Assembly (NCBI GenBank): GCA_019188255.1
Contig: JAETXT010000001.1
Coordinates: 6,758,001-6,822,000 of the forward strand
Source: Verticillium longisporum
Lineage: Eukaryota > Ascomycota > Sordariomycetes > Glomerellales > Plectosphaerellaceae
DNA length: 64,000 nt
Direction of reading: 5' to 3'
Positions within the stretch are counted from its first letter, which is position 1, and each line of letters begins with the position of its first letter. A program made the translations under genes and the position numbers. Below the pieces are notes generated by a model, which saw nothing but the letters and a program-made list of their open reading frames with translations, made no database searches and was not told where the DNA came from. This document shows, in pieces, positions 1-64,000 of this stretch.

Positions 1-74
1 ACCCTCAGTATCGGTATCTCGGCTCGGTTGCTCGGCCTCGTCATCATCGTCGTCACCACAGAACCATACTTCAT

Positions 75-1208
75 TTACTCCCAAGCTCCTCCGGCCATCA
101 ACAACCCGGCGAGGAGCATCCGATCCTTTTCATTGAATCCTTCAGCCGAGGCCAGCTTCTGCAGCGGCATCTCGCCACCCTTGATGCAGTTCGGATTGGC
201 TCCCGACTGTAGGAGCAGCGCGCACAGATCATAGGCCACCCCAAACGGCACGACGGCAACGCTCTCATCCGAGCCCGCCGCCTCGATCACAACTTGGAGG
301 ACCGTGTTTCGCCAGAGCCGACTCCCTCTGGCGCCGTGGATGAGCAGAGTCTTGACCATCTGCATTCTGTCGTCCCAGTCGGTCGTGATGGGGAGGTAGA
401 GGATGGCCCACTTCAGCGGGACCTGCGGTTGCCGCGGGAGGTCCAGCGCGAGGTGGAAGGGCCGGCCAGGGGCGAGGTATAGGTCGGAGGCGGCGCCGGG
501 GTCGGCGCCGTTGTTGAGCAGAAGGTGGAAGAGGTCAACGGGCCGGTGCAGCGAGCACATGGCGCGCACGAGGGGCGAGACGCTGCCGGTGAAGAGGGGC
601 CTGTTGGCGCTGGCGCCGTGCAGGAGGAGGAGCTGCACGAGCTGCAGGACGCAGACTGGGCCGTGGCTGTGGCAGCACAGATTGTCGGCGCGGTCGATGG
701 CCAGGTTGATGAGGCGGATGCCGCTGGATTCGATGGCCGAGGGCCGGGCGCCGTGGGTGAGGAGCAGCGTCGGGATCGTTGTGTGGCAGCGGCCCAGCAC
801 GAGGCCGTTGTTCTGGGCGAAGTGGGTGAGCAAGGGGTGGCTGCTGCCGAGCGATGGGTCGGCCCCGTTGCGTAGCAGCATCTCGACCACCGATATCTTG
901 TCGCCGAGGTGGGGGTGACGAACCGCACGCCAGAGAGGCACGCCTTCGTCTGTGAGTCTGTTGAGGTCATACCGGTACTCGATGGCCTTCTGCACGAGGT
1001 CAACTCGGCCGAGGTCGCAGCCCAGATTCAGAGCCCACTGTCGGCCTGAATCACGGTCCTTGAAGTAGATGCTGTGGGTGGCAACCTTGGCCATGACGCG
1101 GCCCGTCTGAGCGAGACTGATGGTGTCGCTCTGAGAGAGGTGATCGATGACCATCCTGATGATCTTCAGGGGCAGCCTGAGCAGCCTGAACTTAGGGAAG
1201 GCACCCAT
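75..1208 (-). CDS. F-box-like / ankyrin-repeat protein
   Basis: Single uninterrupted reading frame of 377 aa. The reading frame opens at a GTG two codons further up, but the first ATG is at 1208 and I take that as the start (protein begins MGAFPKF). Residues about 8-45 (RLPLKIIRMVIDHLSQSDTI) look like an F-box-type helix pair. From about residue 55 onward there are repeated ankyrin signatures, such as VEMLLRNGADP, LLTHGARPS, QLLLLHGASAN, LLLNNGADP, LLIHGARGS and LLQSGANPN, so at least six repeats, several irregular. Such proteins are usually protein-interaction adaptors, and with a working F-box would recruit targets to an SCF ubiquitin ligase. That role is inferred only. No signal peptide or membrane segment. 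Ankyrin proteins form large, fast-evolving families in filamentous fungi, so a specific orthologue cannot be named. Confidence 0.8.
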   Translation of the reverse strand: MGAFPKFRLLRLPLKIIRMVIDHLSQSDTISLAQTGRVMAKVATHSIYFKDRDSGRQWALNLGCDLGRVDLVQKAIEYRYDLNRLTDEGVPLWRAVRHPHLGDKISVVEMLLRNGADPSLGSSHPLLTHFAQNNGLVLGRCHTTIPTLLLTHGARPSAIESSGIRLINLAIDRADNLCCHSHGPVCVLQLVQLLLLHGASANRPLFTGSVSPLVRAMCSLHRPVDLFHLLLNNGADPGAASDLYLAPGRPFHLALDLPRQPQVPLKWAILYLPITTDWDDRMQMVKTLLIHGARGSRLWRNTVLQVVIEAAGSDESVAVVPFGVAYDLCALLLQSGANPNCIKGGEMPLQKLASAEGFNEKDRMLLAGLLMAGGAWE

Positions 1209-2360
1209 GGACACGATATACTATCTCGACGAGTTTTCGATGTCTGGTTTCTGGACAAAGCCCTTCTTCCTGGTTCGAGAGAGTTGAAGCTATCTGACAG
1301 ACTGTCAGAGCTGAGTAGGACCGTGGTTGAGGGGTTCTGGGATGGGGGTTACCGTGGCTGCGCGTGTCAACGTGTCAACGTGTATCGTCAACGTTCATGG
1401 TCGTTTACTGAGCCTGTATATGGACCTGACGATGGCACGAAAGGCCGCAGCCCAAGGCCGCATTTGAGCAGCGGGCTCTTTCTCTATGCAGCGTGCAAGA
1501 GCGGTAGTAATGGGTTCAGAACGCTCAAGAACCATGTACGCCGAGACCCGTCGGCATGACGACTATTCGCATTTGTCGTCGTACATAGACAAAGATGATC
1601 ATGATGCTTCGAGCCGAAAGACGATGTAGACTGTATAGGCAAAGGCAGTTTGTCTTTTCTCTACAGCGGCGACTCCCTCGACATTCTGAGAGAAGGGGAA
1701 GATAGCATGGCCGTTGGATATAGACAGTGTGTCCAGGTTAAGCATTTGCTGCAGTAGCATCACCGATGATTTTCCATGACGGGTTTGAGATAATTCAGTG
1801 AGATTTCAGGAATGGCATGGCTGTATAAGATCTGCACACTGTAAACATACACTCTCTACACCAAAGTAAAAGTGGTTTAATGAGCTTTGAAGAATGTAGC
1901 ATCTCAGACAAGATCTCTTCGACAACGAAGCCTCAGGTCTATCTCCTTTGTCAGCCACAAAATTACTTCAGGTCTATGTCTTGCAAGTCAAAGCACCAAA
2001 GCGTACACAGTGATAGAATACTACCCCTGATGATGCGGCCAAGGCTATTTCCGGAGCGCAAACAGAGGCCATGAATGAGCAAGTCCGTTACCTGGCAAGA
2101 GGATCTTAATGTGGTGATTAAAACATAAGCTATCCCTGGATATCTGGGTATTGTACAATCATTCGCTGCAAAGCGAGTCCCTGGCTGCCAACCTGCGCAG
2201 GAGGAATTTCAAGCTGAAGCCCACGACGCCGTATTTCACCCAAAATATATGTTATTTGCGAGGGCCTGGGGCCCTCCCCCATGGCGCCCCTGGTTTCAAC
2301 GTGCTATACAGTATCCAGACATCTTGCATCTACCGTCTGCTACATGATCGCGCAAGGCGT
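1209..2360. other. Intergenic, no gene recognised
   Basis: About 1.15 kb between two minus-strand genes. It should hold the promoter/5' UTR of the ankyrin gene and the 3' UTR of the Asterix gene. Short open frames on both strands lack recognisable protein features. Confidence 0.5.
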
Positions 2361-2989
2361 TTATTGCAAAGGAAGAGGAGCGGCTGGCGCAGTGCCAGTG
2401 GCGGCAGCGGCCAGCTTAGGAGGCAGGAAGAGGGGCAGGTAGGCGACGAGAAGGGAAACGACTGTGATGTGGTTGTTAGCACCTCATGTGACGGAGGAGG
2501 AGCGGGGTTGCGTACGGGACATGGTAACGTTGAAGTAGCCTGGAGTGGTGGCGGTCTTCTTCTGATCTTCGCTCTCGCCAAGCCAGTTCTGGACGCTGTA
2601 GATGACGGCAGCCCTGTGCAACGACGTGTCAGTTTTTTGATGCTCTCGTACGGAGACGCCATGTCTTGGTATCGCAACAGTTGGGGAGAGAGAAGAGGCT
2701 TGCTCGAGATGCGACGACACGGGGGATTCGAGAAGGGCTGCGGATAATTCTCATACCATCCAATGAAGCGGTTGCGCGTCAGCATGACGGCCATGGGGAG
2801 GGTGCTAGAGAGAGTAGAGGAGAGCTCCTGCGTCTCCTTGGGCTTGGGCGCCTGGTAGGGGATGACTGGCGAGGTATTAGCTGGGGGATTGGCAGAGGCA
2901 AATGTGGTAGAAGGAAGATCGATGGGGGGCAGGCATGGACAGAGCAACGTACCCAGGTCGGCCCTTCGCATGTCCTTCTTGGAAGCCAT
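2361..2989 (-). CDS. Asterix (UPF0139) family ER membrane protein
   Basis: Four-exon gene assembled by eye: exons 2989-2953, 2865-2757, 2613-2516 and 2461-2361, all introns GT-AG and in phase, giving 114 aa. It starts MASKKDMRRADLVIPY, carries the family hallmark LTRNRFIGW (residues about 41-49), then QNWLGESEDQKKTATTPGYF, and ends in a hydrophobic stretch (SLLVAYLPLFLPP) and an Ala/Pro tail. This is the order and size of the Asterix/WDR83OS family (Pfam ASTER). In mammals the family member pairs with CCDC47 in the PAT complex, an ER intramembrane chaperone for multipass proteins, and a similar role is likely here. Two hydrophobic segments (about 48-60 and 78-96) are visible. A 407-aa open frame covering 2330-3553 on the same strand reads through the introns and is not the real product. 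Confidence 0.9.
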
Positions 2990-4606
2990 CTCGAAGGGAT
3001 TGTTGATGGTAGACGTGCCGGCAGAGACCAGAGACACGATAGCTTCAATGGCGGAGTCGGTCGTCGCTGTGCAGTCGCATGGGAAATCTGGGGTTGGGGG
3101 TGAAGTTGGGGGTGCGGGATTGGAGATGTTGGCCTGAGGTGTCTCGCAGTGTGGGGCAGCAAGCCCCTCTGTGGCTTGTGGTGGGCTAGACTCTCGCGAA
3201 CAACAGGATTGGTAGAAAAAAGGGGGGGGGGGGTTGCGATGCTTGCAGTCGATGCACCCCTCTCCCCGAGCAGATCGAGATGAAGGGTCCTCGAGGATCC
3301 GCCTCTGTTGTTGACCGGGATATCCGAGTGTACGCATACTGGCATAGAATAGAACAGGATACTTGCATTGAACAGCACTCAGCGCATGAACTTGATCGTG
3401 AAAACTCCGGAACACCGAGGATGCCAGAGATAAGGTAGGATCGTCTTGCGTCTGCTGAAGCAATGTGAGGGTGAGCCGGGACACAGGTCCGGTTCCGTTA
3501 CACAACACTTGGCCTTGGGATGTCCACGTATGATGTATCCAGTTGTCAGTCAAACCTGCGCGTACGTAGCCAGACGCAACAACACCCCACCATGTACCAT
3601 GTAGGTGGTTTTATTATCTCTCTACCTGGTGCTGAGTGAGAAACTCCGTTCCGAGGCGTGAGCTGAAGGCTGGGGCGATGCTTAGATAGTGCCCGGAGCC
3701 CCAACGGAAAGCCGTCCTTCATAGGGTTCGCCCATCACCGATAGGGCGACTGGGACCAGGGTCGACGACCACATATGGAAATCTCGCTCCGGCTAGTCGA
3801 GACGGGTAGTCGGGAACTACCACTCGGGGTTCAGGTCACCCACCATCTACTTTGTCTGCCTACCTACCTACATGGTAGGTTAGGGAGATAGGCAGCGTTG
3901 CAGGTGATCAATTCTTCGAGATTCGGCTTTTTGAATCCTCCAATCCCCAACAATTGCGGAGCGATCGATGCCCGAGACGACGTGGACAAATCATGACATG
4001 GATTCGTGAATTGCGCATGGAGTAGGAGATAGCTACATTGTGCGGGGTTTTTATCGCAGCGAGCACCTGTCTACCTGTCTCATTGACTTTTGTTACCGGA
4101 TCGGTTCGTGTCTGGTCTCGTGACGAAGCCGCCCACATAAGAGCAAGTGGGCATTCTGGGGCGATTCGCGTCGGGTAGGTATACTGCTCGCCACGAGCCA
4201 GTGAAGAGCACGACTCAACGCGGGGGCTGTCGGGTGGCGTGACTGGCGAGGTGGGCACTGACGGGGGGTAATCAGTCAGTACATTACATGTACCTACCTT
4301 ACCTACCTATAGGTGGTATCTGGCGTGCTGGAAAGGATCCCCGACGGCCCTGGCAGCCCATGTGGTTGTTTGGACCCCCCCACCAACCGAACGCCGAACC
4401 CCCCGGCGAACTGTGGAAACCCTCCTGCCCTCCTTCGGTACTTGCCCCCGATTTGTTCCTCGCGCAGGGTGCGCTGCAACGGGGGGAGCTGCGCACTGCC
4501 CGACCCGACCCCCCAAGCCCCTTCGATCTCTCCTTCCCTCGCCGCGCCTACCACGGCTCGCGCTCTTTACCCTGCCTGTTGCGCGCACCTGCACTGGCGA
4601 CCGGTC

Positions 4607-4662
<56 letters not shown>

Positions 4663-5279
4663 GAGGCCAGCTAGTTCGCCGCTGGATTGGACCATCCAAG
4701 GTACCCCGGCACCCATCTTACCAAGCACAGTACCTCGTCCGGACCCTAGTCACGTCGGTCGTGCTTGGCATACTCTGTCCTGCGCTGCTCCTGCTCTAGG
4801 TGGTACCTACGCTCTGTGTTCTGTTCTGTGCTCTGTGCTCTGTGCTCTGTGCTCCCGTCCCGTCCAGCCCGCCTCGCCTTTGGTTCCTTTGCTTTTGCGT
4901 CGCCTCGATAGCGCCTGTTTGTCTCCGATTGACCATCCTCCTACCGGGTTCGACAAATATCACGACATTGATCTGTTTCATCATCCTCATTGTCGCCATA
5001 GCCATCAAACAGCCGCACCCCGACACACCTCTTGAACCTCCGAGCCCCGTCTGCATTGTCATCTGTGCCCGGGGCTGAACATCATCCCGTCCGGCGTCCG
5101 CCGTCAGTTGTAACCATCACGACCCTTTTCGCAACGTCGCCATACTCGACTACCATCCCTCCCAGAACCCTCATCGATATCGCTACGTCGCCACTACTTG
5201 TCTGATCACCCCTCCTACCCAACCGACTCCCTCGACAACAATCGCGCAGCATGTCGTCGCAGCCATCCCCGTGCTAGCC
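2990..5279. other. Intergenic / divergent promoter region, repeat-rich
   Basis: About 2.3 kb between the divergently transcribed Asterix (-) and MED12 (+) genes, so it contains both promoters. It holds a G12 homopolymer (3222-3233), many CCTACCTA-type motifs and an inverted CCTACC/GGTAGG pair near 3860-3885, a (CAGC)n microsatellite, and CTCTGTG-type direct repeats at about 4811-4852. The pyrimidine-rich 4500-5279 stretch looks like a long 5' leader for MED12. Open frames here are repeat-driven and unconvincing. Confidence 0.5.
4607..4662. repeat. (CAGC)n tetranucleotide microsatellite
   Basis: About 14 uninterrupted copies of a CAGC/CCAG unit. It lies about 620 bp upstream of the MED12 start codon, in the presumed leader or promoter. 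It creates artefactual poly-(Ala-Ser-Gln-Pro) reading frames in all frames. Confidence 0.95.
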
Positions 5280-8200
5280 ATGACCTCCCGGACCCCGATG
5301 GGCGTCCAGCCGCGACCGCCCCAGCAGCGAACCCTGAGCAGCTCGGGCTTGACGGCCCAACGGCCTCCTCCCCAGTGCACCCTCTCTGCCCAGTATCTCT
5401 CGCCGTCGCCCGCCCGAAAGGAGCCTAGCAATCTCATCTCCCTGCCCGACGACTCGAACGATGTCGCCGTTGCGCAGAACCGATATGGCACCGTGCCGAG
5501 GAGGGGAGGTTCCCCCCTCAAGCTCGAGCCCTCCTACGATTCCATGTTCTTCCAGCCCGCCACTGAAAGCCCCCAGAACCTCTCGCCCTCTCGCCTCGTC
5601 CCCAAGAACGACGCATCGAGCCTCGCCGACACGAACTCGCCCGCCTCTACCAGAGCCGGCCCGCTCGACAACGACAACCCGCCCATGCCTATGCCCAAAC
5701 GCCGCCCGAGGTTTGCGCTGCCGACGCCACCCAAAGACACGAAGCCTGCCGTCATAGCCACGAAGAAGGATGGTCGTCCGAAACCATACAGCGCCGAGAT
5801 ACCACCCGACGCCACACGATATGCCGAGCTGAACCGCCCCAAGGCGGATGCGACCAAAGTCGGGTACGGTGCTTCGGCCACCGCAAAGGAGTCCCATGAC
5901 ATGGGCAATGCGGACTTCTTCTCGTGGACTGGCAACCACCCAGAGGACCGTCTGTCCGATGCTGTCATCAAGAATGGCTACTTCGACAAGGCACCCGTCA
6001 CCCAAGCCGAGACGACCTCGGCGAAGCCTGCCATCTTTCCAGCTCTGAAGCACAAGAACGGTCTCAACCTCCTGTCGAGCATCTTTGTCGGTGTCCTCAA
6101 CCAGAGGAAACACAACGGACAGGTCGTCGCGCCCTCGGCGTTTAAGCCTCCACCTCGCGTCACCCTTACCGATACCAAGCGGGAGGTCTGGATGCGCGAT
6201 CTGGCGAACCCGGCCATCTCGCTTCGTCGACTGAGCCGAACAATTCCTCACGGAATCCGCGGCAAGGGTCTTCTCGATCACTGTCTCAACAAAAATGTAC
6301 CCACTGAGCGTGCAGTGTGGCTGGTCCGTTGTGTCGGCGCCAATGATTTGAGGACCCTCAAGAGAAAGGGCGTAAACGGTACAGTCGTCATGGGCGGCGA
6401 GGCCAAGTGGTTAAAGGACTGGACCCTCTATGTCGAGCAATTTGTTGAGAGCGTCGCATCTGCTTTTGGAGAGGTTGACTGGAAGGCCAGGGTGCAGTAT
6501 GCGTATGTTCTTCCTCTTCATCACATCGGGCCCCTGGAGACGTTACTGACCAACCTTTGTAGCATACGTCTGGCTACACACCTGTACGCCGAACACCTAG
6601 TCGACCGCGATCATTACATGGACTGGCTGGTCGGCGGCCTCGAAAACAGCACCCAGTCGAAGCTACCCATGTGGATCTTGATCAGTCAGATATATTGGAA
6701 GGACCTGCTTCGCCTTCGCAGACACGGCCGCCGCTTAGCGAATGCTCTACTCAGCCACCTCACCACGGTATGTCACTAGTTCACCTCTCTCTGCGGAAGA
6801 ACATGTACTGATGGCCGACTCAAGATCCAGAGCGACCCCGATCGCGACATTCTAGCGCAGCTCTCCACCAAGCTCACCTCACTCCTACTGCCCTTACTCT
6901 CTTCTTACCCAGACAACTTCTTATCACCCACGACGTGGCTTCGCTGTCGAGAAACCCTGCTTGCGTCTATTCCCATAGATAACGATGCCGTTCTGAGCGC
7001 CTACAAAGCCCTCAACTCACGAAACGAGGTACTCATTGCCTCAAGTGGCAAGTCTCAACCGGCGAACCGCCAGATCCTGATTAAACAGCTCGACACGACA
7101 TTCCAGACATTATATACAAACGAATTGGCATCAAGTTGCTGGAATGTCAGCGAGGACAAGCGTATGATTGTGAGAACCGTCCTTGAATGGTCGACCTCTT
7201 TTTATCGTCCTGGACAAGCCAGAATCTATGTTGCTGCCAGCTTGCTCCGCGCCTGGGCCTCTACCGGTGTCGATATCACCACGGCGATCCTTGAGTCCAT
7301 CGGCGCTGCACCTCCCCAGGGGACAACCCCCAAGCGGTTGTTCTACCAGCTTATTTCTGAACTTGTCAGAACTGGCCAGTTCAACGTTCGAGAGTACGTC
7401 GTCTGGCTCATGGGTCGCGGGGGGATGACGTCTTCCCTCGATACCGAACCCGATGCTCCCTGCTCTACGAGACTGCTCATCGACTTGCCGCTGAGCGCGC
7501 TTAGCTCGTCATTCATCGCAACCCGCGCAAACTTGCTGCGACGTGCGGCATTCGATGTGGCAGAAGAAGCCAGGGATATCGATGCCGCGTGGAATTTTAT
7601 CCGTCACGCTCTCGGTCTTTCGTCCGACGCGGAGATATCACCAGCACAAAGGAGACCGATGCCGCTGGCCAAGATATGCCGTGCCGTCAGCAACAGCAGC
7701 CGGGCGTTGCAGACTGAGGTCGGCGCACGACTTTTACAGATCTTTCAGACGGACGACTACGAATCCAGCTCCGACGTTCATCTTTCTCCGACGGCGTTCA
7801 ACCACGCTCGGTCCATACTGGAGGCAGCCAAGGATTTCACGACCATGGCCGAGATGATCAAGTTGACCAGTAGGTTCCCTGATGCGGACATACTGGCCTC
7901 GTGCGCCGACACAGTCAACGTTCATCTGCCTACCTTCGCAGCAATGAATGTGGCGCGGAATCTCTGCGATCTGCTACTCGAGAGAATGAAGATTGTCAAC
8001 GACGAGCAAGGAGTTCGAGTCAGACCGCTGCTAGTGGCATTGGGAGCCCTGACCGCCAGGCTCCCCGGCCTGGCCAACACGTCAGCACACCTTCGAAAGG
8101 AGCTCCAACAGATCGATCAAAGCACGGCGATCGACGCTTGCTCACCAGTCTCGGACAACATGGCTGCGCGCCTCCAGGATGCGGAGGGCGAGCTGAACGA

Positions 8201-9989
8201 CGAGATTGAAAGGCTACTTACTGGCGGCACGAGCCTCGACCGTCCCACCATGGACCGACTTTTCCACACCGTCGTCACGCGTATCGAGGGTAGTTGGGTG
8301 AAGGACTCGGAGACACAGCATGCCTACAGTGCTCTCCTGGCCAGGCTTCGTATCTTTGACACTCAGCACTTTGATGTCCGCATGACAGATTGGGTCCACC
8401 ATGTCAGCATCATGAAGACACGACCAACCCTTTTCGACATTTATCCCTTCCTCATCAGCCTTGGCTGCTTGGGGCTGTCTACCATCATGACAACAACGAC
8501 AATCGATCCCAGCAAAGTAGTCGGAGGTCAAGTTGGTTGCACGTCAACATACATGCAAGAGGTCCTCCAGCTCGTCGTCAGTCCCTTACCGCCTAAAAAC
8601 GCCCTTTCACAGGAAGAAGCATATCGCTTCTATGTACAGCAGCGGGTGGCACCACAGCAATATCACAGGGAGCTGGCTGTGCTTATCAGGAATTCTCTCA
8701 TTGAGTTTTCCAAGCTGCAAAATTCCGAAGTGTCAACAAGTGCCCCTTTGGCTCGGCAAGATCTTCGGGACGATGTTTTGGATCTGCTACGACTTCTTGT
8801 GCTGAACGATTCTCCGACCACCGTGCAAATTCTGGGCACCAAGCTTGCAGACTCGCCGCTGAGCGACGTGCTTGCTAGTATCACCACAAGGCTGTTGGCG
8901 CCGGCTCGGGATCCGAATGATCCTATGACGTTCGAAACGGTGCTGGAGCTCGCCAACGACTTTACGCTCCCGTTCTGCCAGTTGAAACTGTCGATAGGCC
9001 TGGCAGCGAGCAAAGCGGGTGGCAGCAGTGGAGACGAACAGCCTGCGTCTCACGTTGATATGTTGTCCAAAGCCCTGGACCAGGCCGTGGAGACGAAAAA
9101 TATGATGTGGACGAGTGTGCTGCCTTATCTGAGCGAGGAAATCACAGATCATCTCAAGCGGCAGGCTCAGACGAGGCTCTTCAGCCTAGTACCATCGCTC
9201 AAGACTATGTCGACTGCTGGGGATTCATCCGAGGACACGATTCGACTATCCGAAAGTCTTCTATCGGTCGTTGAGGCTATCATTCGTGGGCGGCCAGCAC
9301 TGAAGGCTACTCAACTCAACATGTCCATGGTAGATAAGTTGACGGAGCTTTGGGAGTTGCTGGCGGCCACGGAATTAATTGGGACGGACTTGAGGATGGC
9401 GATTATCGAGCACTGGCTGCCCCTCTTGTTGAAGTTCATCACACTTCACACGACGGCGAACGAGCCGGTGTTGTCGCCCACGCAGCCAGCCAGCATGAAA
9501 CCGCCTACAACGGCGGCCGCCAATGATGTTCGCGCACGCATGCTCGTCGTGCTGTCCGGCATCATGCTTGAGCTTGATAACATCAGCTGTGAGGAAGCAA
9601 GGTCTGGTCGACAACTACGACAGACGACTTTCGACCTCGCCCTATTCCTCGTTGATCATTTACCCGAAGAGTCACGCCTGCAGTGCGTGCGCGCCATCCT
9701 TATCGGAGGCTCACTTCAAGCTCCGGTTACGTCCGACGCTGGGATACGATATCTTTTCAGCTACGCCGCGCCTTGGATGGAGCAATTCATGCTCGCCCAT
9801 CGACAGACGCCGACGCCACCGTCAAATGGACCGCCCAGACCGAAGATCCCCATTAGCGTGCAGGGTTCTGCGAGGCTGACACCGTACATATTCCGACGAT
9901 GGGAATTACTGAGTGAGCCGTCGCCGATTGTGGGCGAAAACGACACGGCTTTGAGCTTGTCTCTGTTCGAAGCCATCAAAATACAATGA
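5280..9989 (+). CDS. srb8: Mediator subunit 12 (Srb8)
   Basis: Three exons: 5280-6502, 6563-6767 and 6825-9989. The 60- and 57-nt introns have GTATGT donors, and the product is 1530 aa. The frame opens at a GTG at 5271; the ATG at 5280 (MTSRTPMGVQ) has a purine at -3 and is taken as the start. Residues 1-300 are Pro/Ser-rich and probably disordered (QNRYGTVPRRGG near 65-77). Residues about 305-360 are the Med12 domain (ISLRRLSRTIPHGIRGK, LVRCVGANDLRTLKRKG). After the first intron comes AIRLATHLYAEHLVDRDHYM, a conserved block of fungal Srb8, then about 1000 residues of mostly helical sequence. Med12 joins Med13, Cdk8 and cyclin C in the Mediator kinase module in the nucleus, mainly restraining or tuning RNA polymerase II initiation. 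The frame is intact throughout, unlike several genes nearby. Confidence 0.95.
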
Positions 9990-12084
9990 GACACGACGTT
10001 GTGCGAGCGAGTTTTTCTGAGTCCACTCTGACTGGAGCTAGGGTACGAGTACTGTTTTGTTGTACCACCTTCGATTTGCATTGTTCAGCGTTTTCCTGGC
10101 GTTTGGTGGGACGGCGCATTCGGCAGGTCTGGCTCGGGCCAGTACCAAGGTCTCACGAGACAAGAGACAGCACAGATATGACTACAGCTTCCATTCCATT
10201 CTCTTCATTATGTATATGTCCACGTTGCCGATGTAGGGGCTCGAGCAAGCGGTCCAATAAAACTTTATACCAACTAAGGCTGTGCACAATGCCACGGGGG
10301 TTTCGTGAGACCAAATCGCTGTTCCTCTGCTGAATGTTTCCTTGCTCCCCTAACACGTCTTTATCTTTGAGTGCTTTTCATGCGTATTCGGCCGGAGATG
10401 CAGTAAGCAAACTAACCATTCTGTCTGTTGCTCAGGCTTCATGTTGATCCCTGGTTGAAGGAAGTCGTGAGCCATGTCGTTGAGCGGCGAGCTGGATGGG
10501 GCGTTTGCTGTGCGGTCAACGTCCATCGAACACATAGTGGCACGTTCGAAGAGACTTTTGTCATGTACGGCCATGAAAGCGTTTTGGGGGTCCCACGTCC
10601 GTCCCTCTCTTTTTGTGCTTGCAAGAGCAGCATAGCTGCCGCCAGCTGTTGGAAACCTGAGAGTTCTCACATGATATGATGACCATTTTGTTTAGTTTAC
10701 TTCGTTGTGAGATTCAAAAAGAAAGCATCCGGTCGCGAACATGGGCGCCAGGAAAAGTCCGCAAAAAGTCAGCGTCGTATCCCTACCAGTTGCTAGCCCA
10801 TGGCCTCGATGCTCGAGCGAGAGAGGCTACGGCGGAAGTACTGAGAAGGCGTGAGAGTGTTGACTGCGAAGGCGATGACTTCGGCTACTCGGTAAAATTA
10901 CGGCTGCGTTGCAAGGTGCGTTGAACTATATGCCAACACTGTGGTAAGGGGATGAGCACTGTTGGTCTTCGCTGGCAGTGACTCCGAAATTTTCTTTGGC
11001 ATGGTACTATAAGGTTTACGCCTGCGTGACATCTGACGTCCCCTTGTTTCGTACGGAGAGATAGCATGTTGAGTAAGGTAGGTAAGCATAAGATCGCGCC
11101 CTCGTCCCGTTGGCACTTTAAACGGACGTTTACCCCATGCTGGGGCGATAGCCTAACGATCGCCAACGTCACGTTACTGTCACGTCCCGAAGCCTTACAA
11201 ACGATGCAACTCTCACTCGACAAGAATCAAGCCCAGTTGGTAAAGGGGCTTCACAGTCCTCAAATGGGCATCGTCCTCCTCATGAGATCAGACCCAGTGC
11301 CCATGCTCCCAGCTGGGCTTAATGGAAAGAACAGCGCAATCTCACCATCATCAGAAAATACCACACACTACACACAGCCACCCACTGACAGGATGCCGAA
11401 AAGAACTCATGGGCCAGTGCGGATTTTAACAATCCCTCTGACAAATGAACGCACATTGGCAGATTCCAACTTTATCCCCCGTCCCTACTTAGCCGGTCAC
11501 GTCGTCTCGTCCCAAGACCCCTCGGACACCCCGGCCACCACACCAGACGCCTCCGCCCCGTTTCAGGAACCAGGCTCAGACATTCCGGCACAAAACGCAT
11601 GAGCAGCGCTCCTTAAGGTCCAGAGCTCGGAGGTGAGACACACATGTATTCAGTAACTGCTCCAGCACAGACCGTGGCCAGCCAGACCAGTCTAGTGAAG
11701 TCAGGCCAAGCAAGCCAAGTCGAAGGTCGGAGGAGCATGTGCTGGCTGTCATTTTCTGTCACTTGGAGCGACATGATCAGTCACTGTACCACGATGATAT
11801 GAGAGAACACAGATTTCTGCTGGAATGTGTCTTCAATTCCTTTTCTAGTCAAATCTTGCATATCCTATGTCAACGGCAAACAAAATCCCTCCCAGCCTCT
11901 TCGGGATGGCATACAACCAGATACATGAACTTCGGGGGAAACATTAGAAGATAGATATGTAGAACATCGGGTGACTCATGACCGACGTAGACTCGGTCCT
12001 GCTCTGAAGAGAGCCAGCACAAAGGGGGAGTTAAGGGGGCTGTGTGAGTTGCACCAGAGAGCCTTCTCAGGTCTCTCAGGCTTC
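9990..12084. other. Intergenic, no gene recognised
   Basis: About 2.1 kb between the convergent ends of MED12 (+) and the Egh16-like gene (-), so mostly 3' flanks. The longest open frame (11066-11602, +) has no domain, no signal peptide and no plausible splice pattern. I see no RNA gene or repeat. Confidence 0.45.
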
Positions 12085-13906
12085 TCAGGCAAGCTCAGCC
12101 ACACAAGAGGCGACCTGTGCCTGGCAGTCGGACAGAGCGAAGCCAGCACCGCCGCCTCCATTGACGGCGTCCGCACACTGGTTCTTCTGGATGTCGCAAG
12201 CTCTCTGGGCAGCGGTCTGACGGTTGGTGAAGGTGTTGCCGTTGACCTCAAACGGGCGATCGGCGTTGCCAGAGTCGGAGATCTCAGGCGCTGCAAAACC
12301 ACCGACAGCATTGGCCGCAGTAGCACCACCGGCGCCGCCAGCACCTTGACCTCCATCAGCGCCGGCATTCGCACCGTCAGCGGCTTCAGTCTCTCCGGCA
12401 GCAGGGTCGGCAGTCGCGTCAGCGGACGGTGCAGCAGTAGCATCGACAGCAGGATCGGCAGTCTGATCAACACCACCCTGGTTACCACCCTGGTTCTGGC
12501 CACCTAGGTCGATGTTAGGAAGGATTCAATCTAAGTTTTATACTTCACATTACGCACCTTGGCCGCGGCCACCGCCGAAGCCACCACCGAAACCACCGCC
12601 GAAGCCACCACCGAAGCCTCCGCCCTGACCCTGACCCTGTCCAGCGCCCTGTCCGGCACCATTGCCTCCACCCTGACCCTGACCGGCGCCGGCGCCCTGT
12701 CCGGCACCATTACCTCCATTCTGGCCCTGACCATTACCGCCGTTCTGACCCTGACCGTTGCCTGCGTTCTGGCCTTGGTCGTTACCTCCATTCTGGCCCT
12801 GGCCGTCACCGCCGTTCTGGTCTTGACCATTGCCTGCGTTCTGGTCTTGGCCGTTACCGCCGTTGTTGTTGTTGTTGCCACCGTTGTTGTTGTTGTTGTT
12901 GTTGTTACCGCCATTACCACCGACAGTAAACTTGTTGCCTGGTGACTGGTCAGAGAGAGATCATCATCATGGCTCACGATCGACTTACAGTCATCCTGGC
13001 AACCGCGCTGGGCGACTGGCATGATCACCGGCTGATGGTTTGCGGCCGCGAACATGGTGCAGACACGGTAGTTACCGGGAGGCAGACCACCAGTGACGGT
13101 GGCAGAGAGAAGGCCGTTGTTATTGCCAGCATCATTGATTCCCTTGAAGAAGACAAAGGTAGAGGCGTCAGGAGGCTGGTCAGGAGTGAGGTTGCCGCCC
13201 AAGGTCTGAACGGTGACATGAGTGTGACCGATGATGCGGCCCTGACCATCGAGGTCCTGGGGGGCAGAGTAATAGGTACTCTGCGCATCGGTGAAGGCTC
13301 CAGGAGCGAAGTTGTCAACCTGGACCTGGATGTCGAAGTCGGTGTTGGCCTCAAGGTTGTCGTTGTGGGCGGGGTTGACCAGAATGCTGGAGACCATGTT
13401 GTTCTGGGCTGGGATCTTGCCCATAGGGATTCCGTTGCAAGAGCCGCCGGTCTTCTGCTCACCGTTGGTCAACTCCTCTCCCTGGCAGAAGTTGATGAAG
13501 TTGGAGTCGTCCGTGGCGGAAGCAACGGCGCCATCAGCAGGCTGGCCAGCCTGGTTTGAACCTTCCTGGAGGACGCCGTCGACGAGACAGACCTGGGTGG
13601 CGCCGGCGTCTATGAAGAGTGTTAGTGACTGGGTGAGCGTCTGACTGATGCCCAGTGATACTCACTACCGCCGCCGTTGTTGTTGTTGTTCCCTCCGTTA
13701 TTGTTGTTGTTGTTGCCGCCGTTGTTTCCTCCGTTGTTGTTACCACCATTGTTCCCACCGTTGTTGCCGCCGTTGTTACCCCCTTGACCGCCGCGGAACT
13801 GGCGACGAGCGAGCGTCCTGCTGAAGGGAGAGGCGCCAGGAATGACAGAGGCCTCGGACAGAGCGGCAAGGCCGGCGACGGCGATGAGGACACTCTTGAT
13901 CTGCAT
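12085..13906 (-). CDS. Egh16-like secreted protein with Gly/Asn/Gln-rich repeats
   Basis: Four exons on the minus strand: 13906-13666, 13609-12989, 12938-12558 and 12503-12085. The three introns of 50-56 nt have GTGAGT, GTAAGT and GTGCGT donors, and the product is 553 aa. Residues 1-19 form a signal peptide (MQIKSVLIAVAGLAALSEA). An RR pair at residues 34-35 resembles a Kex2 cleavage site, followed by a (GGNN)n linker to about 80. The middle domain (about 82-290) carries the Egh16/MAS1/MAS3 signatures: a conserved Cys set, GHTHVTVQTLGG, FVFFKGINDAG, LLSATVTGGLPPGNYRVC, ANHQPVIMPVAQRGCQDDC. Exon 3 is almost purely Gly/Asn/Gln repeat. The C-terminus (CDIQKNQCADAV ... FALSDCQAQVASC) is a separate small Cys-containing module. 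Family members are extracellular and several are induced in appressoria of plant or insect pathogens; function here is inferred. Placement of the first donor is ambiguous by three bases. Confidence 0.85.
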
Positions 13907-16900
13907 GGTGATGGTATGTTTGTGATTGTCTCGGTGGGGTGAGAACTGTGTTGTTGACTGATCGAATCTATCGTCTCAAATCGAAACTGAGGATTTGATA
14001 TACAAGTCCGTCGAGGAGAAGAAAAGGGCGAAAGCTGAACTGAAAGTAAGGTGGTACCAGACCGTTGTTGTCGAGGAGACGTAGAAAAGGAGCGATCAGT
14101 CACAGACTTCGGGATATGCAAAAGAAGACTGAAAAAGAATGAAAGGCAGAGGTGAAGACACACTCGCAGCGTTTAAGGGAGGAGGAGGAGAAACGAAAAG
14201 GGAGGGGTTGAAGAAGAAGAAGAAGCGAATGATGGATGGGACGAATGGAGGAGGGGAGGCATCTGGCAAAATAGTCGAGCGAAGCCGTACCCTGGTCAAG
14301 CCTTGACTATGCGCAGGGCTGGGCAAAGCACGGCGAGGGCGAGGGCGAACAGCAGCCGCGGGTGGGATCTCCACGGATCCCAAACACGACGGCGCAGGGG
14401 CCTTGAGAGGAGCGCGGCGAGGGTCTGAGAAGGGCTGACAGGTCGTCCCTTGGTGTTTGGACCGAAGGCGCGATGACGAGAGGGCGGGCCGCCTCCCAAA
14501 CAAGACAGGTTGGGACATGCTGGAGACTTCTCGATAGCGTTGTCTGAAGACGGAGGATGCGACAAGCGGAACAGGGGTGGCTGTCCGTCTCTGCTGGGCT
14601 ACAAGGTATGTGACGGCATCGCAAATTCTGAGGCCGGGGTGCCTGTATCTGGATGCTTAGCAGATGACAGACAAGGATCGGTTTCTTGGACGGCAGGGTC
14701 CTGAGAGGGTGTCGTTGGTTGTGCCCGGCTTGTCGGATTGTGTAGCAGTAGGAGAAGCCATGATGGACGTTCGCGGCCGCGTGCTCACTTCACTTGGACC
14801 ATCGCACAGATGGTCTCCGGAGCGTGTCTTGGCCGTGATCATGAGCCAAGGGCCGATGGATCCATGCAGTAAGTCGTAGTACGCAGATGACAAAAAAGGA
14901 GGGAGAGGCGTGGAGGAGTAGGCAAAAAAGGAGGCATCTGGTCGTTGGAAGGCGCATGCGGCTCCTGTCGTCGCAGGAGAGGATCAGTGGACCTCCTGTG
15001 GTGGTCAGCGAACCAATGGCGGCAATCCAGCGAGCGACATCAGGCACATGGCGTTTCGTCCTGCCTGAGCTCAGGCGGCGATGAAGCAAGTCGAGACGGT
15101 CCAGGGGGTGGGCTAAGCTCAGGCGCGACCCTGACCCCCCCCCCCCCCCCCCCGGTACCTGCCCAAGCTGCCCCATATCGCAGTGCTCTCTTCCCTCTTT
15201 ATCTCCATCTGTCTTTCCCAACCACAGCATGTGCCAATAGCAAGACGTCCCCATCATCCCCACCTGCATTCACACCCTCCGTCTCCAGTTGTTCCTGCCC
15301 ATCTCGTCGGGATGTGAGGCTGCCAGTGTCAGGCGAAGCGCTTCCCGGACATGATCGAAGCGCATATGTGCCCATTGTCTTCACATTGTCGATCTACGGA
15401 AGTCGGCCAAGGTCGACCAAGCGCGGCCATGGTCAACGGCCATCCGCACCACGACGACACGAGCAAGCGGCGGCAGCAATCGATTGGCCGTGAAAGGGCG
15501 AGCAGCCGACCTGGGCAAGCGACTGTTGGAATATCAGACGGCAGCTGGTCTGATAGTGCGACAAACCGGTCATTAGCACCAAACATAAATTGCTCCGTCG
15601 CTTGTCGCTGTCGGCGTTGGGCGCTCTCGTTCGCTCCGCCTCGTCCGTCCTGTTAACCAGATACACACGTCCGAGCATTTGTCTTGTCATCTGAAGGGTG
15701 CCCTTGCGAGGCTTGGGGTGTCCCGACCAGGGCGCTCTGACGATTACTGACAGGCCTCCATGTCTTGGCCGGAAGTTCGGATGATCAAGGCACATCCATT
15801 GCACTCGGCATCAGCAACAGAAGAATATTCCTACGGAATTCAGCAGCCGGGGAGGGGGCAGCAAACATCACGCTGTTCCATTCAATCCTGTATCATCTAG
15901 GACCAGCCGACTGCTGACACCAGCACCACTGCCTCCTTCTCTTTGGACACCCCCTGCCCAGACATTGGCGGAACCCCTGAACATGCAGTGCAGGCAGGGC
16001 CTTGGGGGGCTTGGGGGGGGGGTCGTTCACGTGGAGCACGCTGATTTTTAGAGTTAGAGCCTGAGTGCCCCATCGTCCCGCCTTGGCACGCTTCAAGTCT
16101 CCGAGTCTCTCTTGGCGTTCCGATTGGCCTCCTTACCCAATTGCTATGGAAGCATGAGTTATTAGCCACCATCGATAATCTATCAATTTCGACAAACACA
16201 GCTTATGGGACGACGTTGAATGGAAACAAATTCGGCGGGAGAGAGCCCAGACAGACTGGCAAAACGAACCTAGTTTCTTTCTGGTTCCGCCAGAGGAGAC
16301 TTCCGCGTTACGTCCTACAGCAACTGCAGGCAGAACTAAGCGATAGCGCCGGATACCCGACCTCACGTATAGAAACCGCACTTCAGCGCACTTGCTGCAC
16401 TGCATGGCACTGCAGCATCCGGCTCACCGATTCGTCTGCATCACTACATGTACAACCATCAACCTTATCTCCATATCGTGTCTGGCTTTCGGCATCTGGG
16501 AACACTACATTCTGCACGTCTCCAATGCCCCACAGGGCCACACCCATGCCAACAGCTTGGCTGTGTCCACCCCTGTCTATAGGGACTGGGTGTGCTTGGG
16601 CCGGCATCCAACTCTGTAACCTGAGGGCGTACTCGAGACTGCAGTGGTCATGGTGAAACCGCTTGATGTGCCCCTTGGAAACCGCACCTCCATCCTCTTG
16701 ATCTCGTTACCTTCCTTGCTGGCAGAGTGTCATTCCCAGCCGTCCCAACCCGCCCCGATCTTGACGTCGCTATGTTCAGCCGACGTGGGGCCCTTGGTCT
16801 TGTATGTACTGTATCGCCATCTACACAGGTAGGTGTCTACCCAGCCGAACCTTGAAACTGCTACTGACGCCATGTTGCGAAGATCACAGAGAAACGCGCT

Positions 16901-17613
16901 TCTTCCTTTTATTTCACCCACAAAGGCCAAGCTCAAATAGCCGTGCTTCCGTGACGGGAACGCCGCCCCAATCTCGACACCAGCACTTAAATAAACCCTA
17001 CGGCTTTTTTTATGCATCACGACGTCGTACTGCAAGTAGAGTTGGCAATCGCTTTCCAAGTCCCCATGGTGGCGGGCCTGCGTTGCAAAATGATACCGCA
17101 CTTCGGATGTCACATTTCATCTCAAGACGCCTTGACATCACACCTCAAATCGGCCCGTACTTTGACTTTTATCGCTACATGGTTGTAGTCTTTGTTTCTC
17201 CGATGCTTCCACGCGACCGTCATTCCAAATCCACAGGCCAAGATCGTTCTGGCAAAATGGCGCCACTTTATGGGGGATCCAGGGGCGGAAATGCCTTGCC
17301 GAGCCTACCAAGAAACGCGGAGACGGCGCAAATCAAACTTAGCGAGTCAATCTACAGTACTCAACTAGCAAATCAAGAAGTCTCGGCAGGAACGGCTGTC
17401 AGTTTGATTTCCGCGAGTGCCATGCTGACGTGTCCGAGCCATGCCTCCTTCGTTGACGATCCCATGGCACCCCGGCTCGATCTTGGTCGTTGCCGCCAAT
17501 GGTTGCTGTGTTGACAGTCAGGACACATCAGAGGCTTTCAAACTTGTTTGGAATACAACCAGGAAACGTAGGTTCGACTGTCCCGCAGGTCAGAACATTC
17601 ATTAATGGCCATA
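13907..17613. other. Long intergenic region, no gene recognised
   Basis: About 3.7 kb between two minus-strand genes. The part next to 13907 is purine-rich on the plus strand (pyrimidine-rich on the sense strand) to about 14250, which fits a promoter and leader of the Egh16-like gene. 14,300-17,600 has no ORF with domain features, no tRNA that I can fold, and no long repeat other than the C19 tract. A spliced small gene could be missed. Confidence 0.45.
15135..15153. repeat. C19 homopolymer
   Basis: Nineteen consecutive cytosines in intergenic DNA. The exact length should be treated as approximate, given the evidence elsewhere for one-base homopolymer errors. Confidence 0.9.
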
Positions 17614-18670
17614 CTACAGCTCTTGCCAGCCGCCTTGCTGGACCTTGTTGGCTTCGAATTCATCCGCGATGAGGTCGAGCCAGGCAGCCATACGGTAGCC
17701 AGCTCGAGCGACCTGCAACTCAATCACCGGCGCCGCCTTCTCGTAATAGGCCCCGCCCAGTTCCTGCCCTACGATTTCGTGGGGTCCATCCGGCAGAACT
17801 GTCAATGGTTTGTTAGAAGCCATCCGTCTCTTGGTTGACGGGCTATGAGTTGGCCCATGGCCAAGCAGCAAAACACTTACCATGAGTACAGACATATGCG
17901 TTGCCCTCTCGCGCCCACGACAGCGCCGTGCCCACGACATCGTTGAAGTCAACCGTCTTCAGCCACTCGGCCTTCTCATCAGCGAACTTGCCAGTCTTGA
18001 TCTCCTCTGCAAGTCCATCAGCCCATCTCTTGGCGTTGTCATATGGTCGCCGCCTCGCTCCGCCGATGAGCTTCTCAGCAATGGAGCTATCCCAAACGTG
18101 ATGCAGGTTGAACTCCTTTCCCTCCCACAGCACGTGGATACCATTACCTCCCCTCGAGACGTCTTCATCATGCAGCGGCTGGTGGATGTCACCGATGAAA
18201 TGCACGACGAAGCGGGCCGCCTGGTTACGCTCCCATGCGCTCAGCTCCGGATCCAGCGCCCGCTGCGTGTAGTTGGCAAGTGCCGTTACAACACAGCCTT
18301 CTTCCTTGCAGTCGCGGTCGAGCTCGACGCCGCAGTATGACGGGGATCGTCCTTGGCGTCGATAAAATGAAAGATGCCGGTGAAGTGGCCCCAGCGCGTA
18401 TACCGAATCGTGTCGGCCCATGTGGCAATGTTGGCGAGGTAGTCCGCCGTATCATTGCGCAAGAGGTCTTGAAAGAAGGCCTCAGTCGTGTTAGAGACGA
18501 AATGGCTGGCGAGGTATGCCGTCGTGACGTGTCCAAGACCTGCAACAGCCATCAGCACGAACTTCTCATCCTGCGAGATGGCTGCTCAAAGCAGATTGTC
18601 ACATACTGCCCCAAGCCAGCGTCCCCTGTGCCGCTGCACTCAGCAGGGCTACAGCTTGGGTGAGTTTCAT
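17614..18670 (-). CDS. S1/P1-type zinc nuclease (one-base frameshift)
   Basis: Exons 18670-18607, 18539-17881 and 17798-17614, with introns of 67 and 82 nt. Coding length is one base short of 303 codons, so about 302 aa if one base is missing. Signal peptide 1-19; mature protein would start at Trp20, the N-terminal zinc ligand typical of this family, with His25 following in WGSLGH. Further ligands are visible in order: Asp in IATWAD, His in GIFHFID, the HFIGDIHQPLHDE block, and HHVWD. These enzymes cleave single-stranded DNA/RNA and 3'-nucleotides outside the cell or in the vacuole. The frame changes inside a GGGG run (plus strand 18342-18345) between ...FIDAKDDP and SYCGVELDRDC, where the family is continuous and no intron fits. 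A homopolymer consensus error is more likely than real inactivation, because both sides are well preserved. Confidence 0.88.
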
Positions 18671-18955
18671 ATCGCAAGGTCAAAAGTAGTGTTTGTACGT
18701 TATGGTGAGCGACCGAAATGAATAGTTGGCATATGTTCCTATGGAGGCAGGCCTGTTATATAATATGACCAGCGCGTCGCGTCGTCAAGGTCACAGGATC
18801 GGTGGATGGGCGATCGCATCCCTCTAGGCGGCCATGTGGTCGGCCAACTCAAGCTGAGTTGGCACAGGAACCTCGCCCGTAGCGAATCATAGTGGGCGTT
18901 GGAGACTGTGCTGAAACAGATGATTCGTTCAGTTACCTTTGTTCGGTACTGGTTG
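18671..18955. other. Nuclease promoter region up to the transposon edge
   Basis: 285 bp between the nuclease start codon and the left end of the AT-rich TIR element. It has normal base composition and no ORF of note. The transposon insertion sits within about 300 bp of the nuclease start, so it may mark the upstream limit of its promoter. Confidence 0.5.
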
Positions 18956-19095
18956 GAGGACGGTTATCTATTCGGCCCTTATTGGTTATTTGCTCTACCT
19001 AGCAGGGGTGAAATCACACTAGATAGGGAGCAAGCTATAAGCATAGCTCCACTACGAAAATTAGCTATAGTAACTATATACCTATCCTCGTCTCT
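18956..19095 (+). repeat. Left terminal inverted repeat of the AT-rich element
   Basis: Aligned by eye to the reverse complement of about 22793-22932. It shares GAGGACGGTTAT, TTCGGCCCTTATT, GTTATTTGCTCT, GCAGGGGTGAAATCACA and GATAGGGAGCAAGCTATAA. The match extends about 140 bp before becoming uncertain in AT-rich sequence. Confidence 0.75.
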
Positions 19096-19139
19096 TATAT
19101 ACTCGAGTCTCTCTATAAATTCTAAGCCAAAGACTTACT

Positions 19140-20640
19140 ATAATAAGCTAATAAATTAATATAAGTAGCCCCTATAGGAGTTATAATAAGTTAGAGTCTT
19201 ATAATTACTCTAATAGCTTAAATAAAAGCTAAACTATAATAGTATATATATTATAAAATAGAGAAAAGTCGTAGCTATAGAATAATATACTTTTTATAGT
19301 ATTCTATAGAGCTATTCTATAATAATAAGTATTTAAGTTCTCTTATACCCTATTAGCTAAAGCTTATAATCTAACTCTATTTCCCCTATAAGTCTAAAGG
19401 TAGTCTAAGTACCTTATCTATATATAGCTACTAAGGGTTAGTCTATTTATTAATATATATTATAGTTGATATAGGAGGTATTAAGTAATAATTAAGGGTA
19501 TTATTTAATTATAGAATAAAGAGATAATAATAAATAGGAGGAAGGGAGAGATAAAAGTAATTATATCTTAAGAAGGAGAAATCGGATCGAGGAATAGATT
19601 AAAGATTTTTATAGCCCTTAACGAGAACTATTAAATAGTATATTCTTCGTTTAGATCGAAGGTAAATAATTAGAGGGGTAATTAAGAAGAAGGTTATAAT
19701 TAATTAAGAGAAGTATTTAGATTAATCTTAATAGGAGTAAGGTATATCTTAGAAAGTATTTATTTATAATAATTAAGAATATATAAATTAAATAGGAATT
19801 ATTATATAAAGGGGATTTATAAATATAATTAAAATTAAATAATTATTAAGATCTAAAAACTTAAAAAATAAGTCTAAGGGTTACCCTCTATATATAATAG
19901 ATTAACCCTTAATAGCTATATATAGATAAGGCGCTTAGACTATCTCTAGATCTATAGGGGAAATAGAATTAGATTTTAAGCTCTAGCTAATAAAGTATAA
20001 GAGAACTTAAATACTTATTATTATAGAATAGCTCTATAGAATATTATAAAAATTATATTATTCTATAGCTATAATTTCTCTCTATTTTATAATATATATA
20101 TTACTATAGTTTAGCTATTATTTAAGCTATTAGAGTAATTATAAGACTCTAACTCCTTATAACTCCTATACTATTATATATAGATAGTACTCCCTAGACC
20201 TATTTTTTAGGTTTTTAGATCTTAATAATTATTTTAATTTTAATTATATTTATAAATCCCTTTTATATAATAATTCCTATTTAATTTATATATTCTTAAT
20301 TATTATAAATAAATATTTTCTAAGATATACTTTACTCCTATTAAGATTAATCTAAATACTTCTCTTAATTAATTATAACCTTCTTCTTAATTACCCCTCT
20401 ATTTATTTACCTTCGATCTAACCGAAGAATATACTATTTAATAGCTCTCGTTAAGGGCTATAAAAATCTTTAATCTATTCCTCGATCCGATTTCTCCTTC
20501 TTAAGATATAACTACTTTTATCTCTCCCTTCCTCCTATCTATTATTATCTCTTTATTCTATAACTAAATAATACCCTTAATTATTACTTAATACCTCCTA
20601 TATTAACTTAAATATATATTAATAGATACTTTATAAGATA
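19140..20640. repeat. Interleaved inverted repeats in the AT-rich element
   Basis: Block B (about 19461-19870) is the reverse complement of about 20200-20625. Block A (about 19890-20165) is the reverse complement of about 19155-19440. The order is therefore rcA-B-A-rcB: a B-A unit placed in opposite orientation inside a second, split copy of itself. A further partial rcB lies right of the Pot2-like element (about 22510-22810), and a direct B-A copy lies at about 40760-41510. The sequence is AT-rich with almost no CA/TG. No coding potential seen. Confidence 0.7.
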
Positions 20641-20642
20641 TA

Positions 20643-20688
20643 ACGTAATCCACAAGCGAGTGGTTCACCCAAGCGAGTGGTTCACTTC
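20643..20688 (+). repeat. Left TIR of the Pot2-like element
   Basis: 46 bp with two tandemly spaced copies of AAGCGAGTGGTTCAC separated by one or two bases. It pairs with 22457-22502 with a single mismatch. Confidence 0.92.
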
Positions 20689-20740
20689 GCCCGGGCCCAC
20701 GACCTACACCTGAATTCTACAGATTCCACCTCCGCCCGCG

Positions 20741-22395
20741 ATGGAGACTCTTTCAAAAGAAGGTCAATTATTCCTTGCTATCCAAGCTATGGACAATGAC
20801 CCGAACCTAAGCGCCCGGAGTGCTGCGAGGATCTACACCGTCCCCTTAACGACGCTCCTCCGACGCCAGAAGGGCAAACCCTCCCGACGCGAAAGCCCGC
20901 CCAATTCTGCCAAATTAACAGTACTAGAAGAGAAAACTATTGTCGAATATATCCTTGACCTAGATGCGCGATCTTACCCTCCCCGGTTGGGTGAGGTCGG
21001 AGATATGGCGAATCGCCTGCTTGCCGACCGTGACGCGCCACGCGTCGGGAAGAACTGGGCCGCAAACTTCGTCAAACGGCAACCAGAGCTCCGGACGCGT
21101 TTCTTTCGCAAGTACGACTACAAGAGGGCCCAATGCGAAGATCCGGACGCGATAAACGCGTGGTTCCGCCTCGTGCATAACATGATCGCCAAGTACGGCA
21201 TCCAAGAGGCTGACATGTACAACTTTGACGAGACCGGCTTCCAGATGGGCGTTATCGCCAACGGAATGGTCGTGACCAGTTCGGAAAGACGGTCCAATGT
21301 GAAGATGAGGCAGCCAGGCAACCGGGAATGGGTTACGGTGATCCAGGGCGTTGGCGCGTTGGGTTTCTCCGTCCCGCCGTTCATCGTGGTTTCGGGCAAG
21401 TACCACCTCTCGAGCTGGTACCAGGACGACGCGATTTCTCGCGACTGGAGAATCGCAACATCTCCAAACGGCTGGACGACGAATGATATTGGTCTGGAAT
21501 GGATTCGGCATTTTGACAGGCATACAAAGTCCCGTACTTCGGGCGGTTATCGCCTACTGATCCTGGATGGCCACGAAAGTCACCACTCGGTCGACTTCGA
21601 ACTCTACTGCAAGGAGAACAACATCATCACACTCTGTATGCCTCCTCATTCGTCACATCTACTCCAGCCTCTCGATGTTGGGTGTTTTGGCCCACTAAAG
21701 AAAGCATACGGTCGGCAAATCGAGGATAGGATGAGGGCGGGTACAACGCACATCAGCAAAGAGGACTTCTTCCCGGCGTTTTCGGCTGCATTTCAGCAAG
21801 CAATGACAGAAAAAACATCCAGGGAGGCTTTCGAGGAGCGGGGCTTGTCCCCCATAACCCGGAAACAGTCCTGTCAAAGCTGGATGTGAGGTTGAGGACG
21901 ACGACGCCTCCGGGGACGTCCCACGGGGAGCGTGATTCTTGGGTCTCTAAGACGCCCACTAACCTGCTCGAGGCAGGTTCCCAGACTGACTTCATCAAAG
22001 GGCGAATCTCACGCCACCAGGGAAGCTCCCCAACGTCAATTTTAGATGCTGTTGACTATCTTGCGAAGGGGACGCGGGGTGTTATGCACCAGATCGCTCT
22101 TTTGAAGTCAGAGGTTATGATCCTTCGAGAGGAAAATGCTACACTAAGCCGACGCCGGAGGGCCAAAAAGCTACGTCTCCGGGAAGGAGGAAGCATGGCT
22201 GTAGGCGAGGGACAGGACAAGATTGCTCAGAAGGAAGTAGATATCCAGATAAAAGAGGAAACGCTGCAGAACCCGGGTCCCGCGTCGTGGTCCCAGCCGA
22301 AGAAACGATGCTGTAGCGTATGCGGGAAGACCGGCCACAACGCGAGAACTTGTCAGGTAGCTATCTCATCGTCTGCAAAAGACGAGGAGGAGTGA
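20741..22395 (+). CDS. Pot2-like DDE transposase (one-base frameshift)
   Basis: The N-terminal part reads from ATG 20741: a CENP-B/Psq-type helix-turn-helix region (SARSAARIYTVPLTTLLRR), a second DNA-binding helix block, then the DDE catalytic core. Core motifs are YNFDETGFQMG (first Asp), LLILDGHESHHS (second Asp) and PPHSSHLLQPLDVGCFGPLK (third Asp). The C-terminal part continues in another frame with LSKLDVRLRT, a likely coiled coil and a CCHC knuckle (CSVCGKTGHNARTC), ending at 22395. The switch falls at a CCCCC run (21849-21853); one more C joins both parts into about 551 aa, close to the usual Fot1/Pot2 length of about 540. Either a single-copy mutation or the same homopolymer error seen in host genes. 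It would catalyse cut-and-paste transposition at TA sites. Confidence 0.9.
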
Positions 22396-22456
22396 TTTTA
22401 ATTGATTTACGGCGTTTGGGTTGAGGTTTTCCTCGGAATGTTTGTCGGGTCGGGGT

Positions 22457-22502
22457 GAAGTGAACCACTCGCATGGGTGAACCACTCGCTTGTGGATTAC
22501 GT
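22457..22502 (-). repeat. Right TIR of the Pot2-like element
   Basis: Inverted copy of 20643-20688. Its inner direct repeat has T where the left TIR has A (ATGCGAGTGG versus AAGCGAGTGG). Confidence 0.92.
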
Positions 22503-22792
22503 TATCTTATTTTTATTAGGATTAATTAAATATTCTTCTTAATTAATTATAATTCTTTTAATTAACCCTTTTATTTATTTACTTTTAATCTAAATGAAAA
22601 CTATATTATTTTATAGCTCTTATTAAAGGCTATAAGAATCTTCGATCTATTTCTCGATCTAATATCTCCTTCTTAAGATATAATTACTTTTATCTCTCCT
22701 TTCCTTTTATCTATTATTATCTCTTCCTCCTATAACTAAGTAATACCCTTAATTATTACCTATACCTCCTATATCGTCTACGATATATACTA

Positions 22793-22932
22793 ATAGATAA
22801 GGATAAGTATATAATTATTATAGTTAATTTTAGTAGTAGAGCTATGTTTATAGCTTGCTCCCTATCTAATGTGATTTCACCCCTGCCGGGCAGAGCAAAT
22901 AACTAATAAGGGCCGAACAAATAACCGTCCTC
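22793..22932 (-). repeat. Right terminal inverted repeat of the AT-rich element
   Basis: Inverted partner of 18956-19095. It carries fewer RIP-type changes at its outer end (for example GCTCTGCCCGGCAGG here against GCTCTACCTAGCAGG on the left). Confidence 0.75.
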
Positions 22933-23849
22933 TAGTAGTTGGGTCATGGGCTGGCTGCACGTGCTGGGTGCTCTGGTTTGGCCAGTAACAATCAGTGAGT
23001 CGACCCCTGGAAGAGCAGTCGGGGGCCGAGTCAGCGCCAGCGTGAGAGAAGGCCGCAAGACATTGCCGATAACATGACATTTGAGGGCGATGGGCGAGGT
23101 TTCTTGACATGTCGCAGCGACAATGATCATAGTATATAGAGATTGGCATGCGATTCATCAGAATTTCCTGCATTCAATGTCGTGGCACTCCATCTGATGG
23201 TTCCTCAGACATGAACCCAGAGCTAGCCGCCGCAGGCAATGACAATCAGGGTGTGTCGAAGTATCTAGACAATGCGAGAGTAGGAGCTCGACCCTGAACT
23301 TCAGAATCATATCACTCAATGGAGAGAGTATCAATATCGAGACACAGACTCCTGGATTCTATGATGGGGATTTTTTTCTGGCCTGCGGCTGCCATTGATG
23401 CTATTCGGACCGCTCTCGGATGACAATGTGACACCACCCATTGGTGATTCGGACTCGGAACCTCCACCGAGCTGATTGGCCGTAGACTGCGAGGTCGGAG
23501 ATGCGGGGACCTCGAAACCCGCTAGGCCGACGACGTCATAGGCTAGCCAGCCACTGAGACCTGCGTGTTGGGTTACAGGGCGCTGCAGGGACCGATTTCT
23601 GGCGCGATAAGCTCGATAGCACCATCTGCAGCGCACCACTAAGGGAAGGTGCGTGCTGCAAGCTGAAGAAAGCGTGACACACACCTTTCCATTCCCACCT
23701 GACTCAACTCGGCTTGACCGACGCCAGCCATTTCTGCATCGCTCGCTGCTGCAGAGGAAAAGCCTTTGAAGGAGAACTTGCAGCTTGGCTTCTCGGCGGT
23801 CCTACGATTTCCCTCCTTCTTCCCAACTCGCAGCGAGCCGCTCAGCAAC
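22933..23849. other. Intergenic, presumed promoter of the PQ-loop gene
   Basis: About 0.9 kb of normal composition from the right edge of the transposon to the next start codon. No convincing ORF; the 117-aa minus-strand frame at 23331-23684 has no recognisable features. Confidence 0.5.
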
Positions 23850-25142
23850 ATGGCTTCCATCATCCCTACGGCCATCATGGCCCTATCGCATCACACGCCC
23901 ACGGTTCGCGATTCCTTATCTGGAATCTTTGGAAGCATCAGCCTGACAGCTTGGATCTGCCTTCTGGTAACCCCTCCCTCGCCCGCCGAAGCTTCAGACC
24001 CTCCAATGTACGACTCCCGGACTGACGCCGCTCCTAGCTGCCCCAACTCATCGCCAATTACAGGGCGCAAAGTGCCGATGGCCTCTCTATGGGCTTTCTG
24101 TTCATCTGGCTGCTTGGTGATATCACCAACCTCGTTGGTTCGTGCCCCCGCAGCACATCTCATAACTGTTCGTGGAACCTGTCAAGCCTCCCTGCCCTCT
24201 CGCGATCTATCATTGCGAGCTTACGGCCTGTACTGCCCAGAATGGCAAGGCCACTCTCGCAGGCTCAATCTGATACGCCCAGCTCGCGAGCACACCGCTA
24301 ACTCGAGCAACACTCTAGGCGCCCTGTTTACACATCTCGCACCGAGCGCTGTCGCCCTCGCCTTCTACTTCTGTATTGCCGACATCGTCCTGATTAGCCA
24401 ATCCATGTATTATAACGCGAAGAATGCTCGCCGCTCTTCGCGTCACCGCCAGCCGCGCGCCACAGACGACCAGGCCCCAGGGGAGGAAGATCCTCTACTG
24501 AACGAGTCGCGCCGCCGCACATCTTCCACTGGCTTGCCTGGGTCGCAGAGGCGCCACGAGGTTCACACCGAAACATCACTCGAGCCGCTGCGTAAGATTG
24601 TGACCGGCGAGGACGATACGCCCGACAGCAACCCCTGGCTGCACAACACCCTAAGCCTCCTTGCCGTGTGGCTTGTCGGTGCTGCCGGCTGGTTCATCTC
24701 ATACAAGGCCGGTGCCTGGGATGCCGACCACGGATCGTCGGACCCCCAGTCGCCGGAGGAGGACGGCATCATGGCCAAGGTCGGTCTGGCCCTCGGCTAC
24801 TTCAGCGCTGTATGCTATCTCCTGTAAGTCGACCTCCCTGAGCCATCGCTTCCAAGGACAGACAAGCTAACTGCTCTCAGCGCACGCGTTCCCCAGATTG
24901 TCAAGAACTACCGCGAAAAGTCATGCGAAGGACTCGCCCTGCTATTCTTCCTGCTGTCCTTGACGGGCAACCTCTCGTACGGCGCCAGCCTGATCGCGTA
25001 CTCACAGGACCCGCACTATCTGCTCAAAGCCCTGCCGTGGCTGGTTGGGTCCCTCGGTACCATCGCCGAGGACATGGTTATCTTTGCACAGTTTCACTTG
25101 TACGCATCTGAACGCACATCCGTGCTGGCGAGCGCGGCGTGA
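23850..25142 (+). CDS. PQ-loop vacuolar amino-acid transporter (Ypq/PQLC2 type)
   Basis: Exons 23850-23966, 24038-24137, 24319-24823 and 24881-25142, in phase, 327 aa. Two PQ-loop repeats are clear: LPQLIANYRAQSADGLSMGF (about residues 40-59) and ARVPQIVKNYREKSCEGLAL (about 242-261), each followed by a hydrophobic helix, giving the seven-helix plan of the family. A charged, Ser/Arg-rich cytosolic loop (about 110-190) separates the halves and includes EEDPLLNES, an acidic dileucine-like motif that could direct sorting to the vacuole. Family members (yeast Ypq1-3, human PQLC2) export cationic amino acids from the vacuole or lysosome. The second intron (181 nt, GTTCGT donor) is longer than others here, but the join VGALFTHLAPSAVALAFYFC fits the family. 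No frameshift. Confidence 0.9.
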
Positions 25143-26340
25143 GATCGTTTACTGCGTGATCAATTGTCGAATGGACAGTCCATGTTGGAAGTACATGCCT
25201 TCACAGCCCGATTGGACAGGAGGGCCAAGAACTTGGGCCACGGTTTTATGAAATGGGTATGATAATCGTCGCCCTCTCGTACCTTTGGCATCATCATATG
25301 GAGAAGACTGGCTGCATTTATTGGCGTCTGGGCAAGGCTTACGCCACCCGGCTGGCTGGCCGCCATCCGAGGCTGGCCTGGTGACATTTTAATTAGAGTT
25401 GTTCAACAGCATTGGTTACGTCGTTGTATTACAACGCGAAGGTAGTCGTCCAGACCACGACGCAGAATCAATGGCGCGTGTTGTCTATTGAGCTTACCAA
25501 TATTATCAAATATCTAGCGTTCGCGATTACTTTTACGGAGAGCGACATGTTGTGACAATACATTGACCTTGCCCGTAGACCACGAGCTGTCCAATATTGG
25601 ACGAACTTCGCTTTTGTGCCTTTGATGGCATCCTCCATCTCGGGTGTCCTTTCGCTTTTGCGTTTTGTCAAGCTTGCGCCGCTTTGCATCATCACTCAGT
25701 TCGACAAGTCGACGACAGCCTTGGATTACTTTCACTTGTAAAACCCATCATGGGCCCAAATCGCGGTTCTACGAGCCCCATAATACCACCCGATGTGCCT
25801 CAACATGCTGCTATATAATGGTTGCTCATTAACGCGTCGAAGAAGACTTGGAAAGCGGTGGATCTGAAGGAGCTGTCCATGTTGATCTGTCGAAGAGACG
25901 CCCGGCCATGGTCCCTCGACTTCTACCGGATCAGCGCGCCAACAGAGTGTATGGGACGTAAAGGCGAGCTGTCAGGGGTTGCCTGGCAATTCAGTGTCCC
26001 TCACATGTCAAACATGGCGGTCGTTAACTTCTGTCAGGCTAGGGAGAACTCGTTGTCAAGTGCGTCTGCCAAGAGGTGCGAGGAATGGCAGTACATGATT
26101 TTAATAGCCATCGGGACCTGTGCTCAGAAGACTATGCGCACTCGGATGTGACATCGCTGCTATGTCCAGTTTAAGGAGTCTGTAGGGGTCAGGCCGTCTC
26201 CGCCAAGTGTTAGCCGGAAAAGGATAACCAAGATAGTACTGCGGCTCAGGGGCTGGGCTGGAGGTGTAGACCGAGCTCGGGGGCTCCTGGGCGGCTTCGA
26301 TATAGCGTGGCTTCGTTATCTATAGTTAAGTGTCTGAATA
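25143..26340. other. Intergenic, no gene recognised
   Basis: About 1.2 kb downstream of the PQ-loop gene, of normal composition until about 26,340, where AT-rich RIPped DNA begins abruptly. The short frames at 25822-26151 (+) and 25468-25735 (-) lack protein features. Confidence 0.45.
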
Positions 26341-26680
26341 AAGGGCTAGAGCGCGTATTAATTTACTCTTGAAATCAAATTTATAAATATTATCTATTCT
26401 TAATTCATTTAAAACATTCAATTCTAAGCTTTTAATAAGTTCTATAGTTATTAAGAATTAATAATATCCTTCCTATTAATCCCTATATACTTCTTTTATA
26501 TATTTCTATTACTATTTTAAGTATTATTACTTATTATAGGTATAATGGATAGGCAGTTAGAGGGACCCTATTATATAACTATCCCTTCGAACCCGAAAAT
26601 TATCTTAGTATAAGTAAGCGCCCTATATACTATATACCGCCTTTATAATTAGGTTTAGTGCTACTACCTTTAATAACCTT
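26341..26680. repeat. AT-rich RIPped DNA flanking the old gypsy element
   Basis: AT-rich sequence with few CA or TG dinucleotides, outside the GCTTA duplication of the gypsy element. It is therefore older repeat DNA that the gypsy entered, or RIP that leaked into the flank. Family not recognised. Confidence 0.6.
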
Positions 26681-26685
26681 GCTTA

Positions 26686-27164
26686 TATTACGACCTAGTA
26701 GCTTCCGAAGGGGGAACACTATTAGAAGGGGTTAGGGTTATTATTTAATAGAAGCTTAGGTTATAACTCTAAGACGATATAGTGTCGTAAGGCGTTACGC
26801 ACTCATTATAATGAATATAAAGTAAGACTTAGATTAATTACTATCGTAAGAAAGAATATATCTATAAGTCTAGAATATCCATCCTTATATACCTATTATC
26901 CTATCCTTATTATATTAGGTAGTAAGCTTATATTAGATAGCTTACTAGTTAGTTATTAGTGATTTATAATATTAGGATTATAGTATATTATCCTATAAAT
27001 TATTCCCTAGCTTATTATAGCGTCCTTAGTAAGCCCGATAATTTACTTTTTATATCTAAGTAAGCTATTATATAATTTATTAAATAAGCCCGATTCTTAT
27101 CTTATTACGCTCCTTAATTATAGGGTCGTCGATTCGTAGCTACCCTATTTCCTTAATTATTATA
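26686..27164 (-). repeat. LTR of the RIPped gypsy element (plus-strand left)
   Basis: Begins tattacgacc and ends attata, RIP-altered forms of TGTTACGACC and GTTACA. 479 bp, clearly related to the 453-bp LTR of the intact element in its first 200 bp. Confidence 0.88.
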
Positions 27165-27900
27165 TAATACTCCTCCTCTAGGCCGATATCTTAGTAGCTA
27201 TAAATAGTAAATCCTAGCCGCTTATAGTAATTCTTCTCTTATTATCTTTATTAACTATAATAAAATATTAAATCGTATTATAAAACGTTTATCTATTAAA
27301 ACCGATTAAAGAAAAGCGCTCGTTACTTTAATTAATTCCGAGAACGAAATTAGGATATTTTATATAGAGTACTTTAAGCGATATCTTATCTATAAGACCG
27401 CCCTTAGTTCTTCTCGCTATAAGGAGTATATCTATCGTAATCGCTCTTATAATAATATAAATATAGTTTCTATATATAAGTTAGTCCTTAATAGGGTTAT
27501 AGCCCTATTTTCTAATAATCGTTTAGTAGAAAAGGCTCTTATAAAATAGAAGAAGCGAGAGGCTAAGATTAAGGATATTAAAATAGAGTTAGAGGTACTC
27601 TAAATAAAGTTAGCGATAGCTTTAAGTTATTTATCCCGTCTTCGTAAGATATAGAAAGCGGCGAAGGCTTATAAGGAAGAGTTATTTATTCGTAGGATTC
27701 GTTAATTAGATAAGGAGGATAACGTCCTTCCTCTAAGTAGGGATAACCTAAGCCTCGAGGCTTAAGAGGCTAATATAGTATAGGACCTTTAGGAGTAAAG
27801 TATTAATAGTATTATAGATTAATCCTCGTTAGGCTTTAGGGAGGAATTTTCCGACCTTAATCCTATATTAAACGATAATATTCTTAGAATAATTATAAAT
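27165..27900 (+). pseudogene. RIP-degraded antisense ORF with a Zn2Cys6-like pattern
   Basis: This sits at the position equivalent to the antisense gene of the intact element. In the frame starting at 27361, six tyrosine codons at 27361, 27370, 27391, 27418, 27427 and 27448 have the spacing X2-X6-X8-X2-X6. That is exactly the spacing of the six cysteines in the intact copy, and TGT/TGC to TAT/TAC is what RIP of CpA on the other strand produces. Local context also matches (SSRYKEYIYRNRSY against SARCGECVKRGRQC). Downstream, remains such as LSYLSRLRKI and IRRIR*LDKEDNVLPL align with the coiled-coil part (VNRLRRIRQI, RRGIQELDEEDSLLPA). Stops interrupt it, most from CAA/CAG or TGG codons. It encoded a diverged member of the same protein type. 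Confidence 0.75.
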
Positions 27901-30900
27901 AATTTAAGTTCTTAATTAATTCCTATATATTTTCTTTATATTTATAATTCTTCTATTTAATTAAGTATTCTTCTTATTTACTTATTTTTCTATAATCGAG
28001 GATTCTTTCGACTTTATATTTATTAATATTTTTAATTTCTACGTTTATTTCGAGTAATATATTATATAGTACTAGCTCTAGTAATATAATATAAAAAATA
28101 GGGTAAATCTTTATATTCTCTAGTAATAAGAGGTAATAGTTAATATCTAAGAGTTTTTTAAAATTTTTAAAAAGTTTTAGTTTTTTAAAATCTAATTTAT
28201 CGTTTAATCGTTTAGTTTTAATATTTTAGTAAATAAAGTAAATACTATCTCCCTCTTATAAAGATAATCCCTTTATCCTTATCTTTTTAGCGTATATAGT
28301 TATTTTAGTATATATAAGCTCGAGGTCGAGCTTAATTTAGTCCTAGATTTTATAGATATTAATTATAATATTAATCGCTTTTAGTATATTTAGTACTTTA
28401 TAGCGTTCTATATAAGCTATTAGGTTATACTTATAGTTAATATAAAAAAGTAATTCCTTTATTAATTCGCTTAGTAAGCTATTATATATAAATTATATAA
28501 TAAATAGTAATATAACCTAATTATCTTATTAATAGTTAATATAATATTAAAAGTACTATTCTAGAGTCTAGTTCGTTTTTTCTATCTATTTATCTATTTA
28601 TAGGTAAAAAGCTATAAATAGCTTATATTTAGCTCTAAATTAAGCGATAAGTAATTTCTAAAAGTTATTAATAAAGAGCTTATCTCTATCTAATATTAAT
28701 TCTTTTAAGAGTCTATATTATCCTATAATATTCCTAAGGAATATATAAATAAGGTCTTCTATTATTCCTATAGCTTTATATAGGAGAAAGTAGGAATATT
28801 TAATAAGTTAGTCGATAATTATTAAGATATTATCGTAAGAGGTCCTAATTAAGGGTTCCTTCGATAATAATAGGCTAATAATAAAGTCTAGTAAGATTAA
28901 CTCCTAGGCTATAGTTAGTATTAATAGTGCTTTAAGTTCTCTATAGGGCCTATATCTCTCTACTTTACTTTTCTTATAGAGGTTATAGTTACGGATTATT
29001 ACTATAACGTCCTATCTAATTCCTTTAAAATCGTAATATTTTCTAAATTAAGTGAATATTTTTACTACTCCTTAGTATCCGTAGGCCTTAGCCCCGTAGA
29101 CTTATTCGATAAGCTCTATAGTACTCTTAAATAGCTTAGCGGGTTTTATTTATATAGTAACTATTAAGGTACGGTAGTATAGGATTAGATTTCCTTCTTT
29201 ATTATTTATAAAGATCGTATTATTATTTAAGGGTATAATTTATTTATAGTCTAAGTATCTATTTAAGATATTTATTTTATTATTCTTAGATCTTTTATAA
29301 TAGATAATAATAAAGTTAAATTCCGAGAGGAATTTCGCTTATCTAATTTAGCGTTTATTAAGGTCTTTATTCGTTATAAAGTATATAAGATTCTTATAAT
29401 TAATATAGACCTTAACTTTATATTATACTCTAAAGAGATATATTCTTTATTCTTTAAAGGCTTCGATAATTATTATAAGTTCTTTATTATATATCTAATA
29501 ATTAAGTTCTAGTTTATATAGCTTTTTCGAGAAGAATATTACTAAATATAATCGTCCTTAATCGTCCTTTTAGCTTAATTATCCTTTAATAATGAAGTTA
29601 GAGGTATTTATCTCGATTTCTATAGGTTTTTCGGGGTCTATTATCCGGAGGACTAGCTCGCTAAGGATAATATCGATAATTTAACGAAATGCTTTTTCTT
29701 AGGGTTTATTCTATATAAACTCTATTTCCTTAATTATAAAGTTTATTAAAGGATTAATAATCTTATTATATCTTTTTAAGAATCGTTAATAGAAGTTAAT
29801 AAAACTAAGGAATACTTTAACGTCCTTAACGTTTTTTAATATAAACTATTCCTTAATAGCTACTATTTTAGATTTTTCTATCTTAATTTCTCCTAAAGTA
29901 ATTATATACCCTAGGAAATCTATTTCCTATATATAGAATTTAGCTTTTTTAAGCTCTATTAATAGCTCGTATTAGTATAGTTATATAAGGACCTAATAGA
30001 CGTATCCCTTATATTCTTCTATTATCTTCGAGAAAATTAAAATATTATTAAGGTATATTATTATAAAGACGTCTAAGAATTCTCGTAATATATCGTTAAT
30101 TATATTTTAGAAGGTTATAGAAGTATTAATTAATCTAAATAATATAATTAAATATTTATAATATCTTTATTATATTCGGAATATTATTTTCTATTCTTCT
30201 TTATCCTTAATATAGATAAGATTATATATTCCTTTAAGATCGAGTACTATAAATTAATTAGCTTTTATTAATATATCCCTAAGTTCTAATATTAGAGGTA
30301 ATAAGTAGTAATTCTTAATAATAATATCATTTAATTATTTATAATTAATATATAATCTTTCTTTATTATTCTTCTTTAATATAAAGAGAATTAAATATCC
30401 TATTAAGGATATCGATAATCGGATATATCCTTTTCTAAGATTCTCTTTAAAGTATTTATTAAGAGTATTTATCTATTAAGGGTTTAATCTATAGATTTTA
30501 TTAAATTAGGGGCTCTCCTTTTCCTTAATTAGGATTTCGTAATCGTAATATATATATTTAAGTAATACTATATCGACTTCTTCCCTAAAGATCTTTTCAT
30601 ATTTTTAATATTCTTTAAATACGTTCTATAGTCTTTCTTACTATTCTATTATAAGCTCCTCTAGGGTTATCTCCTCTAAGTTATCCTTATTTATAAAAGC
30701 TAATTAGAAGTCGCTTAAAAGACCGTTTATAGGTCTTTCCTTAAAAGCTAATATATTCTACTAGATATAGCTAGCTATCTAATTAATTTAAGGGTTCTAT
30801 TCTCTAAGCTATAGGATATTTAGGATAATTTATTTTCCTCCTATATTAATAATATCGAAGGTTATATAGTTAAGTCGGCGAGAAATAAATACCTAGAGGG

Positions 30901-31590
30901 GCGTAGTCTCTATATTTACGATTCCTCTTCTATACGAGACCGCTTATCCCTCTACTATATTAAGCTAATAGGGTTCCTCCTTATATTTCTAGCTAATATA
31001 GTTCTTATTAATATATTTAGGGCTTATATAATTACTCTAAATATTATTATCTAATAGCGTACTCGCTTATCTTCCTCTTATATTTATTTATATATAGAGG
31101 TAGTTTATATTATAGGTTTATTTAGCGGAGTAGATTACTCTTACTTCCTTTATTAATCGTTATCCCTATTCGATTAACGCTTACCTTTTCCCGAAGAGGA
31201 TAGTATAATAAATAGCTATATTATAGATAGTCCGTTTAAATTATCGTTCCTCTTATTATTCTTATAATAGATATAGAAGAGTAGCTTCTTAACGTCCTTT
31301 ATATAATAGAGTCTCTAATCTCTAGCTTTAGCGATATAATACTTTATATATATATTATTATTATAGTCCTCCTATTTAGTATTATCTTAATAATATTTAT
31401 CGTAATAAGCGGGGTCTAATTAGAATATAAGCCGACCTTAATTATATTCGTTTATATATAGGATCTATTTATAACTCTCCTATTCGAACTCTATTATTAT
31501 TTATAGCTCGATTTAGTAATTATATAGGAGAAATTAATATACGGCCTTCTCCTTAAAATAGTATTTATAATCGTCGTAGATATATTCGGG

Positions 31591-32043
31591 TGTTACGACC
31601 TGGCAGCTTCCGAAGGGGGAACACTGTCAGAGGGTTAGGGTTGCTGTTTGCAGAAGCTTAGGTTGTGACTCTGAGACGATGTGGTGTCGTAAGGCGTTGC
31701 GCACTCGTTACAATGGATACAAGGTAAGACTTAGATTGATCACTGTCGTGAGAAAGAATGTATCTACAAGTCCAGAATGTCCGTCCTTATATACCTGCCA
31801 TCCTGTCCTTGTTGTGTTAGGTGGTGAGCTCATGTTGGATGGCTCACTGTTATGTCGTGATCCTGTTATGTTGGATCACGGCTCACGGCGATCCAGGCAT
31901 AACAGTGATCCTTAGCCCTGGATCACTGTTCCTGGTGATCCCGTCACGTGACCTAGCCTTGGCGAGCCTTATCTTATCAGTGACCCTGGATCCTCTGACG
32001 TGGGGCTTGTCTGCGGCCGGTTGTTCGACCCGTGCTCGTTACA
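31591..32043 (-). repeat. LTR of the intact gypsy (3' LTR relative to gag-pol)
   Basis: 453 bp, TGTTACGACC...CTCGTTACA on the plus strand. It contains several tandem or inverted GGATCACTGTT/AACAGTGATCC motifs near 31840-31930. Besides ending gag-pol transcripts, it is the only upstream region available to drive the antisense ORF that starts at 32145. Confidence 0.95.
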
Positions 32044-32144
32044 TGATACTCCTCCTTCAGGCCGATGTCCCAACGGCCATAAGTAGTAGGTCCTGCCCCA
32101 GATTCGGTTGGTCCGCAAACTCCTCTTTTACTAACCGTGATACG

Positions 32145-32772
32145 ATGTCCAGTCGCATTCGAAAACCTCTGTCGAAGAAAACCGTTGAGCGCGTCAACCT
32201 TGCGTCTTCAATCGAGTCGAAGGGTTCTGACGCGGACATGCCTTGTACCTGGTGCTTCCGGAAAGGTTTGAAATGTCGTATGTCGGAGAAGTCTGCGCGG
32301 TGCGGGGAGTGTGTGAAGCGAGGTCGTCAGTGCGACGGTGTTTTGGTGTCGTCTTCTCGTGAGTATCGTGTTTTCCGCTGGTCAGGTTATCGTGGCTGAT
32401 GGTGGCTCAGTTGAGCGTCTTTCAAAAACCGAAAAGAAATTGGAAGATGACGAGGAGGCTGCGGAAGAAGCGCTGGCCAAATTGCAGGAGGATCTGTCGC
32501 ACGCCGTGAATCGCTTGCGGCGGATTCGGCAGATCAAGAAGAAGGTGAAGGAGCGTAGTGACGAGGCGTTTCGTCGGGGTATCCAGGAGCTGGACGAGGA
32601 GGACAGCTTGCTTCCTGCTCTCAATGCTCATGAGTATTATGTGGAGAGTGATTTGGCGTTTATGGGGGTGACTTCCGACGCGGATTGGCCCTCTTTGGGT
32701 TTGGGGGAGTTGCCGGAGGAGTCTGGTGTTGGTGAAACTGCCTCAGCAGCTGCGGGCAGTTCAAGTTCTTGA
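32145..32772 (+). CDS. Antisense spliced ORF: Zn2Cys6-spaced cysteine motif plus coiled coil
   Basis: Exons 32145-32358 and 32411-32772, with a 52-nt GTGAGT...CAG intron that joins ...VLVSSS to LERLSKTEKK in phase; 191 aa. Cysteines C34, C37, C44, C53, C56 and C63 give C-X2-C-X6-C-X8-C-X2-C-X6-C, inside the Gal4-type consensus. A basic N-terminus (RIRKPLSKK) precedes them. Residues about 75-130 are rich in Glu/Lys/Leu/Arg and should form a coiled coil (LEDDEEAAEEALAKLQEDL, RRIRQIKKKVKERSDEA); an acidic/Ser tail follows. The gene runs opposite to gag-pol, starts 101 bp inside the LTR, and its last 113 bp overlap the end of pol. From memory, similar short proteins recur in fungal gene sets near retroelements; no function is established to my knowledge. 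A DNA-binding or regulatory role is inference. The first ATG in frame after the LTR was chosen as start. Confidence 0.75.
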
Positions 32773-35700
32773 TTGGTTCCCATGTGTTTTCTTCGTGGCC
32801 GTAGTTCTTCCACTTAATGAGGTACTCGTCCTGGTTGTTCTTCGTTCTGTGGTCGATGATCCTTTCGACTTCATATTCGTTTGTGTCTTCTACTTCCACG
32901 CTGGTTGCGAGTGGTGCGTTCGGTGGTGCTGGTTCCAAAAGTGCTATGTGAAAAACGGGGTGAATCTTCATGTTCTCTGGCAATGAGAGGTGGTAGTTGG
33001 TATCCGGGAGTTTCTTGAGAATTTTAAAAGGTCCTAGTTTCTTGAAGTCCAGTTTGTCGTTTGGTCGTTTGGTTTTGATGTTTCGGCGGATAAGGTAGAC
33101 GCTACCTCCCTCCTGTAAGGATGGTCCCTTCATCCTTGTTTTGTTGGCGTACGTGGTCATTCTGGTACGTACGAGCTCGAGGTCGAGCTTGATCTGGTCC
33201 TGGATCTTGCGGATGCTGGCCGCAATGTTGGTTGCTTTTGGCGTGTCTGGTGCTTCGCGGCGTTCCGCGTAGGCTGTTGGGTTGTACCCATAGTTGGCAT
33301 AGAAGGGTGACTCCTTTGTGGACTCGCTTGGTGAGCTGTTGTATGCGAACTGTGCGATGGGTAGTAATGTGACCCAGTCATCTTGTTGGTAGTTGATATA
33401 ACACCGAAGGTACTGCTCTAGAGTCTGGTTCGTTCTTTCTGTCTGTCCGTCTGTCTGCGGGTGAAAAGCCGTGGATAGCTTATGTTTGGCTCCAAGTTGA
33501 GCGATGAGTGACTTCCAGAAGTTGCTGGTGAAGAGCTTGTCTCTATCTGACACCAGTTCTTTTGGGAGTCCGTGTTGTCCCACAATGTTCCTGAGGAACA
33601 CATAGGCGAGGTCTTCTGCCGTTCCTGTGGCTTTATACGGGAGAAAGTAGGAGTACTTGGTGAGTCGGTCGACGACTACTAGGATGTTGTCGTAAGAGGT
33701 CCCAGTTAAGGGTTCCTTCGATGGTGGCAGGCTGGTGATGAAGTCCAGTGAGACTGACTCCCAGGCTGCGGTTGGTACTGGTAGTGCTTTGAGTTCTCCA
33801 TAGGGCCTGTGTCTCTCTGCCTTGCTTTTCTTGCAGAGGTTGCAGTTGCGGATCACTGCTGTGACGTCCTGTCTGGTTCCTTTGAAGTCGTGATGTTTTC
33901 TGAGTCGGGCGAATGTTTTCGCTACTCCTTGGTGTCCGTGGGCCTTGGCCCCGTGGACTTGTTCGATGAGCTCTGTGGTGCTCTTGGGTGGCTTGGCGGG
34001 TTTTATTCGTGTGGTGACCGCCAAGGTACGGTGGTACGGGATTAGATTTCCTTCTTTGTCGCTTGCGAGGATTGCGTTATTGTTTGGGGGTGTGGTTTGT
34101 TCGTGGTCTGAGCGTCTGCTCAAGATATCTGCCCTGCCATTCTCAGATCCTTTGCGATAGATGATGGTGAAGTTGAATTCCGAAAGGAATTCTGCCCATC
34201 TTATTTGGCGTTTGTTGAGGTCTTTGTTCGTTGTGAAGTGTGCAAGATTTTTGTGGTCGGTGTAGACCTTGACTTCGTGTCGTGCTCCGGAGAGATACGT
34301 TCTCCATTCTTTGAAGGCTTCGATGATTGCCATGAGTTCTTTGTCGTGTATCTGATAATTGAGCTCTGGTCCGTGTAGCTTCTTCGAGAAGAACGCTACT
34401 GGGTGCAGGCGTCCTTGGTCGTCCCTTTGTCCTAACTGTCCTCCAATGGCGAAGTCGGAGGCATCTGTCTCGACTTCCATGGGTTTTTCGGGGTCTATCA
34501 TTCGGAGGACTGGTTCGCTGAGGACGGCATCGATAATTTGGCGAAATGCCTTTTCTTGGGGTTCGTTCCATGCGAACTCTATTTCCTTGACCGTGAGGCT
34601 CGTCAAAGGATTGGCAGTCTTGCTGTATCCTTTTAGGAATCGTCGGTAGAAGTTGACGAAACCGAGGAATGCTCTGACGTCCTTGACGTTCTTTGGTGTA
34701 GGCCATTCCCTGATGGCTGCCACTTTGGATTTTTCCATCCTGATTTCTCCTGGGGTGATCGTATACCCTAGGAAATCTACTTCCTGTGTGTGGAACTTGG
34801 CTTTTTCTGGTTCTACTAACAGCTCGTGCTGGTGTAGTCGTGTGAGGACCTGGTGGACGTGTCCCTTGTGTTCTTCCATTGTCTTCGAGAAGATCAGAAT
34901 GTCATCGAGATATACCACCACGAAGACGTCCAGGAATTCTCGCAGTACATCGTTGATCATGTTTTGGAAGGTTGCGGGGGCGTTGGTCAATCCGAATGGC
35001 ATGACCAAGTACTCGTAGTGTCCTCGTCGTGTTCGGAATGCCGTTTTCCATTCCTCTCCATCCTTGATGCGGATGAGGTTATATGCTCCTTTGAGATCGA
35101 GCGCTGTGAACCAATTGGCTCCTGCTAATGCGTCCCTGAGTTCTGATATCAGAGGCAATGGGTAGCAGTTCTTGATGGTAATGTCGTTCAACTGTCTGTA
35201 GTCGACGCATAGTCTTTCCTTGCCATTCTTCTTTGGCACAAAGAGAATCGGGTATCCTGCTGGGGATGTCGATGGTCGGATGTATCCTTTTCTGAGGTTC
35301 TCCTTGAGATACTCGTCGAGAGTATCCATCTGTCGAGGGTTCAATCCGTAGATCTTGTTGAATCGGGGGCTCTCTCCTTCCTTGATTGGGATTTCGTGGT
35401 CGTAGTGTGTGTGCTTAGGTAGCACCGTGTCGACTTCTTCCCTGAAGATCTTTTCGTACTTCCAGTATTCCTTGGGTACGTTCTGCAGTCTTTCTTGCTG
35501 TTCTGTTGTGAGCTCCTCCGGGGTTGTCTCCTCTGAGTTGTCCCTATTCGTGAGGGCTAGTTGGAGGTCGCTTGAGAGACCGCTCGTGGGTCTTTCCTCA
35601 GGGGCTGACGTACTCCACTGGACGCGGCCAGCTGTCCAGTCAATCTGAGGGTTCCATTGTCTGAGCCATGGGATGCCTAGGATGATTTGTTTTCCTCCCA

Positions 35701-36049
35701 TGTTGGTGATGTCGAAGGTTATGTGACCTTGACGGCGAGAGATGAACACCTGGAGGGGCGCAGTCTCCGTGTTCACGATCCCTCCTCCGTATGAGACCGC
35801 TTGTCCTTCCACCGTGCTGAGTTGATAGGGTTCCTCCTTATATTTCCATGTGATCTTATTCTTGTTGATGTATTCGGGGCTCATGTAGTTGCCCTGGGCG
35901 CCGCTGTCTAGTAGCGCGCTTGCCCATCGTCCTCCTACGTTTATTCTCACGTAGAGGTGATTCGTGCCGTGGGTTCGTTCGGCTGAGCAGATCGCTCTTA
36001 CTTCCTTCGTCGGTCGTTGTCCCTGTCCGACCGACGCTTGCCTTTTCCC
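32660..36049 (-). CDS. Pol polyprotein (PR-RT-RNaseH-IN-chromodomain)
   Basis: Open in the -1 frame relative to gag from within the overlap to 32660. There is no ATG at its head (the open frame starts at a GTG at 36076), so it must be made by frameshifting. Numbering from that GTG, 1138 aa: aspartic protease DSG at 57-59; reverse transcriptase with YLDD at 389-392; RNase H with TDAS at about 537-540; integrase zinc finger (HGH...CNLC, about 712-748); integrase DDE Asp778, Asp844, Glu880; GPY/F-like module (KLGPFKIL, about 1013-1020); and a chromodomain at about 1067-1117. The chromodomain keeps the three aromatic cage positions (Y1068, W1089, Y1092), as in HP1, so it could bind methylated H3K9. 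All catalytic residues are present and no stop interrupts it. Confidence 0.95.
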   Translation of the reverse strand, partial: GKRQASVGQGQRPTKEVRAICSAERTHGTNHLYVRINVGGRWASALLDSGAQGNYMSPEYINKNKITWKYKEEPYQLSTVEGQAVSYGGGIVNTETAPLQVFISRRQGHITFDITNMGGKQIILGIPWLRQWNPQIDWTAGRVQWSTSAPEERPTSGLSSDLQLALTNRDNSEETTPEELTTEQQERLQNVPKEYWKYEKIFREEVDTVLPKHTHYDHEIPIKEGESPRFNKIYGLNPRQMDTLDEYLKENLRKGYIRPSTSPAGYPILFVPKKNGKERLCVDYRQLNDITIKNCYPLPLISELRDALAGANWFTALDLKGAYNLIRIKDGEEWKTAFRTRRGHYEYLVMPFGLTNAPATFQNMINDVLREFLDVFVVVYLDDILIFSKTMEEHKGHVHQVLTRLHQHELLVEPEKAKFHTQEVDFLGYTITPGEIRMEKSKVAAIREWPTPKNVKDVRAFLGFVNFYRRFLKGYSKTANPLTSLTVKEIEFAWNEPQEKAFRQIIDAVLSEPVLRMIDPEKPMEVETDASDFAIGGQLGQRDDQGRLHPVAFFSKKLHGPELNYQIHDKELMAIIEAFKEWRTYLSGARHEVKVYTDHKNLAHFTTNKDLNKRQIRWAEFLSEFNFTIIYRKGSENGRADILSRRSDHEQTTPPNNNAILASDKEGNLIPYHRTLAVTTRIKPAKPPKSTTELIEQVHGAKAHGHQGVAKTFARLRKHHDFKGTRQDVTAVIRNCNLCKKSKAERHRPYGELKALPVPTAAWESVSLDFITSLPPSKEPLTGTSYDNILVVVDRLTKYSYFLPYKATGTAEDLAYVFLRNIVGQHGLPKELVSDRDKLFTSNFWKSLIAQLGAKHKLSTAFHPQTDGQTERTNQTLEQYLRCYINYQQDDWVTLLPIAQFAYNSSPSESTKESPFYANYGYNPTAYAERREAPDTPKATNIAASIRKIQDQIKLDLELVRTRMTTYANKTRMKGPSLQEGGSVYLIRRNIKTKRPNDKLDFKKLGPFKILKKLPDTNYHLSLPENMKIHPVFHIALLEPAPPNAPLATSVEVEDTNEYEVERIIDHRTKNNQDEYLIKWKNYGHEENTWEPIKNLNCPQLLRQFHQHQTPPATPPNPKRANPRRKSPP

Positions 36050-37941
36050 GAAGGCGGCGGCGTGGTAGGTGGCCACGTTGTGTTTAGATTGCTTGGGTCG
36101 AGGTTGTCGTCGTCCTTATAATGGACCCTGAAGAGTGGCTTCTTGACGTGTTTCATACGGTGAAGCCTCCAATCTCTGGCCTTGGCCATATAGTGCTTTA
36201 TGCACGCGTCATTATCGCAGTCCTCCCATCTGGCATGGTCTTGGTAGCATTTGTCGTGATAAGCGGGGTCTGGTCGGAACGTGAGCCGACCTTGACTGTA
36301 TTCGTCCATGTGTAGGATCCATTTGCGACTTTCCTGTTCGAACTCTACCGTTACTCGTGGCTCGGTCCAGTGGTTGCGCGGGAGAAACCGGTGCGCGGCT
36401 TTCTCTTTGAAATGATATTCGCAGTCGTCGTAGACACATTCGGGCCAAAACAACTGATAGTGTTGTTCGTGGGCGTGGTGGAGTGCTGGATGGTCTCCTA
36501 CCATGAGTCGTACGTTTTCTTTCGTGCTTTCTTGCTTTCGGGCGCTGGCCTTCCATGGCTTGGTCCCGTAGTAGATGAGTTCGTCCCACGGTACAAGGGG
36601 ATCGTAATCCTCACTAGGGTTGCTAACGGCGTAGGTCTGTGTTGGGATGTGGAGTTGAAGTTGTCCCAACGGGGGTTCCTCCTCCTGGCTTGCTTGCGTG
36701 TATTCGTCCCATTCCTCGTTGCTCATAAGTCCAACGTGGAGTGCGGCCTGTGGTTCCGGGTGAGCTTGTTCATAAGCCCTTTCTTCGTCTGTATCGATTT
36801 CCTGGGTCTCCGGCGTTACTTGCTGGGCCCATTTCTGAATTCGTCTTTCCTTCCTGGTGGTGACCATCATGGCCAGGGTTCTTTGTCCCGTAGGTGCCCT
36901 GGGGAACCATCCATTCTGTTCCTTACTGTCCTTGTGGGTCAGGCAATCATCCTGGTAACAGAAGGTCCAGTTAGTTTTGGCATGGTCCTGGTGTTGAGTA
37001 TGGTTGAGCTGTCGTTCGTTTACGGGTTTCCAGGGCTTCTTAGGTTGCCGGCATTCTCGAGCCATATGCCCGTTTTTGCCGCAGTTGTAGCATTTCATGT
37101 CCTTGAGATCCTTCGGTTTGCCATGTCTGGTATTGTCGAGCTCCATGGGTCCTGCATGGGTGGTCTGTCCCCAAGCCGTGCTGACGCGGGGTTTGTCGTG
37201 CTGGTACTTGCGTCCTTGATTGGATCGGTGGTGGGGAATGCGAGGGTTCCATGGTCCTATAGCGGGCTTTCGTCCCTTTTCTATTCTGCGTTCGTACTGG
37301 CGATCGTCGATTTTGACGGCCATGGCGATGTACTCGGTGAGGGTTTCGGGTCTATCCTCCCGGATGAGGTCGTCCTTGACGGCGTCTTTGAGTCCTTCGT
37401 AGAAGCGGGCCATGAGAGCGGACTCTGTCCAATCGAGTCGACTGGCTAAGAGTCGAAACTCCGTGGCGTACTTAGTGGCTGGCCCGGTCTGTTTGAGCTG
37501 AAGGATTTTTCTTTCGTTTTGTCGTTCCTCGTCCACGTCCCCAAACGCTCCTTTAATGGCTTCTTCGAATGCGTTCATACCTGCGTAGATGTCCTGGGTG
37601 GCCTGCTTCATATCTTCTTTCTTGGTGTGGGTGGAATAGTCCCTAATGAAGGGTTCGAACCAGTGCAAGGCGTCCCCTTTGAGGTAAGAGGAGGCGTTGG
37701 CGACCTTCTCGCCCCAGTACTTAAGTTGGCCCTCATTGGCTTTGTGGTACTGGCGTACCTGGGTGATGAAAGACTGAAGTGCCCTAGGGTTGCCGTCGAA
37801 TGACTGAGGGGGAAGAGCCTTCATGCTCGTTCCGCCTTGAAGTTGTTGCATTGAGGCTCGGAGCTGTTCGTTCTCCGAACGGAGCTCCTGGATCATAGCG
37901 GCCAAGTTGCTGGCGCTGTTTCCGACGCTGTTGGTGGACAT
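35998..37941 (-). CDS. Gag polyprotein
   Basis: 647 aa from ATG 37941. Residues 13-36 are a short coiled coil (IQELRSENEQLRASMQQLQ). The retrotransposon Gag/capsid domain spans about 70-215 (FIRDYSTHTKKEDM, RFYEGLKDAVKDDLI). A CCHC knuckle lies at 284-297 (CYNCGKNGHMAREC). The long acidic, Trp/His/Tyr-rich C-terminal region (about 310-620) is unusual in length and has repeated H-X-W and DDC-type motifs (YQDDCLTHK, YDDCEYHF, WEDCDNDACIKH) whose role is unknown. It ends in a basic tail (GKGKRRSDRDNDRRRK) in the overlap with pol. Packages the RNA in virus-like particles. Confidence 0.93.
   Translation of the reverse strand: MSTNSVGNSASNLAAMIQELRSENEQLRASMQQLQGGTSMKALPPQSFDGNPRALQSFITQVRQYHKANEGQLKYWGEKVANASSYLKGDALHWFEPFIRDYSTHTKKEDMKQATQDIYAGMNAFEEAIKGAFGDVDEERQNERKILQLKQTGPATKYATEFRLLASRLDWTESALMARFYEGLKDAVKDDLIREDRPETLTEYIAMAVKIDDRQYERRIEKGRKPAIGPWNPRIPHHRSNQGRKYQHDKPRVSTAWGQTTHAGPMELDNTRHGKPKDLKDMKCYNCGKNGHMARECRQPKKPWKPVNERQLNHTQHQDHAKTNWTFCYQDDCLTHKDSKEQNGWFPRAPTGQRTLAMMVTTRKERRIQKWAQQVTPETQEIDTDEERAYEQAHPEPQAALHVGLMSNEEWDEYTQASQEEEPPLGQLQLHIPTQTYAVSNPSEDYDPLVPWDELIYYGTKPWKASARKQESTKENVRLMVGDHPALHHAHEQHYQLFWPECVYDDCEYHFKEKAAHRFLPRNHWTEPRVTVEFEQESRKWILHMDEYSQGRLTFRPDPAYHDKCYQDHARWEDCDNDACIKHYMAKARDWRLHRMKHVKKPLFRVHYKDDDNLDPSNLNTTWPPTTPPPSGKGKRRSDRDNDRRRK
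36008..36049 (-). promoter_or_regulatory. -1 ribosomal frameshift signal at the gag-pol junction
   Basis: Read on the minus strand: heptamer GGGAAAA (36049-36043) lies in the gag frame as TCG GGA AAA, i.e. the N-NX-XXY-YYZ register required for -1 slippage. Then come a 6-nt spacer (GGCAAG) and a perfect 9-bp stem, CGTCGGTCG (36036-36028) with CGACCGACG (36016-36008), with an 11-nt loop. The gag stop TAA follows at 36000-35998. After slippage the codons are GGG AAA AGG, exactly the pol frame. The RIPped relative keeps the heptamer (31186-31192) and most of the stem. Confidence 0.85.
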
Positions 37942-38004
37942 TGTTCCTGTGGTAAGTATTGCTCAGTGTCACAAGGTAAACCTACTGAACAAGAGTGATC
38001 AAAA

Positions 38005-38457
38005 TGTTACGACCTGGCAGCTTCCGAAGGGGGAACACTGTCAGAGGGTTAGGGTTGCTGTTTGCAGAAGCTTAGGTTGTGACTCTGAGACGATGTGGTG
38101 TCGTAAGGCGTTGCGCACTCGTTACAATGGATACAAGGTAAGACTTAGATTGATCACTGTCGTGAGAAAGAATGTATCTACAAGTCCAGAATGTCCGTCC
38201 TTATATACCTGCCATCCTGTCCTTGTTGTGTTAGGTGGTGAGCTCATGTTGGATGGCTCACTGTTATGTCGTGATCCTGTTATGTTGGATCACGGCTCAC
38301 GGCGATCCAGGCATAACAGTGATCCTTAGCCCTGGATCACTGTTCCTGGTGATCCCGTCACGTGACCTAGCCTTGGCGAGCCTTATCTTATCAGTGACCC
38401 TGGATCCTCTGACGTGGGGCTTGTCTGCGGCCGGTTGTTCGACCCGTGCTCGTTACA
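38005..38457 (-). repeat. LTR of the intact gypsy (5' LTR relative to gag-pol)
   Basis: 453 bp, indistinguishable by eye from 31591-32043. It would carry the promoter for the minus-strand gag-pol RNA. The gag start lies 63 bp inside. Confidence 0.95.
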
Positions 38458-40019
38458 TCGGGCTAGAATAACTAGTAGTATTATTTATAAGCGTAATAGA
38501 GTACTAAGTAGTCTCCTATTATAAATTATACGTTTTCTTTAATACTTTCTCGCTTTTAGGTATTAGCCTTCTATAATTAGGTCCTATAGTAGATAAGTTC
38601 GTTCTATAATATTAGGGGATTATAGTCCTTATTAGCGCTATTAACTTTATATATCTATATAAATATATAGAGCTAGATCTATCTAAGTGGAGATTCTTCT
38701 TCGTTAGCTCGTATATATTTATCCTATTCTATATTATTTATTAATCCTATATAAAGAGCTAATTATAATTCTAAGTAAATATATTTATAAGCTCTTTCCT
38801 TATCTATATCGATTTCCTAGGTCTCGGGTATTACTTATTAAGCCTATTTCTGGATACGTTTATCTTTCTTCGTAATTATTATTATAGCTAGGGTTCGTTA
38901 TCCTATAAGCGCCCTAAGGAACTATCTATTCTACTCCTTACTATCCTTATATATAAAATAGCTATCCTAATAATAAAAGGTCTAGTTAGTATTAGTATAG
39001 TTCTAGTACTAGGTATAGTTAAGCTATTACTTATTAATAGGCTTCTAAGGCTTCTTTAGTTAATAATATTCGCGGGCTATATATTTATTTTTTTTATAAT
39101 CATAATACTTAATATCTTTAAAGTCTTTAGGTTTCCTATATCGAGTATTATCGAGTTCTATAGGTCCTAAATAAATAGTCTATCCCTAAGCTATATTAAT
39201 ATAAGGTTTATCGTATTAATATTTACGTCCTTAATTAGAATAATAATAGGGGATATATAGGTTCTAGGGTCTAATAATAAGCTTTCGTCCCTTTTCTATT
39301 TTTCGTTTATATTAGCGATTATCTATTTTAATAGCTATAACGATATACTTAATAAAGGTTTCGGGTCTATCCTCCTAGATAAGGTCGTCCTTAATAGCGT
39401 CCTTAAGTCCTTTATAGAAATAGGCTATAAGAGCGGACTTAGTTTAATTAAGTTAAGTAGCTAAGAATCGAAACTCCGTAGCGTATTTAATAGCTAGCCC
39501 TGTCTATTTAAATTAAAGGATCTTTCTTTTATTTTATTATTCTTTATCTATATCTCTAAACGCCCCTTTAATAGCTTCCTCGAATACGTTTATATTTATA
39601 TAGACGTCCTAAATAATCTATTTTATATCTTCCTTTTTAATATAAATAGAATAATCTCTAATAAAAGGTTTAAATTAATATAAAGCGTCCCTTTTAAGAT
39701 AAGAGGAGGTATTAGCGACTTTCTCGCCCTAATACTTAAGCTAGCCTTCGTTAACCTTCTAGTACTAGTATACCTAGGTAATAAAAGACTAAAATGCCCT
39801 AAGGTTATTATCGAATAGCTAAGGGGGAAGAGCTTTTATACTCGTTCCGCCTTAAAATTACTATATTAAGGCTCGTAGCTACTTATTCTCTAAGCGGAGC
39901 TCTTAGATTATAATAGCTAGGTTATTAGTACTATTTCCGATATTATTAATAGATATTATTCCTATAATAAGTATTACTTAATATTATAAAGTAAACCTAT
40001 TAAATAAGAATAATTAAAA

Positions 40020-40498
40020 TATTACGACCTAATAGCTTTTAAAGGGGGAATATTATTAGAAGGGGTTAGGGTTATTATTTAATAGAAGCTTAGGTTATAA
40101 TTCTAAGACGATATAGTATCGTAAAGCATTATATATTCGTTATAATAAATATAAAGTAAGATTTAGATTAATTATTATCGTGAGAAAGAATATATCTATA
40201 AGTCTAGAATATCCGTCCTTATATATTTACTATCCTATCCTTATTATATTAAATAGTAAGCTTATATTAGATAGTTTATTAGTTAATTATTAGTAATCTA
40301 TAATATTAGGATTACGGTATATTATCCTATAAGCTATTCCTTAGCTTATTGCGGCGTCCTTAGTAAGCCCGACGACTTACCCTTTATATCTAAGTAAGCT
40401 ATTACGTGATTTGCCAAGTAGGCCCGATTCTTATCTTATCGCGCTCCCTAATCGCGGGGTCGTCGATTCGCGGCCGCCCTGCTTCCTTAGTTGTTATA
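40020..40498 (-). repeat. LTR of the RIPped gypsy element (plus-strand right)
   Basis: 479 bp, partner of 26686-27164. Its last roughly 150-180 bp keep GC-rich stretches and several CA/TG pairs (for example attgcggcg, acgtgatttgccaag, cgcggccgccctgc), where the left LTR reads tatagcg, ataatttatta and cgtagctaccct. RIP was therefore less complete here. Confidence 0.88.
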
Positions 40499-41640
40499 GC
40501 TTAGTACCTAGGGCCTACCTTATTCTAACGTAATCTACCTAAGATCCTCGCTATAAACCTAGAACGCTTAATATTATTTAGTAGGCTATCGTACTATAGC
40601 TTATTATGAATATACTATAGGCTAGGTCCGCGATTTAGTTAGCTATAAAGCTTATTTCTATTACGTTAATTAGGTCCCTCTAATATATATTTTCTATATC
40701 TAAGATTAATTTCGGGTTTAAAGGGATAGGCTAGTAATTACTAATATATAATTCCTATTAATAACTATTAAGGATATTATAGGAGGTATTTAGGTAATAA
40801 CTAAGGGTATTACTTAGTTAGAGGATAAAGAGATAATAATAGATAAAAGGATAAAAGGAAAGGAGAGATAAAAGTAATTATATCTCGAGAAGGAGATATT
40901 AGATTAGGAAATAAATTAAAGATTTTAATAGCCCTTAATAAGAGCTATAAAATAGTATAGGTTTTATTTAGATCGAAGGTAAATAAATAGAGGGGTTAAT
41001 TAAAAAGAAGATTATAATTAATTAAGAAGAATATTTAAATTAATCTTAATAGAAGTAAAGTATATCTTAGAAAGTATCTATTTATAATAATTAAGAATAA
41101 GTAATTTAAATAGGAATTACTATATAAAGGAGACTTATAAGTATAATTAGAATTAGATTATTATTAAGACTTAAAAAACCTAAAAAATAGGTTAAGGGGG
41201 TGCTCTCTATATATAATAGATTAACCCTTAGTAGCTATATATAGATAAGGCGCTTAGACTACCTCTAGACCTATAGGGGAAATAGAGCTAGATTTTAAGC
41301 TTTAGCTAATAGAGTATAAGAGAAATTAATAGCTTATTAGTATAGAATAGCTCTATAGGATATTATAAAAAGGATACTATTCTATAGCTATGATATTTCT
41401 CTTTTTAATAATATATATATTATTATAGTTTAGCTTTTATTTAAGCTACTAGAGTAGTTATAAGACTCTAACTCCTTATAACTCCTATAAAGATTAATCT
41501 AAGTCTTCTCTTTAATTATACTCCCCTTTATATACCTTTAATCTTAAAAAGAAATACTATTCTATAGCTTAAAATAAGGGCTACTAGAATTTTTAATATT
41601 ATATACCTATTTAATTATATAGGACAATTCATACCCTATA
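40499..41640. repeat. AT-rich RIPped repeats, including a copy of the B-A unit
   Basis: About 40760-41510 matches, in direct orientation, the B (19461-19870) and A (19890-20165) blocks of the AT-rich TIR element at 19-22 kb, without a visible TIR. 40,500-40,760 is other RIP-altered DNA that I cannot classify. No ORFs. Confidence 0.7.
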
Positions 41641-41711
41641 TAATAGAGTTATGAACTCTGAAGACCTAGCCTTATAGGCGTAGCATCTAGCTAATCTAGA
41701 GACCCTGGGTT

Positions 41712-41790
41712 GGCTAGACCTTTTAGTGTAGTGGTTACGCTGCACTACTTGCATCTATAACACTAAGACTCGACTCTAGACCTAGCCCCC
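41712..41790 (+). repeat. Degenerate tRNA-like sequence (possible SINE head)
   Basis: TAGTGTAGTGG (41724-41734) matches a Pol III A-box and the D-arm of several eukaryotic tRNAs. A B-box-like GACTCGACTC begins about 43 nt later, near the normal tRNA spacing. GGCTAG (41712) and CTAGCC (about 41781) could pair as an acceptor-like stem. The anticodon arm does not fold cleanly, so this is not a working tRNA gene. It may be a tRNA-derived SINE or a decayed tRNA. Confidence 0.3.
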
Positions 41791-42405
41791 TAGATAAGCG
41801 ATAGCTTCATTTACTAATTCAAACTATATTAAATCTAGTCAATCAATTCAAACAGTTAAATCTATAGTCCAAGAAAATTTAACAGTCAATTCCACCCCTG
41901 ATATTTGAATTGATTGTGAATTGATAGTAGCGCTGCTTAGCTATATGAGATCAATTACTCCTAGCCACACTTGAAACAAGCACTGAAGTCGCGGACTGTC
42001 GTGCGCATTGCTCCCTTTGGTCCGTAACATGTCACTAGTGGTTAAAGTCACCTATCCCGACGTGCCTAGAGAAATCTTTCTCCTAGTGTCTTGTAGGTCG
42101 AGGCCGCTGCGCTGGCACAGAATAATGATTAGGAACGGAAGACATCTTGCTATGGCTCTTCCTCACTTGTGGACATTACGCTGTTGAAGAATCACTTGGG
42201 CAGAACGTCACACGTACTCCATCTCCACAGTGGTTTGACACTGAGATCAAGTGGGCACCAAGCTCGGTCCGGTGAATCACCAGGTTCCGAGAAGTGAGCC
42301 GAAGCATCTTCAGTGTTGTTATCTCGCTCTCGCTGGAGTGTCAACATGCTGAACCTAGCGCTCGGCCACCAAGCTGCCCAAAGGCCAGACGGCCGAGGTG
42401 CTTAT
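41791..42405. other. Intergenic/repeat-edge DNA, no gene recognised
   Basis: Composition returns to normal by about 41,980. A second tRNA-like head (CTAGTGGTTAAAGTC near 42,030, with GTAGGTCGAGGCC about 60 nt on) is weaker than the one at 41.7 kb. No ORF with protein features. Confidence 0.35.
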
Positions 42406-42586
42406 TGTTACGGGTCATACCCGTGGCATAGTATAGGCCTGTGGCCTATACCTCTATGAATGCAGCCCAGTTGAATTAACGACGTTGATTCAACACGTAT
42501 CCTCTTAGATCAATTGGATAGCTGCGGTATGGCACTTACGACCGTGTGAGGGCTGTCACTAAGCCCCTTTGGGGCCGACCGTAACA
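42406..42586. repeat. 181-bp solo LTR-like element
   Basis: Starts TGTTACGG and ends CCGTAACA (perfect 8-bp terminal inverted repeat with TG...CA ends). It is flanked by a perfect CTTAT duplication (42401-42405 and 42587-42591). No internal coding region. Its sequence shares only the TGTTACG end with the gypsy LTRs, so it belongs to another family, as a solo LTR or a very small LTR element. Contains a small palindrome (GGGTCATACCCGTGGC) near its left end. Confidence 0.8.
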
Positions 42587-44349
42587 CTTATATCAAGGCA
42601 CCAATTTTGTACATTCGCTCTCGTAGCATTTTCCTTGGATGATTTCTGGTGGTTGAAGTTTGCAGTCTCTTTAATGTCCAGAGACTTCGCTCCGTTTTGA
42701 CAACGAAGTCTGGATAAATGATCATGTTTTATTGGCCGTAAAAGCAGAACCATGGGGTGGTAGGTGATAGCATAAGTTTGGGGGGTCAATATTTGATGTT
42801 TCTTTTGAATTCGTAAAGTGTCACTCCTGGGCTGGAATTAACAATGTGCCTTCTTGGGTGGCAGTGAGTTCAATTATACCGCCTCAACCTCTGGGCTCAG
42901 AAAGGCGGCAAAATCCAGCCAAGAACAAGAGGTCGACAGTAATGTGAGCTCATGGATTCGAAGGCATGTCAATATGACGAACGTCAGAGATTGACACCGA
43001 TCCCATGGAAATCGCGATGGCTGCCCCTATGTCTAGGGAAGCGTTCCAAGGGAAGTCAAGCGATTGGTCTGATGGTGGTTGAGGTTGTGATGGCATGTGC
43101 TGAATGGCACGATGTGGCTTGAGAGCCGAATACGGCGGGAACCCTTCCAACACCTGAGCTAGCAGTGAGTAGGAACGTCGAGCTGGCGCCCTTGTCTCCT
43201 ACTTGGTTAAGTCTACATGATGGCGTTGGGTGTCTGACCAACTCGGCTTCGTGAGTGCTGGACGAGGACAGGGGAGAACGTGCGGGTAAGATATCCTACG
43301 CCCTTGAAGAGAGACTTGGGGAGACCCAAGTGATCCACTGTATTGACGGCATAAACTGGGTACCTTCCAAGTACCGTGTTCGGCGTCCGAGTGGGTACAC
43401 CTGCCCGGGCCCCAGCCTTTGGAGTCCCGGACATCGTTTTCCTTCTCCAGCCTACTCTCGCTGTGTCTCCCTTGTCTTCCCGCCCAGGTTCGCTTCAGGC
43501 CACGGCTCAAGTCGCCCAATCCTGAATCTTTTCGAGTCATGGAGGTCATTGAGTCTTCACCTTACGTGTGCTGCTCGCGATTCAGGCCAACTCGAGAAGG
43601 ATGTGAGCTAACCGACGAGTCCCCCCCTTCCACGATATACCAGCGAGTGAAGATTGTTTCGCAATGACTGGAGAGAGATGAATGCTTTACAGCGACAGCA
43701 TTGGGACATGGCTCATAGTCAATTCTGCCCATGGATGTGCTGTTTAGGGAGCGTACCGAGTGAACCAGTCACCGTTGTAGCCATGAAGGATCAAACACTC
43801 CGCAAGATTCTACCAAGCATTGTCGTCATGATCTTCATGCCCAGAATTGGACAACATGTCCCCAGTGCACACCGGTCAACCCCCATGTTACGAACGGTCC
43901 GCCCTGAATCTGAACAGACAAGAATCTCTCCATGCCAGCGCCTGGTGCGCGTCCCCAGAACATGGGACGCCAAAACCTTGACCATGCCTTCCTAGTCTTA
44001 GCTCTTCCAGCTGCCTTCCCCCCTCCCATAGCTAGTGTCTGGGGTCATCTGGGGTTTCGCGGGGACGCGATTGTATCCCCTCCTCACCTCCCGGGATCCG
44101 GGACCTTAAACTTCCTGCTGACACCAGGCTGTGTGTGCATCGACCCGGGTGGCATCTTCCATTGGAGCTATACATTCGTGCTATACATATAATCACCCTT
44201 TCCTGCTCTCCTCGGGGAGATCATACAGCACTATGATCACATAGCCCATTCATATCCTTGGATCTTACCGATCGTCACTGCCTTTACACTCCAGCAAGCC
44301 TGATTGACACCCTTCCGTCCTGTGCACATACGAGTTTCATCCCGCCACC
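42587..44349. other. Intergenic, presumed promoter of the MFS gene
   Basis: About 1.75 kb of normal composition. Several 60-118-aa frames exist on both strands, none with domains, signal peptide or consistent splice sites. 43,990-44,349 is pyrimidine-rich and is probably the promoter and leader. Confidence 0.45.
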
Positions 44350-46421
44350 ATGTCTTCCGATGGACGGCCTGATGTCGATGGCAAGTCCCATACTCGTCAC
44401 ATTGAGACCGACGGCAACGACATTCTTCAGGTCCTCGAACACGACGGTAATGTGGCCAAGGTTGTCCATACGGATGGCACTGTCGACTTTATCGATGCCA
44501 AAGCCATTGGCGGAGAGTACGACGAGATGCCCAAGGGATACTTCCGCAGCGCCAGCTTCATCGGGACCGTGGTGGTTTGTCTTCCTCAACTCAAAGTTCA
44601 TTGTTGGCTGATACTTACCGAATCTTCAAGGCTCAATGTCTCGGCAGCATCTGTGCGTACCTGGGCTGGGTCCTGCCCGCCAATACCTTGTATGCATACC
44701 CATCTTGACTACTCATCCATTTTGGATCAAGAGGAACTACTGACGCATCGTCCAGGCTGCTCATCAATGCAGATATCGGTCCTTCGGTCAACATCAGCTG
44801 GGTGGCCACTCTCTGGACTATGGGAAGCTCCATCGGTTTCCTCCTGTTTGGACGTCTCTCTGACATGTACGGCCGCCGGTGGATGGTTCTCGGCACCACC
44901 GTCCTCGGCCTCGTGGGGTGCATCATCGGATCTTGTGCCCAGAACGTCGAGACGTTGATCGCTGCCAACGTGTGCAACGGCATCGCGGCTGCCGGCCAGC
45001 TCTCCTTCGGCATTGTTCTCGGCGAGCTCGTGCCCAACAAGATGAGAGGTCCTATCGTGACCATCGTCTTTTATCGTCTCTCCCTTTTGCCGTTTTTGGT
45101 CCTGTCATTGCGCGCTCACTCTTCAACAACACGTCCTCCAAGTGGCGATGGAGCTACTTCATGGGCGACATACTCGGCGCCGCTTCTCTCGTGCTCTACT
45201 ACTTCTTCTACCACCCGCCGACGTATAGCCAGCTTCATGTTCAGGGCAAGACGAGGTGGCAGATGACCAAGGACCTCGACTTTGTCGGCATCTTTCTCTA
45301 CGTGTCCGGCTGTGTGCTGTTCCTGATCGGTCTTTCCTGGGGCGGTGTGGCCCATCCCTGGGCGAGCGCTGCCACGCTTTGCACACTGCTCATCGGTCTC
45401 GCCTTGATGGTGTCGTTTGTTGTGTATGGTATGTACTCGCCATGTGCCCTCGTGCTACGCCTATCGATGCTGACCAGGTTCCAAAAGAGGGTTATTTCTG
45501 CAAGAAGCAGCCCCTGATGCCCCCGCGCATGTTCAAGAATATTGGATTCGACGCCATCGTCGTCGTCGCCACCATCGGATCCATGGTCTACTACTCGCTC
45601 ACTGTGCTGTGGCCCGTCATCATCGGCACCATGTACACGACCGACTCGATGAAGATTGGCTGGCAGAGCTCCGTCGTGGGAGGCGGCGTGCTGCTCGGCC
45701 AGACAATCGCCGGGTTCTGCATCTCCTACGTGCCCAAGGTCAAGTACCAGTGCATCATTGCGGCAACCATCTCGTTGGCTTTCATGACTTCCATGGTCGC
45801 CATCTCTCCCGATAGATGGGCCGTGACCATTGCCACGGGCACGATCGTCTGCGTTGGTAAGCCGCTGCTCGCCCTCCTCCCTGATGCCGGCCCAGTCGCA
45901 GGCTAACCTGACCTCCCCTCTCAGCCATTGGATTCATCGAGAATATCTCTTTCCCCGGCGTCACTCTCGTCTGGGAAGCCCAAGATATCGGTCTCGCAAC
46001 CGGCATCCTCGGCTCGATCCGCGGCCTCGGCGACGCTATCGCACAGGCCCTCTACGGCTCGGTTCTCAACAACGAACTCGGCAAGAAGCTCCCCGAGCTC
46101 GTCGTGCCGGCAGCCACACAAGCGGGTCTCCCAGAGACGTCGCTGACGGCGCTATTCGCAGGCATTGCGGCAGGCGACCTCTCGGCCGTGCCGGGCATCA
46201 CCAACGAGGTCATCGCGGCCGTCGGCGCAGCGACAAGGGTGGCGTACACGGAGAGCTTCAAGATGGTCTTTTACACAACGATTCCGTTCTCGTTCATTCT
46301 GCTCGTCAGCTCCGTCCTGGTGCCCAACATGGAGAAGTACCTGACTTCTGATGTGGCGAAGAAGCTCAACGGCGCGAGGAGCGAGGAGTCGGGCTCCGAG
46401 GAGAAGGTTGAGAAGGTGTAA
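44350..46421 (+). CDS. TRI12-like MFS transporter (one-base frameshift)
   Basis: Exons 44350-44574, 44631-44689, 44756-45428, 45488-45856 and 45925-46421 (introns 56-68 nt). The start ATG sits in CCACCATGT. One base short of 608 codons, so about 607 aa if corrected. A hydrophilic N-terminus (about 1-60) precedes 12-14 membrane helices. The MFS motif A appears as GRLSDMYGRRW (about 128-138), and the family-typical YFFYHPPTY is in the middle. The late SFPGVTLVWEAQDIGLATGILGS segment is typical of the TRI12/siderophore-transporter branch. Such proteins move trichothecenes, siderophores or other metabolites across the plasma membrane; the substrate is unknown and no biosynthetic cluster is seen nearby. 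The frame breaks in a TTTT run (about 45069-45072), where IVTIVF should run into LSSLPFAVFGPVIAR; no intron fits there, so a missing T is likely. Confidence 0.88.
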
Positions 46422-46962
46422 TGGAATGTTGGAAGCGATGTCGGTCTTGTTTGCTCATTTGTTCGTCTGATTGACGGTTTCGAACTAGCTGTGATACCTA
46501 CTGTGCCTATTAAGGTGCTCTGTGTAAAAAAATGCATTTCGCAGTTGAGACTTGCCGGCTCCTTAATGTGACAGGTAATTGGCCTATCACAACTGAAATG
46601 TATAGTTCCCAAGGCAAGGGCCCTGGGCCGACTCCGATGGCGGGGCACAGAGGGGCACAGAGGGGCACAGAGGGGCACACAGGGGCACAGAGGGGCACAG
46701 AGGGACACACAGGGGCATACAGGGGCATGGAGGGGCATTGGCGGGGTGGCCGATCCCGGACGTTGAAATGGGTGGGCAGTCGTGTCGCTGGTTCGGGCCA
46801 CTGGGTGTGGTGTTCGTACTTGCCTCGTGGTACTTGACTCACACTACCTACTCATTGACTTTGGACGAAATCTCCCTCGAGCCATATCTCGGTGATTGTA
46901 CGCCATTGACGAACAGCGACCACAAATCCCCCTTACACAGCATCGAGAGATCAAGGTACATC
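46422..46962. other. Intergenic with minisatellite, promoter of HOM2
   Basis: 541 bp between two plus-strand genes. It contains the 10-bp minisatellite and little else; no ORF of note apart from those encoded by the repeat. Confidence 0.5.
46641..46740 (+). repeat. 10 x 10-bp minisatellite
   Basis: Ten head-to-tail copies of an AGGGGCACAG-type unit; the last four drift to ACAC, ATAC, ATGG and ATTG endings. It lies about 220 bp upstream of the aspartate-semialdehyde dehydrogenase start codon. In the reverse strand it gives artefactual Cys/Pro-rich frames. Confidence 0.95.
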
Positions 46963-48236
46963 ATGGCCGAGTTCCCAACAAAGAAGTGCGGTATGTCAAA
47001 CGAACCATCGCCTCTGCCGTGTTCCTCGCACAAGGACGTGGCTCGTGACTGATAGCGTGACGAATAACGGCTGACCTGTATCTCTTCTTCCAGGCGTCCT
47101 TGGATGCACAGGCTCCGTCGGACAGCGTTTTATTCTGCTGCTCAGCCAGCTGTCCCACCTCCAGCTCGTCGCCGTTGGCGCCTCCTCGCGCTCCGCCGGC
47201 AAGAAGTACCGCGACGCCGCGAAATGGAAGCAGGCCACCCCCATGGGCGCCGTCGGCGACCTCGTCGTGCGCGAGTGCAAGGCCTCTGAGTTTGCCGACT
47301 GCGACGTCGTCTTCAGCGGTCTCGACTCGGATGTCGCTGGCGACATTGGTGCGTCCCTTGCCTCTGCCCTTCCCTTCTACCGTACCTCTAGGTACGCAAG
47401 ACACGCCGTGCTGACGATCCCACCCCCCTCCCAGAGACCGAGTTCCTCAAGGCCAACATTCCCGTCTTCTCCAACGCCAAGAACCACCGCCGCGATCCCA
47501 TCGTGCCCCTCGTCGTGCCGACCGTCAACCTCTCCCACCTTGACCTCATCCCCCACCAGCGCAAACACCACGGCCTCGACAAGGGCTTCCTCGTCTGCAA
47601 CTCCAACTGCGCCGTCATCGGCCTCGTCATCCCCTTCGCCGCCCTGCAGGCCCGCTTCGGCCCCGTTGACCAGGTCTCCGTCGTGACCCTCCAGGCCGTC
47701 TCCGGCGCCGGCTACCCGGGCGTGTCCTCGCTCGACATTCTCGACAACGTCGTCCCCTACATCCCCGGCGAGGAGGACAAGCTCGAGACGGAGGCCCAGA
47801 AGATCCTCGGCACCCTCGCCGCCGACGGCACCGCCGTCCACGAGCAGTCGGCCCTCCGCGTCAGCGCCACCTGCACCCGCGTCCCCGTCCTCGACGGCCA
47901 CACAGCCTGCGTCTCCCTGCGCTTCGCCCGCCGCCCGCCCCCTCGGCCGACGACGTCAAGCACGCCCTGCGCTCCTACGTCAGCGAGGCCCAGACCCTCG
48001 GCTGCCCCAGCGCCCCGCAGCCCGCCATCGAGGTCTTTGACGCCCCCGACAGGCCCCAGCCCCGCCTCGACCGCGAGCTCGGCAGGGGTTACACCGTCAG
48101 CGTCGGCCGCGTGCGCGAGGACGAGAGCGGCATCTTTGACGTCAAGTTTGTCGCCCTGAGCCACAACACCGTCATTGGCGCCGCCGGCTCCAGCATCCTC
48201 AACGCCGAGGCCGCCGTGCTCAAGGGTTACATCTGA
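46963..48236 (+). CDS. HOM2: Aspartate-semialdehyde dehydrogenase (one-base frameshift)
   Basis: Exons 46963-46990, 47094-47348 and 47435-48236; introns 103 and 86 nt. One base short of 362 codons, so about 361 aa if corrected, the usual fungal length. NADP-binding loop [10 protein letters not shown] at about 13-22; catalytic Cys153 in CNSNCAVIG; substrate-binding [10 protein letters not shown] (about 184-193); C-terminal [16 protein letters not shown]. The enzyme reduces aspartyl-4-phosphate to aspartate semialdehyde in the cytosol, the branch point to homoserine, threonine and methionine. The frame breaks at a CCCCC run (47938-47942) between FARRPP and [13 protein letters not shown]; no intron fits. 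Loss of this gene would cause threonine/methionine auxotrophy, so a sequence error is far more likely than a pseudogene. Confidence 0.92.
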
Positions 48237-48914
48237 GCATGTTCAGCCTGGTCGATAAAGAGAAAACACAGAGGCAAATTTACAACAATGACACAACCAA
48301 AAAGATGTCTGGATATCAAAAAAGGATCGTTTACATGCACAAACTATAGACATGACAGGTTTCTAATCGTCAATGCAAGAGGACTCATGCTTGATTGCCA
48401 TGGGCAAGCTTGTGATATGGAATGTGATTAAAGCGTATTGAATCATCTATCGAGAAACGCCAGAGGATCATACATCAAGTACAAGGAGTACAATTAAGAA
48501 AGCCGAAACAAGGGCCTGGAAGACGACTGGGCTTTTCTCGCAAGTGTGCCCGTCCATCGGCGGCCATGAGACAAAGACTGATAGAGACAGCCGCTCGTGC
48601 TGACGATGCAAAGAACTCAGAAATGGACAACTCTTTTGAAACCTTAAACGCCTCATGATCCATGATTTCATGTTGTGTCGTAAATAGTATGACCACCCTT
48701 ACCACAGAAGAGTTGGACCGGTGTGGACACAAGGAAAGCTGGCATCCAAGGCCGCCTCGAGTGCTGCTTTTCGCGCGCGTAGGAGAAAAGAATGATGGCA
48801 GAGAGCACGGCATAGGTGGTGTCGTGCTACCCTACTTGGGCGCCCGCAGATCTTTTGCGGCATCCGAGTGAGTGGCCTCCCAAAATACATGCAGAAGACA
48901 TTACTGAAAGTTAT
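48237..48914. other. Convergent 3' intergenic region
   Basis: About 680 bp between the stop codons of HOM2 (+) and the FLC-like gene (-). It holds the 3' UTRs of both. No further gene seen. Confidence 0.5.
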
Positions 48915-51900
48915 TCAGAGTTTGTCCTCGTCGTGCTCAGGGAGAGGCGGAAATGGAATCGTCTTGCTTTTTCCATCCGCAGAATCAGAGTCGTCATCAG
49001 CGACCTTGTCCTTCCCCTTCTCGGAGTGAAGGGTCTCCAGGGTCTCCAGTTTGTCTTCAGACACCTCACGCGTCGGCGTCATGGGCCTTCGGGCCTCGCT
49101 GGATGTCCTGGGCAATTCCGGAATGTCTTGTGGCATTTTCAATGACGCCTGTGAATTAAGATGGGCAATCTGCCTCAGAGAGCTGCTCCGCTGTCGATTG
49201 TGCGCCTGAAGAGGTCTGGTGCTGCCGCCTACCAGCGACTCTGGACGTGCAGGTGCACGATCGGACTGGGCGTCCCACTCGGCGAAATCTTTGGCACTCC
49301 AAGACGTGCGGTGCGGCCTCGCTCGCCGAGGCAGGCTGCCTACTGAATAGCGGGAGCTGACGCTATTGGCCCGGCTGGATCGGTTGATTGGACCTAGGTA
49401 AATGGCAGAGCTATTACTTGGCCCCTCAAGATCGGTAAGTTCATCATCTTCGTCTTCGATCTTGCGCGTTCGTCGCACGTCGTTGACCTGGAAGGTCTGC
49501 ACCACTGCCTCGATATTGTTGACATCTGCTTTTGGTGGAGGTGGCATGTCAGGGGCCGTGTTCTGCATATGTTCGTAGTATTGGATGCGGATGCCGTCGA
49601 GCTTCTCTGGTTTGAAGGTCTCGCGATTGCGGTGAAGAGACATCCAGGAGGAAAAAGCACCAAGTATCACCAGTGCCAGGACGGCTAGCACCAGGAAGGC
49701 TTGAACAACAATGATGAAGATGCCAAGGATGGTGGATAGGATACGGCCGATGCCGAATTCTGGGAGAAAGGCGATCGAGAAGCCAGCTGTGATAATCTTG
49801 GAAACTCCCAGCAGCCAAATGGCCACAGTAGAATTTCGACGGCCTTCATATGGACTGAGCTTGATGAAGACAACGAACGAAATGATTTCGAAGATGAACA
49901 GTCCATAGACCTGGGCCAGGGGCTGCGAACGCCCCCACCGAGGAAGCAGGCTCGGATAAACTGGTAGCTGAACCAAAGGGCAAAGAACCACCACCTGCTC
50001 CGTCTATAATGAGCAGCCAGCCAGCCAAATCGCTTGATGTAGGCTTCATCCTTGTGAACGGTTGTCCTGTTGGGATCGTCGTCGATGAAGCGCACGCGGA
50101 AGAAAGGCATCGATCCGTACCGCTTCGCACTCGTTTCCTTTTCTCCAAGATTGCTCGCGCGCGTGGCTGCAATGAATGACACAACGTTGAAAAGCGTCCC
50201 CTTCTCGAAAACAATAATGTCAGGGCCGGTCTCAAATTTGCCGAAACGGAGTCGAAAATAGCAAGCATATGCCACGAGCCCACCCATGCCTACAAGCACA
50301 AGGAGAAATATGATGGCGGCTATGGCCGTGGGGCCTGCGGGTGCCTTGATGTTGAACTGGAAGAGAGCGAGAGTGATCAAGGCGGGCGATGCGATGAGGA
50401 GCGTGCGCAGGACGCTGGCCGCTAGGTAGCCAGGTAGATGGGAACGAAAGTAGGTGAACCGATCAGCCTTGATGATGTTCGTAGCAGCCAGGAAGTCGAG
50501 CAACAATTTGCATGCGGTAACAGACGCAGCAACCAGACCAATGGCTACAATCCACCAGATGAGTGCGACGAGGAAGGCACCAGCGGCTGGAATCTCGACC
50601 ATTGATAATGTGCCGGGGAACCCTTGCCAAGTACCTGGCAGTGGCATGCCCGGCGTGACGGGGTTGCCTCCCCATTTGTAGTCGTAAGGGTCGCTCGCGT
50701 TGTACGGCGTCACCGCGCGCGACATGAGGTTCTTGGGCGTGAGCAATTCGACCGAGCGTCCGTAGATCTGTTGCACGAGGCCACCTTCGGTATTGATGAC
50801 GGCAGAACCAGCACCACCAACCTGGCTGGCGTTGCCGCTGATGCCAGCAAAGCCGGCAAGTGATTCGACTATCGATTCGCTATAGATGAGGCCAGCAGAC
50901 CACGCGAAATTGCTCCAGAAGGCTGGTAAAACGCTGGGCCAGCTGACAGATAGCGCGCCAGAGAAGTATATTGTCTGGAAAGCCTCGAAAATGACGAGAA
51001 CCGAAAAGGCGTGAGCGTAGTGAGTGCGAATGTGAGGAATGCTGACGCCATATATAGCAGTGGCGAATGAGGATAGGATGGCTATGGCGGTTAAACCACC
51101 CAAGGCAGACGATATCGCATTTGGGTGTGAGAATGACCTGCCGTTGTGCATGACAGCCCGGAAACAGCCAATCTCCGTCTCGCTGGAGTTGGCGAAGAGG
51201 CGAAGCGTTGCTGAGCCCTCGAAATCGGGAATGTCCAGAGAGATGGACGGCATGCCTTCGACATCATTAGGTGAGATTGGGAAAGCAGCCCAAGCCTCGA
51301 CAGCCCTGTCGGCGTTTAACGGGCACAAACTGTGTGTTGCGATCAGTGATTGCCACGAAGAATGCTCCGGATGATCGTTTTCCTACCTGTCGATTCTCGG
51401 GGAGCCGCAAGGGTCAAAAGTCATATCAAATCGTGACTTGCCATCTTGAAAAGTATTAGTACATTTACATTTTTGTATCCGAGTAATACGGGGTTGTCTT
51501 ACAAGCCTCCACAGTGATGTGCACTTGAGGAAAGAAGAAATGTTAGTTAATGCATAGATGAACGTCGAGGATGGTGTCTCATTGTGTCTCGACGCAGCGG
51601 CCTAGGCGGCCATGGGAGAGACAACGTACTGATCAAGTTCTCTTGTCTGACATTGGTGTTGCCGTCCAAGTGGAAGACCACGGTCCGATTGTCTTTAAAA
51701 TAGCCGGTATCGAACTTGGTGATGTTGAACAAGCTCTGGCCTCCGAGGCAGTCGGCAAAATCGCCTGAAAAGAGTGCTGGGTATCTGTCGACAGCAAGCT
51801 GTCGCGTCACTCCATTCGTGTCGTTGAATTCTTGGTATACTGTCTCTCGATCTTGAGCCAGGGTTGGCACAATCCAGACAACGACGGCAACCCAGAGGAC

Positions 51901-51933
51901 GACAACCCAACTTTCCCTCCACGTCCGCGCCAT
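48915..51933 (-). CDS. FLC/TRP-like multipass membrane protein (one-base frameshift)
   Basis: Exons 51933-51630, 51523-51503, 51444-51387 and 51329-48915, all GT-AG and in phase; the second exon is only 21 nt. One base short of 933 codons, so about 932 aa if corrected. Signal peptide 1-27 (hydrophobic WVVVLWVAVVVWIVPTLA). A luminal ML-like domain follows (RYPALFSGDFADCLGGQSLFNITKFDTGYF, later FDMTFDPCG, FANSSETEIGCFRAVMHNG). Next come about nine membrane helices of the TRP-like domain, including DRFTYFRSHLPGYLAASVLRTLL and ACFLGGG. A cytosolic Ser/Arg/Pro-rich tail of about 280 residues ends the protein. Yeast Flc1-3 sit in the ER or vacuole membrane and affect FAD import, calcium and cell-wall integrity. 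The frame breaks at a CCCCC run (plus strand 49932-49936) between ACFLGG and RSQPLAQVYGLF, consistent with a missing base. Confidence 0.88.
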
Positions 51934-57904
<5,971 letters not shown>

Positions 57905-58483
57905 GGGAGCCCCAAAGTGTCTCTGCGTCTACCAAAAGAGAAGTAGACGCAGCGAGAACAGATTTGGGAGTGCAGTCGGATATAAAATTACGAAGGCAAC
58001 ATTATGTCATATGGGGTCTTTTTCCTTTGTTTAATTGCGTCGAACAAACAAACACTGGGCGCCCTTAGGGTCCCACTTCCATCTAGGAAGGGTTGGGAGG
58101 GGCAGGGAAGGGGTTTTTTAGCATGCATGCATGATGATGATTTCTGGAGACGGTACAGGCAGACATTAGAAGCCAGGTCTTTCAAATAAAAAAGAACAGT
58201 TGCTTTAGTTTGGATGAATGATCCGGTAATGTTCGAAGCGGCGGTTATAGATACGGCGAACGAACATGGTGTCTCATCGAACTAATCGAGTGGGTGCATG
58301 TATGTGTGTGGGTTGTATGGTTGGAGTGGTGTGACGGTTGGGAGTCGAGACAGGTTGGCCAGGCGCTTAAGGGTGGTGAACGAGGTGAGCAAGCTGCATG
58401 ATTGGGCGGCTTCCTGTTCTTTGCTGCCCGATGCTGGACCACTTTTGGTTCGGACCTGTGGATGGTGTCACTGGGGTGGGTGT

Positions 58484-58527
<44 letters not shown>

Positions 58528-59495
58528 TGTGGTGTCTTCTCTCTGCATATCGGGGGCCATTTATCGGAGGAAGAAGGAGCATTCATCGCATTCTACCTTA
58601 CCTAAGGTATGCTTCTTGGGCAGCGGGACATACGCACGGTATGACGTGCCAAGATGGAGGGGGCGGAGGAGTGCTTGGTGGTGGTAAGGGGGATGAGGAA
58701 GGAGCTCGGAGGTATGAGCAGCTTCTTGGTGAAACGAAAGCGCGTGACTACACAATCATCAATGGTGAAGAGAGAGCCTAGATTCTCGACGGTGATCATA
58801 TTTGTCTCGTTCTCAAGTCAAAAACCAGCGCCTTCACTTCAGATGCCTCGAGATGAAGAACCGACAAGAGTGCTGATCAGAGACTGCACCATTAAGCCCC
58901 CCCGGCCAGGCTCCCCGCCCCTCCCGCTCACACCTGGTCTGTGCAGCGTGACTTCACCGCCGGTGCCACGTCAGGCCTGAAGCTGGGTACCTGGGTGCCT
59001 CAACTGGTGGTCTCGCCAACAGCCCAGAACCAGGACCTTCCGTCGAATCATAGTCGCGAAACTTGCCCGTCGACTGCTCACAGCCGCCTGCCTGGGGTCG
59101 GGATGGTCTTAAGGAACGGGCCAACCTCTCCACCTGCGCTACCTGCGATCTCAAGGTCTCCCCATCACGACCTAGACCTGCGCTAAGTCCTGAAGCTCCA
59201 GATCGACTCCATCGCCGACCCCCTCGCGCTCGACTCTAGGTCGAGAGCCCTGTCTGCTCCCCCGCTGCTGACCGCCACGATCTCTCCGCCGCTCGGCTTT
59301 CTTTCTGCCCACTACTCGCTCGAGACACTCGTCAACTCCGCTTCACATTGCACCTACTCGTACAGACTCTGACACCCACCAAGCCTCTCCTGCCTCCTTC
59401 CGCCCCTCTTCCCCCTCCCCCCAACCACAACTCTCGACCACTCCTCACGAGGCTCTTCCCTCGTCACCGGCTAGGGCACCGACCAATGCTCCACC
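57905..59495. other. Intergenic, with TG microsatellite
   Basis: About 1.6 kb between two plus-strand genes. 58,880-59,495 is strongly pyrimidine-rich (CT/CCG-rich), typical of a promoter and long leader for the next gene. No other gene seen. Confidence 0.5.
58478..58532 (+). repeat. (TG)n microsatellite
   Basis: About 25 TG units with a few GG interruptions (GGGTGTGGG at the left, GGTGTG near the right). It generates His/Thr or Val/Cys artefact frames. Confidence 0.95.
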
Positions 59496-62087
59496 ATGTC
59501 TACCAAAGATGATCGCGAGGTCGATCTCGATGAGCGCCCGCGGGAGAAGAAGAAGAGCAAGAGCAAGCGGCCGACCTCTGAAGGCGACAAGGAGCACCGC
59601 AAATCCAGCACGCGATCCTCCCGACACAAGAAGGAGGGTGGCAGTGAAATCTCCCACTCGCACTCTCACTCACACCGACGTCATCGCACCCGAGAAGAGA
59701 AGGAGAAGGATAAGGACAGGGACAAGGAAAAAGAACGTGCTGGATCCACGTCGGAGCTCGTCTTCGAGTTTGGCAGGTCAAAAACGTCGATCGCCTCGAT
59801 GGACCGTATTTCGGTGCCTTACCCGTCGTTCAGCAAGGCGCACAGCAAGGAGGCTGTCAGTCGGGAAGACCTCTCGGGCTCTGCAGCCGGCAGGCGGTCA
59901 GGGCCCTTGACGCCCGAGCCCACCGATCTGGGAGGCGAAGAGAAGGAGCGCTCCAAGTCGGCCGACTATTCTACCGCCTCCAGATCCAAAACGAAGGAGG
60001 CCCGGCCCCCGAGCCCACCAGAGACAGACGTCTCCGGTAAGCGGAGATCAGGCACGCTCGACACCGCCGCCAAGGAGGCGAGGAAAGAGCGACCCAGCTC
60101 GAGGCTCAGCGGAATATCGAGGTCAGCTTCGAGGAACGAGGAAAAGTCTCGTCTGAGCACCAAGTCCAAGTCTTCCAGTCAGGCGACATACTACAAGACA
60201 GCCGCCTACATCACTCGTGGCGTCCAGGATGGCTTGGCCGCGGAGCGAGGCCCTTCCCGGTCATCGTCCAAGAGGAGTGTGTCGAGCAAAAATGGAAGGC
60301 GGTCAGACCTCGTCGACGCCGAGTCCTCGCCGGAGAGTGCTCAGGACTCGTCCCCAAAGACGCCGACCCAGACACCCCAGTTCCCCCCATCCATGTTCGG
60401 CGCTGAAGACAAACCTTTCACGCCGTTTCAGGACGGTGACATCAGACCCGCCGACACGCCAGCAACCGACTTTGGCGGCCCCCCGCCTCCGCCGCCTCCG
60501 CCTGCCGCCAGTGTGCAGGAAGCACCCAGAGTTGACTACCTGCTTCGGAACGGCGGCCTTCCCTACGCCTTGCCGAAGAACTTCCTCGCCGTTCTGCCCC
60601 GACAGAACGGCACACGCCCCTCAAACCCTCCTCTCACAGGTGCCGAGACGCTCTTTGCGCCCTTTTTCAACTTGTTGAACCAATACAACACCGTCCTCGA
60701 GAAGAGCGGCTCCATAGCCGTTGCGACGGGCCACCGGTCCGTGGCGCGCCGCCTCCTCGATCGGCTGGAGAATGTTTTCTCCCGTGAACTGCCACCCCAC
60801 GGTTGCAGCTGCGTGGTTTGTGACACGGGAACGGACTTGCACACAGGCCTGGGCTGGGGTGAGGTGCTCGAATGGGTCAGCGGCCGCATTGAGCTTCCCC
60901 AGTGGCCACCGTTCGATTTGGCCGATCTAGGCGTCAAGGCCGCCGAGATGTCTGCGGACCTGCCTCCCCGGCCTGATTCACCCATCAAAATGGATCCGGA
61001 CATTGCAGAAGAGTTCCGCGAGCACTACCTCCGACAGTCGAAGAAGGTTCGCGGGGCCGTCGACAAGTGGCTCAACAAGTGCGGCGATAACCACGCGCCG
61101 CCGCCGCAAGAGGTCGATGACGAAACGCTCACGTTTGCGATCCTGACAAACATGGACCCCGAGGACCGGCCTTATTTTAACGCCATCCTGTCGGGCTCTC
61201 GGGAAGTTCAGCCCTCTCTCCGGTCTCCTACTCCCATGCGAAGGCCACGCTCCGACTTTATCATCAAGGCCGGCCTGTCCCTCCAGAGGTTGTACAGACT
61301 GCAGCAGGCGCCACGTGATGCCGAGACGGCTTCATACCTGATCAAGAACCCAGAGACCCACGACCTCCTCGTGTCCTTGTCCGACATCAACACATCCGAA
61401 TGGGAGATTCTCACCTCTGGCAGGTTTGATGGATTCTTGTGGTCGGGGGCGGATTCGGACGATGTCCCTACGCCCACGGGCGAGTCGCGTGGCGCTACAC
61501 CCGCCAGTGGATATATCCCTTCCCGGGGACCGACACCCAACCTTCGAGCGACGCCTGGACTCCCAGGGTCTCGAAACACGACGCCCTTCTCCGGCGTGTA
61601 TTCGCGCGGCGCGACGCCTGCCTCGTTCGTCAGCACCTCAACATCGGCACAGACACGGCAGGCGGTGTCCCGAGACGAGGAGATGGAGCTGGCAGCACTG
61701 GCCGAGGCAGAGCGGGAGATTTACCAGGGCATGGAAGTCCTGGAAGACGCCTTTGAGGCACTGCACGAGAGGGCCGAAATTGTTCGCACGGCGCTGCGCA
61801 ACCGAGGCGCCGGTCTCATGCTCAACCTGCAGCATCGCAGACGGATCGACGTGTTGCCCAACCAGCCCAACTCGGGCAACTCGCAAAACTCGGGATACGA
61901 GCGGCCGGCGTGGGCGACAGGCAGCGAGCTCGACGCTGTCAGCGACAGCGAGTGGGGTGGTGAGGACTTTGAGCTGATGCCGGACGATTCGGCCAGCAAC
62001 ATCAGCAGCTCGCGACACCGACGGCCCAAGAGGCGCACCGAGCGACGTACGCCTGCGCCCATTGAGGAGGACGACGAAGAAAACTGA
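59496..62087 (+). CDS. Large basic/proline-rich protein of unknown function
   Basis: Intronless frame of 863 aa starting in CCACCATGT. Residues 1-90 are extremely charged (EKKKSKSKR, a SHSHSHSHRRHR block, EKEKDKDRDKEKER); 90-300 are Ser/Arg/Lys-rich and probably disordered. A PPPPPPPP stretch lies at about 331-340. Residues about 345-650 look folded and are the likely conserved core: PYALPKNFLAVLPRQNG, LFAPFFNLLNQYNTVLEKSG, VATGHRSVARRLLDRLENVF, and a CSCVVCDTG cysteine cluster that may bind metal. A short TP-repeat region follows (SRGATPAS, RGPTPNLRATPG, SRNTTPFSG, YSRGATPASF), then a coiled coil (MELAALAEAEREIYQGMEVLEDAFEALHERAEIV), and an acidic tail. Probably nuclear from its composition. 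I recognise no family with a known function. Confidence 0.8.
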   Translation: MSTKDDREVDLDERPREKKKSKSKRPTSEGDKEHRKSSTRSSRHKKEGGSEISHSHSHSHRRHRTREEKEKDKDRDKEKERAGSTSELVFEFGRSKTSIASMDRISVPYPSFSKAHSKEAVSREDLSGSAAGRRSGPLTPEPTDLGGEEKERSKSADYSTASRSKTKEARPPSPPETDVSGKRRSGTLDTAAKEARKERPSSRLSGISRSASRNEEKSRLSTKSKSSSQATYYKTAAYITRGVQDGLAAERGPSRSSSKRSVSSKNGRRSDLVDAESSPESAQDSSPKTPTQTPQFPPSMFGAEDKPFTPFQDGDIRPADTPATDFGGPPPPPPPPAASVQEAPRVDYLLRNGGLPYALPKNFLAVLPRQNGTRPSNPPLTGAETLFAPFFNLLNQYNTVLEKSGSIAVATGHRSVARRLLDRLENVFSRELPPHGCSCVVCDTGTDLHTGLGWGEVLEWVSGRIELPQWPPFDLADLGVKAAEMSADLPPRPDSPIKMDPDIAEEFREHYLRQSKKVRGAVDKWLNKCGDNHAPPPQEVDDETLTFAILTNMDPEDRPYFNAILSGSREVQPSLRSPTPMRRPRSDFIIKAGLSLQRLYRLQQAPRDAETASYLIKNPETHDLLVSLSDINTSEWEILTSGRFDGFLWSGADSDDVPTPTGESRGATPASGYIPSRGPTPNLRATPGLPGSRNTTPFSGVYSRGATPASFVSTSTSAQTRQAVSRDEEMELAALAEAEREIYQGMEVLEDAFEALHERAEIVRTALRNRGAGLMLNLQHRRRIDVLPNQPNSGNSQNSGYERPAWATGSELDAVSDSEWGGEDFELMPDDSASNISSSRHRRPKRRTERRTPAPIEEDDEEN

Positions 62088-63252
62088 ACATGATACCCCG
62101 ACTCGAAGCATTTGTTTTGTGAGAAACGGTGCTGCCCCAAGACGGCAGTCTCCCGTTAGGAACGGATTGGGGCCTTGATGCGCCAAGGGAACGAGGCGGG
62201 ATGAAAGTGTTGCAACATGGCAGCGACGAAAGACTGAGTGGCCATGTCTGTGAGGGGGTATTTTGAGCAACTAACTGTATTGGATGATGGTATGTGGAGT
62301 GATGGCCAGTTGTATGACACACATGCCTGTCAGAGACGTCCATGTCAGAGAACTGTCTTTGTCATGGGCTGTTAAATGAGTGAGAATGAGAGGAGAGGTT
62401 ATCACGACGCTAGACACGGCGACACAGCACGTAAGGGAACGAAGACATGACCGGACGGGCGGCTGATCTTAGCATGACTCTCTCAACCTCCTGCTCAACA
62501 CTGTACATATCGGATGCATTTGTCCATTCCACCACATCCATTGAGGTCTGTGGTGCATTCACGAGCGCGACGAAAGCGAAAAAGGCAGTGAACGACTGCC
62601 GCGTTTGGCGAAGGTTGCATTGGGGAGGCTGCCCGGTGTCGTCCAATTGGCAGACGTCCACCAAGGATGAGGCACTACGCCGGAGCCAACCTTGTTGATC
62701 GGGTCCAGCCAAGCTAAAAGACCCAGAAGCTGTGGGCACCTCCGTCTCCTGGGAGATACTTGATTGCCGCTGGTGGAGACGCCTGAAATGAAGTATCGGC
62801 TATGACAACCTTTCCCACGCGGTTAAACCCCCCACACTAAAAATCCTCTCGTTGCGCTCGACGTACCATGGACCACGGGCACACCACGCTACGCCACGCG
62901 AGGTGAGCGGCCAGCAGGAGGGGCGCCCGGTCGGTTCTTCGTCAGTCAGGCGCCCGCCCACTTGCCACTGTTTCGGCACAAGACTGCGCGTGTGTTGCGG
63001 GTATTACCTACCTTGAACCGGCCGGTAGTCGCTACCTCTAGTGTCATATCATGGACCGGGAGCAAAAATTTCATACCATACCCTTCCTCACCTGGACCCT
63101 TTGAACCTCACAACATCGCTGCATCGTTTGATCGTGTTGGAAAGCAAGAGATCCCTCTGTTCTGATCATCTTGGTTTGACCTGTGTCCTCCATATCTCAC
63201 ACACATACTCCCTCTCTCTACATCGTTCCGACCCTTGTCGTCACCATCCAAC
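62088..63252. other. Intergenic, no gene recognised
   Basis: About 1.2 kb: 3' flank of the 863-aa gene and promoter/leader of the next gene. Nothing else identified. Confidence 0.5.
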
Positions 63253-63606
63253 ATGGTGCAGCCGTCGACGCAGGCATCTAATGCCGTCATCTTCGTCACC
63301 TACAGCCTTTTCCTGTACCTCAAACCCCCACCTATTCTACCAGATTCCCGCGTGCTGACCATGTTTGCAGCCTGATGGGACTGGGCATGGCCTACCGGTA
63401 CAGACATGACCTCAAGGGCGGGTTCCTGTCTGGTAACCGAACACGGACGGGTTAGACCTCACCTCACGAGTCAGCAGAGGTTATCGAGTCACCCACTCGC
63501 TCCCTCTTCTGGCATCACTTTTCACAGCTTGCCCTTCGATGTTCGTGTGTGATGAGAGCTAACAAGCTCCTAGCTATCCCCGTCGCTCTCAATTTTATCG
63601 CCAGTG
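63253..63606 (+). CDS. Probable sodium:solute symporter (5' part)
   Basis: Start ATG in CAACATGGT. Three exons can be joined in phase: 63253-63314, 63371-63450 and 63574-63606 (introns 56 and 123 nt, TTTGCAG and CTCCTAG acceptors). The translation is MVQPSTQASNAVIFVTYSLF, then LLMGLGMAYRYRHDLKGGFL, then SGNRTRTAIPVALNFIAS. This gives a first membrane helix, a basic loop with the GGFLSGNR motif and the beginning of a second helix, as I remember for a fungal branch of the SSS (urea/solute) family. The next donor (GTGAGT at 63607) is clear but I do not see exon 4 before the window ends. If so, the rest lies beyond 64,000, or an error hides it. Family assignment is moderate. Confidence 0.5.
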
Positions 63607-64000
63607 GTGAGTGCAGGCGTCTACGCCTAGCGTAGTCTTATCTCTCCAGAGAGCAAGAGCGGCAGCAAAACTTCTATCGATCTTTTTTTTTTTCGAGCTC
63701 CCCAGCCGGAAAACCCCTTCGACAAGCATCATGATCACCACCGTCATGGAGATTCTTCTTCACACCTCCAGTGATGATTCAGTGGCAAATCGAGCGAGAT
63801 TCACCCGCGCCACTGGCAGTTAGGTTCGTACCCAAGATGACTATGGTCCTCCTGAGGCCCCGGGAGCGTTTCCCCCCCGCCAAGAGGATCCTGTCGCCGA
63901 CCATGCGGGAGAGCAATCTCTCGTATACACTGACTAATTGTTCTCCCGTCATGTCGGACGATGAAACCCCCTTGGAGAGGGGTGCGCCCCCGGAGGCGGA
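63607..64000 (+). other. Presumed intron and unresolved 3' part of the symporter gene
   Basis: 394 bp to the window edge. It contains a T run of 11 near 63,682 and a C run of 8 near 63,871. No stretch resembles the expected next helix of the symporter. Confidence 0.35.

Follow-up and report, generated by a model that had tools for sequence, protein, structure and literature searches.

An antisense gene with a zinc-cluster-like domain, and the distal U3 beside it, as a putative exchangeable cassette of a Verticillium chromovirus

The window, which is the whole stretch of 64,000 nucleotides of Verticillium longisporum that was analysed, contains a chromovirus (Ty3/gypsy) of 6867 bp on the minus strand, at positions 31591..38457, delimited by its LTRs, its target site duplication (TSD) and the domains of gag and pol. 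The 5 bp duplication TCGGG flanks the element at 31586-31590 and 38458-38462, and the two minus-strand LTRs, each of 453 bp, are identical: the 3' LTR lies at 31591..32043 and the 5' LTR at 38005..38457. Both long reading frames of the minus strand are open: gag, with a zinc knuckle, at 35998..37941, and pol, with protease, reverse transcriptase (RT), RNase H, integrase and chromodomain, at 32660..36076. The first-pass annotation called this chromovirus intact, and it is: gag and pol are open, the LTRs are identical and the TSD is present. What identifies it as a Ty3/gypsy chromovirus is the presence of gag, the order protease-RT-RNase H-integrase, the chromodomain, the LTRs and the short TSD. 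Comparison of LTR sequences places a TATA-box-like motif of the sense promoter, GGTATATAA, at 31787..31795 on the minus strand; a polypurine-tract-like GAAGGAGGAG, at 32049..32058 on the same strand, adjoins the 3' LTR, inside a block (about 32038-32087) that is conserved in all five families of the element introduced below.

A second element, damaged by RIP, lies directly to the left (26688-31219). Its LTR starts at 26688, with 88% identity to 31593; remnants of a C-like antisense exon 2 lie at 27526-27858, of the end of pol at 27875-28063, and of the start of pol near 30653-31219. Between the loci L015 and L009, 159 of the 175 differences are G>A or C>T, with 121 of them at TG, and the damage of L015 is RIP.

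On the plus strand, opposite gag-pol, the element encodes a product of 191 amino acids in two exons, at 32145..32358 and 32411..32772, the stop codon being at 32770-32772. Its ATG, at 32145, is 101 bp inside of the LTR, which ends at 32043, and its last 113 bp (32660-32772) overlap the end of pol, both as first described. Between the exons lies very probably an intron, judging by its signals, of 52 nt and of phase 1, at 32359..32410, with donor GTGAGT, a single branch-like CTGAT and acceptor CAG. The GT-AG intron that the first-pass annotation drew to join two frames thus has the coordinates that it gave, and four families have it at a common site.

The first exon encodes a mildly basic N-terminus and a zinc-cluster-like domain. 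The six cysteines, whose codons fall within 32244-32333, are at residues 34, 37, 44, 53, 56 and 63, which reads directly as C-X2-C-X6-C-X8-C-X2-C-X6-C, the spacing first reported. The range for Zn(II)2Cys6 (Gal4-type) domains is C-X2-C-X6-C-X(5-12)-C-X2-C-X(6-8)-C, and the six cysteines of all six aligned sequences, namely the five families and a single-copy relative, L040, fit it. Five of these were scanned with the Pfam model Zn_clus (PF00172), whose cut-off is 21 bits: the window's family A and its sister A2 score 13.1, family D scores 11.0, and family B and L040 are not listed as matches. Since the scores stay below the cut-off, we name the product zinc-cluster-like and do not file it as a Zn(II)2Cys6 member; the spacing and its conservation speak for the domain that was first proposed, and the Pfam score speaks against it. 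The predicted structure of this exon is weak as well (pLDDT 62.9, best Foldseek E-value 0.26). Across the genome, among the best 41 of 150 Zn_clus matches, 28 share both E-value and bits with another, and such equal-score pairs are expected of a hybrid genome.

The second exon encodes a long helix followed by an acidic C-terminus. Its model has a pLDDT of at least 90 for 56 of 119 residues, and predicts the coiled-coil segment noticed in the first reading as one single helix, at residues 2-83. From DEED onward, the tails of families A, A2, B and C have 13-16 acidic residues and 0-1 basic ones, and a motif DW(S/P)xxG occurs in the acidic tail of these four and of L040. The data thus support an antisense gene with a zinc-cluster-like N-terminus and a long helix.

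Is this gene more than an open frame? The genome searched (72 Mb in 16 contigs) contains 62 matches to exon 1 at E-values up to 1, and 74 to the exon 2 of a sister family. The undamaged copies sort into five families: A, to which the element of the window belongs, with 4 copies, A2 with 2, B with 3, C with 11 and D with 11. Within each family, the copies that were read (22, including only two of the 11 D copies) are identical to the family's first over 660 nt of the reading frame. Comparisons between families, with the codons that overlap pol excluded, give 67 synonymous and 22 nonsynonymous differences for A versus A2, and 33 and 5 for B versus C, or dN/dS ratios of 0.046 and 0.038. The ratios are low in exon 1 and exon 2 alike (0.054 and 0.039 for A-A2; 0.030 and 0.045 for B-C), and when the changes of each pair were scattered at random 2000 times, the nonsynonymous share never came out as low, in either pair. 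Values well below 1 outside the overlap are one outcome for which the first-pass annotation had called; another is that the six cysteines are kept in A, A2, B, C, D and L040. The intron, for its part, is at the identical site in A (52 nt), A2 (62), B (49), C (51) and L040 (54), with the common signals GT(G/A)AGT...CTRAY...YAG; in family D, an open frame requires another acceptor, and an intron of 72 nt.

The gene is also a regular companion of this pol. The last 70 residues of pol match 98 places at E-values up to 1e-6: the antisense gene is within 1.3 kb at 31 of the 31 stop-free related pol ends, and is adjacent at 45 of the 62 related ends with stops. At the sensitivity used, it was found at none of five pol ends of another chromovirus, of 46% identity. 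A chance reading frame is ruled out by the dN/dS ratios and the intron site held in common; an artefact of the overlap with pol is ruled out too, since the overlapping codons were omitted and exon 1 also shows the signal. Judged from these substitution patterns, the conserved cysteines and the presence beside related pol ends, this is a real, strongly conserved protein gene of the chromovirus, as first suggested.

Two further loci bear relatives of it. The relative L040 (1007-1561; G000:C4:228400) is open and has the same intron site; a match to pol is absent from its 3-kb locus, and a BTB-like frame, recognised by eye, adjoins it. It may have been domesticated from an element or be related to the gene's donor, and with it the captured host gene suggested in the first-pass annotation stays a possible origin. 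Locus L039 (1001-1600) is a rearranged element in which, by eye, a D-type exon 1 and gag sequence are fused in one orientation.

We now compare the five families along the element. In bins of 100 bp, the U5 side of the LTR is 96-100% identical across families over its initial 200 bp, and pol, from 100 bp past the antisense gene, is 85-100% identical. Between these lies a hypervariable cassette made of the distal U3 and the antisense gene, at approximately 31848..32772, whose bins fall to 35-63% identity in all pairs of families except A-A2 and B-C; less variable are the block with the polypurine tract, at 65-74%, and the end of the antisense gene, at 73-77%. The two regions give very different synonymous distances, with the caution that the cassette is difficult to align at such divergence: dS is 1.57 in the cassette and 0.031 in pol for A2-B, 1.40 and 0.15 for A-C, 1.75 and 0.17 for A-D, and 0.37 and 0.45 for B-C.

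The corresponding trees are incongruent. That of the cassette groups A with A2 and B with C, and that of pol groups A2 with B and A with C, all with support of 99-100. For groups that were picked after inspection of the identity bins between families, the cassette rejects A2+B (p-AU 7e-71) and A+C (p-AU 1.5e-77), and pol rejects A+A2 (p-AU 4.5e-65) and B+C (p-AU 6e-6). Fast evolution of the gene without exchange is ruled out by these tests together with the A2-B distances. The type of the U3 equals the type of the gene at 34 of 34 loci (with a near tie between B and C at L044), which amount in effect to about five lineages, because the copies are not independent.

These comparisons indicate that the cassette is exchanged between families as a module, the distal U3 and the antisense gene together. 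In retroviruses, a template switch at first strand transfer can supply the 3' end from the other RNA packaged in the particle; by analogy, exchange during reverse transcription would be a natural route for swapping a 3' end that contains both U3 and gene. More types of cassette may exist, since only 40 of 297 candidates were scored in the LTR scan for them. Another 19 LTRs, beside which the gene was not known to lie, are by eye all of the A or the C type, and a match to the antisense gene is absent from the 1.4 kb that was read of each (0.6 kb for L056). The LTR of L056, of type A and at the end of contig C8, passes straight into telomere repeats (TTAGGG), which looks like the formation of a telomere on an LTR that had been broken.

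What does the U3 half of the cassette contain? Unbiased counts of 7-mers on both strands of the U3 of each family, set against 300 shuffles, give GGATCAC as the commonest in A and A2, with 5 occurrences each, and GGCTCAC in B and C, also with 5 each; for none of these four U3s did any of the 300 shuffles attain such a count. In the U3 of family D, GGATCAC occurs 3 times, a number attained by 59 of 300 shuffles and not significant. The merged pattern GGNTCAC/GTGANCC, defined after the sequences were seen, occurs 8, 7, 7, 7 and 5 times in the U3 (228-271 bp) of A, A2, B, C and D, for an expectation of 0.2-0.3 per U3 (0.23 for A), and in each family 0 of 1000 shuffles reach the count. In the window, the resulting array spans 31841..31986, its eight repeats starting at 31841, 31857, 31873, 31880, 31905, 31920, 31935 and 31980, of which the copy at 31841 is within the part conserved in all families. 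Outside of U3, the pattern is absent from the R-U5 of family A, and the internal sequence, 5960 bp long, has four occurrences. The commonest 7-mer differs with the type of gene, A/A2 versus B/C, and so do letters in the cysteine loop. The usual target of zinc-cluster domains is CGG/CCG, which is enriched in none of the five U3s; on this ground we rejected CGG target sites for the product.

It is thus natural to conjecture that the product is a small dimeric DNA-binding regulator of its own element, which binds the array of its own U3, gene and sites being exchanged jointly; we give this somewhat better than even chances. The dimeric protein would combine a divergent domain of the zinc-cluster-like kind with a long coiled coil and a tail of acidic residues, and would be translated from a spliced antisense mRNA that would start in or near the 3' LTR. 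Its targets would be the GGNTCAC/GTGANCC half-sites that the LTRs of its own family have in U3. By binding them it would set how strongly the 5' LTR transcribes gag-pol and the 3' LTR transcribes the antisense gene itself. Activation seems likelier than repression, because of the acidic tail with its DW(S/P)xxG motif. The distal U3 and the gene would travel as one cassette in recombination, and pol and R-U5 would be freely exchanged: the two are proposed to move jointly because protein and sites must match. Among the roles listed in the first-pass annotation, regulation of the LTR promoter is the best supported, since the gene co-segregates with the array-bearing U3. It counts against this explanation that a neighbouring U3 and gene would stay linked through position alone, and that a host factor could be the binder of the array instead; the low Zn_clus scores, the weak model of exon 1, the U3s' lack of CGG enrichment and the non-significant 7-mer of family D count against it too.

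Family D complicates the matter. Compared with an older, RIP-damaged relative (L041), the D copy L037 has frame changes in the antisense gene that put the acidic tail out of frame. Over 660 nt, a second copy, L038, shows no difference from L037, and nine further D copies have the same open-frame pattern, with one exception. As a family with an altered gene has 11 copies, an intact protein seems not to be needed in cis; help in trans and loss of a repressor would both explain this abundance.

The second of these explanations leads to a reading in which the product is a repressor, which would bind the U3 array and limit gag-pol transcription from copies with the same cassette, as a control of copy number or an immunity. 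Swapping cassettes would then create new immunity groups, in the manner of lambdoid phages. The anatomy is identical to that of the activator, and the 11 copies of family D, with a gene that is altered and has lost its acidic tail from the frame in the examined copy, suit a repressor. However, family C, whose gene is open, also has 11 copies, identical over 660 nt, and the conserved DW motif of the acidic tail suits activation better. We regard repression as unlikely, though deserving of some weight.

A conserved protein that acts elsewhere, for example in chromatin, integration, nuclear import or on RNA, would make the covariation of U3 and gene a mere effect of adjacency, and the array a set of sites for host factors. 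The superfamily Tnt1 also has a hypervariable U3 beside a conserved coding region, as far as its description goes (PMC1838419); CACGTG-like and GATA-like sites can be seen by eye in the U3 of A, A2, B and C; and CGG lacks enrichment there. But the variable block spans both U3 and gene, and its commonest 7-mer shifts with the type of gene, so that we find this reading less plausible again. A last reading assigns the function to the antisense RNA across pol and LTR and not to a protein, for example as a source of double-stranded RNA, a role proposed generally for antisense transcripts of LTR elements (PMC7264820). It is already contradicted by protein-level selection, since dN/dS is near 0.04 in exon 1 and exon 2 alike, and by the preservation of the intron, and is extremely improbable here.

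Returning to the regulator of its own U3, the families themselves have probably been seen before. The elements VdLTRE2, VdLTRE3 and VdLTRE4 of Verticillium dahliae have LTRs of 476, 433 and 455 bp, total lengths of 6828-6935 bp, and GAG and POL that are 'nearly identical' for an overall identity of only 82.5% (Amyotte et al. 2012, PMC3441728, as are the statements on them below, for the part of the paper available). The LTR lengths are those of B/C (476) and D (433), with 455 against 453 for A, and VdLTRE4 further resembles family A in its length (6870 versus 6867 bp); RIP and an overlap of gag with pol are common to the published elements and to those described here. By these LTR and element lengths, the near-identical POL and the published description, we infer that A, B/C and D are VdLTRE4, VdLTRE2 and VdLTRE3; A2, with an LTR of 460 bp, has no counterpart among the three. 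The description gives GAG and POL domains only: we found no mention of an antisense gene, and the word 'antisense' occurs 0 times (PMC3441728). The same source reports ESTs for all three elements, almost every one of which aligns to at least two of them, and gives no strand for these ESTs. The overall identity of 82.5% could be due to a swapped cassette.

Antisense accessory genes, on the other hand, have precedents. Boty-like elements of Botrytis cinerea bear one, brtn (Zhao et al. 2011, as cited elsewhere), which, compared by position and description, is likewise antisense and placed after pol, ahead of the 3' LTR; these fungal elements, too, are Ty3/gypsy and have a chromodomain. The genes of the plant elements Grande (gene23), RIRE2, Retand (TRP28) and PvRetro13 have the same position and orientation, and nuclear or DNA-binding roles have been proposed for them; as far as their descriptions go, they encode other proteins, and a cassette joined to U3 is not reported. 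The first-pass annotation thought such a gene unusual for Ty3/gypsy elements, which is only half right, as these plant elements and Boty each have an antisense gene in that position. In the open-access literature searched, we found nothing direct on fungal LTR elements with an antisense gene of the zinc-cluster kind, and no antisense accessory gene tied to its own U3. Tnt1 is a Copia element, of another kind of LTR element. Its U3 distinguishes families, its coding region is conserved and its evolution is called 'modular', but its description, in the part available, is without a regulator gene (PMC1838419).

Outside of retrotransposons, HBZ of HTLV-1 is likewise antisense, is transcribed from a promoter in the 3' LTR and has a nuclear product, but it belongs to a retrovirus. 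Its splicing, coiled coil and mechanism are further parallels, the protein itself being a bZIP. Lambdoid phages swap the regulator and operators of their immunity regions as a block, and here the resemblance is an analogy only, between a retrotransposon and phages with unrelated proteins.

LTR retrotransposons are usually thought to depend on host factors for their transcription. The cassette may be the retrotransposon counterpart of a phage immunity region, with a self-coded regulator and its U3 operators in one block, so that families with near-identical gag and pol would be transcriptionally private, each copy responding to and governing no type but its own; we put this forward tentatively, as an analogy that falls short of being probable. 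The pairing of U3 and gene types predicts that each protein should prefer its own U3 to the U3s of the sister families. The unexpected part is the modular swap of U3 with an antisense gene. Antisense accessory genes and U3 modules are each known already, and in the open-access literature searched we found no report that combines them. An element with its own promoter-specific antisense regulator, strongly selected and swapped along with the matching promoter segment, would give a concrete answer to the role of antisense accessory genes, and would explain why the U3 diverges alongside a conserved pol.
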